Positions 1 to 64,000 of a DNA stretch of 64,000 nt are shown here, in pieces (within the stretch, counting starts at the first letter, position 1; each line of letters begins with the position of its first letter). The translations under genes were made by a program, and so were the position numbers. The stretch is from an uncultured Pelagibacteraceae bacterium (GTDB taxonomy: Bacteria > Pseudomonadota > Alphaproteobacteria > Pelagibacterales > Pelagibacteraceae), in the NCBI GenBank assembly GCA_902537665.1, contig CACBCE010000005.1, positions 1 to 64,000 on the forward strand, given 5' to 3'. Below the pieces are notes generated by a model, which did no database searches, was not told where the DNA came from, and saw nothing but the letters and a program-made list of their open reading frames with translations.

Positions 1-344
1 ATTGACAAATATTCTTTCCATTTTTTTTCTCTCTCCTCATCTTGTTTTGTAAATAAATATGGTTGCATTCCTGCAATATTAGCAAGATATTTTACTGCTT
101 CTCCAAATCTTAAGTTTTGGGTTTTCATAACAAAATCAAAGATATTTCCGTGCTCTGAAGTTGCAAAACAATGATAAAATTCTTTTTCATCATTGACTGT
201 AAATGAAGGTGTCTTCTCATTTTTAAATGGTGATAGCCCAACAAACTCTTTTCCTCTTTTTTTTAAAGCTACAACTTTTGATACTACACTAGAAACTTTA
301 AGACGAGTTTTAATTTCATCTAAATATTCTTTTGGATATTTCAT
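1..344 (-). CDS. dnaG: DNA primase DnaG, N-terminal part (cut by window edge)
   Basis: Reading the minus strand from the ATG at 344 gives 114 residues of a DnaG N-terminus; the rest lies outside the window. The zinc-binding-domain fold is recognisable from LSPFKNEKTPSF and FYHCF followed by HGNIFDFVM. DnaG makes RNA primers for replication. The usual CHC2 zinc ligands (C-x2-H ... C-x2-C) read here as Ser38, Lys41, Cys59 and Thr62, so three of four are lost. The start codon shares one base with the stop of the upstream YqeY-like gene (TAATG), which suggests coupled translation. Identity is confident although only the N-terminal domain is visible. Confidence 0.9.
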   Translation of the reverse strand, partial: MKYPKEYLDEIKTRLKVSSVVSKVVALKKRGKEFVGLSPFKNEKTPSFTVNDEKEFYHCFATSEHGNIFDFVMKTQNLRFGEAVKYLANIAGMQPYLFTKQDEEREKKWKEYLS

Positions 345-805
345 TATTTATTTAATAATTGTTTTAATAAGTTACCAGCTTTTGAAAAATCAATTTCGTC
401 TGCATGCTTTTTTTTTAATTCACCCATTACTTTTCCCATTTCTTTAATTGAGTTTGCACCTAATTTTGAAATAACCTCCTCACATATCTTTTTAGTTTCT
501 TCATCATTCAGCTGTTTAGGAAGAAAACTTGAAAGAATATTAAATTCGTTCTGCTCAATTTCAAGAAGATCAGATCGATTATTTTTTTTATAAATATCAA
601 TTGATTCGGTTCTTTGCTTCATCATTTTTTTTAATAATCTTTTTATATCTTCATCATCTGTATCTTTTTTGTTAGGGCCAGACCTATTTAAAATGTCGAG
701 ATCCTTAATTGATGATAAAATTAACCTATAAGTTGAGATTTTAATCTTATCTTTAGATTTTAAGGCATTTTTATATTCTGTTTCAATTGTATCTTTTAGA
801 GACAT
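344..805 (-). CDS. GatB/YqeY domain protein
   Basis: A 153-residue protein, normal for stand-alone YqeY proteins, rich in charged helices. YqeY resembles the C-terminal tRNA-binding tail domain of GatB of the amidotransferase that makes Gln-tRNA or Asn-tRNA; the role of the free form is not settled. Recognisable segments are MSLKDTIETEYKNALKSKDK at the start, SFLPKQLNDEETKKICEEVI in the middle and a KEMGKVMGELKKKH stretch near the end. It sits directly upstream of dnaG with a one-base stop/start overlap, an order I recall from many alphaproteobacteria. Confidence 0.9.
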   Translation of the reverse strand: MSLKDTIETEYKNALKSKDKIKISTYRLILSSIKDLDILNRSGPNKKDTDDEDIKRLLKKMMKQRTESIDIYKKNNRSDLLEIEQNEFNILSSFLPKQLNDEETKKICEEVISKLGANSIKEMGKVMGELKKKHADEIDFSKAGNLLKQLLNK

Positions 806-931
806 AATTTTTTAATCTACTTTAAAGAAAAAATTCTTCAAAAGAAAAATTGTTTTTTTACAATTATATAATACATCTCTGTTGCGATAATAAACCAATT
901 ATTGTATTAACCTTTAACTTATGAGTTGTAA
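806..931. promoter_or_regulatory. Divergent intergenic region between yqeY-dnaG and carAB
   Basis: At 126 bases this is the longest non-coding stretch in the window and must hold promoters for two divergent operons. The palindrome ATTATATAAT at 864-873 contains a TATAAT in each orientation (868-873 plus, 864-869 minus) and could serve as a -10 element both ways. I found no convincing -35 hexamer at 16-18 bases from either. The plus-strand end holds a four-codon mini-ORF (921-935) that overlaps the carA start. Promoter assignment is inference. Confidence 0.4.
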
Positions 932-2125
932 TTGATCAAAAAAGTAAAAAAAGCTCACATAAAAAATTCTCATAAAATTACTGGTATTTTAGTTTTAGAA
1001 AATAAGAAAATTTTTAGAGGAATCGGAATTGGATACCAGGGAGAAGCAACTGGGGAAGTTTGCTTCAATACATCATTAACAGGATACCAAGAAATAATAT
1101 CTGACCCATCTTATGCTGGGCAAATAATTAATTTTACCTTTCCTCACATTGGAAATGTAGGGACAAATAAAGAAGACTTCGAGTCTGATAAAATATGGAC
1201 TAAAGGAGTTATTTTTAATTCTGAAATAACATCACCATCAAACTATAGATCTTTTCAACATTTAGATACTTGGTTAAAAAAAAATAAAATAGTTGGAATT
1301 ATTGGACTTGATACAAGAAGTTTAACGAATTTTATTAGGGATAAAGGAGCTCCAAAAGGGACCATTGCTCACTCAAAAAAAGGTAAATTTAATATAAACA
1401 AACTTATTACTTCTACAATTAAATGGAGTGGGCTAAAAAATTTAGATCTAGCAGAAAAGGTTACAACACAAAAAAATTATATTTGGAGAGGACTTAAAAC
1501 TTGGAGAAAAGAGCATGGCTTTAGAAAAAATAATCAAAATTCATTTCATGTAGTCGCCATAGATTATGGAATAAAAAAAAATATTTTAAGATATTTTTCT
1601 GATTTTAGATGTAAAGTTACTGTAGTTTCTTGTAAAACATCTGCGGAAAAAATTTTATCTCTTAAACCTAATGGTGTCTTCTTGTCTAATGGTCCTGGTG
1701 ATCCAGCCGCAACTGGAAAATATGCAATTGAAATTATTCAAAATCTCATTAGAAAGAAAATGCCATTATTTGGTATCTGCCTTGGTCATCAGATACTCGC
1801 ACTTGCATTAGGCGGCAAAACAAAAAAAATGAAATTAGGTCACAGAGGAGCAAATCATCCTGTTAAAAATTTAATCAATGAAAATGTCGAAATCACTAGC
1901 CAAAATCACGGCTTTGAAGTTGTAAGAGAAAATTTGCCGAAAAATATTCAGATTACTCATAAATCTTTATTCGATAATAGTATTGAAGGAATAAGATTAA
2001 AAAATAATCCTGTATTCTCAGTTCAATATCACCCAGAGTCAAATCCGGGACCACAAGACAGTGTCTATTTATTCCAGGAATTCATTAACAACATGAAAAA
2101 AAATGGCAAAAAGAAAAGATCTTAA
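932..2125 (+). CDS. carA: Carbamoyl-phosphate synthase small subunit (glutaminase)
   Basis: CarA hydrolyses glutamine and channels ammonia to CarB for carbamoyl phosphate, feeding pyrimidine and arginine synthesis. The 397-residue product has the CarA N-terminal domain ([15 protein letters not shown]) and a C-terminal class I glutamine amidotransferase domain with the nucleophile Cys283 in GICLGHQ and His367/Glu369 in QYHPE. The start is TTG at 932: an in-frame TAA immediately precedes it and there is no ATG before the conserved ILVLEN strand, so the start is forced unless a rarer codon is used. Its 3' end overlaps carB by 23 bases. Confidence 0.96.
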
Positions 2126-5100
2126 AAAAATTTTAGTTGTAGGCGCTGGCCCAATTATCATTGGTCAAGCATGTGAATTTGACTATTCAGGTACCCAAGC
2201 TTGCAAGGCATTAAAAGATGAAGGCTATAAGGTTGTCTTAATTAATTCAAATCCAGCAACAATTATGACAGATCCGGATGTTGCAGATAAAACTTACATT
2301 GAGCCAATTACTTTAGAAGTTTTAGAAAAAATTCTAAAAAAAGAAAAACCAGATGCAATTCTTCCAACCATGGGTGGCCAAACTGCTCTTAACCTTGCAA
2401 TGGAAGCAGAAAAAAAAGGAATTTTAAAAAAATATAAAATTGAATTAATCGGTGCAAATTCAAAGGCTATTTCCAACGCAGAAGATAGACAGAAATTTAG
2501 AAAAAATATGATTGATATTGGTTTGGATCTCCCAAAATCTGAAATCGTAAACAATATAAATCAAGCATCAAAAGTTTTGAATAAAATTGGTTTGCCAGCA
2601 ATAATTAGACCAGCTTTTACGCTTGGAGGTTTAGGAGGAGGGATAGCTAAAAATAAAAAGGATTATCTAAAAATTATTAAAAATGGTTTACACGAGTCTC
2701 CGGTGAGCCAAGTACTTGTAGAGGAATGCTTAGAGGGTTGGAAAGAATTTGAAATGGAGGTTGTAAGAGATAAAAAAGATAATTGTATAATTATTTGTTC
2801 AATAGAAAATGTAGATCCAATGGGAATACACACAGGAGACTCAGTTACAGTTGCTCCTGCATTGACATTGACTGACAAAGAATATCAGGTAATGCGAAAT
2901 GCTTCTATTGCATGTTTAAGAAAAATTGGAGTTGAGACAGGTGGTTCAAATGTTCAATTTGCAATAAATCCTAAAAATGGACGAATGGTAATAATTGAGA
3001 TGAACCCTAGAGTATCAAGATCGTCAGCTCTTGCATCAAAAGCAACTGGATTTCCCATTGCAAAGGTTGCTGCAAAACTTGCCGTTGGATATACTTTGGA
3101 TGAATTAAAAAATGAAATTACTAAAGTTACTCCAGCATCATTTGAACCAAGTATAGATTATGTAGTAACCAAAATTCCAAGATTTACTTTTGAGAAGTTT
3201 TCAACTTCTCCCGCAATTTTAGGCACATCAATGAAATCAGTAGGGGAAGCAATGGCAATCGGAAGAAATTTTAAAGAGTCTCTTCAAAAAGCATTGGTTT
3301 CTCTTGAGACTGGTTTTTCAGGATTAGACAGAATATTTAATCTAAATAAAAGACAAATTGAAAAAAAACTAAAAGAAAATATTCCAAATAAAATCTTACT
3401 TGTTGCAGAAGCAATGAGGAAAAAAATTAAGCTTAAAAGAATTTATAATTTATCAAAAATCGATCTGTGGTTCTTAAACCAAATTAAAGAAATAGTAGAT
3501 AATGAAATTAAAATCAAAATTAATGGATTGCCTAAAAATTTTGATGATTTTAACAAAATAAAATCAATAGGTTTTTCAGATAAAAAGCTTTCTGAGCTAT
3601 CAAATTTATCTGAAGACATTGTGAGAAAAAAAAGAACTGCACTCAAAATTTTACCAGTATTTAAAAAAGTTGATACTTGTGCTGCAGAATTCAAATCCTT
3701 CACACCATACATGTACTCAACATATCAAAGAAATTTTTCAATAAATTCAGAATGTGAAGCTGACCCGAGTGTTAAGAAAAAAATTATAATATTAGGTGGA
3801 GGGCCCAATAGAATAGGACAAGGAATAGAATTCGATTATTGCTGTTGTCAAGCCAGTTTTGCCTTAAAGGCTGCTGGTTTTGAGACTGTTATGGTTAATT
3901 GTAATCCTGAGACTGTCTCAACAGATTATGACACTAGCGATAGATTATATTTTGAGCCTTTAAAAGAAGAATATGTTTTCAATATTATAAAGAGAGAGAA
4001 AGAAAAAGGGAATTTAGTCGGTATCATTACGCAATTTGGTGGTCAAACTCCAATTAAATTAGCAAAATTTTTACATGATAATAATCTCCCAATTTTAGGA
4101 ACTCAATACTCATCTATTGATCTAGCAGAAGATAGAGATAGATTTAGAAAACTTTTAGAAAAATTAAACTTAAATCAAGCTGAAAGTGGAATTGCAAAAA
4201 ATTTTAAACAAGCAATTGAAATATCTGAAAAAATTGGTTTGCCTTTAATGGTTAGACCTTCATACGTTCTTGGGGGAAGGGCGATGGAAATTGTTTATGA
4301 AAAAAGTCAATTAAAAAATTTTGTAGAGGAAGCATTTAAAGCAGCAGAAAAAAATCCAATTCTTATTGATAAATTTTTAGATCATGCAATGGAGGTAGAT
4401 GTTGATGCTATATCCGATGGTAAAGAAGTGCATGTGGCTGGCATCATGCAGCATATAGAGGAAGCAGGAATTCATTCTGGGGACTCGGCTTGCAGCTTGC
4501 CGCCTGTTTCCATAAAACCTTTTTTACTAAAAGAAATTGAGAAACAAACAAAAAATTTAGCCCTGGCTTTAAAAGTAAAAGGTTTCATGAATGTTCAATT
4601 TGCAATAAAGAAAGATGAAATTTTTGTTATTGAAGTAAATCCAAGAGCTAGTCGGACTGTTCCATTTGTATCAAAAGCTAAAGGAATACCATTAGCAAAG
4701 ATAGCCTCGAGAGTTATGGCTGGTGAAAAACTTTCAAAATTTAATTTAAAAGATAAATCTAAAGGAATGTTTGCCGTGAAAGAGGCTGTTTTTCCGTTTA
4801 ATAAATTTCCAAACAGTGATTTATTGTTAGGTCCAGAAATGAAATCAACTGGAGAGGTGATGGGATTTGACAAAAATTTTGGAATGGCATACGCAAAAAG
4901 CCAGATAGCATCATCTAATTCGTTACCTACAAATGGACTGGCTTTTTTATCATTAAAAGATTCTCATAAAGATGAAGGTTTAGGGCTTGCAAAAGAACTT
5001 TTGAAACTAAAATTCCATTTGTGTGCTACAAAAGGAACAGCTGAATACATTAAAAAACATGGCATGAGTTGTAAAATTATAAATAAAGTAAGTAGTGGAA

Positions 5101-5327
5101 CACCTCATATCGTTGATGTTCTCGACTCCAAAAAAATAGCTTTGGTAATTAATACTGGTGGGGGCAATACAGAACATAGATTAAACGATGCTATTGCTTT
5201 AAGAAGAGCAACACTTAAAAATAAGGTGCCCTACTGCACTAATATGTCAACAGCGCTTGCATGTATTGAGGGTATTAAATCACTTAAAACAAAAAAATTA
5301 GAGGTAACGTCTCTACAAAATATTTAA
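2103..5327 (+). CDS. carB: Carbamoyl-phosphate synthase large subunit
   Basis: A full-length 1074-residue CarB. It has the typical duplicated ATP-grasp architecture: an N-terminal half beginning [20 protein letters not shown] (carboxyphosphate synthesis), a second half beginning near residue 560 with [19 protein letters not shown] (carbamate phosphorylation), and a C-terminal MGS-like regulatory domain ([11 protein letters not shown] onward). It uses CarA-derived ammonia, bicarbonate and two ATP. The ATG lies inside the carA 3' end (23-base overlap), consistent with translational coupling. It ends convergently with the next gene, sharing TTAA at 5324-5327. Confidence 0.98.
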
Positions 5328-5986
5328 TCAACCTTCCAATCAGTTTTAAATGTAACATAATTGACTTGAATACATCGTCTTTCTTTAACAATTTTTTTCT
5401 TTTCCATTCCGTGCCATGTATTTGGACCGCTTGTAAATAAATAACCATAATTATGTTTGTAGGGAACAGTTTTAACTTTTTCTAATTTTTCATTATAAAA
5501 ATCAGTACCTAGTTCCTCTGATTCATTTGCATTATTTACAAAAATAAGTCCTGACATTAATTTTTCTTTAATGTCACAGTGAGGCTTTAACCAAAAACCT
5601 TCACGATCACAAATAACTTCAAGTCTGACATATGAACTGGATAAATCTTTATTAATCATTTTGGAGATCGTTTCGCATGTTTCTTTAGATTGAAGTTCAT
5701 TAATGAATTTTACTAAATGTGGAAATTGACAAGCATTTTCTTTTGTAACAAAACATCTAAATTTTATTGCCTTACCGCCTGAAGCTATGCCTTCTCTAAA
5801 TTCAGCGGCACCACCATCAATTGCTCTTGTACCATCATAATTGAGATTATGTTTGCTTACATCGGGAATGTCTGCACCCTCTATTTCTTTAATAGCTTCT
5901 TCACTTAAAGCATTATTATATTCCCAATGGTTAAATGGGAATTCATACTTTTTTGAGTTTTTCAATATAGAATTAAGAAAAGTCAT
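5324..5986 (-). CDS. Putative 2OG-Fe(II) oxygenase
   Basis: A 220-residue protein with the signature layout of Fe(II)/2-oxoglutarate dioxygenases in its C-terminal half: an HxD pair in [10 protein letters not shown], a distal His in NTWHGM and an Arg in RRCIQVNYV that could bind 2-oxoglutarate. The strand GLIFVNNA after the HxD fits the double-stranded beta-helix. The substrate cannot be read from sequence; small-molecule, glycan and protein hydroxylation are all possible. It is downstream of and overlaps the ELM1-like gene by 14 bases, so the two are probably cotranscribed. Confidence 0.7.
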
Positions 5987-6923
5987 AATCTTTAAATTGT
6001 TTCTCTATATATCCCGATATTCTATCAGTTTCATTAAGTTTTTTATAATTCCATTCTTCTACTCCGTCCCCTAAGTTTTTAATTATTTCTAGGGATTTAA
6101 AAAGCTCAAAAAATTTTTTGAAACGAATATTCTTTTTAATAGCTGGCATTTGAGCCACATATATTGGTCTTCCCGACATAGCTGCCTCAGATATCATAGA
6201 TGTAGAGTCGCAAGTTACAATAATATGATTAGCTAGTTTAAGTGATGACAAATACGCTTTCTTATCAATATCTCGAATTATAATCTGATCATCATCAAAA
6301 AAATTTCGAGCTTTATCTATAATTCTTTGCGGTGTTCTCATTGAAGGTATAAAAATTAGCTGATAACCTTGATTTATGAAATTTTTTTTGGTTTTAACAA
6401 AAATTTCCTCAATTATTTCATCATTAAAATCATAATACTTATTTGGACCACCAGCGATAAACGCAATTACTTTTTCTTTTTTAATTCTAGGTTTTAAATA
6501 ATTAACATTTTCCTCTAACTCTTTTTCGGTAAGATAATGAATTGCTCCTTTGGTTTTAAGAACATTTTTTCCCTCAAGACCGTCGTGCTCTGGCGCAATA
6601 ACAAAATCAAAATTATTTAATGATACTTTTGGATCTTGAATATGAATGTTCATAATTTTACTTCCAAATTTTTTTTTTAAAAAGATAGATGGGACTACAC
6701 TTTTTCTCCCACATGAAATTACTACGTTAAATTTTTCTGATATATTGTTTTTGAAAACAAAATCTTCTACAGGTGTAATTTTTGGAGGAATCATTTTCCA
6801 AAAATTATTTAGTTCAATTTTTTCGTGTATAAATTCAAGATTAAGAGCTTTAGCAAGCCCCTCAACTTGGCTAATCATGCCATGCATACCCTCGGTCAAT
6901 AATAAACCTTTTAATTTAGTCAT
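5973..6923 (-). CDS. ELM1-like (DUF1022) glycosyltransferase-fold protein
   Basis: A 316-residue protein resembling the family named after plant mitochondrial fission protein ELM1, which is common in alphaproteobacteria. Family marks include EGMHGMISQVEGLAKAL at the start, HIQDP, FDFVIAPEHDGLEGKNVL, FIAGGPNKYYDF and CDSTSMISEAAMSGRPIYV near the C-terminus. The last motif resembles the nucleotide-sugar-binding half of GT-B glycosyltransferases, so a role in envelope sugar metabolism is plausible, but the bacterial function is not established. It overlaps the downstream putative oxygenase and is divergent from trxB with about 21 bases between starts. Confidence 0.8.
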   Translation of the reverse strand: MTKLKGLLLTEGMHGMISQVEGLAKALNLEFIHEKIELNNFWKMIPPKITPVEDFVFKNNISEKFNVVISCGRKSVVPSIFLKKKFGSKIMNIHIQDPKVSLNNFDFVIAPEHDGLEGKNVLKTKGAIHYLTEKELEENVNYLKPRIKKEKVIAFIAGGPNKYYDFNDEIIEEIFVKTKKNFINQGYQLIFIPSMRTPQRIIDKARNFFDDDQIIIRDIDKKAYLSSLKLANHIIVTCDSTSMISEAAMSGRPIYVAQMPAIKKNIRFKKFFELFKSLEIIKNLGDGVEEWNYKKLNETDRISGYIEKQFKDYDFS

Positions 6924-6944
6924 TTATCACTATATAGCTTTCAT

Positions 6945-7889
6945 ATGAGTCAAAATCCAACTAAACACACAAAAGTGTTAATAATTGGGTCTGGTCCTGC
7001 TGGATACACTGCTGCAGTTTATGCGGCGAGAGCAATGTTAAATCCAATTTTGGTTTATGGGTCGGAGCCTGGAGGCCAATTAACTACAACAACAGACGTT
7101 GAAAACTTTCCTGGATTTGCTGATGTTATTCAAGGTCCGTGGCTTATGGATCAAATGAAAGAGCAAGCAAAAGCAGTTGGAACAGAAATGATTGAAGATC
7201 ATATAAGTTCAGTAAATTTAAAAACAACACCTTTTGAGGCTGTAGGTGACACTGGTCAAAAATATACTGCTGATAGCATAATAATTTCCACAGGTGCCCA
7301 AGCTAGATGGTTAAATATTAAATCTGAACAAGAGTTTAGAGGATTTGGTGTGTCAGCATGTGCAACATGTGATGGTTTTTTCTTTAAAGATAAAGAAGTT
7401 GCTGTTGTAGGTGGAGGTAATGCGGCTGTCGAAGAGGCAATGTTTCTTACAAAATTTGCTTCAAAAGTAAAGTTGATTCACAGAAGAGATAGTTTGAGAG
7501 CTGAAAAAATGCTTCAAAAAAAACTTATGGAAAATAAAAAAATTGAAATCATTTGGGATACAGTTGTTGAGGATGTAATTGGAGATAAAGATCCAAAGAA
7601 TGTTAAAGGAATAAAAGTTAAAAATGTGAAAACAAATAAAATTGATGAAATAAAATTAGACGGTGTTTTCATTGCTATTGGTCATGACCCTGCAACTCAA
7701 TTATTTAAAGATCAACTTAGTATGGATAATGAGGGTTATTTGATAACAAAACCAGATTCAACAGAGACTAATGTACCAGGTGTTTATGCAGCTGGAGACG
7801 TAAAGGATAAAACATTTAGGCAAGCGGTAACTGCTGCTGGTATGGGATGTATGGCAGCACTTGAGGCTGAAAAGTTTTTATCTCATTAA
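6945..7889 (+). CDS. trxB: Thioredoxin-disulfide reductase
   Basis: TrxB transfers electrons from NADPH through FAD to thioredoxin in the cytoplasm. The 314-residue protein has the low-molecular-weight TrxB arrangement: FAD-binding GSGPAGYTAAVYAARA near the N-terminus, the redox disulfide Cys139-Ala-Thr-Cys142 followed by DG, the NADPH-binding GGGNAAVEEA, and the C-terminal FAD motif VPGVYAAGDV. The start ATG sits only about 21 bases from the divergent ELM1-like gene. The stop is one base before the likely GTG start of the next gene. Confidence 0.97.
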   Translation: MSQNPTKHTKVLIIGSGPAGYTAAVYAARAMLNPILVYGSEPGGQLTTTTDVENFPGFADVIQGPWLMDQMKEQAKAVGTEMIEDHISSVNLKTTPFEAVGDTGQKYTADSIIISTGAQARWLNIKSEQEFRGFGVSACATCDGFFFKDKEVAVVGGGNAAVEEAMFLTKFASKVKLIHRRDSLRAEKMLQKKLMENKKIEIIWDTVVEDVIGDKDPKNVKGIKVKNVKTNKIDEIKLDGVFIAIGHDPATQLFKDQLSMDNEGYLITKPDSTETNVPGVYAAGDVKDKTFRQAVTAAGMGCMAALEAEKFLSH

Positions 7890-7890
7890 A

Positions 7891-8838
7891 GTGAAAAATA
7901 ATCTGCATGTTTTCTTGGGCGCTACAGTGGCAGATGCAGCAGCCAGACCATTACATTGGGTATATAATCAAAAAAAATTAAGTATTTATATTAAAGGAAA
8001 AAAAGACTTTTCTTTCTTAAAAAAGAATAGAAGTCCCTTCTATAATATCAAAACTGGGAAAGTCTCTGGTTACAATGAAATTAGCCAAGTGATGTTTCAC
8101 ACACTATTGGATGGACACGAAAATATAGAGAAACGTTTTAAAAAAAAAATTCTTAAAAACTTTGGCCCTGGAAGTAAATATTGGAAAAATTTAAAACTGA
8201 GATCTAAATATAAAAAAGTCAAAGACTGGCGAGGTATAGTCAAGGGACCATGGATACACCAAAATATTATTGAGACGGTAAAAAATATCAAATTAAACAA
8301 GAAGATCTCTGGTGGTGTAAAAGTCAATGAGTCAGATGGTTTTTGTGCTACTCTTCCATATTTTCTCTATGGCTTCGATTTTAAAAGTTTAGAAAAAATT
8401 TTCAAAATTGTAACAGTTTCAAAAATAAGTTTTAAATATGCTATGGCAAAATTTTATTTAATAGATTTTGCGTTAAAGGGATCTGAGGACCCAGTCAAAG
8501 AATTCACAAAAAAATTCAATAGAAATTCTTTTTTTAAAGGAATTGTTAATGACATTAAAAAAATAAGAAAATTTAGATCAAAGTTCGATCCAACTGCGAT
8601 AAAGAAACTAGGTATGGCTTGTAGCTACCCAGGAACTTTTAACAGCTCAATATATACAATTATTAATTCAAAAAATTATAAAGATGCTATTTTAAAAACA
8701 ATAAAGGCAGGTGGGTGCAATTGTTCAAGAGCAAATTTTACTGGAGCATATTTTGCAGCTTTAGAAGGTATAAATTCTATTCCAAATAATTGGATTAAAA
8801 AAACAATTCCAGCAAAAAAGATTTTAAATCAAAAATAA
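7891..8838 (+). CDS. ADP-ribosylglycohydrolase-like (J1-crystallin type) protein
   Basis: About 315 residues. The opening FLGATVADAAARPLHWVY and the C-terminal AGGCNCSRANFTGAYFAAL match the two metal-site regions of the DraG/ARH fold in the J1-crystallin-like branch. Known family members remove ADP-ribose from proteins or small molecules. In relatives as I recall them the second motif carries GGD; here it is GGC, so a metal-ligand Asp may be replaced by Cys. I prefer the GTG at 7891, one base after the trxB stop, to the TTG at 7861 that would overlap trxB by 29 bases. It abuts convergent aspC with no gap. Confidence 0.75.
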   Translation: MKNNLHVFLGATVADAAARPLHWVYNQKKLSIYIKGKKDFSFLKKNRSPFYNIKTGKVSGYNEISQVMFHTLLDGHENIEKRFKKKILKNFGPGSKYWKNLKLRSKYKKVKDWRGIVKGPWIHQNIIETVKNIKLNKKISGGVKVNESDGFCATLPYFLYGFDFKSLEKIFKIVTVSKISFKYAMAKFYLIDFALKGSEDPVKEFTKKFNRNSFFKGIVNDIKKIRKFRSKFDPTAIKKLGMACSYPGTFNSSIYTIINSKNYKDAILKTIKAGGCNCSRANFTGAYFAALEGINSIPNNWIKKTIPAKKILNQK

Positions 8839-12221
<3,383 letters not shown>

Positions 12222-12240
<19 letters not shown>

Positions 12241-12977
12241 TAATTACTGGTGGAGCAACTAGAATAGGTGCTGCAATAGCTGAAAAATTATCAGGACCAA
12301 ATAAACAAATTATAATTCATTATAATAAATCAAAAGCAAAAGCTGAAAATTTAAAAAAGAAACTTCAAAATTACGGGTCTAAAATTTATTTGGTAAAAGG
12401 AAATCTTAGTAAAGAAAAAGATGTAATGAAAATTATGAAGTTTGCTAAATCAAAATTAAAATATTTTGATTGTCTAATTAACAACGCATCTTTATTCGAG
12501 AATGATAAACTAGAAAACTTTAGTCCAAAAAGTTGGGAAAATCACATTTCAACAAATCTTAAAGCTCCTGCTATTTTATCAAAAGAATTTTCAAAAAATA
12601 TCAGGGGGAAAAATAACAATATTATAAACATTATTGATCAAAGAGTATTCAAACTAACTCCATTTTTTTTTTCATACACAATAAGTAAAACTGGCTTATA
12701 TACATTGACCAAAACTAGCGCTATGAGCCTCTCACCAAATATAAGAGTTAATGGGATAGCGCCAGGACCCACAATCAAAAATAAGAGACAATCTGAAAAA
12801 CATTTTAAAAAACAATATTTAGCAACACCTCTAAAAAAACAAGTTGATGTAAAAGAGATTTGTGATGCAGTTAACTTTTTTATTAAAAACAGCTCTATTA
12901 CGGGTCAAATCTTAGCAATCGATAGTGGACAAAGTCTAAACTGGCAAACACCAGATATAATGCGCGGGAAAGAATGA
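12222..12977 (+). CDS. SDR-family reductase, pteridine-reductase/FolM-like
   Basis: A 251-residue short-chain dehydrogenase/reductase with TGGATRIG (NADPH-binding turn), NNAS, and catalytic Tyr152/Lys156 in YTISK. The usual catalytic Ser is replaced by Asp139, 13 residues before Tyr152, the same spacing as Asp181/Tyr194 of Leishmania pteridine reductase PTR1. That and the nearby folB gene point to a dihydrofolate, dihydromonapterin or biopterin reductase resembling FolM. The substrate is inferred, not shown. The start overlaps uvrB; the stop overlaps the next start (ATGA). Confidence 0.78.
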
Positions 12978-13906
12978 AAAAAATTTTTATGGTTATAATT
13001 TTAACCTTGATATCATGTGGCAATGTCTTTTCGAATGGAAAAATTTTAAAAAGTGGCTTTATTACTAAATCTGCCTCAGTAAATGAGAACATGAATATTA
13101 AAGACCCAAAAAATAAAATTATAATAATTTATAATCATGGACAAAATAAAAATGATAAAGCAATAAAGAATGAATGCATTTGGGTAAATCAAATAAGAAA
13201 TCAAGCTTCACTGGTAGATCAGGAAGTTAACAACAAAAAAATTATGGTTTATAACTTTTGCACTAACGATTTAGCTGGAGACATGTCACCAAAAAAATAC
13301 TGGAAGTTTAAAGAACCTTATGAGGGTATACATAAATTAGATAAAAGAATTGAAAAAAATTTAGAGTTAGTGAATAAATTTGTAAAAATAGGAGTGCCTA
13401 GAAAACAAATCATTATATCGGGTCATTCTTGTGGAGGTCTTTTGACTTTAATGTTATTGGCAGAGCATCCTGAAAAAGTGGGAGGTGGTATATCATATAT
13501 GCAAGCATGTTATGGTAAACTCTCCTCAAAATATAAGGTAAAAAAAGTTGGTTCTGAAAAGGCATTAGCGAAATTTGCAAAAAAATATCCAGGGGGTGCT
13601 GAGCTAAGACAAAGACAGATTGATAATATAAAAAAATTAAACAATGTTCCTGTTCTTGCTTTTACACATCCAAAAGATAAGTATGAGGGTCTGTTATCTG
13701 ATTGGTTAGAAGAAGTTGTGGGTGTAAAAAGAATTATCATTTCAGAAGATTATAAAATAAATGGAAAAACTTGTATTGTAAAAGGAGCTGACTCAGAATG
13801 GAAGGTTTCAGAAAGTAAAAATGCAGGTCATGTAATGAATCAGGGCCTTTGTTTTCAGTATTACAATCCTGTAATTCTAGATTATATTGCCTCAAGAATT
13901 AAATAA
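12974..13906 (+). CDS. Secreted alpha/beta-hydrolase-like protein
   Basis: A 310-residue protein with an N-terminal signal peptide ([20 protein letters not shown], then NG), so it is probably periplasmic; a Cys near the end of the hydrophobic core makes a lipoprotein possible but no clear lipobox is seen. The nucleophile elbow is GHSCGG and a late His in AGHVM could complete a Ser-His-Asp triad. It looks like a dienelactone-hydrolase or peptidase-like alpha/beta hydrolase; the substrate is unknown. It lies between the pteridine-reductase-like gene and folB, joined to the former by a 4-base ATGA overlap. Confidence 0.65.
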   Translation: MKKIFMVIILTLISCGNVFSNGKILKSGFITKSASVNENMNIKDPKNKIIIIYNHGQNKNDKAIKNECIWVNQIRNQASLVDQEVNNKKIMVYNFCTNDLAGDMSPKKYWKFKEPYEGIHKLDKRIEKNLELVNKFVKIGVPRKQIIISGHSCGGLLTLMLLAEHPEKVGGGISYMQACYGKLSSKYKVKKVGSEKALAKFAKKYPGGAELRQRQIDNIKKLNNVPVLAFTHPKDKYEGLLSDWLEEVVGVKRIIISEDYKINGKTCIVKGADSEWKVSESKNAGHVMNQGLCFQYYNPVILDYIASRIK

Positions 13907-13907
13907 T

Positions 13908-14333
13908 ATGAAAAAAAATAATCTTAAAATTATTAAAATAGATAAAAATAAAGCTCTATTTAACTATGAGAAAAAAATTCTTATCAATGAATTAATTTTA
14001 GATTTAAAACTTGGATATTACGACTTTGAAAAAGAAAGACCTCAAAAAGTAAAGTTTAGCCTTGAAATTGACTATCAAGATAAAAAGCCATCAAATGACA
14101 AAGATATTAAATCTATTGTCAACTACAGCACAATTGTCAAATTAATTACAAAACTAGTAAAAAAGAAACATTATAATTTTTTAGAAACACTCGCAGAGTC
14201 TGTTTTTGATGAATTGTTTAAGGATAAAAGGATTGCTAAAATAATGCTCAAAATTGAAAAATTAGAGATTTTAAAAGAATGCTCATCTGTTGGTATTCAA
14301 ATTACCAAAAAGAGAAGTCATGATAAGTTCTGA
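13908..14333 (+). CDS. folB: Dihydroneopterin aldolase-like protein
   Basis: About 141 residues from the ATG at 13908, which follows the previous stop by one base. FolB converts 7,8-dihydroneopterin to 6-hydroxymethyl-dihydropterin in folate synthesis. Family features are the leading strand [19 protein letters not shown] with a catalytic-position Glu, VNYSTIV in the middle, FLETLAESV and the C-terminal SSVGIQI strand. It carries an N-terminal extension of about 24 residues before the core. It overlaps uvrC by 14 bases. The nearby reductase-like gene supports a pterin role. Confidence 0.85.
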
Positions 14334-16155
14334 TATTGGAAAAGAAATAATAAAAAAAGAACTGCCCTTAATCCCAAAACTTCCTGGTGTTTATAGGATG
14401 TTGAATGAAAAAGAAGAAATTCTTTATGTTGGTAAAGCCAAAAATTTACCAAATAGACTTAAAAGTTATGTAGCTGAAAAAAACCATATTATTAGAACCG
14501 AAAGAATGTTGTCACAAACTAGAAAATTGGAGATCACAACTACATCTAATGAAAGTGAAGCTTTGCTTCTAGAGGCAAATTTAATCAAAAAATATAAACC
14601 AAAATTTAATATTTTACTAAGAGATGATAAATCTTTTCCTTTTATATTCATTGGCAACAAAGATAAATGGCCACAAATAAAAAGACACAGAGGAAAAAAA
14701 ACTACTGAAGGTTTTTATTTTGGACCTTTTGCTTCTGCTGGATCAGCTAACTGGACAATTAAAATGATCCAAAAAATATTTCATCTTAGAGTTTGTGATG
14801 ATACTGTGTTCAAAAACAGAGAACGACCATGCATTTTATACCAAATTAAAAGATGTTCTGGCCCATGCGTTGGTTACATAGAAAGTGAGGAATATAAGAA
14901 GACTGTTGATGATGCAATTGAGTTTGTTTCTGGTAAATCAAGGAAAATACAAAAAAGCCTCTCGGAGCAAATGGAAAAAGCTAGCGAAAATTTAGATTTT
15001 GAAAAAGCGGTAATTTTAAGAGATCGAATAAAGTCATTGAATATTATTCAATCATCACAAAGAATTAATGAAGCTAATCTTATAGAAGCTGATGTAATTG
15101 CAGGTTATAAGGAGTCTGGCAAAGCGTGTATTCAAGTTTTTTTTTATAGGTCAAAACAAAACTGGGGTAATCAATCTTTTTTTCCAAAACATGATCCTGA
15201 TGAAAATTTAAGCAATATAATTAATTCTTTTGTCACACAATTTTATGAAAATAAAAGTGTCCCCTCCTCAATAATATTATCTGAAGAGATAAAAGAAAAA
15301 GTTTTAATCGAAAAAACGCTCTCCCTTAAAGAAAAAAAACAAGTTACTATATCTATAGCTAAAAAAGGGTCAAAATTAAAAGTAATTAACCAAGCAATAA
15401 AAAACGCTAAAGAGAGCTTAAATAGAAAGCTTTATGAAAGTCAAAATAATAAAGAATTATTTGAAGCTGTGGCAAGTAAATTTAATCTAGAGACCAATAT
15501 TAATCTGATTGAGGTTTATGATAACAGTCATATACAGGGAACAAACAGTGTAGGCGCATTGATAGCTTATGGTGATGATGGATTTATTAAAAAAAGGTAT
15601 AGAAAATTTAACATCAAGCTTAAAAAGAATGAACAAGATGATTATGGAATGATGAAAGAAGTTTTGAATAGAAGATTTAAAAGAGCAATACAAGAAAAAG
15701 ATAACTATTTAACTTTTCCTGATTTAGTAATGGTAGATGGAGGAAAAGGACAATACTCAGTAGCTAGAGAAACTCTAAATGAACTTGGGCTTCATGATAT
15801 CCCTATAATTGCAATTGCTAAAGGTAAATATAGAAATAGCGGAAATGAGACTTTCTTTCATAATGGTAAAGAATTTAAATTCGTTAAAAATGATCCTACT
15901 TTATTCTTTCTTCAGAGAATAAGAGATGAGTCTCATCGTTTTGCAATCAGTGCTCATAGAGCAAAAAGGAAGAAGGGTATTAGTAAATCGCTGTTAGACC
16001 AGATTGACGGAATAGGTTCCATAAGAAAAAGAGCTTTATTAAACCATTTTGGATCAGCTAGGGCAGTTGAGTCTGCAAGTCTGGATGAAATTAAATCTGT
16101 AGAAGGGGTTGAAGAAAAAGTTGCAAAAAAAATATATAACTTTTTTCATGAATAA
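14320..16155 (+). CDS. uvrC: Excinuclease ABC subunit C
   Basis: UvrC makes both incisions in nucleotide excision repair after UvrB loads. I chose ATG 14320 ([10 protein letters not shown]) rather than the upstream TTG at 14290. The 611-residue protein shows an N-terminal GIY-YIG nuclease domain ([20 protein letters not shown]), the Cys-rich strand [15 protein letters not shown], the UVR motif ([15 protein letters not shown]) that binds UvrB, the RNase H-like second nuclease domain ([26 protein letters not shown]) and C-terminal helix-hairpin-helix DNA-binding motifs. It is followed by pgsA after 8 bases. Confidence 0.97.
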
Positions 16156-16163
16156 AAAAAATT

Positions 16164-16697
16164 ATGCTTAAAAAAATACCAAATATTTTAACTATTGGAA
16201 GAATTTTAATTGTTCCTTTTTTTGTGTTAGCATTTTACTTGCCGGGTTTTTACGGAGATTTGACAGCGTTAATTTTATTCATAGTTGCATCTTTCACAGA
16301 TTTTTTAGATGGAATGCTAGCAAGATTTCTTGGGGAAGAGTCTAAACTTGGAGAATTACTTGATCCTATTGCAGATAAAATTATCGTTGCAACTGCTTTA
16401 ATACTTTTGGTAATGGACGGAACTATAAGAAATTACGAGGTAATAGCAGCAATCATTATCTTAACTCGAGAAATTTTGATATCTGGATTAAGGGAATTTT
16501 TGGCTAAGGGAAAAATTAAACTACCAGTTTCAAATCTAGCAAAATTAAAGACTGTATTGCAAATGGTTGCTATTGCACTTTTACTTTCTGGTGAAACTGG
16601 AAACAAAATTATTAATTTTCAAGATTATAATGCTCAAACTATTGGAATAATTCTTTTATGGCTTTCAGCCGCTTTAACTCTTTTTTACGGGATATGA
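16164..16697 (+). CDS. pgsA: CDP-diacylglycerol-glycerol-3-phosphate phosphatidyltransferase (3' end apparently frameshifted)
   Basis: PgsA makes phosphatidylglycerol-phosphate, the first step to phosphatidylglycerol and cardiolipin, in the inner membrane. The 177-residue open frame has the CDP-alcohol phosphotransferase signature in the FTDFLDGMLARF / GELLDPIADKI region and several membrane segments (16-35, 37-55, 76-95, 120-140, 155-175). The frame stops at TGA 16695-16697 after LTLFYGI. In the +1 frame the next codons read TGYEYMRKGIDHAISEDNKD with a stop at 16747-16749, which fits the expected PgsA tail. A one-base change in the T6 run at 16681-16686 would explain this. Confidence 0.93.
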   Translation: MLKKIPNILTIGRILIVPFFVLAFYLPGFYGDLTALILFIVASFTDFLDGMLARFLGEESKLGELLDPIADKIIVATALILLVMDGTIRNYEVIAAIIILTREILISGLREFLAKGKIKLPVSNLAKLKTVLQMVAIALLLSGETGNKIINFQDYNAQTIGIILLWLSAALTLFYGI

Positions 16698-16745
16698 ATA
16701 TATGCGAAAAGGTATTGATCACGCTATCTCAGAAGATAATAAAGA

Positions 16746-17627
16746 TTAAGCTGCTTTTTTCTTTCTAACAAGTTTCTGATAACTTTCGTTAAGGCCAATA
16801 ATTAAATCGCAAACTTTAAATTCATTTTCAGCGATACAAGAAACTGGGGTTACCTCTGCTGCTGTTCCGGTTAAAAAACATCCAACAAAATTCTTCAACT
16901 CTGAGGGGTTTATTTTTCTTTCATGAACTTTAATGTTTTTTGATTTTGCAATTTCAATTACTGTTCTTCTTGTAATTCCATCTAGGAAAGAGTCTGGTAA
17001 AGGTGTGTGTAACTCACCATTCGAATCTTTAAAAAAAATATTTGCACCCGTAGCTTCAGCAATATTACCTTCATGATCAAGCATTAAAGAATCTGTATAA
17101 CCATTTTTTTCTGCCTCATGTTTTGACAGAGTGCATATCATGTAAAGACCTGAAGCTTTTGTGTCCCATGGTATTGTATTAGGAGCTGGTCTTCTCCAAT
17201 TAGAAATATTTAATCTAATCCCCTCAACTTTTAATTTTGGATCAAAATAGGACCCCCATTCCCATGTTGCTATTGCAACATGAATTTTTGTTTGTTGAGC
17301 TGAGATAGCCATCATTTCACTGCCCCTCCAGGCAACTGGTCTTACGTAACCATTTTCAACTTTTTGGTTTTTAATTATAGTATTTGAAGCAGCGTTTATT
17401 TCCGTTTCAGTGTAAGGAATTTCAAAACCCATTCGTCTTGCTGAATGAAAAAATCTTGAAGTATGTTCCTCTAATTTGAAGATTGAACCATCATAAACTC
17501 TCTCTCCCTCAAAAACACAACTAGCATAGTGTAATCCATGGCTTAAAACATGCACTTTAACATTTGACCAATCAACTAATTCGCCGTTGTACCATATTTT
17601 ACCAGATCTTTTATCGTAAGGTATCAT
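16746..17627 (-). CDS. ilvE: Branched-chain amino acid aminotransferase
   Basis: A 293-residue fold-type IV PLP aminotransferase that performs the last step of leucine, isoleucine and valine synthesis and their reverse transamination. Marks are the opening KIWYNGELVDW, SHGLHYASCVFEGER, the PLP-lysine region WDTKASGLYM, EATGANIFF and the C-terminal TGTAAEVTPV phosphate-binding loop. It ends head-on with the restored pgsA frame, sharing TTAA at 16746-16749. Its start is 66 bases from the divergent MarR gene. Confidence 0.95.
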   Translation of the reverse strand: MIPYDKRSGKIWYNGELVDWSNVKVHVLSHGLHYASCVFEGERVYDGSIFKLEEHTSRFFHSARRMGFEIPYTETEINAASNTIIKNQKVENGYVRPVAWRGSEMMAISAQQTKIHVAIATWEWGSYFDPKLKVEGIRLNISNWRRPAPNTIPWDTKASGLYMICTLSKHEAEKNGYTDSLMLDHEGNIAEATGANIFFKDSNGELHTPLPDSFLDGITRRTVIEIAKSKNIKVHERKINPSELKNFVGCFLTGTAAEVTPVSCIAENEFKVCDLIIGLNESYQKLVRKKKAA

Positions 17628-17668
17628 GTATGAAATATAAAATTATTACTGAAAAATATCTGTGTATA

Positions 17669-17674
17669 TATAAT
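17669..17674 (+). promoter_or_regulatory. Candidate -10 element for the MarR/two-component operon
   Basis: A perfect TATAAT lies 22 bases before the regulator's start, in the 66-base gap between divergent ilvE and the MarR gene. The hexamer 17 bases upstream (TTACTG, 17646-17651) matches a sigma70 -35 only weakly, so this is tentative. Confidence 0.35.
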
Positions 17675-17696
17675 ATGTCAATATAACTTACCTGTG

Positions 17697-18134
17697 ATGA
17701 AAGAGCTTTTATATTTAAAAGATGAACAATTAAAACATTTAATTGAAAAATTATTTATAAGTTATAGAGAAACTTTTTCAGACTCAAAAAAAATTCTCAA
17801 TAAATATCATATTGGCTTAGCTCATCAAAAAACTATTCATTTAATATCTATGTATGAGGGAATATCAATCTCAGAGCTTATGAGGAAACTTAAAGTATCT
17901 AAACAAAGCCTAAATAGGGTTTTAAAAGATTTAATCAAGCTTGAAATGGTTTTTTTTAATAAAGATGAGACTGACACAAGAATTAAACACATCTTTCTAA
18001 ATGAAAAAGGAAAAAAAATTTTTAAAGAGATTTTTGAAATACAAAAAAAAAGAATTTATAATGCATTACTTAATTCAAGCTCCCAAGAGGTTCTTAATTT
18101 TGATGAGGTTTTAAAAAGAATAATTAATGGATAG
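17697..18134 (+). CDS. MarR-family transcriptional regulator (PetP-like)
   Basis: About 145 residues with a central winged helix: ISISELMRKLKVSKQSLNRVLKDLIKLEMV is the helix-turn-helix and DETDTRIKHIFLNEKGKK the wing. MarR proteins are dimeric repressors or activators that often sense small molecules. ATG 17697 and GTG 17694 are both possible starts. It overlaps the response-regulator gene by 8 bases. A MarR gene followed by an OmpR-type regulator recalls petP-petR of Rhodobacter, there linked to petABC; the correspondence is inferred from order and length. Confidence 0.85.
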   Translation: MKELLYLKDEQLKHLIEKLFISYRETFSDSKKILNKYHIGLAHQKTIHLISMYEGISISELMRKLKVSKQSLNRVLKDLIKLEMVFFNKDETDTRIKHIFLNEKGKKIFKEIFEIQKKRIYNALLNSSSQEVLNFDEVLKRIING

Positions 18135-18804
18135 TTTTCTAGCTCATATCCTAGTGGTTGATGATGATGAGGGGATAAGATCTTTGGTTAAAAAATATTT
18201 AAATGAAAAAAAATATTTAGTTACCACAGCTGACAACGCGGAAAATGCATCTGAAAAAATAAAGATTATAAAGTTTGATTTGATAATCTTAGATATCATG
18301 ATGCCTGGAAAAAGTGGACTTGATTTTTTAAATGAACATAAAGAATATATTAATACTCCAATCATATTATTAACCGCTAAAGGTGAGCCAAATGAAAGAA
18401 TAGAGGGATTAGAGATGGGAGCAGATGATTATTTGCCTAAACCCTTTGAACCAAAAGAACTTGATCTTAGAATTAGAAATATAATTAACAAAACAAAAAA
18501 AAATAATCTAAAGAAAATAATTAAATTTGAAAATGTAAAAATAGATTTGAGTAAGCAAATAATTTTTCATGGTAATTCAGAATTTAAAATAAATAACACT
18601 GAAAAAACAATATTAGATAAAATGATTAATAACCCAGGAAAAGTTTTTGATAGAGAAGAAATTGGTAAATTAATTAACTTAGATAAAGAAAGGTCAATTG
18701 ACGTTATCATAACTAGACTAAGAAAAAAAATCGAAATTGATCCAAAAAATCCAAAATTTCTTCAAACTATAAGGGGAGCCGGCTATGTTTTATGGATTGA
18801 ATAA
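18127..18804 (+). CDS. OmpR/PhoB-family response regulator (PetR-like)
   Basis: A 225-residue two-domain regulator. The receiver domain has the acidic pocket VVDDDE, the phosphoacceptor Asp56 in ILDIMMPG, the Thr in LLTAKG and the Lys in LPKPFEP. The C-terminal half (about 130-225) is an OmpR-type winged helix (EKTILDKMINNPGKVFDREE, SIDVIITRLRKKIE, IRGAGYVL). It is phosphorylated presumably by the kinase encoded next, with which it overlaps by 20 bases. The target genes cannot be told from this window. Confidence 0.95.
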   Translation: MDSFLAHILVVDDDEGIRSLVKKYLNEKKYLVTTADNAENASEKIKIIKFDLIILDIMMPGKSGLDFLNEHKEYINTPIILLTAKGEPNERIEGLEMGADDYLPKPFEPKELDLRIRNIINKTKKNNLKKIIKFENVKIDLSKQIIFHGNSEFKINNTEKTILDKMINNPGKVFDREEIGKLINLDKERSIDVIITRLRKKIEIDPKNPKFLQTIRGAGYVLWIE

Positions 18805-20104
18805 ATTTATAAAAAACCTTTTACCAAAAAGATTATTTTACAGAGCTTTGCTAATAGTTGCTATCCCTATAATTTTGATTCAATTAATAATTACTATAGT
18901 TTTTTTTGATAGCCTATGGATAAAAACTAATAAAGGAATGACAAGAGCATTAGTTAGTGAAATACAAACTTTCATTGAGGTTTATAGTAATGATAATTAT
19001 GAAAAAGATGAAATAAAAAATATTTTTTCATTATATCAAGATTTGAATATTGAATTTGTTGAGGATGAAAATTTTGATTTCACTTATAATGAAAGATGGT
19101 TTAGTCCAATAGACAGAACACTTAGAAGAGAATTAAAATCTAAATTTGGGTTAGAAATATTTTGGTTCGATACTACAAGTTATAAAGAGTTAGTTGATTT
19201 ACGAATAAAATATCAAAATGGTTTTTTTAAGTTCATAGTCCCTAAGGATAGACTCACAAGTACTTCTGCAAGATTGTTTGGATTATGGATAACTGTTCCT
19301 GCATTTGTAGTCATAATTATTTCTCTTATATTTTTAAAAAATCAAACAAGGCCAATCACAGCTTTAGCCAAAGCTGCTGAAAAATTTGGAAGAGGGGAAA
19401 ATGTAGATGAATTTAAGCCTTCTGGTGCAGCTGAGATACGTCAGGCGGGTTATGAATTTGATAGAATGAGAAAAAGAATAATGAGACATCTAAATCAAAG
19501 ATCTGAAATGCTGTCTGGGATTAGTCATGATTTGAGAACACCCTTGACGAGAATGAAATTACAAACTGAGTTTATAAAAGACAAATCCTTAGCTAAGAAG
19601 TTGACCGAGGATATAAATGAAATGGAAAAAATGCTCAATGAATATTTACAGTTTACAAGTTCCTCATTTATGGAAAAGGATGAATTGTTCAATCTCAGCG
19701 ATTTAATAGATGAGATTATTAGTAAATATAATAATGAAAACATAACAAAAGAAATATCACCAAGGGTTTATTTAAATGGTCGAAAAAATCTAATTAAAAG
19801 ATGTCTTAATAATCTGTTAGAAAATTCCATCAAATATGGGAATAAAATAAATGTTGATCTTCAAAAAAAAAAATCGAGCTTAATAATAAAAGTAGAGGAC
19901 GATGGTCCAGGAATACCAGAAAGTGAATATGATAATGTATTTAAACCTTTCTACAAAATAGACAAAGGAAGAGCAGACACCAAATCCAGTGTAGGGCTTG
20001 GTCTGTCAATAGCATCTGACATTGTACGTTCTCATGGTGGTAATATAAAGTTGAATAAATCCAATTTGAATGGACTTGAGGTTAGGATTTTTTTACCCGT
20101 TTAA
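18785..20104 (+). CDS. Sensor histidine kinase, EnvZ-like
   Basis: A 439-residue membrane kinase. It has a first membrane helix near residues 20-42, a periplasmic loop of about 115 residues, a second helix (LWITVPAFVVIIISLIFL), a HAMP segment (RPITALAKAAEKFGRGE), the phosphoacceptor His248 in GISHDLRTPLTRMK, and the ATPase domain with N-box NNLLENSIKYG, DDGPGIP and GLGLSIA. It pairs with the preceding response regulator. The signal is unknown. Its end overlaps convergent ubiK by 23 bases. Confidence 0.93.
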   Translation: MFYGLNKFIKNLLPKRLFYRALLIVAIPIILIQLIITIVFFDSLWIKTNKGMTRALVSEIQTFIEVYSNDNYEKDEIKNIFSLYQDLNIEFVEDENFDFTYNERWFSPIDRTLRRELKSKFGLEIFWFDTTSYKELVDLRIKYQNGFFKFIVPKDRLTSTSARLFGLWITVPAFVVIIISLIFLKNQTRPITALAKAAEKFGRGENVDEFKPSGAAEIRQAGYEFDRMRKRIMRHLNQRSEMLSGISHDLRTPLTRMKLQTEFIKDKSLAKKLTEDINEMEKMLNEYLQFTSSSFMEKDELFNLSDLIDEIISKYNNENITKEISPRVYLNGRKNLIKRCLNNLLENSIKYGNKINVDLQKKKSSLIIKVEDDGPGIPESEYDNVFKPFYKIDKGRADTKSSVGLGLSIASDIVRSHGGNIKLNKSNLNGLEVRIFLPV

Positions 20105-20330
20105 TCTTTTTTTTTAAAACCTTTTTTTTTTCAAGTTCTTTCTCTAGATTTTCGACTCTTTTAGCAAGAATATCAAATTCATCCTTACTAGTTAATTTCA
20201 TTTTGAATACAATTTCATCTCTTTTTGATTTTAAAATGTTTACTATCTCATTTTTTAAGTCTCTAGATGAAATTAAACCTTGTTCTAGAAGTTTAGTAAA
20301 TTTATCAAAAACAAATTTTGAATTTTTCAT
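20082..20330 (-). CDS. ubiK: UbiK-like accessory factor (YqiC/BMFP family)
   Basis: An 82-residue, mostly helical protein with a C-terminal coiled coil (DEFDILAKRVENLEKELEKK) and a very Lys-rich tail, the usual size and shape of UbiK/BMFP proteins. In enterobacteria UbiK assists the UbiJ-associated ubiquinone-synthesis complex; the alphaproteobacterial role is extrapolated. It lies divergently beside lgt, a neighbour arrangement I recall from other alphaproteobacteria. The final 23 bases overlap the histidine kinase gene on the other strand. Confidence 0.8.
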   Translation of the reverse strand: MKNSKFVFDKFTKLLEQGLISSRDLKNEIVNILKSKRDEIVFKMKLTSKDEFDILAKRVENLEKELEKKKVLKKKIKRVKKS

Positions 20331-20380
20331 ATATTTATTAAATAAGTTATTATATCTTTAATCTATTATTATAATTAAAA

Positions 20381-21157
20381 ATGTTCATTAATAATTTTGA
20401 CCCAGTTGCATTTAGTTTATTTTCATTAGAATTTAGATGGTATTCTTTATCATATATATTTGGAATTCTAGCTGGATGGGTTTTGGCAAAAAGAATTTTT
20501 ATAAAAGATGATAATTTAAAAGAGAAATTTGACGACTACATTACTTATATAATCTTAGGTATTATAATTGGTGGAAGATTAGGTTACGTAATATTTTATA
20601 ATTTAGATTACTACTTAGAGAACATTTTTGAAATATTTAAAATTTGGAATGGAGGAATGTCATTCCATGGTGGACTATTAGGTGTAATTGTGATGAGCGT
20701 ATGGTTTGCAAAAAAACATAATCATAATTCTTATATTTATCTTGACATTGTTTCGTTAGTCGCCCCAATAGGAATTTTTTTTGGTCGTATTGCAAATTTT
20801 ATAAATTCAGAGCTTTATGGCAAAGAAACAACATTACCATGGGGAATTAAATTTGAAAAAATTGATGAAATATATCGTCATCCATCTCAACTTTATGAAG
20901 CTTTTTTTGAGGGACTGTTATTATTTTTTATATTGATATATTTTCGAAAAACGTCCTCAGCTAAAAATCCTGGTTTTTTATCTGGAATATTTTTAATATT
21001 TTACTCTGTTTTCAGATTTTTTATAGAATTTTTAAGAATGCCAGATGAACAATTAGGTTACGTTCTATTTAAATTGAGTATGGGGCAAATTTTATGTTTA
21101 GTTTTTTTTATATTTGGTTCTTATTTGACTTTAAAAAAATATGACCATCAAAAATAA
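20381..21157 (+). CDS. lgt: Prolipoprotein diacylglyceryl transferase
   Basis: Lgt moves diacylglycerol from phosphatidylglycerol to the lipobox Cys of prelipoproteins, at the inner membrane. The 258-residue protein has about seven membrane helices and family motifs FRWYSLSYIFGILAGW, GGRLGYVIFYN, GGMSFHGGLLG (essential His), and GRIANFINSELYG. It overlaps the MidA-type gene by 17 bases. The lipid donor is the end product of the PgsA pathway encoded 4 kb upstream. Confidence 0.96.
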   Translation: MFINNFDPVAFSLFSLEFRWYSLSYIFGILAGWVLAKRIFIKDDNLKEKFDDYITYIILGIIIGGRLGYVIFYNLDYYLENIFEIFKIWNGGMSFHGGLLGVIVMSVWFAKKHNHNSYIYLDIVSLVAPIGIFFGRIANFINSELYGKETTLPWGIKFEKIDEIYRHPSQLYEAFFEGLLLFFILIYFRKTSSAKNPGFLSGIFLIFYSVFRFFIEFLRMPDEQLGYVLFKLSMGQILCLVFFIFGSYLTLKKYDHQK

Positions 21158-22190
21158 TTTTGAAATCTCTTTAGATAAATTTATCGATTTTGCTCTATAT
21201 GATAAAAAAAAAGGATACTATATGCAAAAAAACCCTTTCGGGTTAAAGGGCGATTTTATAACTGCACCAAATATTTCTAGAATGTTTTCTGAAATGATAG
21301 CTATATGGATTTTAGGTTTTTGGGAAAATTTAGGAACCCCAAAAAAAATTAATTTAGTAGAACTTGGTGCAGGAAACGGTGAAATGATGAAAATATTTTT
21401 AGAAACTTTTAAAAAATTTCCAGCGTTTTTAAATTCATGTAATATTTTAATTCATGAAAAAAGTCTAAAATTAAAGAAAATTCAAAAAAACAAATTAGAC
21501 AAAAAAAAAGTTATTTGGATTTCTGATCTGAAACAAATAAAAAAATTTCCAACTATTTTTATTGCAAACGAGTTTTTTGATGCAATAGCAATAAAACAAT
21601 TTATTAAAAAAAAAGATCTTTGGTTTGAAAGATATGTAAATTTTAAAAATCAAAAAAAGCCTTTTTTTTATGAAAGAAAGTTTAATATGAAAAAATTTGA
21701 AAAGGAAATTGATTATAATATTTCAAAAGACCAAAAATTTATTGAATACCCCTTAGTTGGAGCAAATTATTTAAAAAAAGTTGCTGGAATAGTTAAAAAA
21801 AATAATGGCGGACTTCTAATAATAGATTACGGATATATGGAAAAGAGGATGAAAAATACTCTTAAATCGATTTCAAATCATAAACATAACAGTGTTTTAA
21901 AAAATATCGGTACTTCAGATATTACTCATAACATCAATTTTTTCTTATTTAAGAAAATAATCAATCAATTAGGTGGTTTAAAAGACTTAATAACAAATCA
22001 AGGAAGCTTTTTAGTAAAATTAGGAATAAAAAATAGAGCTGAGATAATATCGCAAAATCAAAGCTTTTCAAAAAAAGCAGATATTTACTTTAGATTAAAA
22101 AAACTCATAGATGAGAAAGAAATGGGAAATTTATTCAAGGTAATGTTTATCAAAAAGAAAGGTAATAAATATAAGTTGGGGTTTAATTGA
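21141..22190 (+). CDS. SAM-dependent methyltransferase, MidA/NDUFAF7 family
   Basis: A 349-residue protein of the DUF185 family. It has FALYDKKKGYYMQKNPFGLKGDFITAPNISRMFSEMIAIW at the start (substrate-binding segment), the SAM motif VELGAGNGEMMKIFL and FIANEFFDAIAIKQF. The mitochondrial relative NDUFAF7 dimethylates an arginine of complex I subunit NDUFS2; a bacterial equivalent on NuoCD is plausible but inferred. Its stop is overlapped by the TTG start of pgeF (TTGA). Confidence 0.9.
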   Translation: MTIKNNFEISLDKFIDFALYDKKKGYYMQKNPFGLKGDFITAPNISRMFSEMIAIWILGFWENLGTPKKINLVELGAGNGEMMKIFLETFKKFPAFLNSCNILIHEKSLKLKKIQKNKLDKKKVIWISDLKQIKKFPTIFIANEFFDAIAIKQFIKKKDLWFERYVNFKNQKKPFFYERKFNMKKFEKEIDYNISKDQKFIEYPLVGANYLKKVAGIVKKNNGGLLIIDYGYMEKRMKNTLKSISNHKHNSVLKNIGTSDITHNINFFLFKKIINQLGGLKDLITNQGSFLVKLGIKNRAEIISQNQSFSKKADIYFRLKKLIDEKEMGNLFKVMFIKKKGNKYKLGFN

Positions 22191-22945
22191 TAGTTTCAAA
22201 AAAATTATCTAAATTTAAAGAGATCAGTCATGGTTTTTTTAATAAAAAAGGTGGGTGTTCAAGAGGTATTTATAAAAGCTTAAATTGTGGGCCAGGCTCT
22301 AACGACTACAAAACAAAAGTTATCAAAAATTTGAGAATTGTTAAAAAGAAAATCAATAAAAATTCAAAAAATATTTTTTTACTCCATCAAATACATAGTA
22401 ATAAATTTGTTTTCATCAATAAATATTCTAAGTACCTAAAAAAAAAGAGAGCAGATGCAGTAATTACTGACATTCCAAGATTACCAATTGGAATTCTTAC
22501 AGCTGATTGTGCGCCAATATTAATTTTTGATAAACAAAAAAAGATGATAGCCGCTATTCATGCTGGATGGAAAGGTGCACATAAAGGAATTATTTCAAAA
22601 GTAATAAATTTCATGATTAAAAAGGGATGTGAAAAAAAGAATATAATTGCTGTTATAGGTCCTTGTATTGCTCAAAAAAGCTATAACGTTAAAGAAGATT
22701 TTAAAAGAAAATTCCTAAAAAAAGATAAAAGAAATAAAGTTTTTTTTAAAAAAAGAAAAAACTTAATTTATTTTGATTTATCAAAATATGTTAAATTACA
22801 ACTCAAATTAATGAAAATCACAAATTTAGAGACAATAAATATTGATACTTTTCCCAAAAAAAATAATTTTTTTAGTGCAAGAAGGTCTTTGCATTTAAAT
22901 CATGATGATTATGGTAGAAATATTTCATTAATTATGATTAATTAG
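22187..22945 (+). CDS. pgeF: Purine nucleoside phosphorylase / peptidoglycan-editing factor family (YfiH)
   Basis: A 252-residue protein of the multicopper-polyphenol-oxidase-like DUF152 family. It has the metal-site motifs LHQIHSN, ILTADCAPI and HAGWKGAHKGI, and a late GPCI. Members act as purine nucleoside phosphorylases/deaminases, and E. coli YfiH (PgeF) prevents misincorporation of L-Ser in peptidoglycan; which applies here is not known. The start is TTG at 22187, overlapping the previous TGA; no ATG precedes the conserved FFNKKGG segment. Confidence 0.9.
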   Translation: MIVSKKLSKFKEISHGFFNKKGGCSRGIYKSLNCGPGSNDYKTKVIKNLRIVKKKINKNSKNIFLLHQIHSNKFVFINKYSKYLKKKRADAVITDIPRLPIGILTADCAPILIFDKQKKMIAAIHAGWKGAHKGIISKVINFMIKKGCEKKNIIAVIGPCIAQKSYNVKEDFKRKFLKKDKRNKVFFKKRKNLIYFDLSKYVKLQLKLMKITNLETINIDTFPKKNNFFSARRSLHLNHDDYGRNISLIMIN

Positions 22946-22954
22946 AGTTTCTCA

Positions 22955-23887
22955 ATGAAATTATTAACTGGAAACAGCAATAAAGTTTTAAGTAAAAACA
23001 TTGCTAAATACTTAAAAACAAAACTTGTAAATTCAAGTATTAGAAAATTTGCTGATGGTGAAATTTATATTGAAATAAATGAAAATATAAGAGGAAACAG
23101 TATTTTTATTGTTCAATCTATCTCTTCTCCAGCAAATGATAATTTAATGGAATTATTGTTATGTATTGATGCTCTAAAGAGATCATCAGCAAAAAATATA
23201 ACAGCGGTAATACCGTATTTTGGATATGCAAGACAAGATAGAAAGGTTGTTCCAAGAACTTCCATATCTGCAAAACTTGTTTCAAATTTAATTACTAAAG
23301 CTGGTGCTGATAGAGTGGTAACTGTAGATTTGCACGCAGGTCAAATTCAAGGTTTCTTTGACATTCCTGTTGATAACTTATTTTCTACTCCAATATTTGC
23401 AAGACACGCTAGAAAGAAGATTAAAAGTAAAAAAATTATTTGTGTTGCACCTGATGTGGGAGGAACAGAAAGAGCTAGAGCACTTGGAAAACTTTTAAAT
23501 GTAGGACTAGCTATTGTTGATAAAAGAAGACCAAAGCCTGGACAATCACAAGTTATGAACGTTATCGGTGATGTAAAAGGACAAACTTGTATTTTAGTTG
23601 ATGATATAATTGATTCAGGTGGTACAATTGTTAATGCAGCAAAAGCTTTGAAATCTCGTGGTGCAAAAGATGTGTACGTTTATATTACTCATGGGGTTTT
23701 AAGTGGAGATGCAATTAAAAAAATTAAAAGTTCAGTAATCAAAAATTTAGTTATAACTGATACGATAGACAATGTTCATAAAACTAAAAATGTTAAAAAT
23801 ATTGAGGTTTTACCGATATCAGGTCTTATGGGTGAAGCAATAAAGAGAATTTCAAATTCAACATCTGTATCAGATTTATTTAAATAA
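22955..23887 (+). CDS. prs: Ribose-phosphate pyrophosphokinase
   Basis: Prs makes PRPP from ribose 5-phosphate and ATP for nucleotide, histidine and tryptophan synthesis. At 310 residues it has the class I length. Key motifs are [24 protein letters not shown], the Mg/ribose-phosphate loop [18 protein letters not shown] and the PRPP-binding signature [13 protein letters not shown]. It follows pgeF after 9 bases and precedes rplY after a 43-base gap with a small hairpin. Confidence 0.97.
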
Positions 23888-23910
23888 ATTTCTTGATTAT
23901 TTGTAAACAT

Positions 23911-23924
23911 GAGTTAAAAAACTC
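23911..23924 (+). other. Short hairpin in the prs-rplY gap
   Basis: GAGTT-AAAA-AACTC is a perfect 5-bp stem with a 4-base loop, followed by TGTTTT and then the rplY ATG six bases later. It could be a weak attenuator or a translational control element for L25, but the stem is short and may be chance in AT-rich DNA. Confidence 0.3.
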
Positions 23925-23930
23925 TGTTTT

Positions 23931-24668
23931 ATGAATTCAATAGAAGCTAACATTAGAGATAATTCTACCAAAGGGCAGTTAAACGCTATAAGAAATAGTG
24001 GAAATGTTCCAGCTATTATCTACGGTGGTAAAGATAAAAATCAAAAGATATCTATTTCTAAAAAATTACTTAAAACTTTTATTGAAAAAGAAAATTTCTT
24101 CTCAAACATAATTACTCTAAACGTAGATGGTAGTAATCAAAATGTATTACCAAGAGAAATAAAATATCATATTTTAACTGATGAGCCAATTCATGTAGAT
24201 TTTTTAAGAGTGCTACCAGGTGTAAAAATAAAAATAGAAATTCCAGTAAATTTTATTAATCACGAAAAATCTCCAGGTCTTAAAAAAGGTGGAGTGCTTA
24301 ACATTGTGAGAAGAAAAGTAGAATTAAAATGTCCAAGTGAAAAGATACCTGAAAATTTAACGTTAGATTTAGATGGTATTGATATTGGTGAGAGTTTTAA
24401 AATATCTTCAGTTAAATTAGATCCAGAAGTTGTTCCAACAATTCAAGGAAGAGATTTTGTAATAGCAACATTAGCAGCTCCAACAGTTATGAAAGAGCCT
24501 GAAAAACCTGCTGAAGCTGAAGGTGCAGAGGGTGAAGAAGGTGCAGAGGGTGCAACTGCAGCGGCGGCCGATGGGGATAAAGCTGCTCCTGAGGGTGATA
24601 AAGGAGATAAAAAAGAGGGTGATGATAAAAAACCTGCTGACAAAAAACCTCCTGAAGAAAAAAAATAA
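23931..24668 (+). CDS. rplY: 50S ribosomal protein L25/Ctc family with acidic-basic tail
   Basis: L25 binds 5S rRNA. The 245-residue protein is of the long Ctc type: an N-terminal L25 domain (1-95), a TL5/Ctc C-terminal beta domain (about 100-185, DEPIHVDFLRV then GRDFVIATLAAP) and a low-complexity tail of about 58 residues made of Glu, Ala, Gly, Asp, Lys and Pro. The tail is richer in GC than its surroundings. The order rplY-pth-ychF is a conserved alphaproteobacterial block. Confidence 0.95.
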   Translation: MNSIEANIRDNSTKGQLNAIRNSGNVPAIIYGGKDKNQKISISKKLLKTFIEKENFFSNIITLNVDGSNQNVLPREIKYHILTDEPIHVDFLRVLPGVKIKIEIPVNFINHEKSPGLKKGGVLNIVRRKVELKCPSEKIPENLTLDLDGIDIGESFKISSVKLDPEVVPTIQGRDFVIATLAAPTVMKEPEKPAEAEGAEGEEGAEGATAAAADGDKAAPEGDKGDKKEGDDKKPADKKPPEEKK

Positions 24669-24698
24669 TCAACTAAATTGAAAATTAATCAATAGATC

Positions 24699-25259
24699 AT
24701 GCTTTTATTTGTAGGATTGGGTAATCCAACACCAGACAGCGAAAACAATCGACATAATGTTGGGTTTAAAATTATAGACGCTATTAACAAAAAATTTAGT
24801 TTATCAAAACAAAAACCAAAATTTAAAGGCTTATTAACCACTGGCAACATAGGAAATGTTAAAGTTTATGCAATCAAACCTTTAACCTTTATGAATAATT
24901 CGGGAATTTGTATTAGGGAGCTTATTGAATATTTTAAAATTGATGCTCAAGATGTAATAGTTTTTCATGATGATCTAGATGTAGAATTCGGAAAAATCAA
25001 AGCTAAATTTGGAGGATCAAGCGCGGGACACAATGGAATTGCCTCAATTGATAAGTTTATTGGCAAGGATTATTCTAGAGTAAGAATAGGTATTGGCAAA
25101 CCGAAAGGAAACATCGAAGTTGCAGATTACGTTTTACAAAATTTTGACGAAGATGAGTCATTAGGTATTGAAAAAATATCTAACCATATAAATGACTCAA
25201 TTTCTTTTCTTGTTGAAAAAAAATTAGATCTTTTTTCTAGTACAGTAAATAATAAATAA
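24699..25259 (+). CDS. pth: Peptidyl-tRNA hydrolase
   Basis: Pth releases peptides from prematurely dropped peptidyl-tRNAs. The 186-residue protein has the family signature GLGNPTPDSENNRHNVGF (with the catalytic His in RHNVG), KPLTFMNNSG, FHDDLDVEFGK and GGSSAGHNGIASI. Its stop overlaps the ychF start by one base (TAATG). Confidence 0.97.
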   Translation: MLLFVGLGNPTPDSENNRHNVGFKIIDAINKKFSLSKQKPKFKGLLTTGNIGNVKVYAIKPLTFMNNSGICIRELIEYFKIDAQDVIVFHDDLDVEFGKIKAKFGGSSAGHNGIASIDKFIGKDYSRVRIGIGKPKGNIEVADYVLQNFDEDESLGIEKISNHINDSISFLVEKKLDLFSSTVNNK

Positions 25260-26332
25260 TGAGCTTCAAGTGTGGGATCGTTGGTTTACCAAACGTAGGT
25301 AAATCTACTCTCTTCAATGCATTAACTAATTCAAATAAAGCTCAAGCAGCTAACTTTCCATTCTGCACAATTGATCCAAATATTGGTGTAGTCAGTGTAC
25401 CTGATTATCGATTAGAAAATTTAGCCAAAATTTCTAAATCAAAAAAAATTATACCTACTACTATTTCTTTTGTTGACATAGCTGGTCTTGTGAAGGGTGC
25501 ATCTAAAGGTGAAGGTTTGGGAAATAAATTTCTATCTCATATCAGAGAAGTAGACGCTATAATACATATGATTAGATGTTTTGACTCCAGTGATATTCAA
25601 AATGTAAATCCTACGGTTGACCCTGTTAGAGACCTTGAAATAATTGAAACAGAAATGAAGCTAGCAGATTTAGAGTCCATTCAAAAAAGACTTGAGAAAA
25701 ATAACAAAAAAAATATTGATGAGGATCAAATTAAAATTCTTCAAAGTTGTTTAGACTTAATTAATAATGATCAAGATTTAACAATTTTAAAATCAGAATT
25801 TACCAAAAAACAACTAAATTTAAGTGGTTTATTGTCTTTAAAGCCCAAAATATTTGTTTGTAATGTTGATGAGAAAAGTGTCCAAAATGGAAACGGTTAC
25901 ACTAAATCATTCATAGAAAAATTTGGTTTAGAAAATACTTTGATTGTATCGGCTGATATTGAAAATCAAATCAATGAGTTAGATAATGAAGAAAGAAAAA
26001 ACTACATGGAAATGATTGGTTTAAAGGACACTGGCTTGGATATGTTGATTCAAAAAGGTTATAAGATTTTAGAATTAGACACTTTTTTTACCTCAGGTCC
26101 TGAGGAAACAAGAGCCTGGACTATTCAGAAAAATTGTTTAGCTCCAAAAGCTGCTGGTGAAATACATACTGATTTTGAGAAAGGATTTATTAGAGCTGAG
26201 ACTATTTCTTACAATGATTTTGTTGAAAATGATGGATGGGTAAATTCTAAGACAAAAGGAAAAATGAGATTAGAGGGTAAAGACTATATTGTTAAAGACG
26301 GTGACGTTTTAAACTTTCGTTTCAATACGTGA
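25259..26332 (+). CDS. ychF: Redox-regulated ATPase/GTPase YchF (Obg-like)
   Basis: A 357-residue OLA1/YchF protein: P-loop GLPNVGKST at residues 9-17, FVDIAGLVKGASKGEGLGN (G3), CNVDE in place of the GTP-specific NKxD, and a C-terminal TGS domain (TFFTSGPEETRAW, RAETISYNDF). YchF prefers ATP and associates with ribosomes. The gene collides with petC: their 3' ends overlap by 24 bases on opposite strands. Confidence 0.97.
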   Translation: MSFKCGIVGLPNVGKSTLFNALTNSNKAQAANFPFCTIDPNIGVVSVPDYRLENLAKISKSKKIIPTTISFVDIAGLVKGASKGEGLGNKFLSHIREVDAIIHMIRCFDSSDIQNVNPTVDPVRDLEIIETEMKLADLESIQKRLEKNNKKNIDEDQIKILQSCLDLINNDQDLTILKSEFTKKQLNLSGLLSLKPKIFVCNVDEKSVQNGNGYTKSFIEKFGLENTLIVSADIENQINELDNEERKNYMEMIGLKDTGLDMLIQKGYKILELDTFFTSGPEETRAWTIQKNCLAPKAAGEIHTDFEKGFIRAETISYNDFVENDGWVNSKTKGKMRLEGKDYIVKDGDVLNFRFNT

Positions 26333-27088
26333 CCAGATTCTCTTCATACTAAAATAAACTAAAACTGTTAATATAATTAAATAAACTATTGCTTTAAAAC
26401 CCATTTTATGACGTGTTTCTAAATGAGGTTCTGCAGTCCACATTAAAAAAGTTGTAACATCTTTTGCCATTTGTTCTACAGAAGCATTAGTACCATCTGA
26501 GTATTCTACTAAACCATCAGAAAGTTGATTGGACATTTTGATCTTATTTCCATACATGTATTTGTTATAGTAAACACCATCATCTAAAGTCACCCCAGCT
26601 GGTGGATCTTCATATCCTTGAAGAAGTGAATAAATATAATCAACTCCACCACCTCTCGCTTTTACTAAAACAGTCATATCGGGCGGGTATGCTCCACCGT
26701 TTGCTGCTTGAGCAGCTTTTTCATTTTCGTAAGGCATCACAAATTTATCCGACAATCTTCCTGGTCTCATAAACATTTCACCATCTGCATTGGGTCCATC
26801 TTTTACCTCGAAAGATGCTGCAATGGCTTTTGCTTGCTCCACTGAAAATTCAGGCCCACCATCTTCTACTAGATTTCTATAACTTAGATATTTCATAGAA
26901 TGGCATGAAGAACAAACTTCTTGATAAACTTGATATCCTCTTTGAAGGGCAGCTCTGTCAAACTTGCCAAAGGGACCCTTAAAACTCCAATCAGTTTTTA
27001 AATATTCAACTTTCTCAGCTGCATTAGAGTTAAATTGAAATCCAAAAAATAATGCTATTAAAAACGATATTCTAAAAAAATTTTTCAC
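26309..27088 (-). CDS. petC: Cytochrome c1 of the bc1 complex
   Basis: A 259-residue cytochrome c1 that passes electrons from the Rieske protein to soluble cytochrome c. An N-terminal signal peptide (about 23 residues) is followed by the heme-binding CSSCHS, a distal axial Met region ([18 protein letters not shown]) and a C-terminal membrane anchor ([16 protein letters not shown]). It overlaps petB by 4 bases and ends 24 bases inside ychF on the other strand. Confidence 0.96.
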
Positions 27089-28350
27089 TGATCTTTAAAA
27101 CTATCCTTTTTTTTCACCGTAGCAAGATTAGGTGATCCACCCAAAATTGGTTCGGTAATACTCAAAGGAACAGGTGTGGTCCTCTCTTTGAATCCTAAAA
27201 CTGGCAGTACAACTAAAAAATGAAGGAAGTAATATGCTGTTGCAATCCTAGCAATTAATAAGTAAAGACCCTCAGCTGGCATAGCTCCGACATATCCTAA
27301 AATTAAAACATCAGCTACTAAGATCCAATAGAACTGCTTATATAAAGGTCTAAACACTGCAGATCTAATTTTTGAAGTATCTAACCAAGGAAGTGCAGCT
27401 AATATTAAAATAGCAGACAACATCGCTATAACACCTAGAAGTTTATCCGGAACTGATCTCAGAATTGCATAAAAAGGTAACAGATACCATTCAGGAACAA
27501 TATGAGCTGGTGTTACAAGAGGATTTGCTTCAATATAATTATCAGCATGACCTAAAATATTTGGTGTATAGAAAACAAAAAAAGCGAAAACAATCATAAA
27601 CATCAACAACGCAAAACCATCCTTGATAACTATGTAAGGATGAAATGGGACTGTGTCTTTTGAAGGTTTTTTTATATCAATTCCTATTGGATTATTATTT
27701 CCAGGCACATGAAGAGCCCAAATATGTAAAACAACTAAACCTAAAATTAAAAAAGGAATTAAGTAGTGTAGAGTAAAAAATCTCGTAAGTGTTGGGTTAT
27801 CAACCGAATACCCTCCCCATAACCATGTTACTATTCCCTCACCTACCAAAGGAATTGCACTAAATAAATTTGTAATAACTGTAGCTCCCCAAAAACTCAT
27901 TTGTCCCCATGGTAAAACATAGCCGAGGAAAGCTGCTGCCATCATAAGCAGATAAATTATTATTCCGATAATCCATATAACTTCTCTAGGTGATTTATAA
28001 GAGCCATAAAATAAAGATCTAAAAATATGAATATATACTGCTAAGAAAAACATTGAAGCTCCGTTTGCATGTATATATCTTATTAACCATCCATAGTTCA
28101 CATCTCTCATTATGTGTTCAACACTTTGGAACGCCATATCAGCATGTGCGATATAGTGCATTGCTAAAACTAATCCGGTTACAATTTGAGTAATCAAACA
28201 AAAAGTAAGAATTCCACCAAAAGTCCACCAATAATTTAAATTTTTTGGTGTTGGATAATCGGTTAAATGGTTTGCCAAAGTTAAAAGAGGTAATCTGTCG
28301 TTAAACCATTTTCCGACTTTTGATTTTGGTGTGTATTCGTGTTCACTCAT
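27085..28350 (-). CDS. petB: Cytochrome b of the bc1 complex
   Basis: A 421-residue, eight-helix cytochrome b with both quinone sites. It shows the four heme-ligand His region ([10 protein letters not shown] ... [29 protein letters not shown]), [19 protein letters not shown] of the Qo site and the [14 protein letters not shown] loop (PEWY). It oxidises ubiquinol and pumps charge by the Q cycle. It sits between petA (6-base gap) and petC (4-base overlap). Confidence 0.97.
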
Positions 28351-28356
28351 AAAAAA

Positions 28357-28863
28357 TTATCCAATCTTAATTGTGTTAGCATCAACAAATTTATATTCTG
28401 GAATTTCCATATTTGTTGGAGCTGGACCTTTTCTAATTCTTCCAGAAGTATCGTAATGAGAACCATGGCATGGGCAGAACCATCCATTGTAGTCACCTTT
28501 TTGATCCAAAGGCACACAACCTAAGTGCGTGCATACTCCAAGCATAACAAGCCACTCTGGATTTTTTGCACGATCTTCATCTTTTTCAGGATGCTTTAAA
28601 TCTTCCAACTTAACAGATTTGGCTTCAGCTATTTCCTCTTGAGTTCTTCTTCTAATAAAAACTGGCTTTCCTCTCCATAACACAGTTATGGTTTTTCCTG
28701 GATTGACTGCGCTCACATCAACCTCAGTGCTTGCTAACGCTTTTACAGAAGCATCTGGGTTCATTTGATCTATCATAGGCCAAATCACTGCACCCGCCCC
28801 AACTGCTCCAACCGCATATGTAGCTGTAAATAAAAAATCTCTTCTTTTAGTTTTCTTTTCCAC
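28357..28863 (-). CDS. petA: Ubiquinol-cytochrome c reductase Rieske iron-sulfur subunit
   Basis: A 168-residue Rieske protein. The N-terminus carries a twin-Arg segment ([21 protein letters not shown]) that acts as TAT signal and membrane anchor. The 2Fe-2S cluster ligands are in CTHLGC and CPCHGS, with the [10 protein letters not shown] proline loop behind. The start codon is GTG at 28863. It is first of petABC; 91 bases separate it from divergent trmL. Confidence 0.96.
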
Positions 28864-28920
28864 TGTTTATAGGTTCTTATAATTCTATATGTTGATTTAG
28901 GTAGTTAATATATGATTACA

Positions 28921-28926
28921 TATAAT
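28921..28926 (+). promoter_or_regulatory. Candidate -10 element for trmL-hemF-greA
   Basis: A perfect TATAAT sits 29 bases before the trmL start in the 91-base divergent gap to petA. No good -35 lies at 16-18 bases; TTGATT at 28892-28897 is 23 bases away. Assignment is tentative. Confidence 0.3.
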
Positions 28927-28954
28927 AAAAAAGTATTATTTTTCTACTGATAGA

Positions 28955-29428
28955 ATGACACATAATCTAATTAATGATGGGCCAAAAATTGCACTATTTG
29001 AACCTGATATCCCTCAAAATACTGCTGCAATCATAAGAACTTGCGCCTGTTTGGGGGCGAAATTAGAAATAATAGAACCTTGTGGATTTTTATTAAACGA
29101 TAAGAGATTTAAAAGAGTTGTGATGGATTATATGGATGAAAAAGAGATTAGATATTATAAAAGCTCCGATCAATTTTTTGATGAGAAACAGAATCAAAGA
29201 ATTATACTTATGACCACAAAAGCCTCTAGCCCATATACAGAATTTAAGTTTAAAAAAAATGATACAATTTTATTTGGAAGAGAAAGCGCGGGAGTGCCTG
29301 AATTTGTACATAAAATGATAAATAATAGGTTAAAAATTCCAATGCGAAACAATAAGCGATCTTTAAATATTTCTTCTTCTGTTGCTATAATATTGGCCGA
29401 GTGTTTAAAACAAAATAAATTAATTTAA
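28955..29428 (+). CDS. trmL: tRNA (cytidine/uridine-34-2'-O)-methyltransferase
   Basis: A 157-residue SPOUT methyltransferase of the minimal TrmL type, which methylates the wobble ribose of some tRNA-Leu species using SAM. Knot motifs are NTAAIIRTCACLGAKLEIIEP, ILFGRESAGVPEFV and IPMRNNKRSLNISSSVAIIL. It abuts hemF with no gap. The pairing with petABC on one side and hemF on the other is a common alphaproteobacterial arrangement. Confidence 0.93.
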   Translation: MTHNLINDGPKIALFEPDIPQNTAAIIRTCACLGAKLEIIEPCGFLLNDKRFKRVVMDYMDEKEIRYYKSSDQFFDEKQNQRIILMTTKASSPYTEFKFKKNDTILFGRESAGVPEFVHKMINNRLKIPMRNNKRSLNISSSVAIILAECLKQNKLI

Positions 29429-30256
29429 ATGGATCTAGAAATAAAACAAAAATTGACAAGTAATTGGTTTAAATCTTTGCAGGAAATGTTCTGCAAAACT
29501 ATTAGTGATTTTGAAAAAAACAAGATCAGTTTTAAGTCGACTTCATGGAAAAGAAATTTAAAAAAAGATGAAGGTGGTGGTGAATATAGAATCCTAAAAG
29601 ATGGAAAAATTTTTGATAAAGTAGGTGTTAATTTTTCAAAAGTTTATGGAAAATTTCCAAAAAAATTTCAACAAAATATACCTGGCGCTCAAAAAGATCC
29701 TAGGTTCTGGGCATCAGGGATATCTGTTGTAATGCATATGAAAAATCCTTTAATTCCTGCGATGCATTTTAATACTAGATATATTTGTACGACTTTTGAT
29801 TGGTTCGGTGGTGGTATTGATGTTACTCCATCAAAAAAAGATAATAAAGAAAAAGAACAATTTCACAAAACTCTTAGAGATATGTGCAATCGTCATGACA
29901 AAAATTATTATAAAAAATATAAAAAATGGTGTGATGAATATTTTTATCTACCTCATAGAAAAGAGCCCCGTGGAATAGGTGGTATTTTTTTTGATTATAA
30001 AAAAAACAATTTTGAAAAAAATTTCAAATTTGTCAGAGATGTTGGTATTACCTTTGAGACTATTTTTCAAAAAATTATAAATAAAAAAATTAAAAAAAAA
30101 TGGACTTCTAAAGATAAAGAAAATCAATATATTAAAAGAGGAAGATATGCAGAATTCAATTTACTATATGACAGGGGTACAAAATTTGGATTACAAACAG
30201 GTGGTAATGTTGAGGGAATATTAATGTCATTACCTCCTCATGCAAAATGGAAATGA
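29429..30256 (+). CDS. hemF: Oxygen-dependent coproporphyrinogen III oxidase
   Basis: HemF decarboxylates coproporphyrinogen III to protoporphyrinogen IX using O2, in heme synthesis. The 275-residue protein has [21 protein letters not shown], the signature TWRYICT-like [47 protein letters not shown] and a C-terminal SLPPHAKW. Dependence on O2 fits an aerobic surface-water organism. The stop is one base from the greA ATG. Confidence 0.96.
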
Positions 30257-30257
30257 T

Positions 30258-30734
30258 ATGGATAAAGAACCAATTACCTTGAATGGCTTAAATAAACTAA
30301 AAGAAGAATTAATTTTTTTAAAAGAAAAAAAAAGACCAGAAATAGTTGCCGCAATTGCTGAAGCAAGATCACACGGAGATTTAAAAGAAAACGCTGAGTA
30401 TCATGCAGCAAAAGAAGAGCAGTCTCACAACGAAGGCAGGATAACAGAAATAAATGATATTATTGCAAGAGCAAACGTCATTGATGTTACTAAAATAAAC
30501 AATGACGGCAAAGTAATTTTTGGTGCCACAGTATTTTTGGAAAATTTAGATACAGGTGAAAAGATAGATTATAAAATAGTCGGAAAAGATGAAGCGGATT
30601 TAAAAAAAAAACTGTTATATTTTCAATCGCCAATAGGTAAAGGTCTCATTGGAAAAAATAAAAATGATCTTGTGGAAATAAATACTCCCGCTGGAGTAAA
30701 AAACTTTGAAATTAAAGACGTCAAATATCTTTAA
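30258..30734 (+). CDS. greA: Transcription elongation factor GreA
   Basis: About 158 residues from the ATG at 30258 ([18 protein letters not shown]). GreA enters the RNA polymerase secondary channel and stimulates cleavage of backtracked RNA. The N-terminal coiled coil carries the acidic tip [20 protein letters not shown], and the C-terminal FKBP-like domain ends [20 protein letters not shown]. The gene ends convergently with the CCA-enzyme gene, sharing TTAA at 30731-30734. Confidence 0.96.
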
Positions 30735-32005
30735 CCTTTTACAATAATATCGATTTGTTTGTCAGAAATTTTGAAATTATTCCTGATCCACTCCTCCTCG
30801 ATTAATTTCAGCATACTTCCCAACTGTCTTCCCTCTGGTATTTTGTATCTAGTCATTAATAAATTAGCTCCAACAGGTAAACTTGGCGTAATCTTATTTT
30901 TATATAATTCTAGTAAGCTCAACAATTTCTTATCTAATTTCTTTGTTTTTATAATCTTAAAATTTATAATATCTAATACTGCTTGCTTTCCATCATAATA
31001 TAAAACTTTATTTAAGTTCACTTCATTTAAAGTTTTTGACTCATTCTTTTCATTATAAAAGTTACTAATAGCATAAGCTCTTTTTTGATCTTTTTTTGAA
31101 ATATTATATTTGTACAGGAAGTATTCTAGATTGTCTGTTTCATCTATTATCATTAAAAATAAAGTAAACATAAAATCCAGATTAATAAATAGTTCTCTCT
31201 TTACTTTGATTGCATCAATAATACTTTTGATATTCTTTAGCTCTGGAAAAATTAACATTATTAGGTCGATGCTGAATTTATCTTTTGATAAATTTTCTAA
31301 TTTATTTGATTTTAATAATTTTTTTAATTCATCTAATAGTCTCTCTTTAGATATAATAGAAATACCACTTATATTGATTTTTATTACTTTAATTATTTCC
31401 TCTTTGTGAGGCTGCTTTGAGTAATTTAAAAAAAATCTTAAGTATCTTAATATCCGTAAATAATCTTCTTTAATTCTTTTTTCAGGGTTGCCAATAAAGC
31501 TAACCTGACCTATTTCAATATCTTTTTTTCCATTATAAGGATCGAATAAATTTCCATCCAAATCAGCATAAATAGAGTTAATAGTAAAATCCCTTCTCGC
31601 AGCATCTTTTTTCCAATCTTTGGAGAATTTTACTTTAGCATGTCTACCATCTGTAATAATATCTTCTCTTAGAGATGTTATCTCATACTTATGATCGTCT
31701 ATAGTGGCTGTAATTGTTCCATGCTCAATTCCTGACTCATAAAAATTAATTTTATTTTTTTTTAAAATTTCAGTGACTTCTAAAGGAGTTAAATTTGTTG
31801 CTAAATCAATGTCGTCAACTTTCTCATTATTCAATATTTTTCTCACACAACCTCCAACATATCTAATCTCACTTTCAGATGAGTGAGAATTGATAGCCTC
31901 AAAAATTTTTTTCACAGGTGTTGTTAATGAAAGTTTTTTGATGTTATTCTTAAATGAGTTAAGATTTTTTGATCTTGAGAAAATTTTATTTAAAAAGTAT
32001 TTCAT
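30731..32005 (-). CDS. CCA tRNA nucleotidyltransferase / poly(A) polymerase family
   Basis: A 424-residue class II nucleotidyltransferase. The head has [11 protein letters not shown] and the catalytic DIDLAT with its two Asp; further on are [31 protein letters not shown] and [12 protein letters not shown], all typical of CCA-adding enzymes. It adds or repairs the tRNA 3' CCA; a poly(A) polymerase role cannot be excluded. Its ATG is 3 nt after the encoded CCA of tRNA-Gln, so the processed mRNA would be practically leaderless. Confidence 0.93.
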
Positions 32006-32008
32006 ATT

Positions 32009-32082
32009 TGGCTGGGGCGCTAGGATTCGAACCTAGGATGCAGGTACCAAAAACCCGTGCCTTACCGCTTGGCTACGCCCCA
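32009..32082 (-). tRNA. trnQ: tRNA-Gln (anticodon UUG)
   Basis: On the minus strand TGGGGCG (82-76) pairs with CGCCCCA (19-13) as a 7-bp acceptor stem, followed by discriminator G and an encoded CCA (32011-32009). The D arm is GCCAAGCGGTAAGGC, the anticodon arm CGGGT-TTTTGGT-ACCTG with anticodon TTG, and the T arm CTAGG-TTCGAAT-CCTAG. All arms fold properly; it decodes CAA. It lies 31 bases after ispE and 3 bases before the CCA-enzyme ATG on the same strand. Confidence 0.97.
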
Positions 32083-32113
32083 ATCTAATTTCGTATAACA
32101 CAAAAGAAAGAAT

Positions 32114-32959
32114 TTATATAGTTTTTGCAACTTTACACCAGCAATTTTTATATTTTCTACTAAATTTTTTTTTAACATCATCGCATAATTTTTTAGATTT
32201 AAAATATGCGACAATTGCTGAACCTGATCCTGTCATTCTTACAAAACTCTTATTCGTGGATTTTTCAAGAAAATATTTGATATTTTTTAATTTAGGAAAC
32301 TTAGATAGAGAAATTGTCTCAAGAGAATTATTGAGTTTTTTCAAATTATCAAAGCTAAACATTTTTTTAGAGGGTTGGTTAAATTTGGGTTTTGTGAATT
32401 TTTTAACACTTGAATATATCTCTTTTGTCGAACACCCAAAATTAGGTTTAACAATTAGCACATAAAATTTTTTGCAGTTTTTAAACTCTTTAATCTGATT
32501 ATTAGATTTAAGAATGGTAAAAGTAGAATTAAGACCCAACGCCACATCTGAACCTATCGATTTACAAATTGAACTTAATTGCCCTTTGCTGGGATTAATA
32601 AACTTTTTCTTAATCAAATATTTTAATATATTTGCAGCATTCATTGATCCACCTCCTAATCCGGATTTTGATGGAATATGTTTGTTAACTTTTATCTCAA
32701 ACTTATGACCCATAATTAATTTTTTTTTCTCTAGAATATTTAACAACTTTGAAATTGTATTTTTTTTGTAGATATTTTTTGAATATTTTCCGTAAAATGA
32801 GATTATATGTTTTTTAGATTTAATTTTTTTAATTAGAATTACATCATATAAAGAGACAAAACCTACGATACTCTCAATCTTATGTAATTTTGAGTTTTTT
32901 CCAGTAACGTAAAGAGCTAAATTAATTTTAGCAAATGACTTTATCCTGGAATAGCTCAT
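32114..32959 (-). CDS. ispE: 4-diphosphocytidyl-2-C-methyl-D-erythritol kinase
   Basis: IspE phosphorylates CDP-methylerythritol in the MEP isoprenoid pathway. The 281-residue GHMP kinase opens with SFAKINLALYVTGKN, has the ATP loop PSKSGLGGGSMNAANIL, the GSDVALGLN region and a late RMTGSGSAIVAYF. IspH of the same pathway is encoded at about 49.4 kb. It follows the TPR gene by one base and precedes tRNA-Gln. Confidence 0.95.
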   Translation of the reverse strand: MSYSRIKSFAKINLALYVTGKNSKLHKIESIVGFVSLYDVILIKKIKSKKHIISFYGKYSKNIYKKNTISKLLNILEKKKLIMGHKFEIKVNKHIPSKSGLGGGSMNAANILKYLIKKKFINPSKGQLSSICKSIGSDVALGLNSTFTILKSNNQIKEFKNCKKFYVLIVKPNFGCSTKEIYSSVKKFTKPKFNQPSKKMFSFDNLKKLNNSLETISLSKFPKLKNIKYFLEKSTNKSFVRMTGSGSAIVAYFKSKKLCDDVKKKFSRKYKNCWCKVAKTI

Positions 32960-32960
32960 C

Positions 32961-34631
32961 TCAGAGTCCTTTAATCATTTTTGAATTTATTTTTTGTAAT
33001 AATTCCTCATTTACATCCTCCATTTTAAATACACTTTTCCAAAAATACCTTGCTTGAATTTTTCTACCCAACTTCCAAAGAATATCTCCATAGTGATCAT
33101 TTACTATCGCATCATATGGCATTAATTCGACAGCTCTTTTTAAATATGTCTCTGCTTTGACGTAGTCCTCTGTCAAATAATAAGCCCAACCAATTGAGTC
33201 TATTATGTACGGATCATTCTCTGTTAAAGAGTATGCTTTCTCTAACATTTCTATTGCATCTTTAATTTTATAATCTCTCTCTAACCAAGAGTAAGCTAAG
33301 TAATTAAGAACATATGCATCATCTGGATCAATCTCTAAAGAAGAAAGCATATCTCTATCTGCTTCTTCGTAATTTCCAATTCGTTCATTGCTCGCTCCTC
33401 TTCTATAAAACAAATCTGATTGAATTTCTAAATCATCACTGACTATTTCTAAGACTATTGTGTAATATTTTATAGCTTGTTCGTATTCTTTTGCGTTTTT
33501 ATAAAAATTAGCAATATCAAATAAAATTTTTTCATTAGGTTTTTCAATTTTTTCAAAATTAGACTTAATAAATTTTAATGAATCTTTTGTACCTTTTTTT
33601 TTTGAAATAATTTGAGCCTCTTTTTTTAATCTATACCAATAGTAGAAATCATCTTCTTTTTCAAATCCTCGTAAAATCTTTTTAACTCGATCAAATTCTT
33701 TATTTAAATATAGATTTTCAGCAACTAATGATAAATTATAATGAAATTTTGGATTTAAATAATTGGATAAATATGAATAAAAGTTAGAATTTATAAAATC
33801 GTCTTGCGCAGAATATAAATTAGATATTAAAAATAAAAATTCACTTATTAAGTCGTTATGGTTTTTACATGAAAAAATTGAGTTCATTTTTCTTTCATTG
33901 CCATTTTCAATCCAACTTTTCCCTTGAGACAAAAGTAAAGAAGTATTAATAAATTTAATATTCTTTATTATTTTTTTTGCTTCTTCTATTTGGTTATTTT
34001 CAATTAAATATGTTAAGTAAAAAAAAGTGTACCTAGTCAAGTCTGCATCATCATTATCTACTAGCTTAGAGAAAAAAGTTTTTGTTTTTGCATCACCTAA
34101 ATAACACCTTTGAAAGGTTGTTGAAATTATTGATAAATTTCCATAATTTTTTATATCATTAGGTAATCTTTTTTCTTTGAATACAAAAATGTAGTTTATC
34201 AAGTTATCTAAAATTGCTGAATTAAATCGATTGAGTTTAATATATTTTTTGGTCTCAGAGATATAATCCAATGCTTTTGAAAAATCCTCTCTCCTTATGC
34301 TGTCTATTGTTAATAATAAATATTTTTCAAAAAATTCTGATTTATTTTTATTTTGTTTAACAATATTTATGGCTTGATTTACTTTATTTTCTAGAACTAA
34401 GGAGTAAACATATCTCTTTAAATAAGGCTCATGTTTATTTAATAAAATCTTAGAGGTATTAAAAAAATTTAATGCCTTTGAATTATTTTTATTCTCAAAT
34501 GCTACAATTCCAGAAAAATATTTTGATAAATTTTTGGAGTCAAAATCATCAAAACTAGCACTTTTAGAATATGAGGGATTTTGATAAAGTAATAACAATA
34601 TCAATAAAAATTTTAAATTTTTGACAAACAT
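32961..34631 (-). CDS. Tetratricopeptide-repeat protein, exported
   Basis: A 556-residue protein with a signal peptide (MFVKNLKFLLILLLLYQNPS) and helical repeats throughout. Clear TPR units lie between about residues 375 and 540, for example YEQAIKYYTIVLEI, NYEEADRDMLSSLEIDPD, DAIEMLEKAYSLTENDP and YVKAETYLKRAVELMP. It is likely periplasmic or outer-membrane-associated and a scaffold for protein contacts. A large TPR gene next to ispE is usual in alphaproteobacteria. The specific partner is unknown. Confidence 0.85.
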   Translation of the reverse strand: MFVKNLKFLLILLLLYQNPSYSKSASFDDFDSKNLSKYFSGIVAFENKNNSKALNFFNTSKILLNKHEPYLKRYVYSLVLENKVNQAINIVKQNKNKSEFFEKYLLLTIDSIRREDFSKALDYISETKKYIKLNRFNSAILDNLINYIFVFKEKRLPNDIKNYGNLSIISTTFQRCYLGDAKTKTFFSKLVDNDDADLTRYTFFYLTYLIENNQIEEAKKIIKNIKFINTSLLLSQGKSWIENGNERKMNSIFSCKNHNDLISEFLFLISNLYSAQDDFINSNFYSYLSNYLNPKFHYNLSLVAENLYLNKEFDRVKKILRGFEKEDDFYYWYRLKKEAQIISKKKGTKDSLKFIKSNFEKIEKPNEKILFDIANFYKNAKEYEQAIKYYTIVLEIVSDDLEIQSDLFYRRGASNERIGNYEEADRDMLSSLEIDPDDAYVLNYLAYSWLERDYKIKDAIEMLEKAYSLTENDPYIIDSIGWAYYLTEDYVKAETYLKRAVELMPYDAIVNDHYGDILWKLGRKIQARYFWKSVFKMEDVNEELLQKINSKMIKGL

Positions 34632-34642
34632 AATTGCACTTT

Positions 34643-35362
34643 ATGACTAAAAAGATTTTAAATCAAAATAGCAAATATGATCAAAGTTTTTTGAATAAAG
34701 TAGAGCCAAAATTTGAATTTAGTAATAAGCCTATAAATAGACTTAAAATTGTTAAGGAAAATAGCAATCAAAATAAATCAGAAAAAGAAGAGAGAATATT
34801 GAGTTTAAAGAAAAAAATTAATTCAATTGAAGATTGTAATTTAAGAAATAATTCTAAAAATTTAGTAATGGGAGATGGTGACATAAATAGTCCTATAATG
34901 TTAATTGGAGAAGCTCCTGATAAAAAAGAGGACTTGGAAGCTAAAACATTTTGTGGGGATGTTGGGGTACTTTTAAGCAAGATGCTTTTAGCAATTAAAA
35001 TCAAAAGAGAGAAAGTGTACTCTACATACTCAATAAATTTTAGACCCCCTAATGACAGAAAGCCAACTACTCAAGAAATAAAAAGATATTCAATTTTCCT
35101 AAAAGAACATATTTCAATTATTGATCCTAAAATTTTGATATTAATGGGCTCTACTGCGATGGAGGCAGTAACAGGTCTTAATAATCAGATTTCAAATGAA
35201 AGAGGAAATTGGAAAGAAATCATAATTGGAAACAAAACAATTCCCTTAATTATCACTTTTAATCCATCTTATTTAATTAGGTATCCAGATAAAAAGAAAT
35301 TCTCATGGGAAGACCTAAAAAAAATAAGAAAAAAAGTAGAAGATTTAAATATCACAATTTAA
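34643..35362 (+). CDS. Uracil-DNA glycosylase family 4-like protein
   Basis: About 239 residues. Start ATG 34643 is preferred to the TTG at 34634. The C-terminal 170 residues match the UDG fold: MLIGEAPDKKED (motif A), SINFRPPNDRKPT, ILILMGSTAMEAVTG and FNPSYLIRYPDKKKFSWEDL (motif B). Uracil removal from DNA is the expected role. Two oddities: only one Cys (DCNLRNNSKNLV) remains where 4Fe-4S family members have several, and motif B starts with Asn instead of the usual His. It overlaps the rnhB start (TAATG). Confidence 0.8.
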   Translation: MTKKILNQNSKYDQSFLNKVEPKFEFSNKPINRLKIVKENSNQNKSEKEERILSLKKKINSIEDCNLRNNSKNLVMGDGDINSPIMLIGEAPDKKEDLEAKTFCGDVGVLLSKMLLAIKIKREKVYSTYSINFRPPNDRKPTTQEIKRYSIFLKEHISIIDPKILILMGSTAMEAVTGLNNQISNERGNWKEIIIGNKTIPLIITFNPSYLIRYPDKKKFSWEDLKKIRKKVEDLNITI

Positions 35363-35922
35363 TGAAAATAATTGCTGGAGTAGATGAAGTTGGTCGAGGA
35401 AGTTTGGTTGGACCAGTCTATGCAGCTGCAGTTATTTTAAAAAAATCTATAAATACAAAATTACTAAAAGATTCAAAAAGTATATCGAGCTCTAAACGTA
35501 AAGTCTTATTTAGCCATATTAAAAAAAATTCAATTTGGGCTATTGGAAAGGCATCATTGAAAGAAATTGAACAATTAAATATTTTAAATGCAAGTTTATT
35601 AGCAATGAAAAGAGCAATAAAAAAACTTAAGAAAAAGCCTTCACACGTATTAATTGATGGAAATAAATTGCCTAAGTTAAAAAATTACAAACTTAAATCA
35701 ATTATTAAGGGTGACCAAAAAATTCCATCTATTTCCGCAGCATCAATTATTGCTAAAGTTACACGTGATAAAATGATCTCAAATTTAAGTAAAAAGTTTA
35801 AAGGCTATAGTTGGCAAAAAAATTTTGGATATGGTACTAGTCAACATTTAAAAGCCATAAAAGTTTTAGGAATTACAAAGCATCACAGGAAAAACTTCTC
35901 TCCTATAAATAGATTAAAATAG
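35362..35922 (+). CDS. rnhB: Ribonuclease HII
   Basis: RnhB cleaves RNA in RNA-DNA hybrids and single ribonucleotides in DNA. From ATG 35362 it is 186 residues, beginning MKIIAGVDEVGRGSLVGPV, which holds the catalytic Asp/Glu; the third and fourth acidic sites lie in VLIDGNK and AKVTRDKM. A longer frame from 35305 would run into the UDG gene and is not needed. The ATG shares its first base with the UDG stop. Confidence 0.95.
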   Translation: MKIIAGVDEVGRGSLVGPVYAAAVILKKSINTKLLKDSKSISSSKRKVLFSHIKKNSIWAIGKASLKEIEQLNILNASLLAMKRAIKKLKKKPSHVLIDGNKLPKLKNYKLKSIIKGDQKIPSISAASIIAKVTRDKMISNLSKKFKGYSWQKNFGYGTSQHLKAIKVLGITKHHRKNFSPINRLK

Positions 35923-35975
35923 TTTTCACGTAAAAACACAATATGTAGTTATCGCCATGATAAGTCATACAAAAC

Positions 35976-36024
35976 GAGTCTAAATAATTCAATCATAGGT
36001 TGACCCAAGAATCTTTTTGGAGTC
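35976..36024 (+). promoter_or_regulatory. Cluster of three GANTC sites upstream of ccrM
   Basis: GAGTC (35976-35980), GAATC (36009-36013) and GAGTC (36020-36024) lie in the 119-base gap between rnhB and ccrM, the last ending 17 bases before the ccrM ATG. GANTC is the recognition site of CcrM. By base composition about one site per 360 bases is expected, so three within 49 bases stand out. A self-regulatory leader like the one described for Caulobacter ccrM is a reasonable inference. Confidence 0.55.
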
Positions 36025-36041
36025 TAATTTATTTTTTCAAA

Positions 36042-37112
36042 ATGAATTTAGATTTTAAAAATAAATTAATTAACGGAGATAGCCTCCAGGAGCTTAAAAA
36101 AATTCCTGATGAGACTTTTGATTTAATTTTTGCTGACCCTCCTTACAACCTACAATTAAAAAGTGAATTAACAAGACCAGATAGATCTAAAGTAAGTGCA
36201 GTAAATGATAAATGGGATCAATTTGAAAATTTTAAAAAGTATGATGACTTTACCTATTCATGGTTAAGTGAATGTAAAAGAATTTTAAAAAAAGATGGAG
36301 CAATCTGGGTAATTGGTAGTTACCATAACATTTTTAGAGTTGGAACAACTATTCAAAATTTAGGTTTTTGGATTTTAAATGACGTCATTTGGAATAAAAA
36401 AAACCCTATGCCAAATTTTAGAGGAACGCGCTTTACAAACGCCCACGAAACTTTGATTTGGGCGTCAAAGTCTGAAAAATCTAAATACACTTTTAATTAT
36501 CAATCCTTAAAATGTTTAAATGACGATCTTCAAATGAGATCTAACTGGGAATTACCAATTTGTAATGGTTCTGAAAGACTGAAAAAGAACGGTAAAAAAG
36601 TCCATTCTACTCAAAAACCTGAGGCTCTACTTCATAGAATTTTATTAGCAACATCAAATAAAAATGATTTAGTTTTAGACCCTTTTTTAGGATCAGGAAC
36701 AACAGCAACAGTTGCAAAAAAATTGGGTAGAAATTATTATGCAATTGAAAAAGAAAAAACCTACTTTAAAGCTGCCGAACAAAGATTAAAGAAAGCAAAA
36801 CCTATAGAGGATCATTATTTAGATACTTTGCAAAATGGTAGATCTAAGCCAAGAATACCTTTTGGATCATTGGTTGAATTAGGAATAATTAAACCAGGCA
36901 CTACTATTTTTGATAATAAAAAGAAAATCAGTGCAAAAATTATGGCTGATGGCAGTATCAAACACGCTCAAACTGAAGGCTCAATCCATAAAGTAGCGGC
37001 CACAATCTTGGGTGCTGAAAGCTGTAATGGATGGACCTATTGGCATTATAACTTGAATGGAAACGCAGTTCCTATCGATAATTTAAGACAAAGATTGATT
37101 TCTAATAGTTAG
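36042..37112 (+). CDS. ccrM: Cell-cycle DNA adenine methyltransferase CcrM (GANTC)
   Basis: About 356 residues from ATG 36042. Motif IV DPPYNLQL comes before motif I DPFLGSGTTAT, the beta-class order. The C-terminal 85 residues (FGSLVELGIIKPGTTIFD ... GAESCNGWTYWHYN) form the extra domain typical of CcrM. It methylates adenine in GANTC; no cognate restriction gene is nearby, as expected for a solitary methylase. It ends head-on with the monooxygenase gene, sharing TTAG at 37109-37112. Confidence 0.95.
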   Translation: MNLDFKNKLINGDSLQELKKIPDETFDLIFADPPYNLQLKSELTRPDRSKVSAVNDKWDQFENFKKYDDFTYSWLSECKRILKKDGAIWVIGSYHNIFRVGTTIQNLGFWILNDVIWNKKNPMPNFRGTRFTNAHETLIWASKSEKSKYTFNYQSLKCLNDDLQMRSNWELPICNGSERLKKNGKKVHSTQKPEALLHRILLATSNKNDLVLDPFLGSGTTATVAKKLGRNYYAIEKEKTYFKAAEQRLKKAKPIEDHYLDTLQNGRSKPRIPFGSLVELGIIKPGTTIFDNKKKISAKIMADGSIKHAQTEGSIHKVAATILGAESCNGWTYWHYNLNGNAVPIDNLRQRLISNS

Positions 37113-38254
37113 TTTTTGTATATTTTACCAAGATAACCTTCTAAAAACTTTTTGTTTTTTACTAATCTTTTCAAAAAAATATTTCTTAATAATGTTGTTA
37201 AAGGATTAGATAAATGAAAAGCAAATTGATTAAATTTTGAGCGATTATTAACCATTTTTGTCTTATTAACTCTATTTTTAAAAAAATTACTTTCAGTATT
37301 ATTCTCAATATTCTCAAATAATTCATATGCACCTTCTATAGATTGTGATGCACCTTGGGCAAATGATGGTGAAAAAGTAAAAAAAGCATCTCCTATTAGA
37401 TGAATATTATTATTATTAAACTCAAAAAAATCATGACTCACAAATATTGGGTATATCTTTAAATCATTAATATTATCAAAAAATTCCTTAGTTAATCGTG
37501 GAACCTTTTCTAAAATCTTTTTAATAAAATTGTCATCTTTAAACATCGAGAAATCTTTTTGCTCATCCTCTGAAAGTTTATATTTCATTACAGCTATAAA
37601 GTTTAAATCTCCATCAGGAGATACTGGATAAATAACATAGTGAAAATTTGAACCTAAAAACAATGAGATGTTTTTTTTATCAGCTATGTTTGATGAGCTT
37701 GATATTATTCCTCTTATAGCTAATGTATTATCAAATTTTGGTTCAATTTGATTTTTTGATAACAGATTTTTACTCTTTGAAAAGACGCCATCTGAAACAA
37801 TTAAATAGTCAAATTCATAAGCTTGATTATTTTCAAAAGTGATTTTAACAATTTGATCTTGTTGTTCTATCTTTGAAATAGTGTGGTTAAATTTTATTTC
37901 TTTCTCTAAATCCTTTTTTAAAAAATCAATAAGTGATGATCTTTTAAGAGTAGTATATTTACAATTTTCAGTATTAAAATCTGATATATTTAACTCACAT
38001 ATCTTATTAGAATTTTTAACTGAGTAAAAATTAATTTTATCTGGATTAAATTTCTCATTATTTTCTAATGTGTCAAACTGAATTTTATTTAAAAGTTTGA
38101 CACTGTTGACAGATAATTGAATTCCGTAACCTTCTTTCAAATCGATTAAGCTATTTCTCTCAAAGATAGTTACTTGATACTTTTCATTTCTCTTAAATAA
38201 ATTTGCAATGAATAGCCCTGAAATACCAGCACCAATTACAGCTACTTTTTTCAT
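37109..38254 (-). CDS. FAD-dependent aromatic-type monooxygenase
   Basis: A 381-residue class A flavoprotein monooxygenase: Rossmann GAGISGLFIANLFKRN at the N-terminus, DYLIVSDGVFSKSK in the middle and GDAFFTFSPSFAQGASQSIEGAYEL (GD motif plus pyrophosphate contacts) at about residues 285-310. It could be a ubiquinone-ring hydroxylase (UbiH/UbiF/COQ6 kin) or a catabolic hydroxylase; sequence alone does not decide. The start shares one base with the mutY stop (TAATG). Confidence 0.85.
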   Translation of the reverse strand: MKKVAVIGAGISGLFIANLFKRNEKYQVTIFERNSLIDLKEGYGIQLSVNSVKLLNKIQFDTLENNEKFNPDKINFYSVKNSNKICELNISDFNTENCKYTTLKRSSLIDFLKKDLEKEIKFNHTISKIEQQDQIVKITFENNQAYEFDYLIVSDGVFSKSKNLLSKNQIEPKFDNTLAIRGIISSSSNIADKKNISLFLGSNFHYVIYPVSPDGDLNFIAVMKYKLSEDEQKDFSMFKDDNFIKKILEKVPRLTKEFFDNINDLKIYPIFVSHDFFEFNNNNIHLIGDAFFTFSPSFAQGASQSIEGAYELFENIENNTESNFFKNRVNKTKMVNNRSKFNQFAFHLSNPLTTLLRNIFLKRLVKNKKFLEGYLGKIYKN

Positions 38255-39234
38255 TATTTTTTTTCTAAATATTTAACAACTTTCTTAGTGAATGTTGGAA
38301 GCATATAATTATCTAATTTCCTTTTATCAAACCAATAAGATGAGGGAAATCTTTTTGCATTTTTGAGATATTCAATTTTTATGTTCATATTCATATTTGA
38401 CATTTTAAAATTAAGATTTTCATTAAAATTTTTTGGGTTAGAAAGCTCTTCCATCGGGAAAATTGTTAAATTTTTAAGAAAATTAAATCTTGTATTTTTT
38501 ACTAACAAATATTTTTGATTTTTTTTATAAACTTTAAGAATAAAATATTTTTCTTTATTCTTTTTTGTAATTTTAGCTAAATCAAAATCTTTCTTCTTAT
38601 AAGATTTGCAATTTTTTGAGATTGGACACTTACTACATTCAGGATTTTTTGGTTTGCATATCATTGCTCCTAATTCCATTAAAGCTTGAGCATAATCACT
38701 TGCTCTTGATGAAATTCCGAAAATAGATTTTTTTTCTATTAGATTGTCTTTTTGTATTTCCTTTTCTTTTCTTAAATAAAGATATCTTTTTAAAACTCTT
38801 TCAATATTTCCATCTAAAGGAATATAGGATTTATTAAAGGCAATAGCTAAAATTGCATTTGCAGTGTAATTGCCAATACCTGGTAAAGATATTAAATCCT
38901 CATAATTATTTGGAATTTCTCCATGATATTTACTAATTATGATTTTAGCAGTTTTTTTTAGATTTCTTACTCTTGAATAATATCCAAGACCTTCCCAAAG
39001 CTTTATCAATTCTCTATCGGGGATTTTTGAAAGTTTTTTAAGATTTGGAATTTTATTTATAAATCTATTAAAATAAGGAATTACAGTCACTACTTGTGTC
39101 TGCTGCAACATGAATTCACTTACCAATGTATAATAATGTTTTTTTGATTGTGAAACATTTTTTCGCCACGGTAATGTTCTCTTATTTAAATCATACCAAT
39201 TAAGAATTTTTTTTGTTATTATTTGATCTTTCAT
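38254..39234 (-). CDS. mutY: A/G-specific adenine glycosylase
   Basis: MutY removes adenine mispaired with 8-oxoguanine. From the ATG at 39234 it is 326 residues: FMLQQTQV, WEGLGYYSRVRNL with catalytic Glu, the helix-hairpin-helix LPGIGNYTANAI followed by catalytic Asp in PLDGNIERV, the 4Fe-4S cluster CKPKNPECSKCPISKNC, and a C-terminal NUDIX-like domain for 8-oxoG recognition. The alternative ATG at 39276 would overlap the divergent DUF721 gene by 42 bases. Confidence 0.95.
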   Translation of the reverse strand: MKDQIITKKILNWYDLNKRTLPWRKNVSQSKKHYYTLVSEFMLQQTQVVTVIPYFNRFINKIPNLKKLSKIPDRELIKLWEGLGYYSRVRNLKKTAKIIISKYHGEIPNNYEDLISLPGIGNYTANAILAIAFNKSYIPLDGNIERVLKRYLYLRKEKEIQKDNLIEKKSIFGISSRASDYAQALMELGAMICKPKNPECSKCPISKNCKSYKKKDFDLAKITKKNKEKYFILKVYKKNQKYLLVKNTRFNFLKNLTIFPMEELSNPKNFNENLNFKMSNMNMNIKIEYLKNAKRFPSSYWFDKRKLDNYMLPTFTKKVVKYLEKK

Positions 39235-39720
39235 ATGCAATTCAAAAAATATACTAAGCAGAGAAATAGCATTCAAGGCTTAAGATCCTTTAAAGACACT
39301 TTGCCAAAAAATATCAAAAAAGTCATCAATAAGAAAGGGCACGTGTACTCCGAAACTATCAATAATTGGAAATATATTGTTGGAGAAAATTTATTTAAAG
39401 TTTGCTACCCCAAGTCTTTTAAAAATTCTAATAAGATAGGTGTTAGCACTTTGTCGATCAATGTTAAAAGGGGGCATGAAGTTGAACTGGAATATTCAAG
39501 AAAAGATATATTGGAAAAATTAAATAATTTATTTGGTTATTCTGTTGTTGAAAAAATTAAACTAACAAGTTTTGATGACGAAAAAATTAAACCCTCTACA
39601 AATGATGAAAGCTCTTATAACGTGACAAATCATGATTATCAAAAAAAGATAAATAGTGTTAAAAATGAAAAAATAAAGAAATCTTTAATGAGGTTATCAA
39701 AGGTGTTTAAAACAAAATGA
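39235..39720 (+). CDS. DUF721 (DciA-like) protein
   Basis: About 161 residues. The family core is visible in INNWKYIVGENLFKVCYPKSFK and LSINVKRGHEVELEYSRKDILEKLNNLFGYSVVEKIKL. DUF721 proteins include DciA, the helicase-loading protein of bacteria lacking DnaC/DnaI, so a role in replication initiation is plausible but not shown for this branch. The order mutY-DUF721-dsbA-smc is typical of alphaproteobacteria. Its ATG abuts the divergent mutY ATG. It overlaps the next gene by 4 bases. Confidence 0.85.
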   Translation: MQFKKYTKQRNSIQGLRSFKDTLPKNIKKVINKKGHVYSETINNWKYIVGENLFKVCYPKSFKNSNKIGVSTLSINVKRGHEVELEYSRKDILEKLNNLFGYSVVEKIKLTSFDDEKIKPSTNDESSYNVTNHDYQKKINSVKNEKIKKSLMRLSKVFKTK

Positions 39721-40292
39721 AAAAAATATTTTTAATATTAATCTTATTTTTTGGGTCGATAAATATTTTAAATGCTGAAGGAAATAGAATCATAGCAGGA
39801 AATAAAGATGCGAAGATTACAATAATCGCTTATGAATCTTTAACATGTAGTCATTGCGCAGATTTTCATAAGAACGTATATCCTCAACTCAAAAAAGATT
39901 ATATCGATACTGGTTTAGTCAAAATTGAATTTAGGCACTTTCCTCTAGATGTGGCCGCTTTTAATGCATCAAAAATTTCTCAATGTAAAAGTAATGAAAG
40001 TTTGAAAATTTTAAATAGCCTTTATTCAAATCAACAAGCATGGGTCAGAGGGAAAAATGTGGAAGAAATTAATGATAATTTAAAAACATTTATTAAAAAT
40101 CAAGGCTTCGATTTAGATTTTGAAAAATGTATAAATGATAAAAAAATAGAGGATTATGTGTTAAACGATCGAATCGAAGGCACTAAAAAATTTAAGGTTA
40201 ATGCTACTCCTACGATTATTATTAATAACAAAAAGTTTGAGAAACCCCTTAATTATAAAAATTTAAAAAAATCGCTGGAAAAACTGATATAA
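39717..40292 (+). CDS. DsbA-family thiol-disulfide oxidoreductase, exported
   Basis: A 191-residue thioredoxin-fold protein with a signal peptide (MKKIFLILILFFGSINILNA) and the redox motif CSHC in SLTCSHCADFHKNVYPQL. The cis-Pro region is NATPTIIINNKKF. It probably oxidises or isomerises periplasmic protein cysteines. It precedes smc by 7 bases and overlaps DUF721 by 4 bases. Confidence 0.93.
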   Translation: MKKIFLILILFFGSINILNAEGNRIIAGNKDAKITIIAYESLTCSHCADFHKNVYPQLKKDYIDTGLVKIEFRHFPLDVAAFNASKISQCKSNESLKILNSLYSNQQAWVRGKNVEEINDNLKTFIKNQGFDLDFEKCINDKKIEDYVLNDRIEGTKKFKVNATPTIIINNKKFEKPLNYKNLKKSLEKLI

Positions 40293-40299
40293 ATTCTTA

Positions 40300-42696
40300 A
40301 TGGAGTTTAAAAAAATCCAATTGAACGGATTTAAATCTTTCGCTGATAAAACTAATTTCTTAATTGAAAATGGTTTGACTGGGATAGTTGGTCCTAATGG
40401 ATGTGGAAAATCAAATATTGTTGAGTCCTTAAGATGGGTCATGGGAGAAACATCAGCAAAAAGTATGCGAGGATCAGGAATGGAGGATGTAATATTTTCT
40501 GGAACATCTAACAAAGCATCCAAGAACATTGCAGAAGTGTCTGTTACTGTAACTAATGAAAAAAATGAGGGGCCAATTCAATATAGAGAATTGGATGAGG
40601 TAAACGTAAGAAGAAAAATAGAAAAAGATAAAGGCTCAAAATTTTATATAAATGATAAGGAAGTCAGAGCCCGTGATGCTCAAATGTTTTTTGCAGATCT
40701 ATCAACTGGAGCACATTCTCCATCGATGATAAGCCAAGGTCGTATAGGTGCAATCGTTACAGCTAAACCAGCCGATAGAAGGGCAATCTTAGAAGAAGCT
40801 GCAGGAATTTCAGGATTACATGTAAGAAGGCATGAAGCTGAATTACGACTAAACGCTGCAGAAAATAATCTTAAAAGAGCAGATGAATTAAGGCGTCAAC
40901 AAGAAAGGCAACTTGTTAATCTTCAAAAACAAGCTGAAGAGGCAGCAAAATATAAAAATATGTCTGAAGAAATAAAAAAGATAGAAGCAGGCTTATATTA
41001 TTTAAAATTATTAGAAATTGATAAAGAAATAAAAATAGAAAATGAGATTAATGTTGAAGCAGAGACTGAAGTAACAGACTTTAATGATAAGATCGCAGAT
41101 CTTGAAAATTTAATAAAGACTGAAACTGAAAAAGTCACACCATTAAGGGAAAAGAATATTGAAAACTTATCTAAAATACAGAGACTTAATCTTGAGCTAC
41201 AAAGTCTGGATGAAGAAAACACAAGGATACAAGATGAAATTGAAAATATAAAAAAAACACTTCAAACATTTGAGGAAGATATCGGTAGAGAAAAAGGAAT
41301 AGTAATTGATGCGAACTCAAATGAAAAAAGATTAAAAGAAGAAAAAAATGAGTTAATAGAAATTGACTCCAAATATTATGACACTGAAAAACAGTCTGAT
41401 AATGATTTGAACACCTCTAAAGATAAATTACAAAGTGAAATTGAAAAAGTTAAAGAACTTATTAATTCACAAAAAAATCAAGAAGCTATTTCAGCACTTG
41501 ATAATTGTAAGCTATTAATCGAAGCATATGCTGGGAGTTATAGTAAAAATGAAAATATAAAAAAAGAGTCTGTAAAGAGAAACGAGAGAATTAAAGTAAT
41601 TGATACAGAGATAGAAAGTTGGAAAAACCTATTATTAAATTCTGAAAAAATGGTTTTCCAGCTTACCGAAAGAAGAAGTAAATTGAATGATCAATTAAGT
41701 AAATTAGACAATCAACCAAAATTACAGGCAGAAAAAAAAGGTCAAATAACTGAAGGGTTAAGAATTTCTGAAGAAGAAAAAAAAGAAAATGAAGAAATTA
41801 TTAATTCAACAGATGAAAAAATAGAAAATTTAAGATTAAAATTGAATGAAATCCAAGAGCAATCAATTCAGATAAGAGAGAGAAAAGCAAGTTCGGGTGC
41901 AACAGTTGAGGGACTAAAAAAAAGAAAAAATGATTTAATTGATAGAATTAATTCCGAATTAAATTTATCTGAGGAAAATATTTTAGAAAATTCAAATCTT
42001 TTCGGAGTTGAGGAACTGCCTGATGCTGTAAATCAAGAGGACTTGCTAGACAAAAAAAAACAAAAAAGAGAAAAACTAGGCTCGGTGAACTTAAAAGCAG
42101 ATGAAGAAACAAATAAGTATGAAACTGAAATTAAAAAAATGGAGAGCGATCGGGTTGATTTAGTAACAGCAATAGTAAAATTAAAAGAAAGTATCAATGA
42201 GCTTAATCAAAAAGGAAGAGAAAGATTAATTGAGGCTTTTGACAAAGTTGATAGAAAATTTAACGAGGTTTACACAAAACTTTTTAATGGTGGAAGCGCC
42301 AAACTTGAATTAGTAGATGCTGATGATCCACTAGAGGCAGGACTAGAGATGTTGGTGAGTCCTCCTGGTAAGCGTCTCCAATCAATAACTTTATTATCGG
42401 GTGGAGAACAAGCACTTACTGCGCTTTCATTAATTTTTGCCGTTTTCTTAACTAATCCATCTCCAATTTGTGTATTAGATGAAGTAGATGCACCTCTTGA
42501 TGATGCGAATGTCACAAGATTTTGTAATTTGCTTGATGAACTTACAAAAATTACTGACACAAAATTTATAATTGTTACCCACCACGCTTTAACAATGTCT
42601 AAAATGAACAGACTATATGGAGTTACAATGCCCGAGAAAGGTATTAGTCAACTTGTAGCTGTTGATCTTCAAAAAGCAGAAAGTATGGTTGCCTAA
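40300..42696 (+). CDS. smc: Chromosome segregation protein SMC, short form without recognisable hinge
   Basis: The N-terminal head has FKSFADKT, Walker A GPNGCGKSN (residues 31-39), and ISQGRIGAIVTAKPADRRAI; the C-terminal head has signature LSGGEQ (699-704) and Walker B with Asp727/Glu728 in VLDEVDAP. These mark a condensin-type SMC ATPase. But it is 798 residues, against about 1150 in typical bacterial SMCs. Everything between about 180 and 640 reads as Glu/Lys coiled coil; the midpoint (about 387-420, SQKNQEAISALDNCKLLIEA) is too short for a hinge domain. There is no CxxC zinc hook either. Partner ScpA/ScpB genes are not in the window. Confidence 0.9.
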   Translation: MEFKKIQLNGFKSFADKTNFLIENGLTGIVGPNGCGKSNIVESLRWVMGETSAKSMRGSGMEDVIFSGTSNKASKNIAEVSVTVTNEKNEGPIQYRELDEVNVRRKIEKDKGSKFYINDKEVRARDAQMFFADLSTGAHSPSMISQGRIGAIVTAKPADRRAILEEAAGISGLHVRRHEAELRLNAAENNLKRADELRRQQERQLVNLQKQAEEAAKYKNMSEEIKKIEAGLYYLKLLEIDKEIKIENEINVEAETEVTDFNDKIADLENLIKTETEKVTPLREKNIENLSKIQRLNLELQSLDEENTRIQDEIENIKKTLQTFEEDIGREKGIVIDANSNEKRLKEEKNELIEIDSKYYDTEKQSDNDLNTSKDKLQSEIEKVKELINSQKNQEAISALDNCKLLIEAYAGSYSKNENIKKESVKRNERIKVIDTEIESWKNLLLNSEKMVFQLTERRSKLNDQLSKLDNQPKLQAEKKGQITEGLRISEEEKKENEEIINSTDEKIENLRLKLNEIQEQSIQIRERKASSGATVEGLKKRKNDLIDRINSELNLSEENILENSNLFGVEELPDAVNQEDLLDKKKQKREKLGSVNLKADEETNKYETEIKKMESDRVDLVTAIVKLKESINELNQKGRERLIEAFDKVDRKFNEVYTKLFNGGSAKLELVDADDPLEAGLEMLVSPPGKRLQSITLLSGGEQALTALSLIFAVFLTNPSPICVLDEVDAPLDDANVTRFCNLLDELTKITDTKFIIVTHHALTMSKMNRLYGVTMPEKGISQLVAVDLQKAESMVA

Positions 42697-42711
42697 TTAA
42701 GCTGATTTCAA

Positions 42712-42984
42712 ATGTCCAAAGATCCATTTAAAACTCGCTTAGAAATTGCAAAAAAAAAGGTTTTTGATAAAGAAAATAAGAAAAAAAATAACCCCTCTCC
42801 AATTGGTAATGCTTTTAAACTAAGCACTGAGCTGGTTTCTGCAGTAGTTGTAGGGACAATTATTGGGTTTATTTTAGACAAGACCTTTGGTACTAAACCA
42901 TGGTTAATTTTAATATTTTTTTTTGTAGGTGTAATCGCAGGAATAATGAATGTAATTAAATCTGCAAAGAAAATGCAAAAATAG
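42712..42984 (+). CDS. atpI: AtpI/AtpZ-type ATP synthase assembly protein
   Basis: A 90-residue protein with a charged N-terminus and two membrane helices (STELVSAVVVGTIIGFILD and WLILIFFFVGVIAGIMNVIK). Genes of this type lead F0 operons in alphaproteobacteria, and the product is thought to help c-ring assembly or Mg uptake. It begins the atpI-B-E-b'-b set, 12 bases before atpB. Confidence 0.88.
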   Translation: MSKDPFKTRLEIAKKKVFDKENKKKNNPSPIGNAFKLSTELVSAVVVGTIIGFILDKTFGTKPWLILIFFFVGVIAGIMNVIKSAKKMQK

Positions 42985-42996
42985 ATCGAAAAATAT

Positions 42997-43731
42997 ATGG
43001 CTGCAAATCCAATGACACAATTCGAAGTCTATAGAATTGGTCCTGAAATTAAAGTAGGTGCTTTTGATATTTCATTTACAAACGCCAGTTTGTTTATGGT
43101 GATAAGTTCGCTTGCTATTTTGATTATATTTAATCTTGGATCAAAAAAAAATTCATTGTTACCAAACAAAATTCAGTTGTTAGCTGAATTAAGTTATACA
43201 TTTGTTTCAAAAATGATTAGTGATACGGCAGGCTCTAAAGCTAAACCTTATTTTTCTTTTATATTCTCTTTATTTATGTTTGTCCTTTTTTGTAACATGT
43301 TTGGAATGATTCCTTACACCTTTACAGTCACAAGTCATATTATTGTTACCTTTGTGTTAGCAGCTTTTATTTTTATCGGTGTAACAATAATTGGTTTTAT
43401 AAAACATGGTTTAGGCTATCTTAAATTATTTGTACCGAGTGGGGTTCCTATAGTACTATTACCATTAATTGTAGTTATTGAGATTATCTCATATTTAAGT
43501 AGACCTATCAGTTTATCCGTCAGGCTCTTTGCTAACATGATGGCGGGTCACACAATGATGAAAGTATTCGGAGGCTTTGTAATAAGTCTTGGGGTAGTCG
43601 GTGGGTGGCTTCCACTGAGTTTTTCGGTTGCTTTAACTGGCCTGGAGATATTAGTTGCTTTTCTTCAAGCATATGTTTTTGCAATTTTAACCTGCATCTA
43701 TTTGAATGATGCATTAAACTTACACCATTAA
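42997..43731 (+). CDS. atpB: F0F1 ATP synthase subunit a
   Basis: A 244-residue integral membrane subunit that forms the two proton half-channels. The essential Arg is in LSVRLFANMMAGH and the conserved C-terminal segment in FLQAYVFAILTCIYLND. MIPYTFTVTSHI marks the earlier helices. Together with the c ring it drives rotation. Confidence 0.97.
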   Translation: MAANPMTQFEVYRIGPEIKVGAFDISFTNASLFMVISSLAILIIFNLGSKKNSLLPNKIQLLAELSYTFVSKMISDTAGSKAKPYFSFIFSLFMFVLFCNMFGMIPYTFTVTSHIIVTFVLAAFIFIGVTIIGFIKHGLGYLKLFVPSGVPIVLLPLIVVIEIISYLSRPISLSVRLFANMMAGHTMMKVFGGFVISLGVVGGWLPLSFSVALTGLEILVAFLQAYVFAILTCIYLNDALNLHH

Positions 43732-43738
43732 TTAACAG

Positions 43739-43744
43739 AGGAGG
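43739..43744 (+). promoter_or_regulatory. Strong Shine-Dalgarno for atpE
   Basis: AGGAGG inside AGAGGAGGA lies five bases before the atpE ATG. This is the clearest ribosome-binding site in the window; most genes here show little or none. It fits the high copy number of subunit c (a ring per enzyme) compared with one subunit a. Confidence 0.85.
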
Positions 43745-43749
43745 ATATA

Positions 43750-43977
43750 ATGGAATTAGAAGCAGCAAAGATGATCGGAGCAGGTTTAGCGGCTATTGCC
43801 CTAGCTGGTGCCGGTGTTGGTATAGGTATAATTTTTGGTAACTATCTATCAGGTGCGATGAGAAACCCATCCGCGGCTCAGAAACAGTTTCCTAATTTGC
43901 TTTTAGGGTTTGCCCTAGCAGAAGCAACTGGGTTGTTTGGATTGGTTGTAGCGTTAATCATTCTTTTTGCATTTTAA
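43750..43977 (+). CDS. atpE: F0F1 ATP synthase subunit c
   Basis: A 75-residue hairpin of two membrane helices: a Gly/Ala-rich first helix (GAGLAAIALAGAGVGIGIIFG), the polar loop RNPSAAQKQ and the second helix with the proton-carrying Glu in FALAEATGLFGLV. The residue after Glu is Ala, not the Ser/Thr of sodium-binding c subunits, which suggests a proton ring. A strong Shine-Dalgarno precedes the ATG. Confidence 0.97.
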   Translation: MELEAAKMIGAGLAAIALAGAGVGIGIIFGNYLSGAMRNPSAAQKQFPNLLLGFALAEATGLFGLVVALIILFAF

Positions 43978-43981
43978 ATAG

Positions 43982-44572
43982 ATGGTTAAAAAAATATTTT
44001 TTCAGTTAATATTTTTCAATCTCTTTTTTTTAAAAGAGGTTTTTGCAGCTGAAAGTGGAGGTATGCCTCAATTAAATCCAGAATTTTGGATTTCACAAAT
44101 TTTTTGGTTAACACTTACTTTTGGTATTCTGCACATTGTATTATCTAAACTAATACTACCTAAGATAAGTGCAAACCTTGAATTAAGAAAATCACAAATA
44201 CAAGAAAATATTGAGGCAGCAGAAAAACAGAGAGAAAGTAGTGAAGCCAAGCTTAAAGAGTACGATGATATTATTTCAAAAAGTAAATTAAAGGCAAATA
44301 ATATTTTTAAAGAAGCTAGAGAAAATGTGCTCAAAGAAATAAATACAAAAAAGGAAACTTTAGATAAACAAATTGATGAGGAAATCAAGAAAGTTGAGCA
44401 AGAGATAAATTTACTAAGAAAAGGTGCTTCAGAGAAAATTAATAAAATTGCAATCGAAACCACTTCAGAGTTACTAGTGAAATTAATCGGTACGGAAGTT
44501 AATAATAGTAGTATTTCTGCAATCGTTGATGATTTATCTAAAAGAAATGGGGATAAATATTATGGCAATTGA
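43982..44572 (+). CDS. atpG: F0F1 ATP synthase subunit b'
   Basis: A 196-residue peripheral-stalk subunit. It has a signal-like hydrophobic N-terminus (KKIFFQLIFFNLFFLKEVFA), a membrane helix after MPQLNPEFWISQIFWLTLTFGILHIVL and a long coiled coil. Alphaproteobacteria and phototrophs usually carry two b-type subunits, b' and b, and this is the first. It overlaps the b gene by 11 bases. Confidence 0.92.
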   Translation: MVKKIFFQLIFFNLFFLKEVFAAESGGMPQLNPEFWISQIFWLTLTFGILHIVLSKLILPKISANLELRKSQIQENIEAAEKQRESSEAKLKEYDDIISKSKLKANNIFKEARENVLKEINTKKETLDKQIDEEIKKVEQEINLLRKGASEKINKIAIETTSELLVKLIGTEVNNSSISAIVDDLSKRNGDKYYGN

Positions 44573-45059
44573 TTCAACATTTTGGGTAGCTGTATCGTTT
44601 ATTATTTTCTTTGGAGGCTTAATATATCTTAAGGTTCCACAAAAAATAAATGAAATACTAAACAAATTAATTTCAGATATTAAAAATGAGATTGATGAAA
44701 GTGAAAAGCTTAGAACAGAAGCTAAAACTTTACTAGATAATGCTCAAAAAAAACTCGATACAGCTCAATCAGTTAGTAAGGAAATATTGGCACAAGCGAA
44801 AAAAGACAGTGATAATCTTATAATTGAATTAAACGATAAATTTCATAAATCTTCAGAAATTAAAAAAAATTCAACAGAAAATAAGATCAATCAAATGAAA
44901 GACGCGGCAATAAAAGAAATAAAAGATGCTTCAATTAAAGTTGCGGTAGACTCAGTTAAAAAGATAATTACAACATCGGTTGATAAGTCCAAGCTTGATA
45001 ACTTGTTTCAAAAAAATTTGGATGAAACAAAAGAAGAGTTAAAAAAAATCAACTCATAA
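44562..45059 (+). CDS. atpF: F0F1 ATP synthase subunit b
   Basis: About 165 residues from the ATG at 44562 (MAIDSTFWVAVSFIIFFGG). A single N-terminal membrane helix is followed by a charged coiled coil (DEIDE-like repeats to the C-terminus) that forms the peripheral stalk with b'. It ends the F0 operon; the F1 genes (atpHAGDC) are elsewhere, as is usual for alphaproteobacteria. A 40-base gap leads to crtI. Confidence 0.95.
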   Translation: MAIDSTFWVAVSFIIFFGGLIYLKVPQKINEILNKLISDIKNEIDESEKLRTEAKTLLDNAQKKLDTAQSVSKEILAQAKKDSDNLIIELNDKFHKSSEIKKNSTENKINQMKDAAIKEIKDASIKVAVDSVKKIITTSVDKSKLDNLFQKNLDETKEELKKINS

Positions 45060-45099
45060 TACTCTTACAATTTTACAAAAAAGACTATAAATTATATAG

Positions 45100-46560
45100 A
45101 TGAATTCCATTGTTATAGGTTCAGGATTTGGAGGGATAGCTGCAGCTTTACGTCTTAAAGCTAAAGGACATAAAGTTACTTTAATCGAAAAACATCGAGA
45201 TCTTGGAGGAAGGGCTAGAGTATTTCAAAAAAATGGCTTCATTTACGATGGTGGACCAACAGTGATAACTGCTCCATATTTGATAAATGAATTGTTTGAA
45301 TTATTTCAAAAAAAACCAGAAGATTATATAAAACTTACTCCACTAAAAGTTTGGTATCAATTCATTTTCGAGGATAAATCAAAATTTAATTACTCTGGGG
45401 ACGAGCTAGAGATGAAAAAACAAATAAAAGAGATAAATGAAAAAGATGTTAAGGGTTATGAAAAATTAGTCGATTTTACAAAAAAAATTTTTGATAAAGG
45501 TTTCACGGAGCTTGCTGATGTACCTTTTGATAAACCATTTGTAATGATGCAGCAATTGCCAGCACTATTAAAACTAAAAAGTTATAAATCTGTTTATTCT
45601 TTAGTCTCCTCATATATTGAAAATGAAAAATTAAGGAGAATGCTTAGTATGCACCCATTATTAGTTGGGGGAAATCCTTTTACTACAACTTCAATTTATG
45701 GATTAATCTTATACCTAGAAAAAAAATGGGGTATTCATTACTCAATGGGTGGAACAGGAAATATAATCAAGGGTTTTGAAAAATTAATGGATGAAGTTGG
45801 GATTAAAATAATTAAAGGTCACGAAGTTACCAAAATTATTTCAAACAAAAAAAAAATTACCAGTATCCAATTAGATGATCAAACAATAATAGAGTCTAGC
45901 AATGTAATTTGTAATGCTGATCCTCCTGCTGTTTATGAGAAAATGTTAAATGGGAATACAAATAATTCATTTCTTTTTAGATGGAAAAAAAACCGAATGG
46001 AATATTCAATGGGATTATTTGTCTATTACTTTGGTACCAAAAAAAAATACGATAATGTTGAGCACCATACTATTAAGTTTGGAAACAAATATAAAGAACA
46101 TTTAGATGACATTTTCAATAACAAAAAATTGAATGACGATATTAGTTATTATCTTCACAGACCCTCTGCAACTGATAAAACTATGGCTCCCGAAGGTAAC
46201 GATTGCTTTTATGTTTTAGTCCCAGTGCCAAATAATCAATCAAAAATTGATTGGTCTGTTGAGGGAGAAAAAATGAAAAATTTGGTTATTGATAAAATGC
46301 AAAATGATTTAATGCCAGATCTCAAAAATAATATTGTAGAAGATTTTTATTTAACCCCTGATTACTTTGAAAAAGATTTAAATACAAAATATGGTTCAGG
46401 TTTTTCAATCCAACCAAAATTTTCTCAATCTGCATATTTTAGATTTCACAATAAGTCTGAGATATACAAAGGGCTTTATTTTGTTGGTGCAGGAACCCAT
46501 CCTGGAGCAGGTGTACCTGGAGTGCTTTCGTCAGCAAAGGTATTAGAAAAGATTTTATGA
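45100..46560 (+). CDS. crtI: Phytoene desaturase
   Basis: A 486-residue CrtI flavoprotein that desaturates phytoene to lycopene. The N-terminal FAD fold is IGSGFGGIAAALRLKAKGHK and LIEKHRDLGGRA; the C-terminal signature is GLYFVGAGTHPGAGVPGV. It starts a four-gene carotenoid/retinal operon and overlaps crtB by 4 bases. Confidence 0.96.
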   Translation: MNSIVIGSGFGGIAAALRLKAKGHKVTLIEKHRDLGGRARVFQKNGFIYDGGPTVITAPYLINELFELFQKKPEDYIKLTPLKVWYQFIFEDKSKFNYSGDELEMKKQIKEINEKDVKGYEKLVDFTKKIFDKGFTELADVPFDKPFVMMQQLPALLKLKSYKSVYSLVSSYIENEKLRRMLSMHPLLVGGNPFTTTSIYGLILYLEKKWGIHYSMGGTGNIIKGFEKLMDEVGIKIIKGHEVTKIISNKKKITSIQLDDQTIIESSNVICNADPPAVYEKMLNGNTNNSFLFRWKKNRMEYSMGLFVYYFGTKKKYDNVEHHTIKFGNKYKEHLDDIFNNKKLNDDISYYLHRPSATDKTMAPEGNDCFYVLVPVPNNQSKIDWSVEGEKMKNLVIDKMQNDLMPDLKNNIVEDFYLTPDYFEKDLNTKYGSGFSIQPKFSQSAYFRFHNKSEIYKGLYFVGAGTHPGAGVPGVLSSAKVLEKIL

Positions 46561-47411
46561 TGTCTGATAAAAATTACTTATCAGTTTATGCAAAATCTTT
46601 TAATTGGGCGGGTTTTTTTTTACCTAAAAAAATATATAAAAAATGCTCTGCGTTGTATGATTTTTGTAGAGTTGCCGACAATATCGCAGACGATGAAGAA
46701 AAATTAGAAGTCAAAGAAATTAAATTTAAGCAATTTAAAAAAGATTTTGTTCAAAAGAATTTTGATAATCAAATTGTTAAAAATATGTGGGACCTTATTG
46801 ATGAATTTAAAATTTCAGTAAAAATTATCGAAGATCTATTAGATGGTATAAATTCAGATATAAAAGATAAGGTAATATTAAATTCAAAAAAAGACCTTTT
46901 AATATATTCTTACAGAGTTGCTGGAACTGTTGGTTTAATGATGGCAAAAATTTTAAAAGTTAATAAAAAAAGCTCACTTAAGTCAGCTATTGATCTCGGT
47001 ATCGCAATGCAACTTACAAATATATCAAGAGATGTAATTGAAGATTCAAAAATAAATAGATTTTATATAAATAAAAATTTTGAGGAAATCACATCGACTA
47101 TAGATCTTGCAGATACCTTTTATAAGAATTCCTTTTATTCTATAAAAGACATCCCAATAAGTTTTAGATTTTCAATTTTAGTCGCAAGAAGGATCTACCG
47201 AAAAATAGGCTATAATATTCTAAATAAAAAAACGTTTGAAAATTATAAAAATTCTGGAAAAATTTATGTATCCAATATTGAAAAGAGTATAGAGACTATT
47301 TTTGCGATTTTTGATCTTATAAGATTATCTCTAACTAGCATTAAGGAAGATCAGATTCAACATGATCATTTTTTAATTAATGAGGAAATAAATCTAGATG
47401 AAAGAATTTGA
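46557..47411 (+). CDS. crtB: Phytoene synthase
   Basis: A 284-residue prenyl-condensing enzyme that joins two geranylgeranyl diphosphates to phytoene. The two aspartate-rich motifs are in YDFCRVADNIADDEE and QLTNISRDVIED. The start ATG at 46557 overlaps the crtI stop; a second ATG at 46560 is possible. It overlaps crtY by 14 bases. No GGPP synthase gene is in the window, so its substrate comes from a distant gene. Confidence 0.95.
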   Translation: MMSDKNYLSVYAKSFNWAGFFLPKKIYKKCSALYDFCRVADNIADDEEKLEVKEIKFKQFKKDFVQKNFDNQIVKNMWDLIDEFKISVKIIEDLLDGINSDIKDKVILNSKKDLLIYSYRVAGTVGLMMAKILKVNKKSSLKSAIDLGIAMQLTNISRDVIEDSKINRFYINKNFEEITSTIDLADTFYKNSFYSIKDIPISFRFSILVARRIYRKIGYNILNKKTFENYKNSGKIYVSNIEKSIETIFAIFDLIRLSLTSIKEDQIQHDHFLINEEINLDERI

Positions 47412-48465
47412 CTATGTCATTATTGGTGGGGGCTGTGCTGGTTTATCTTTAGCGTATGAATTGGAAATTCATGAAAAGCTTAAAGATAAAACTTTGGCAA
47501 TCATAGAACCAAGAGATGAATACAAAAGAGACAAAACTTGGTCTTTTTGGAAAGTAACATCTCACAATTTTGATGATTGTGTAAAAAAAAATTGGAAAAA
47601 TTTTTCAATTAATATTCCTAAAAAAACTAACTATTTGCAGTGTAAAAGTTCTCCATATCAAAGTATTGACAGTGGTTTATTCTATGAAAAAATTAACAAC
47701 AAACTAAATGAAAATAAAAATATTTCCTACTTTAAAGATGTAAGTGAAATTAGTTTAAAAAATTCTTTTATTTTTAATAGCGTACCATTCATTAAAAAAG
47801 ATTATCGAAATCTTTGGCAACATTTTTGTGGAGTGGAAATCGAAACTAAAAATAATTTTTTTGATGATGAAATTTTTAACCTTATGGATTTTGATTGTGA
47901 TCAAAGAGAAAGTGTTCATTTTTTTTATACCTTACCCTACTCAAAAAATACTGCTTTAGTCGAAACCACTTGGTTGTCTAAAATTAATGACAATTCTCAA
48001 AAAGATTATGACAAACAGATAAAAGATTACATTGAAAATCATCTAAATTTGAAAGATTACAAGATAATTTATAAAGAGGAAGGGGCGATACCTTTATTTT
48101 ACCCAATCGATAAGAATGAAAAAAATAAGATAAATATTGGAACTGCTGGTGGTATGACTAGATTAAGTACAGGTTATACTTTTCTAAATATTCAAGAACA
48201 TAGTAAATATATTAGAGAAAATATTGAAAATATTGCTAATGTTAAAAAATATAAAATAAGCACTAAATATCAGTTTTTAGATGAAATATTTTTAAGAGTT
48301 CTTGAAAAACATCCAGAAAAAATGTCTGATATATTCTTTAAAATGTTTAAGGCTTCACCAAAGACTGTTATAAAATTTTTGTCCAATAAAAGTAATTTTT
48401 TCGAGGATTTGTCTATTATTTTAAGAATGCCTAAATTGACTTTTATAAAAGCATTATTTTATTAG
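47398..48465 (+). CDS. crtY: Lycopene beta-cyclase, CrtY type
   Basis: A 355-residue flavoprotein that cyclises lycopene ends to beta-carotene. It has the dinucleotide motif IGGGCAGLSLAYEL, IIEPRDEYKRDKTWSFW typical of CrtY, a middle ALVETTWLS and GTAGGMTRLSTGYTF. Position between crtB and blh supports this. Confidence 0.94.
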   Translation: MKEFDYVIIGGGCAGLSLAYELEIHEKLKDKTLAIIEPRDEYKRDKTWSFWKVTSHNFDDCVKKNWKNFSINIPKKTNYLQCKSSPYQSIDSGLFYEKINNKLNENKNISYFKDVSEISLKNSFIFNSVPFIKKDYRNLWQHFCGVEIETKNNFFDDEIFNLMDFDCDQRESVHFFYTLPYSKNTALVETTWLSKINDNSQKDYDKQIKDYIENHLNLKDYKIIYKEEGAIPLFYPIDKNEKNKINIGTAGGMTRLSTGYTFLNIQEHSKYIRENIENIANVKKYKISTKYQFLDEIFLRVLEKHPEKMSDIFFKMFKASPKTVIKFLSNKSNFFEDLSIILRMPKLTFIKALFY

Positions 48466-48477
48466 TAGAATTTTAAA

Positions 48478-49413
48478 ATGAATAACAGATCAAAAAAAAT
48501 AAATTTTAATCATTCTTTCATTTTTTTTTTAGTTTGTAATATTTTTTCATTGATAGCTTTTAATTTTAACACTTTTTCAATTTCACCATTTATTTGTTTG
48601 TTATTAATTTTAAGTATCGGTATATCTCATGGATCACTTGACGATGTAAAAGGAAGAAAACTTTTTCAAATTTTTGAAATTAAAAAATTTTATATTTTTT
48701 ACTTGGCATATATTTTAATAGCTATCATAGTTATAATTTTGTGGATACTCGTACCACATGTTTCTTTAATCATTTTTTTAACGGTTGCCTCATATCATTT
48801 TGGAAAAGAAGATACTCAGTTTTTAATAGTTGAAAACTCTTATTACAATCAATTTTTATTTTTGTTAAAAGGTTCTTTGATAGTTTTTGCACCAATGTAT
48901 TTCCATTTCAATGAGACAATATCAATATTCAAATTACTATTTATTGAAAATGAAAATTTCTATAATTTTTTAGATTTAATAGAGTCTAAAAAGATATTGT
49001 TATATTGTATTATTCTATCAACATTAGCAAACATTCTACTATTTACAAAAAATTTTGAGCTAAAGAAATTCACAATATTTTTTGATTATTTTTCAATTAT
49101 AATAATAAATTATTATTTTTCTCCATTTGTAGCTTTTACAATTTATTTTTGCTTTTTACACTCTGTAAGACATAGTATCTCATTAATGTCTGAATTAGAC
49201 AGGGATGACCTTGGTAATGGATTTAAAATCTTTGTAAAAAAGGCTTTACCACTAACAATTATTACAGCTATTTTTTGTGCAATTGGCCTTTATTTACTAA
49301 ATAATACTTACAATTTAGAAAGTTCAATTCTTAAAATTATATTTATAGGTTTGGCGTCTTTGACCTTTCCACATATATTGCTTGAGTATTTGATTGAAAA
49401 AAATGAAAAATAA
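48478..49413 (+). CDS. blh: Brp/Blh-type beta-carotene 15,15'-dioxygenase
   Basis: A 311-residue membrane protein with about seven or eight helices and the conserved metal-binding histidines in GISHGSLDD, ASYHFGKED and LHSVRHS. Blh cleaves beta-carotene to two retinals, the chromophore of proteorhodopsin. With crtI, crtB and crtY upstream it completes retinal synthesis from GGPP. Its 3' end overlaps ispH by 11 bases. Confidence 0.94.
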   Translation: MNNRSKKINFNHSFIFFLVCNIFSLIAFNFNTFSISPFICLLLILSIGISHGSLDDVKGRKLFQIFEIKKFYIFYLAYILIAIIVIILWILVPHVSLIIFLTVASYHFGKEDTQFLIVENSYYNQFLFLLKGSLIVFAPMYFHFNETISIFKLLFIENENFYNFLDLIESKKILLYCIILSTLANILLFTKNFELKKFTIFFDYFSIIIINYYFSPFVAFTIYFCFLHSVRHSISLMSELDRDDLGNGFKIFVKKALPLTIITAIFCAIGLYLLNNTYNLESSILKIIFIGLASLTFPHILLEYLIEKNEK

Positions 49414-50347
49414 ACATTTGAAAATATTACTTTCTGCACCAAGAGGTTTTTGTGCAGGTGTTGAGAGAGCTATAGAAATTGTAGAAAAATCGATCAAAAA
49501 ATTTGGTGCTCCAGTTTATGTTCGTCATGAAATTGTGCATAATAAATATGTTGTCGATGATTTAAAAAATAAAGGTGCCATCTTTGTTGAGGAGCTCGAG
49601 GAGATAGAAGATAAAACAAGGCCAGTTATTTTTTCTGCACATGGTGTTCCAAAAAAAATACCGGAAGATGCTAAAAACTATAACATGACTTATGTAGATG
49701 CTACATGTCCATTAGTATCCAAAGTACATAGAGAAGCGGAAAATTTACATAAAGCTGGGTTTCATTTAATTTTGATAGGTCATCAAAATCACCCTGAAGT
49801 AATCGGTACCATGGGTCAATTACCAGATGGATCAATTGATCTTGTTCAAAATGAGGATGAGGCCAAAAAATATAAACCTCACAATAACAAAAGAATTTCA
49901 TATGTAACCCAAACAACGCTATCAGTAGATGATACAAAAGATATAATTCAAATCTTAAAAGATAGATTTCCTAATATAAAAGAACCACTTAAAGAAGATA
50001 TTTGTTACGCCACAACGAATAGACAATTGGCTGTAAAAAATATTGCAAAAAAATGTGATTTATTTTTTGTAATTGGTAGTAGAAATTCGTCTAATTCAGT
50101 TAGATTAGTAGAGGTTGCAAAAAAATCTGGCTGCTCTAACTCGCTATTAATTCATTCACAAAGTGAAATACCATTCGATTTAATTAAAGATTCAAATACA
50201 ATTGGAATTTCCTCTGGAGCTTCCGCACCAGAAATTTTGGTCAATAATTTTATAGATGAACTAAAAAATAAATTTACAGTCAGTATAGATGAAGTAGAAA
50301 TAATTAAAGAAAATGTTGTTTTCAAAGCACCGAAAAAATTAAACTAA
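49403..50347 (+). CDS. ispH: 4-hydroxy-3-methylbut-2-enyl diphosphate reductase
   Basis: IspH makes IPP and DMAPP in the last MEP step. From ATG 49403 it is 314 residues with the three 4Fe-4S cysteines in PRGFCAGVERAI, DATCPLVSKVH and ICYATTNRQ, plus the substrate His in HEIVHNKYVV and SAHGVP and the SSGASAPE loop. The ATG lies inside the blh end, so retinal synthesis and isoprenoid precursor supply are likely coupled. Confidence 0.96.
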   Translation: MKNKHLKILLSAPRGFCAGVERAIEIVEKSIKKFGAPVYVRHEIVHNKYVVDDLKNKGAIFVEELEEIEDKTRPVIFSAHGVPKKIPEDAKNYNMTYVDATCPLVSKVHREAENLHKAGFHLILIGHQNHPEVIGTMGQLPDGSIDLVQNEDEAKKYKPHNNKRISYVTQTTLSVDDTKDIIQILKDRFPNIKEPLKEDICYATTNRQLAVKNIAKKCDLFFVIGSRNSSNSVRLVEVAKKSGCSNSLLIHSQSEIPFDLIKDSNTIGISSGASAPEILVNNFIDELKNKFTVSIDEVEIIKENVVFKAPKKLN

Positions 50348-50348
50348 A

Positions 50349-51314
50349 ATGGCTGTATATACGAAAATAAGTAAAAAAGACATTTCTTATATTAATAGAA
50401 AATTTGATATAGAAAAAATTTTAGAATTTAAAGGTATAAAACAAGGAATTGAAAATACAAACTATTTACTAAAATCAAAGAATAAAAAATTTATACTAAC
50501 AATTTTCGAAAAAAGAGTATCAAAAAAAGAATTGCCTTTTTTTATGAATTTGATGGATAAATTGAATAAATCAAAAATAAATTGCCCAAAGCCACAAACA
50601 AAAAAAGATGGTGGGTATTTAATTAATTTAAAAAATAAAGCTGCATGCATAGTTTCCTTTATCAATGGAAAAGATAAAAAATCACTTAATTTTAAAAACT
50701 GTTATGACATTGGCAAAATGATTGCTGAAATGCACCAATCTACAAAAAAAATTAATTTTACTAGAAAAAACTCTATGGGTGTCAGAAATCTAAATCCATT
50801 ACTTAAAAGTATAAGATTTAAGTCAAAAAAATTTACTAATGTAGAAAAATTTTTAAAAAATAATTTTAAAGATATTAAAATGAAATGGCCTCAAAATTTA
50901 CCGAACGGAGTGATTCATGGAGATTTGTTTATCGACAATATCTTTTTTAAAAATAACAAATTGTCAGGGGTAATCGATTTTTATTTTGCAGCTAATGACT
51001 ATTTTATGTATGAAATCGCAATTTGTGTAAATGCACTATGTTTTGATAAAAAAAAATCAAAGTTTGTGTTGAACAAAAAGAAAGTCAAAAATTTAATAAA
51101 GGGTTATGAAAAAATAAGGAAAATCTCAGTTAAAGAAAGAAAATCATTAAATATTTTATGTCGTGGTGCTGCAATTAGATATTTTATGACTAGACTTTAT
51201 GACTATTCAAATACTCCTAAGACAGCATTAATTAAAATAAAAGATCCAAGAGAATATTATCAAAAGCTTGTAATACACAATAATTTAAGAACTTATAAAG
51301 ATTATTTAAATTAA
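50349..51314 (+). CDS. thrB: Homoserine kinase, aminoglycoside-phosphotransferase type
   Basis: A 321-residue APH-fold kinase matching ThrB of proteobacteria: MAVYTKISKKDI opening, GIKQGIENTNYLL, the catalytic GVIHGDLFIDNIFF (Brenner motif HGD) and GVIDFYFA. It phosphorylates homoserine for threonine synthesis; threonine synthase is encoded 1 kb away on the opposite strand. Its stop shares a base with the rnhA ATG. Confidence 0.93.
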   Translation: MAVYTKISKKDISYINRKFDIEKILEFKGIKQGIENTNYLLKSKNKKFILTIFEKRVSKKELPFFMNLMDKLNKSKINCPKPQTKKDGGYLINLKNKAACIVSFINGKDKKSLNFKNCYDIGKMIAEMHQSTKKINFTRKNSMGVRNLNPLLKSIRFKSKKFTNVEKFLKNNFKDIKMKWPQNLPNGVIHGDLFIDNIFFKNNKLSGVIDFYFAANDYFMYEIAICVNALCFDKKKSKFVLNKKKVKNLIKGYEKIRKISVKERKSLNILCRGAAIRYFMTRLYDYSNTPKTALIKIKDPREYYQKLVIHNNLRTYKDYLN

Positions 51315-51739
51315 TGATTAAAATATACACTGATGGTTCATGCATTGGCAATCCGGGTCAAGGTGGCTGGGCAGCAATAATATTAGATGAGGGGAAAAAA
51401 ACTGAAATAAAAGGAAGTAAAAAAGATACTACAAATAATCAAATGGAATTATTAGCGCCTATAGAGGCACTTAAAAAGATTCCAAAAGGAAGCAAAGTTC
51501 AAATTTTTACTGACTCTAAATATGTTAAGTCTGGAATAACAGAGTGGATACACAATTGGAAAAAAAATGGATGGAAAACTACAAATAAAAAAGAGGTGAG
51601 TAATAAAGAACTTTGGACAAAATTGGACCAACTAAATAGTGAATTTGAAATAAGTTGGAACTGGGTAAAAGCGCATTCAACAGATAAATTAAATAACGAA
51701 GTGGATTTACTTGCTAGAGATGCTGCAAATTTACAATAG
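51314..51739 (+). CDS. rnhA: Ribonuclease HI
   Basis: A 141-residue RNase HI, which degrades RNA in RNA-DNA hybrids. Catalytic acidic residues lie in IYTDGSCIGNPGQGGWA, TTNNQMELLAPIEAL, FTDSKYV and NNEVDLLARDAA. The window thus holds both RNases H. The 3' end overlaps the peroxiredoxin gene by 9 bases. Confidence 0.97.
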   Translation: MIKIYTDGSCIGNPGQGGWAAIILDEGKKTEIKGSKKDTTNNQMELLAPIEALKKIPKGSKVQIFTDSKYVKSGITEWIHNWKKNGWKTTNKKEVSNKELWTKLDQLNSEFEISWNWVKAHSTDKLNNEVDLLARDAANLQ

Positions 51740-52219
51740 ATTGTTCAATAAGTTTTCTGCAGAAGTTAAGCCGCATTCTTTAGTCTCTTCTTCTTCGTGA
51801 ATCTTAATAACTGTAAAATTTTCAATAATCATCAAATAACGATTTGATCTAATTCCCATTCCTTTTGCATTTCGATCAATTTCCGCACCGATTGCTTTTG
51901 TAAATACTAAATATGGGTCAGATAACATTTTAATTTTATCTCCAGTATTATTAATTGCTCCCCAGCCATTCATTACATAAGGGTCATTGACTGATAAACA
52001 AAATATATGTTCTATTCCTTTTGCTTTGATTTCATCTGCGTGTGCTACAAAACCTGGTAGGTGAAGTTTGGAGCAAGTTGATGTAAATGCTCCAGGCAAA
52101 CCAAATAAAACAATTTTTCCATTACCTATTGTTTCTCTTAATTTGCTTTTTTGAGGTTCTCCGTCAATAAGTTGAAAAATCTCTGTATCTGGTATTTGAT
52201 CTTTTATTTTAAGTTTCAT
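51731..52219 (-). CDS. Peroxiredoxin, Prx5 type
   Basis: A 162-residue AhpC/TSA-family peroxidase of the Prx5/1-Cys-like type. The peroxidatic Cys is in PGAFTSTCSKLHLPGF; GWGAINNTGDKIKMLSDP and MGIRSNRYLMIIENFTV are typical of the subfamily. It reduces hydroperoxides with a thiol donor such as thioredoxin or glutaredoxin. The ATG overlaps the thrC stop by 4 bases, so it ends the thrC-side operon. Confidence 0.93.
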   Translation of the reverse strand: MKLKIKDQIPDTEIFQLIDGEPQKSKLRETIGNGKIVLFGLPGAFTSTCSKLHLPGFVAHADEIKAKGIEHIFCLSVNDPYVMNGWGAINNTGDKIKMLSDPYLVFTKAIGAEIDRNAKGMGIRSNRYLMIIENFTVIKIHEEEETKECGLTSAENLLNNLL

Positions 52220-53589
52220 ATCGAATTCATTACATATTTTTTAACTTTTTCAATATCATTTGAAATAAGTTCAAATTTCTCTTTTCTGTCATTAACATAT
52301 TTTAAACTTTCTGGTAAATTTTCAGTTTTTGAAATTGCATCTTCTATTGCTTTTGGAAATTTACACGGGTGTGCAGTCGATAATACAACACAATTTTTAT
52401 CCAATCCTAATTTTCTCACGGCACCAATGCCTACTGCGGTATGCGGATCAACTACCATCTGATGTTCATCATTGATAGTTTTTATCATTTCAATAGTTTC
52501 CTTTTCATTAAGCATTTCGGATATAAAATTCTTTTTAATTTTATCTAGATCGTTTTTATTAATTTTATAAGTATTATCTTTTATTTGATCCATTACATTT
52601 TTTGTAACTTCTGAGTTACAATCTTTAACGTCATATAAAAGCCTCTCGAAATTACTTGCTATTTGTATATCCATACTTGGAGTATTCGTTTCCTCAACTT
52701 TTTTTTGACTATAATCACCGCCAGAAATAGCTCTATGAAGTATGTCATTTTTATTTGTAGCTACGATTAATTTATCTATTGGAAGACCTAATTTTTTTGC
52801 TAAGTAGCCAGCATAAATATCACCAAAGTTTCCTGTTGGAACAGAAAAGGATAGAGGTTGACCATTTCCAAGTTTAAAGTAAGCGTAAAAATAATACACC
52901 GATTGAGCAATAATTCTTGCCCAATTAATTGAATTTACCCCTGACATATTAATCGCTTTTGAAAATTTTTCGTCATTGAACATTGCTTTTACTAAATTTT
53001 GGCAATCATCGAAATTACCCTCCACCGCTATATTAAATACATTACTCTCCTCATGTATTGTCATTAACCTTCTTTGTACAGGTGAAATTTTATTATTGGG
53101 GTGCAATACAAAAACATTTAAATTGCTTTTTCCTTTTAAAGCATCTATTGCAGCCGCACCAGTATCACCAGAAGTTGCCACTATTATATTAATTTTCTTC
53201 TGATCATGGCCTAAATGGTATTGATAAAAATTACCAATAAGTTGCATTGCGATATCTTTAAAAGCAAGTGTGGGACCATGAAAAAGTTCTAATACTTTTA
53301 GATTTCCGAGATTAGAAATTTTAACAACGTCGTCAGATCTAAAATTTGAATATGATTTTGAAATCAAAGAGATTAGGTCATCTTTAGACATAAAGTCTCC
53401 AATAAATGGATAAATTACTTCAGCAGCTAAATCATTGTAATTAAGATTTTTTAGATTATCTAATTCTTCCTTTTGGAATTGCTTAATTGATTTAGGAACA
53501 AAAAGTCCTCCATCGTCCGCCAATCCTTTGAGAAAAACATCTTTAAAAGAAAAGTTTTTTTGATTATTTCTTGTACTAATGTAATTCAT
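52216..53589 (-). CDS. thrC: Threonine synthase
   Basis: A 457-residue PLP enzyme that converts phosphohomoserine to threonine. It opens MNYISTRNNQKNFSFKDVFLKGLADDGGLFVP, has the PLP-lysine region PTLAFKDIAMQ, ATSGDTGAAAIDA and PTGNFGDIYAGY. It follows surf1 directly and precedes the peroxiredoxin gene, all downstream of the cytochrome oxidase genes. Confidence 0.96.
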   Translation of the reverse strand: MNYISTRNNQKNFSFKDVFLKGLADDGGLFVPKSIKQFQKEELDNLKNLNYNDLAAEVIYPFIGDFMSKDDLISLISKSYSNFRSDDVVKISNLGNLKVLELFHGPTLAFKDIAMQLIGNFYQYHLGHDQKKINIIVATSGDTGAAAIDALKGKSNLNVFVLHPNNKISPVQRRLMTIHEESNVFNIAVEGNFDDCQNLVKAMFNDEKFSKAINMSGVNSINWARIIAQSVYYFYAYFKLGNGQPLSFSVPTGNFGDIYAGYLAKKLGLPIDKLIVATNKNDILHRAISGGDYSQKKVEETNTPSMDIQIASNFERLLYDVKDCNSEVTKNVMDQIKDNTYKINKNDLDKIKKNFISEMLNEKETIEMIKTINDEHQMVVDPHTAVGIGAVRKLGLDKNCVVLSTAHPCKFPKAIEDAISKTENLPESLKYVNDRKEKFELISNDIEKVKKYVMNSI

Positions 53590-54243
53590 TTAATAATTCT
53601 TTTTTCTAAAATATAAATATAGCAAAAGAATTGAAAGCGCTAATGAAAACCAAGTAATAGCGTATTTTTGATGATTATTAGAAATATTTGCAGTAATTTT
53701 TTTTGGTCTAGGTAACTGATAATTTCCTTCTAAATAAATAATATATTTAGAAAAATTTTTACCTGTAAATTTAAAAATATCTTCTCTATTTAAACTAAAC
53801 CAGTAATTTTCATCTAAATCATTATCTGGCTTAAAGATATTTTTTCTACCTTGTAATTTTAGGGTTCCAATAATATTTTTTTGATCAAATACATTTATTT
53901 CATGAGTGCCCTTTTTTTCAAATGGTATCCAACCTCTATTTATTAAAAAATTTTCATCCCCAATCATAATTGGATTTATTACTTCAAACCCAGGAGTACC
54001 AGACTCATTTAAATTGTATAAATAAATTTGCTTATCAAAATCTATAGACCCTGAAGTTTTAATTTTGAGAAAATTTTCTTTGTTTGATTCAGCTAATTCC
54101 ACTGGGGGATTTTTTAACGAATTTTCAATCTCTAAAATTAAATTATTTTTCCAATTTAGACGGATAATTTGCCATGTACCTAGCCCAATAAAAACAAAAA
54201 TAAAGAAAATTATAAAGACGGAAAATAAAAACTTATGTTTCAA
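53590..54243 (-). CDS. SURF1-family cytochrome oxidase assembly protein
   Basis: A 217-residue protein with one membrane helix at each end (FLFSVFIIFFIFVFIGLGTWQ and YAITWFSLALSILLLYLYF) and a periplasmic middle, the SURF1 layout. Motifs are GTWQIIRLNWK, GFEVINPI and FLINRGWIP. SURF1 helps heme a insertion into the oxidase. It lies next to ctaE; the DUF983 gene I would expect between them in many alphaproteobacteria is missing. Confidence 0.92.
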   Translation of the reverse strand: MKHKFLFSVFIIFFIFVFIGLGTWQIIRLNWKNNLILEIENSLKNPPVELAESNKENFLKIKTSGSIDFDKQIYLYNLNESGTPGFEVINPIMIGDENFLINRGWIPFEKKGTHEINVFDQKNIIGTLKLQGRKNIFKPDNDLDENYWFSLNREDIFKFTGKNFSKYIIYLEGNYQLPRPKKITANISNNHQKYAITWFSLALSILLLYLYFRKKNY

Positions 54244-54251
54244 GGATCAAA

Positions 54252-55040
54252 TTAACTTCCCCAAATATATATTGCAGCAAACAAAAATAACCAAACAACA
54301 TCAACAAAATGCCAATACCACGCAGCTGCTTCAAAACCAAAATGATGGTCTTTGGTAAAATGACCTAATTTTCCTCTCCATAGACATACTGCTAAAAAGA
54401 TTGTTCCAACTATAACATGGAAGCCATGAAAGCCTGTGGCCATGTAAAAAACAGAACCATAAATATGATCTGAAAAAGCAAATGTAGCATGATGATATTC
54501 ATATGCTTGAAGTGCTGTAAAAAATGCTCCAAGAATTACTGTTAACACTAATCCTTGTATAAAACCTTTTCTATCACCTTCTAATAATGAATGGTGAGAC
54601 CAAGTGACTGTTGTTCCTGATAACAGTAAAACTAATGTGTTAATTAAAGGTATATCCCAAGGATCAAAAGTCACAATATCTTTGGGCGGCCACACGTTTC
54701 CTACAAAATCATTTGGAAAAAGACTTACGTCAAAGTAAGCCCAAAACCAAGCAACAAAAAACATTACCTCAGATGCAATAAATAAAGTCATTCCATAACG
54801 GTGATGAATTTGGACTACAGGGGTATGATGCCCTTGATGTTCTGCTTCAATGACCACATCTCTAAACCACATATATGCGCCATAAATTAAAAGAGCTAAT
54901 CCAAGATACATTCCCCATGAAACATCTGAATGCATATAATACACTGCACCTATAGCTAATACTAAACAAGAGAATGAAACGTAAATAGGCCAAGGACTTG
55001 GGTCTACTAAATGATAATCATGTTTTTTTTCAGCTGACAT
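54252..55040 (-). CDS. ctaE: Cytochrome c oxidase subunit III
   Basis: A 262-residue, seven-helix subunit III of the aa3-type oxidase. Signs are HDYHLVDPSPWPIYVS, WFRDVVIEAEHQGHHT, SEVMFFVAWFWAYF, TGFHGFHVIVGTIFL and the C-terminal WHFVDVVWLFLFAAIY. It stabilises the core and supports proton uptake. Confidence 0.96.
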   Translation of the reverse strand: MSAEKKHDYHLVDPSPWPIYVSFSCLVLAIGAVYYMHSDVSWGMYLGLALLIYGAYMWFRDVVIEAEHQGHHTPVVQIHHRYGMTLFIASEVMFFVAWFWAYFDVSLFPNDFVGNVWPPKDIVTFDPWDIPLINTLVLLLSGTTVTWSHHSLLEGDRKGFIQGLVLTVILGAFFTALQAYEYHHATFAFSDHIYGSVFYMATGFHGFHVIVGTIFLAVCLWRGKLGHFTKDHHFGFEAAAWYWHFVDVVWLFLFAAIYIWGS

Positions 55041-55048
55041 TTTTTGAA

Positions 55049-55582
55049 TTATGATTGTTTATAATAATCTGTCGAGAAAAAAGTATACGACATAGTTACA
55101 TCTTCTAGATTTTTTACACTTGGATCATTAATCATTTCAGGGTCTAGATAAAAAGTCATTACATAGGTTGCTTTTTCTCCTGCCTTTAATTCTTGTTTTT
55201 CAAAACAAAAACAGCCGAGTTTACTATAATATTTCCCAAAGCTTGCTGGTGATACATTAAAACTTGCTACACCAGCAGTTGGTTCGCTACTATAATTTTC
55301 AACTTCAAACTCTATTTTATTAACTTGGCCAACTTTCACATCCATAACATTCGATTTTGCTTTAAAATCCCAAGGTAAATTATTCACATTAGTATCAAAT
55401 CTAACGCTGACAACTTTGTTAAGAACTATTTTAGGAGCACTGTTTGAGATTTGAGTAGTACCTCCAAAACCCGTCACTCTACAAAATAGATCATATAAAG
55501 GTACCGCAGCGTAGGATAGACCTAACATGAATACAAATATCCCTATAAGAACTAATGGTGTAAGATTTTTTTTTTGTATCAT
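55049..55582 (-). CDS. ctaG: Cytochrome c oxidase assembly protein CtaG/Cox11
   Basis: A 177-residue Cox11-type protein that delivers copper to CuB of subunit I. It has one N-terminal membrane helix (LVLIGIFVFMLGLSYAAVPL), the periplasmic Ig-like domain and the copper-binding CFCFEKQ. Its ATG overlaps the stop of the small upstream ORF (ATGA). Confidence 0.94.
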   Translation of the reverse strand: MIQKKNLTPLVLIGIFVFMLGLSYAAVPLYDLFCRVTGFGGTTQISNSAPKIVLNKVVSVRFDTNVNNLPWDFKAKSNVMDVKVGQVNKIEFEVENYSSEPTAGVASFNVSPASFGKYYSKLGCFCFEKQELKAGEKATYVMTFYLDPEMINDPSVKNLEDVTMSYTFFSTDYYKQS

Positions 55583-55704
55583 ATTGCTCTATCAAAAACT
55601 CCAGTATTATATAATGTAAATAAAAAAAGGAAAATCATGAAGGCAATGATCGCTAATGCTGTCTTGATGTTTTTTTTCTTAGTTTTTTTATCTGGTATAA
55701 TCAT
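55579..55704 (-). CDS. Small single-helix membrane protein in the cox operon (CoxF-like)
   Basis: A 41-residue ORF filling exactly the space between ctaB and ctaG. It begins MIIPDKKTKKKNIKTALAI, then a hydrophobic helix (AIIAFMIFLFLFTLY), then NTGVFDRAI: a basic cytoplasmic N-terminus and one membrane span. Both ends use 4-base ATGA overlaps with the neighbours, which is strong evidence that it is translated. Many alphaproteobacteria have a small unannotated gene (CoxF) at this place; function is unknown, an oxidase assembly or accessory role is likely. Confidence 0.8.
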   Translation of the reverse strand: MIIPDKKTKKKNIKTALAIIAFMIFLFLFTLYNTGVFDRAI

Positions 55705-56615
55705 AAAATCTTATCTATCAGAAAAAGCACAAAAACCAAAAATAAATATAAAATAGAATAGCCAAATATAGATTTAGCTTTTTTTGCACTAAATTTATTT
55801 TTTTTAAATTTATAAAGATCGAAACATAGAAAATTGTAATAAATAGTTAATAACAATGATGGAATAAGAAAAACAAGTCCAACAAAGTTGATTGCGTATG
55901 GAAAAATTATCACTGGAAGCATTATCAAAGAGTAGACAAAAATATTTACTTTAGTGCTTTCTATCCCATTTGTTAGGGGAAGCATGGGTATATTGGCTTT
56001 TTTATAATCTTCTGATTTATATAAGCTTAATGCCCAAAAATGTGATGGAGTCCAAAAGAAAATAATTAAAAAAAATACAAGAGGTTCAAGAGATAAGGAT
56101 CCTGTAGCAATAGTCCAACCTATAACAGGAGGAAGAGCTCCTGCCGCTCCACCAATAACAATATTCTGTGAAGTTCTTTTTTTCAGCCAAATTGTATAAA
56201 TTAAAACATAAAATATTATGGTAAAAAGTAATATTCCTGCAGATACTCGATTTGTAAAATAATCTAGTGCAACCACTGAAATTACCGATAAAGTTATACC
56301 AAATATTAAAGCCTGATTTTTATTAACTTTACCTGTTGGTATTGGTCTTAGACAAGTTCTACTCATTAAAGCATCAAGGTCTGACTCATACCACATATTT
56401 AATGCTCCTGCTGCTCCAGCACCCATTGAAACTAGTAATATTCCAATTATTGCATCTTGGGTTGAAACCATATTTGGGGCTGTTAATAATCCAACCGCAC
56501 AAGTAAATATCACCAGTGACATTACTCTTGGTTTCATCAATTTAAATAATTCAGAAAAATTAAGTAAGTCTTCTTGAGACAGATTATCTTTTTTTAATTT
56601 TGAACTACTCATCAA
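55701..56615 (-). CDS. ctaB: Protoheme IX farnesyltransferase
   Basis: A 304-residue UbiA-fold enzyme that makes heme O for the oxidase. Prenyl-diphosphate and heme motifs are NMWYESDLDALMSRTCLRPI (DxxxD) and WTPSHFWALSLYKSEDYKKA; about nine membrane helices. The C-terminus overlaps the small ORF by 4 bases. Confidence 0.96.
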   Translation of the reverse strand: MMSSSKLKKDNLSQEDLLNFSELFKLMKPRVMSLVIFTCAVGLLTAPNMVSTQDAIIGILLVSMGAGAAGALNMWYESDLDALMSRTCLRPIPTGKVNKNQALIFGITLSVISVVALDYFTNRVSAGILLFTIIFYVLIYTIWLKKRTSQNIVIGGAAGALPPVIGWTIATGSLSLEPLVFFLIIFFWTPSHFWALSLYKSEDYKKANIPMLPLTNGIESTKVNIFVYSLIMLPVIIFPYAINFVGLVFLIPSLLLTIYYNFLCFDLYKFKKNKFSAKKAKSIFGYSILYLFLVFVLFLIDKIL

Positions 56616-56632
56616 TTTTAAAGCTTTTATTC

Positions 56633-59082
<2,450 letters not shown>

Positions 59083-59142
59083 TTTTAATAGCTATATAAA
59101 GCTCTTTTATAAAAATTACACTTTAGTTTTCGCGACAATTTA

Positions 59143-59844
59143 TCAATTAATCACATAATTTACGATCGAAATTGCAGATATGACCGCGGTTTCTGACCTT
59201 AAAATATTCTCATTAATTTTAATAGGTTGAACGCCCTTAAAAGAGAGAATCTTTCCTCTTTCGGTCTCTGAAAAATCTCCCTCTGGACCTATGATTATAC
59301 AAACAGGTTTATCTGTAAATTTTGATTTATCAACTTTATTAATATTAGAATTTAAATCTGTAAAAATTAGATCCATGGAATTTTTTTTTAAAAAACTATT
59401 TAAATCTTGAGCCTCTTCAATTGTTGGCACATTGATACGGTTTGATTGTTCACTAGCTTCAATTACAATTTTTTCTAAGCGATCTTTATTAATTTTTCTG
59501 ACCACTGTTCTATCAAATATAATTGGTAAAAATTTTGTAACTCCAAGCTCTGTTGCTTTTTGTAGCATAAAATTCTGATAGTTTGATTTAATCGGAGAAA
59601 ACGCTAACCACAATTCTCTGGTAATCTCTTTTTGTCTTAGTTGTTTTATTATTTTAAATTCAACAGTATTTTTAGATATTCCTAAAATTTTTGCTTCCCA
59701 TTCTCCCTCTTTGTTAAATAAAGAGAAAACCTCATTTTCTTTTACTCTCATTACTTTGCTTAAATAATGTGATTGATCCTTATCGAGTTTATCAATCATG
59801 TCTACTGATAAAGTATCAGAAAAAAATAATCTAATATTACTCAT
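59143..59844 (-). CDS. rsmE: 16S rRNA m3U1498 methyltransferase
   Basis: A 233-residue SPOUT enzyme. The N-terminal PUA-like part is HYLSKVMRVKENEVFSLF, and the C-terminal knot has LAFSPIKSNYQNFMLQKATELGV, EASEQSNRI and IIGPEGDFSETE. It methylates U1498 of 16S rRNA. It is divergent from the HAD gene with 17 bases between starts. Confidence 0.95.
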   Translation of the reverse strand: MSNIRLFFSDTLSVDMIDKLDKDQSHYLSKVMRVKENEVFSLFNKEGEWEAKILGISKNTVEFKIIKQLRQKEITRELWLAFSPIKSNYQNFMLQKATELGVTKFLPIIFDRTVVRKINKDRLEKIVIEASEQSNRINVPTIEEAQDLNSFLKKNSMDLIFTDLNSNINKVDKSKFTDKPVCIIIGPEGDFSETERGKILSFKGVQPIKINENILRSETAVISAISIVNYVIN

Positions 59845-59861
59845 TTGTGTTAAGTTAATTT

Positions 59862-60524
59862 ATGAAAAATATTAAAGCAATAATTTTTGATGCTTATGGT
59901 ACACTGTTTGACGTAAATTCTGCTGCAGAAAAATGTAAAGATAAAATTGGAGATAAATGGGAGAGTTTTGCAAACTTTTGGAGAACTACTCAACTAGAAT
60001 ACACTTGGCTTAGAAGTTTAATGAAAAGACATAAAGACTTTTGGCAAATTACAGAGGATAGTTTAGATAAATCAATGAAAACTTTTGAAATTGACACTTC
60101 AATGAAAAAAGAATTATTGAATTTGTATAAAGTTCTTTCACCTTTTAAGGAGGTTCCAGAAACTCTTATAAAATTAAAAGAAAAAAATTTTAAATTAGCT
60201 ATACTTTCAAATGGAACTCCATCTCTTTTAAAAGAGTTAGTTGAAAGTAATAATTTAGATAAACTGTTCGATGATCTATTTTCAATAGAGGAAGTTGGAA
60301 TTTATAAACCAGACTCGAAAGTTTATGACTTGCCTATCAAAAAATACAAAATTAAAAGCAATGAAGCAGCTTTCTTAAGTGCAAACACTTGGGATGTTTC
60401 AGGAGGTGGAAATTATGGTTATCATTCTATTTGGGTAAACCGTAATAATAATATCTTTGATAATCTTGATTACAAACCAAAAAATCAAGTTAAAAATTTA
60501 AGCGAACTTGAGGATTTAATTTAA
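59862..60524 (+). CDS. Haloacid dehalogenase type II
   Basis: A 220-residue HAD hydrolase of the L-2-haloacid dehalogenase class: nucleophile in IFDAYGTLFDV, ILSNGTP (motif II), KPDSKVYDLP (motif III Lys) and SANTWDVSGGGNYGY (motif IV, with Trp). Substrate specificity is not certain; other small phosphatase/dehalogenase roles are possible. An internal AGGAGG-like stretch at about 60148 has no gene start behind it. Confidence 0.85.
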   Translation: MKNIKAIIFDAYGTLFDVNSAAEKCKDKIGDKWESFANFWRTTQLEYTWLRSLMKRHKDFWQITEDSLDKSMKTFEIDTSMKKELLNLYKVLSPFKEVPETLIKLKEKNFKLAILSNGTPSLLKELVESNNLDKLFDDLFSIEEVGIYKPDSKVYDLPIKKYKIKSNEAAFLSANTWDVSGGGNYGYHSIWVNRNNNIFDNLDYKPKNQVKNLSELEDLI

Positions 60525-60541
60525 AAAAAAAGTTAGATAAT

Positions 60542-60781
60542 ATGAATAAAGGACAAAGAGCTGGAGATGGCGCATTAGCTATAGAGGTTGAACAGGGAAA
60601 ATCTTATTACTGGTGTAGTTGTGGTAAAAGTTCTAAGCAGCCATTTTGTGATGGTTCGCACAAAAAAACAGAATTTAAACCCTTGGTATATAAAGCTGAA
60701 TTAACAAAAAGAGTATTTTTTTGTGCATGTAAACAAACAAATGATCAACCTTTTTGTGATGGCTCACATAACAAAAAGTAA
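60542..60781 (+). CDS. Double CDGSH iron-sulfur protein
   Basis: A 79-residue protein with two CDGSH motifs: CSCGKSSKQPFCDGSH and CACKQTNDQPFCDGSH. Each supplies three Cys and one His to a 2Fe-2S cluster, so the small protein holds two clusters, like the type found in MiNT/CISD3 relatives. The role (electron or cluster transfer, redox sensing) is not known in bacteria. It sits 17 bases after the HAD gene. Confidence 0.93.
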   Translation: MNKGQRAGDGALAIEVEQGKSYYWCSCGKSSKQPFCDGSHKKTEFKPLVYKAELTKRVFFCACKQTNDQPFCDGSHNKK

Positions 60782-60817
60782 TATTGCAAATCGAAATAGA
60801 ACAACTATTTTAATTTC

Positions 60818-61654
60818 ATGAAAAATATTGAAGTAAATAGAATTATTGATCCAACACCAGCGTCGGATGGAGCTGGAGTTAAATTAAAAAGAAGTATTGG
60901 TGTGGAACCAAATTATTTTGATCCTTTTTTAATGCTAGATGAATTTGGTTCAGAGAATAGTGAAGATTATATTGCTGGATTTCCTCCCCATCCACACAGA
61001 GGAATTGAAACGGTCACTTATATGCTTGCTGGTGATTTTGAGCATGAAGATAGCACTGGTGGAAAAGGTAGAATGACTGCTGGTGATGTTCAATGGATGA
61101 AAACAGGAAGTGGAATTATTCATTCTGAAATGCCTGCTATGAAAGAGGGAAAACTTCATGGATTTCAATTATGGATAAATATGCCAGCAAAATTAAAAAT
61201 GAGTAAACCAGAATATATTTATATTGATGCAGATAAAATGAGTGTTCACAAAGATAATGATAAGCAAGTAAAAGTTATTGCGGGTAAATTTGAAAAAGCT
61301 GAAGGTCCAGTTAAAGGTCATAATGTCGAACCCATTTATTTTGATGTTGAACTAAATAAAAACAAAAATTTTAAATTTAGCCTTCCATCTACGCACAATA
61401 CATTTATCTATCTCATAAAAGGGGAAATAAAAATTGGTGAAAAAGAACATAAAAAAGTCAAGGATAGTACATTGATCTTACTATCGAGAGGTGAGGATTT
61501 AAAAATCAGTGCACAATCTTATGCAAAATTCTTAGTTATTTCAGGTAAACCTATAAATGAGGAAATAGCTAGAGGTGGACCATTTGTAATGAACACTAAA
61601 GCAGAAATCTTGCAAGCTGTTCAAGATTATCATAATGGTACATTTGTAAAGTAG
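60818..61654 (+). CDS. Pirin-family bicupin protein
   Basis: A 278-residue pirin: GFPPHPHRGIETVTYML, MTAGDVQWMKTGSGIIHSEMP and PIYFDVEL mark the N-terminal cupin with its metal His/Glu ligands. Pirins include quercetinase-like enzymes and regulators; no function can be assigned from sequence alone. It precedes the quinone oxidoreductase by 3 bases. Confidence 0.92.
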   Translation: MKNIEVNRIIDPTPASDGAGVKLKRSIGVEPNYFDPFLMLDEFGSENSEDYIAGFPPHPHRGIETVTYMLAGDFEHEDSTGGKGRMTAGDVQWMKTGSGIIHSEMPAMKEGKLHGFQLWINMPAKLKMSKPEYIYIDADKMSVHKDNDKQVKVIAGKFEKAEGPVKGHNVEPIYFDVELNKNKNFKFSLPSTHNTFIYLIKGEIKIGEKEHKKVKDSTLILLSRGEDLKISAQSYAKFLVISGKPINEEIARGGPFVMNTKAEILQAVQDYHNGTFVK

Positions 61655-61657
61655 ATA

Positions 61658-62629
61658 ATGAAATCAGTTCAAATAGATAAATTTGGTGGACCAGAAGTTT
61701 TGGTTATTAAAGATGTAGAATTAGGGAAGCCTGGCCCAAAAGAGGTGTTGATTAAAAATTTATCAATTGGTTTAAATTTTATAGATATTTATCATCGTAC
61801 AGGCCTTTATCCTATACCATTACCTAGCGGTATTGGACTTGAGGCTTGTGGAGTAATTGAAGAAGTTGGATCTGAAGTAAAATTATTTAAAGTTGGTGAT
61901 AGAGTTACTCATGCATCGATGCCTATTGGTGCTTATTCAGAAAAGCAAATAATGCCTGAGGAGAAATTAGTATCTGTTCCGGATGGAGTCTCTGACGAGG
62001 TAGCATCTTGCATTACATTAAAAGGAATTACTGCAGAATACTTGTTACATAGAGCATATCCATTAAAAAAGGGTGATAAAGTTTTATATCATGCTGCTGC
62101 AGGTGGACTTGGCCAGATTTTATGTCCATGGGCTAATGCATTAGGTGCTGAAGTTATTGGAACTGTGGGCTCAAAAGCCAAGGAGGAGATTGCTAAAAAA
62201 AATGGTTGCCATCATGTAATTAATTATTCTGAAAAAAATTTTGTTGAAGAAGTTGAAAAAATTGTTGGTAAAAACGGTATTGACGTTGTTTACGATGGTG
62301 TTGGTATCAAAACTTTCAAAGGATCAATTGAAACTCTAAAGATTAGAGGAATGATGGTAGCTTTTGGTAATGCATCAGGTTATGTTGATACAATAGATGT
62401 TAAAAAAGATATAAATGCAAAAGGTCTTTTTTTTACAAGACCATCTATTGCACATTACACCATAAAAAGAGAGGAGCTTGTCGAATCTGCAAAAAAAGTT
62501 TTTGAAGCAGTTTTATCAAAGAAATTTAATGTTGAAATTTCAAAGAAGTATTCACTTCAGGATGCTGCCCAAGCTCATAAAGACTTACAGGCAAGATTAT
62601 TAACCGGTCCAGCAGTCATAGTTCCTTAA
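61658..62629 (+). CDS. Quinone oxidoreductase, zinc-independent MDR family
   Basis: A 323-residue medium-chain reductase resembling NADPH:quinone reductase (QOR). It starts MKSVQIDKFGGPEVL, has FIDIYHRTGLYPIPLPSGIGLE, the nucleotide fold HAAAGGLGQILCPWANALGAEVIGT and no structural-zinc cysteines. It may detoxify quinones. It ends convergently with the DUF2721 gene, sharing TTAA at 62626-62629. Confidence 0.93.
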   Translation: MKSVQIDKFGGPEVLVIKDVELGKPGPKEVLIKNLSIGLNFIDIYHRTGLYPIPLPSGIGLEACGVIEEVGSEVKLFKVGDRVTHASMPIGAYSEKQIMPEEKLVSVPDGVSDEVASCITLKGITAEYLLHRAYPLKKGDKVLYHAAAGGLGQILCPWANALGAEVIGTVGSKAKEEIAKKNGCHHVINYSEKNFVEEVEKIVGKNGIDVVYDGVGIKTFKGSIETLKIRGMMVAFGNASGYVDTIDVKKDINAKGLFFTRPSIAHYTIKREELVESAKKVFEAVLSKKFNVEISKKYSLQDAAQAHKDLQARLLTGPAVIVP

Positions 62630-63030
62630 TCTAAATTTACATCCATATCAGACATATGTAACTTAAGAGCGTTCGTTGAAATATGAATTTCTCTAATAAA
62701 AAATAGTATTGAAATAATCATCGACAAACAACATGACCCAAAAATAATCCTCGCTAAAAAAACTTCATCAAAATAAAGAGCAAAAACAGTTAACATGTTA
62801 AACAGAAAGCCAAAGGATGCAAATAAAATTGTCCATCTCAAAAGTGTTATCCTTCCGCTTAAATTTATGAACTGTTTTTTCCATTCAGGTGGTATGTGCT
62901 TTTCATAAACATGTTCATCGTGAAGTTGTCTAATGAGGATACTTAATGAATGAAATCTATTGCTATAAACTGCCATCATTAATGGTATTGCGGGAAACAT
63001 CAAAGCTGTTACTGTATAATCAATATTCAT
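62626..63030 (-). CDS. DUF2721 membrane protein
   Basis: About 134 residues from the ATG at 63030 (MNIDYTVTALMFPAIPLMMA); an in-frame ATG at 63051 adds seven residues. Three hydrophobic segments (about 5-22, 74-98, 100-120) with a conserved cytoplasmic loop around SNRFHSLSILIRQLHDE match the DUF2721 family of alphaproteobacteria. The function is unknown. It is divergent from ubiA by about 52 bases. Confidence 0.82.
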   Translation of the reverse strand: MNIDYTVTALMFPAIPLMMAVYSNRFHSLSILIRQLHDEHVYEKHIPPEWKKQFINLSGRITLLRWTILFASFGFLFNMLTVFALYFDEVFLARIIFGSCCLSMIISILFFIREIHISTNALKLHMSDMDVNLD

Positions 63031-63082
63031 ACGAATCAGTTTGATTATCAATCTTGCCTTTGTTATTTACAAGTAAAATCTT

Positions 63083-63949
63083 ATGAACCAATTAAATCTT
63101 TTCTTAGAACTTACCAGACTTAAAAAGCCGATAGGATACATGTTATTATTTTGGCCTTGTTCATGGGGACTTACACTAGCATATGATTTTTCATCTAATT
63201 TAAATATTTATTTTTTTTACTTATTTCTATTTTTTTTAGGATCTGTTTTAATGAGATCAGCTGGGTGTATAGTAAATGATGTCCTTGATAGAAAATTTGA
63301 TAAAAAAGTATTTAGAACTAAAGATAGACCAATAGCCTCAGGAAAAATATCAGTCAAACGCGCCCTATTATATTCACTAATTTTATGTTTGATTGCTTTT
63401 CTAGTACTAATCAATTTTAATTTATTTACAATTATTTTAGCTTTAGCATCTATGCCTTTAGCCTTTACTTATCCGTTAATGAAAAGATTTACTTATTGGC
63501 CCCAGCTATTCTTGGGCATAACTTTTAATTATGGATTATTGCTCGGATGGACATCTGTTAATGGGCAAATAAGTATTATTCCGATAATATTTTATCTTGG
63601 CGCCATATTTTGGACATTGGGTTACGACACAGTATATGGATTTCAAGATATTGAAGACGATGAAATTATAGGAGTTAAATCAACATCAATTAAGTTTAAA
63701 CAAAATCCAAAAATATTTTTATCTATATGTTATTTTATTTTTACCCTACTTTTTATTACTACCGGTATCAAATTAGATTTTAATTATTATTTTTTTATAG
63801 GAACTATGACAGTTTTATTTCATCTATTGGTTATTCAAATTATGAAATTTAATAAAGAGGATAAGGAAAAATGTCTTAAAATTTTTAAAAGTAATAACTT
63901 TTTAGGATTAATAATATTAACTTGTATTCTTGTTGGTAAATTGAATTAA
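63083..63949 (+). CDS. ubiA: 4-hydroxybenzoate polyprenyltransferase
   Basis: UbiA attaches the polyprenyl tail to 4-hydroxybenzoate in ubiquinone synthesis. The 288-residue protein has about eight helices and the two Asp-rich motifs NDVLDRKFDKKV and DTVYGFQDIEDDEIIGVKS. Ubiquinone feeds the bc1 complex encoded earlier. Its stop is directly followed by the next ATG. Confidence 0.96.
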   Translation: MNQLNLFLELTRLKKPIGYMLLFWPCSWGLTLAYDFSSNLNIYFFYLFLFFLGSVLMRSAGCIVNDVLDRKFDKKVFRTKDRPIASGKISVKRALLYSLILCLIAFLVLINFNLFTIILALASMPLAFTYPLMKRFTYWPQLFLGITFNYGLLLGWTSVNGQISIIPIIFYLGAIFWTLGYDTVYGFQDIEDDEIIGVKSTSIKFKQNPKIFLSICYFIFTLLFITTGIKLDFNYYFFIGTMTVLFHLLVIQIMKFNKEDKEKCLKIFKSNNFLGLIILTCILVGKLN

Positions 63950-64000
63950 ATGACTAATTTAGAAATTTTATTAAATCTATATAAAAGGTATACAAAGAAA
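63950..64000 (+). CDS. Start of an unidentified gene (cut by window edge)
   Basis: ATG at 63950 directly follows the ubiA stop and stays open to the window end for 17 codons (MTNLEILLNLYKRYTKK). This is too short to identify. The zero-gap position makes a coupled gene in the ubiA operon likely. Confidence 0.5.
   Translation, partial: MTNLEILLNLYKRYTKK

Follow-up and report, generated by a model that had tools for sequence, protein, structure and literature searches.

The hinge counts as a defining feature of SMC proteins, and the DNA-entrapment picture as well as several loop-extrusion models rest on it. Hinge-mediated dimerisation is reportedly essential for the dynamic interaction of Smc with DNA, a result ascribed to Hirano and Hirano in 2002. 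In the sections of Liu (2025; PMC12647877) drawn on here, DNA extrusion by an SMC complex is the work of its core, and the periphery, from elbow to hinge, lets obstacles through. A Wadjet core in which the periphery was replaced by 9 residues and the chains were paired by a disulfide at the elbow still cleaved plasmid, which was the readout of loop extrusion; obstacle bypass by this core was impossible, and its activity was gone once the disulfide was reduced (same sections). A Rad50 zinc hook can take the place of the hinge in B. subtilis Smc, according to the relevant part of Burmann (2017; PMC5344682), and in the rod model of this protein, as outlined in passages of PMC5526789, the two arms are in contact at seven positions. 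'Hinge-less' SMCs have been reported before, as an oceanic sequence cluster assigned to Actinomycetes (Sussfeld 2025; PMC12153180, relevant sections). The terms Pelagibacter, SAR11 and Alphaproteobacteria, in these spellings, have 0 occurrences in the main text of that paper.

The DNA analysed in this study was a 64,000-nucleotide stretch (the window) from an uncultured Pelagibacteraceae bacterium. The SAR11 order, to which it belongs, is among the most abundant bacteria. On the forward strand of the window, the ORF at 40300-42696 starts with ATG and encodes an SMC protein of 798 residues without a hinge, as judged from the reading frame, TIGR02168, a hinge profile, an AlphaFold2 model and dN/dS. 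With the bacterial Smc of SMC-ScpAB (TIGR02168; B. subtilis, Caulobacter) it shares the heads, the signature and Walker motifs, antiparallel arms, a locus near a DsbA-like gene and the partners ScpA and ScpB; it differs in having no hinge and in arms that are each about 100 residues shorter (mean 230 versus about 331). The engineered Wadjet ecJET(core) is alike in that its elbow-to-hinge part was cut to a few residues with the heads and head-proximal arms kept, whereas the SAR11 SMC is natural, belongs to Smc-ScpAB and not to JetABCD, has no known covalent elbow link, and is active by prediction only (compared with the construct as set out in sections of PMC12647877). The cluster of oceanic Actinomycetes also combines a head and an antiparallel coil with neither hinge nor CXXC, but it comes from another phylum and consists of metagenomic ORFs of unsettled lineage, with ScpAB unnamed in the sections used of PMC12153180; this comparison was by description, not by sequence. 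Rad50/SbcC and the archaeal ASRP (ClsN/Sph) are likewise ABC heads on a coiled-coil hairpin without an SMC hinge, but these proteins pair via a CxxC zinc hook (passages of PMC9389158 and PMC12153180), which the SAR11 SMC does not have.

The assignment of the ORF to smc was clear. TIGR02168 (SMC_prok_B) matched it in two stretches with 666.8 bits, against a curated cut-off of 567.35, and the SMC score of 667 bits was far above those for ASRP (65 bits) and Rad50 (40.6 bits). The protein has a split ABC head, with Walker A in the N half and the signature and Walker B in the C half, and the head halves proved complete, with each motif at the residues given for it in the original prediction. All features of the gene lie on the forward strand. 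From the model and the alignment, the N-terminal half of the head occupies 40300-40815 (residues 1-172) and the C-terminal half 42136-42693 (residues 613-798). The alignment placed Walker A at 40390-40416 (residues 31-39), the ABC signature LSGGEQ at 42394-42411 (residues 699-704), and the stretch from Walker B to the catalytic D727/E728 at 42466-42483 (residues 723-728). In an alignment of 34 hinge-less rows, the columns of the ATPase motifs were almost all invariant. Cysteines are found only at residues 35, 403, 724 and 742, which agrees with the predicted absence of a CxxC zinc hook; a zinc hook was also ruled out in the relatives, as CxxC was absent in 92 distinct SMCs of 798 residues and in 9 distinct SMCs of 857 residues. 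The genome of the window (1.04 Mb in 26 contigs, 81% complete) gave no other match to this smc.

The genes around smc are those expected for this locus. A DsbA-like gene (39717-40292, forward strand) lies directly upstream, preceded by dciA (PF05258; 39223-39720, forward strand), which we take to be the DUF721 gene of the original prediction, and by a mutY-like gene (HhH-GPD; 38254-39276, reverse strand); an atpI-like gene (PF09527; 42712-42984, forward strand) follows downstream. A DsbA-like homologue was present in the flanks of 1-1.5 kb around smc in 34 of 36 alphaproteobacterial loci (28/30 full-length and 6/6 short), and the 798-residue gene is thus the orthologous smc. Together with the TIGR02168 score above the cut-off, this bears out the view that the locus is the true smc, reshaped, and the ORF was confirmed as a true smc with intact heads and no hinge. 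The partner genes had been named as something to look for. In the window's genome, scpA and scpB adjoin (G000:C10:31677-32327 and 32408-32869), and across the order ScpA was matched in 125 and ScpB in 126 of the 147 genomes (none in 22 and 21, respectively). As the two genes are present, adjacent and common in the order, the SMC-ScpAB set has been retained in most of its genomes.

The Pfam family SMC_hinge (PF06470) gave no match in the 798-residue protein. This family is a weak detector in the class, where it matched in 74 of 240 genomes, and in the Caulobacter control it missed a protein that TIGR02168 matched; a class-specific profile was therefore built. This alpha hinge profile was made of hinges cut from 30 full-length alphaproteobacterial SMCs and was used with the HMMER filters off. 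It detected 15 of 15 control loci, which had been chosen by PF06470 and shared some of their genomes with the training rows, and five of five rows outside the training set (1104, 987, 963, 882 and 869 residues; E 1e-61 to 1e-24). The SMCs of 869 and 882 residues, from other families, keep the hinge (E 1e-24 and 5e-32, respectively), so short length is not the cause of the missing signal. On 53 rows from the order (46 distinct), the top score of the alpha hinge profile was 0.4 bits, and on two rows of a second lineage, f25, it gave nothing reportable. The class-specific profile thus found no hinge at the midpoint, as had been proposed, and the possibility of a hinge merely too diverged for Pfam was ruled out. 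The turn of the coil, at residues 390-392 (SQK), falls within the short midpoint stretch singled out in the original prediction. When two result tables were compared by eye, 11 genomes of the class had a strong smc and no hinge match: G000, G001 and G003 of the order, G169 and G300 of f25, and G162, G190, G282, G332, G368 and G372, these last six having only smc pieces of 274-506 codons, which are uninformative on the hinge either way. The remaining TIGR02168 matches in the class were weak, many with E 1e-4 to 1e-13, and may belong to genes other than smc.

A hinge might be supplied in trans by a separate protein, which could have an unrelated fold and could be missed in the window's genome, given its completeness of only 81%. 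This is highly improbable, as no separate gene of the hinge family (PF06470 or the alpha profile) was found in the 147 genomes of the order, 105 of which are at least 90% complete. The whole-genome search was carried out with profile A1 (the alpha hinge profile plus four short hinges), which matched in 0 of these 147 genomes and in 151 of the 240 genomes of the class with the same query.

The hinge loss is order-wide in Pelagibacterales. A match to smc was obtained in 136 of 147 Pelagibacterales genomes and none in 11, and the smc frames listed for the order measured 799-891 codons, apart from one of 533 codons (G099). In G108, one TAG was observed within the smc match. Among 459 relatives, 80 loci came from records named as Pelagibacteraceae or Pelagibacterales; 79 of these matched over residues 1-798, and the remaining locus, which sits at the end of a contig, over 1-756. 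The deletion of about 1 kb by the assembly, or a pseudogene, could give a protein of this kind in one genome, but the chance of either is negligible: the same architecture occurs in many independent genomes, including single-contig and SAG-MED records, which excludes an assembly deletion, and a dN/dS of 0.043 together with the recurrence of the architecture rules out a pseudogene. The smc is under purifying selection, with dN/dS values of 0.02 in the heads, 0.04-0.06 in the arms and 0.12 at the tip; these were calculated for 150 of 209 eligible pairs from 106 sequences of 798 residues, identical proteins included, so that the pairs share sequences and are non-independent, and 2-3 undefined pairs were dropped in some regions.

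In a tree of the head halves from the alphaproteobacterial set, all 22 Pelagibacterales rows fell on one side of a branch with support of 100/100, which suggests that the loss dates back at least to the origin of the order. The SMC of the window grouped with the other Pelagibacterales rows in the tree of the all-alphaproteobacterial set. Six genomes were available from the order of f25, five of which had smc frames of 806-820 codons. For f25 and Pelagibacterales, the best tree required two changes, and the hinge-less rows formed one group in 14% of the bootstrap trees; the branch leading to f25 is very long.

The structure was predicted for the monomer, and the fold is predicted to be a plain coiled-coil hairpin. 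The AlphaFold2 model of the 798-residue SMC (34 rows; mean pLDDT 78, pTM 0.47) consists of the head and one hairpin, with no hinge: a helix at residues 251-389, the turn at 390-392 and helices at 393-470 and 472-553. The block means of pLDDT in the tip region were 80-91, and 80-85 around the turn. In this model, the N-terminal arm helix, delimited by DSSP, covers 40816-41466 (residues 173-389) with a break near 241-250, the turn at the tip that replaces the hinge lies at 41467-41475, and the C-terminal arm extends over 41476-42135 (residues 393-612), with lower confidence at 521-600. In the model of an 857-residue relative (22 rows, mean pLDDT 77) the hairpin recurs; counted along the modelled chain, whose first residue is residue 2, it turns at 418-420 and is slightly broken at 444-445. 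A mini-hinge in the forms with a longer tip was rejected as a candidate, since this one 857-residue model has just a turn and a small kink. A Foldseek search of the 798-residue model against the PDB gave the expected proteins (Smc heads, condensin, cohesin, Smc5/6, MukB and Rad50) and was uninformative for the tip.

A deficit of about 350 residues had been noted. The size of the deficit was correct, but the hinge explains only part of it, as the missing 353 residues correspond to one hinge (about 152 residues) and about 100 residues from each arm. In full-length alphaproteobacterial SMCs, the arms measured 314-324 (mean 316) and 344-345 residues and the hinge about 152, for the 22 of 30 proteins that were measurable; the landmarks used missed 8/30 full-length SMCs, 6/22 representatives of the order and L218. 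With the same landmarks, and the turn taken from the model, the arms of the 798-residue SMC are 215 and 245 residues long. The arms are present as an antiparallel coiled coil, shortened, according to the AlphaFold2 model. The superhelical period of Smc arms is about 99 residues, with natural modes at 238 and 341, as described in part of Burmann (PMC5344682). The match between this period and the loss of about 100 residues per arm is suggestive only, because the head-to-head span differs elsewhere in the order (473-545 residues, versus 460 in the 798-residue SMC).

As no hinge is left, dimerisation is predicted to work differently in this protein. The reading that we favour, with a probability of roughly 0.55, is that this is the smc of an SMC-ScpAB condensin that has lost its periphery and kept its motor core, with the chains paired by their arms, i.e. 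a natural core-only SMC-ScpAB. The lost periphery would comprise the hinge and the outer 100 or so residues of each arm, and what is left would be two ATPase heads on hairpins of about 215-245 residues that end in a simple turn. At the heads, the two Smc chains would be joined by ScpA(B) and by ATP-driven engagement, and along the arms by a side-by-side contact, most likely through sub-tip regions at residues 327-349 and 419-448. A second arm-to-arm contact nearer the head may have been retained and help in the joining. In work on disrupting binders of B. subtilis Smc, these flank an arm-to-arm contact at about 290-320, with none mapped further away in the passages used (PMC13186564). This region is kept in the 798-residue SMC, to judge by the TIGR02168 alignment of the N part, which is near-linear (3-396 to 2-396). 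This closure of the ring would suffice for segment capture and DNA translocation, and the functions given up would be stable dimerisation by the hinge, DNA binding by the hinge and the passage of obstacles through a hinge gate. Counting against the core-only reading, the core of Liu requires a covalent link at the elbow, and none is known in the SAR11 SMC. The reported need for dimerisation by the hinge, the differences in tip length between close relatives and the genomes of the order with no match to smc, ScpA or ScpB also speak against it.

The candidate contact surface was identified from conservation. The N side of the sub-tip patch (41278-41346, residues 327-349) and its C side (41554-41643, residues 419-448, about opposite 334-363 by symmetry about the turn) are set some 27-63 residues back from the turn, approximately opposite one another, and in 14-residue windows both stretches ranked with the more conserved portions of the arms. 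Residues 309-360 and 419-488 were more conserved than in full-length SMCs, most so at 419-446 and 337-350 (0.86 versus 1.77 bits at 419-432, and 1.16 versus 1.64 bits at 337-350); the short and full-length sets differ in divergence, and residues 419-428 are gapped in some rows, which lowers their entropy. The windows 267-280, 489-516 and 545-586 were less conserved than in full-length SMCs. However, the windows 285-298 and 523-536 were about as conserved as the sub-tip patch, and the gain of 601-614 over full-length SMCs was equal to that of 433-446. The conservation of the sub-tip patch might indicate that the two arms touch each other there, although the patch could also serve another partner, which counts against arm-pairing.

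Arm-pairing may be compared with a joining of the chains that is only transient. In that case there would be no permanent dimer; ATP acting at the heads, together with ScpAB, would bring the monomers together, and only the heads-kleisin compartment would close, as in head-only ABC ATPases. Such an arrangement would suit a small genome and a protein with no known dimerisation domain left and with heads and kleisin partners intact. It was considered rather improbable, as arms of about 230 residues have been kept under purifying selection at the dN/dS of 0.04-0.06 given above, and as the Wadjet core was inactive once opened (sections of PMC12647877).

The coil tips themselves might also form a new dimer interface, by a tip-to-tip four-helix bundle, perhaps aided by cysteine, so that the ring would be closed at the top by a tiny improvised hinge. 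The tip is under purifying selection (dN/dS 0.12), and an unrelated dimerisation domain can stand in for the hinge of B. subtilis in the part of PMC5344682 concerned. A cysteine was present within residues 375-415 in 58 of 92 distinct 798-residue SMCs, 54 of which have it at the position of Cys403 (41506-41508), and at residue 432, the counterpart of Cys403, in 9/9 distinct SMCs of 857 residues. However, conservation within the protein is lowest at the tip, and the tip cysteine is absent in 34/92 distinct 798-residue forms and in 11/12 representatives of the other genera of the order, which also ruled it out as a universal hook. The length of the tip differs even between close relatives, with 2-3 alterations inside the genus: to explain the switch between 798 and 857 residues, the best tree needs three changes, and its well-supported branches call for at least two. 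A tip interface was for these reasons judged unlikely, if less so than a transient joining, and pairing through the sub-tip arms remains the preferred reading.

Hinge-less SMCs as a kind are already known, and their natural occurrence throughout an order, together with ScpAB, is new as far as the literature search reached: among the matches listed for the open-licence literature, searched by titles and the starts of abstracts, there was no report of a hinge-less SMC in SAR11. Surveys that start from the hinge would miss such proteins. The arm-length survey of Burmann, as described in part of PMC5344682, was seeded with hinge alignments and would not have picked up the SAR11 SMC. A whole lineage lives without the hinge and keeps ScpAB, and this offers a natural system for asking whether the hinge is needed for extrusion or just for obstacle bypass, as well as a ready-made short SMC for structural work. 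We tentatively propose, at somewhat less than even odds, that the SAR11 chromosome is run by a natural core-only SMC-ScpAB that moves DNA without a hinge in a ring closed via a new sub-tip arm contact, and that the hinge was lost more than once in small-genome marine bacteria able to forgo obstacle bypass. The two short-armed alphaproteobacterial SMCs mentioned above (L215/G176 and L214/G306) resemble the SAR11 protein in total length (869 and 882 residues), but they have kept the hinge and their arms have been cut more, to 175-184 and 197-199 residues.

The length of the SMC tip has switched two to three times inside one genus, between forms of exactly 798 amino acids (the window SMC and the loci L021-L026) and forms of 857 amino acids (L156-L164). 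The tip motifs were alike in both forms, and it is possible that the switching was caused by recombination of the tip segment. The tip cysteine, Cys403, encoded within smc at window positions 41506-41508, was present in 54 of the 92 distinct 798-aa SMCs, and all 9 of the distinct 857-aa SMCs carried a cysteine at the matching position. For other genera, just one of 12 representatives had a tip cysteine.

Short SMCs were also observed outside the Pelagibacterales in a second lineage, f25, for which sampling was poor (six genomes, with sizes of 0.6-1.1 Mb). The smc frames were 806-820 codons long in five of these genomes (L212 and L213, from genomes G169 and G300, and L223-L225). The profile built from the hinges of full-length alphaproteobacterial SMCs detected no hinge in either of the two f25 SMCs searched, and the hinge loss in this lineage was possibly an independent event.

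In L214 (genome G306; 882 aa) and L215 (genome G176; 869 aa), the short length is reached in another way. These proteins are as short overall as the hinge-less SMCs, but the hinge, detected with the same profile, is kept and the arms are shortened to 175-199 residues. The arms of the full-length alphaproteobacterial SMCs (L046-L075) were near-constant in length, with a C-terminal arm of 344-345 residues in all 22 proteins measured from this set of 30.

A few genes away from smc, the window harbours a CcrM-like adenine methyltransferase gene (36000-37112), which scored 575 bits against the Caulobacter CcrM model, under the model cut-off of 830. Carotenoid and retinal genes (45100-49413; CrtI-family, phytoene synthase-like, lycopene cyclase-like and Blh) lie directly downstream of candidate genes which, judged by eye, would encode the ATP synthase a and b subunits.
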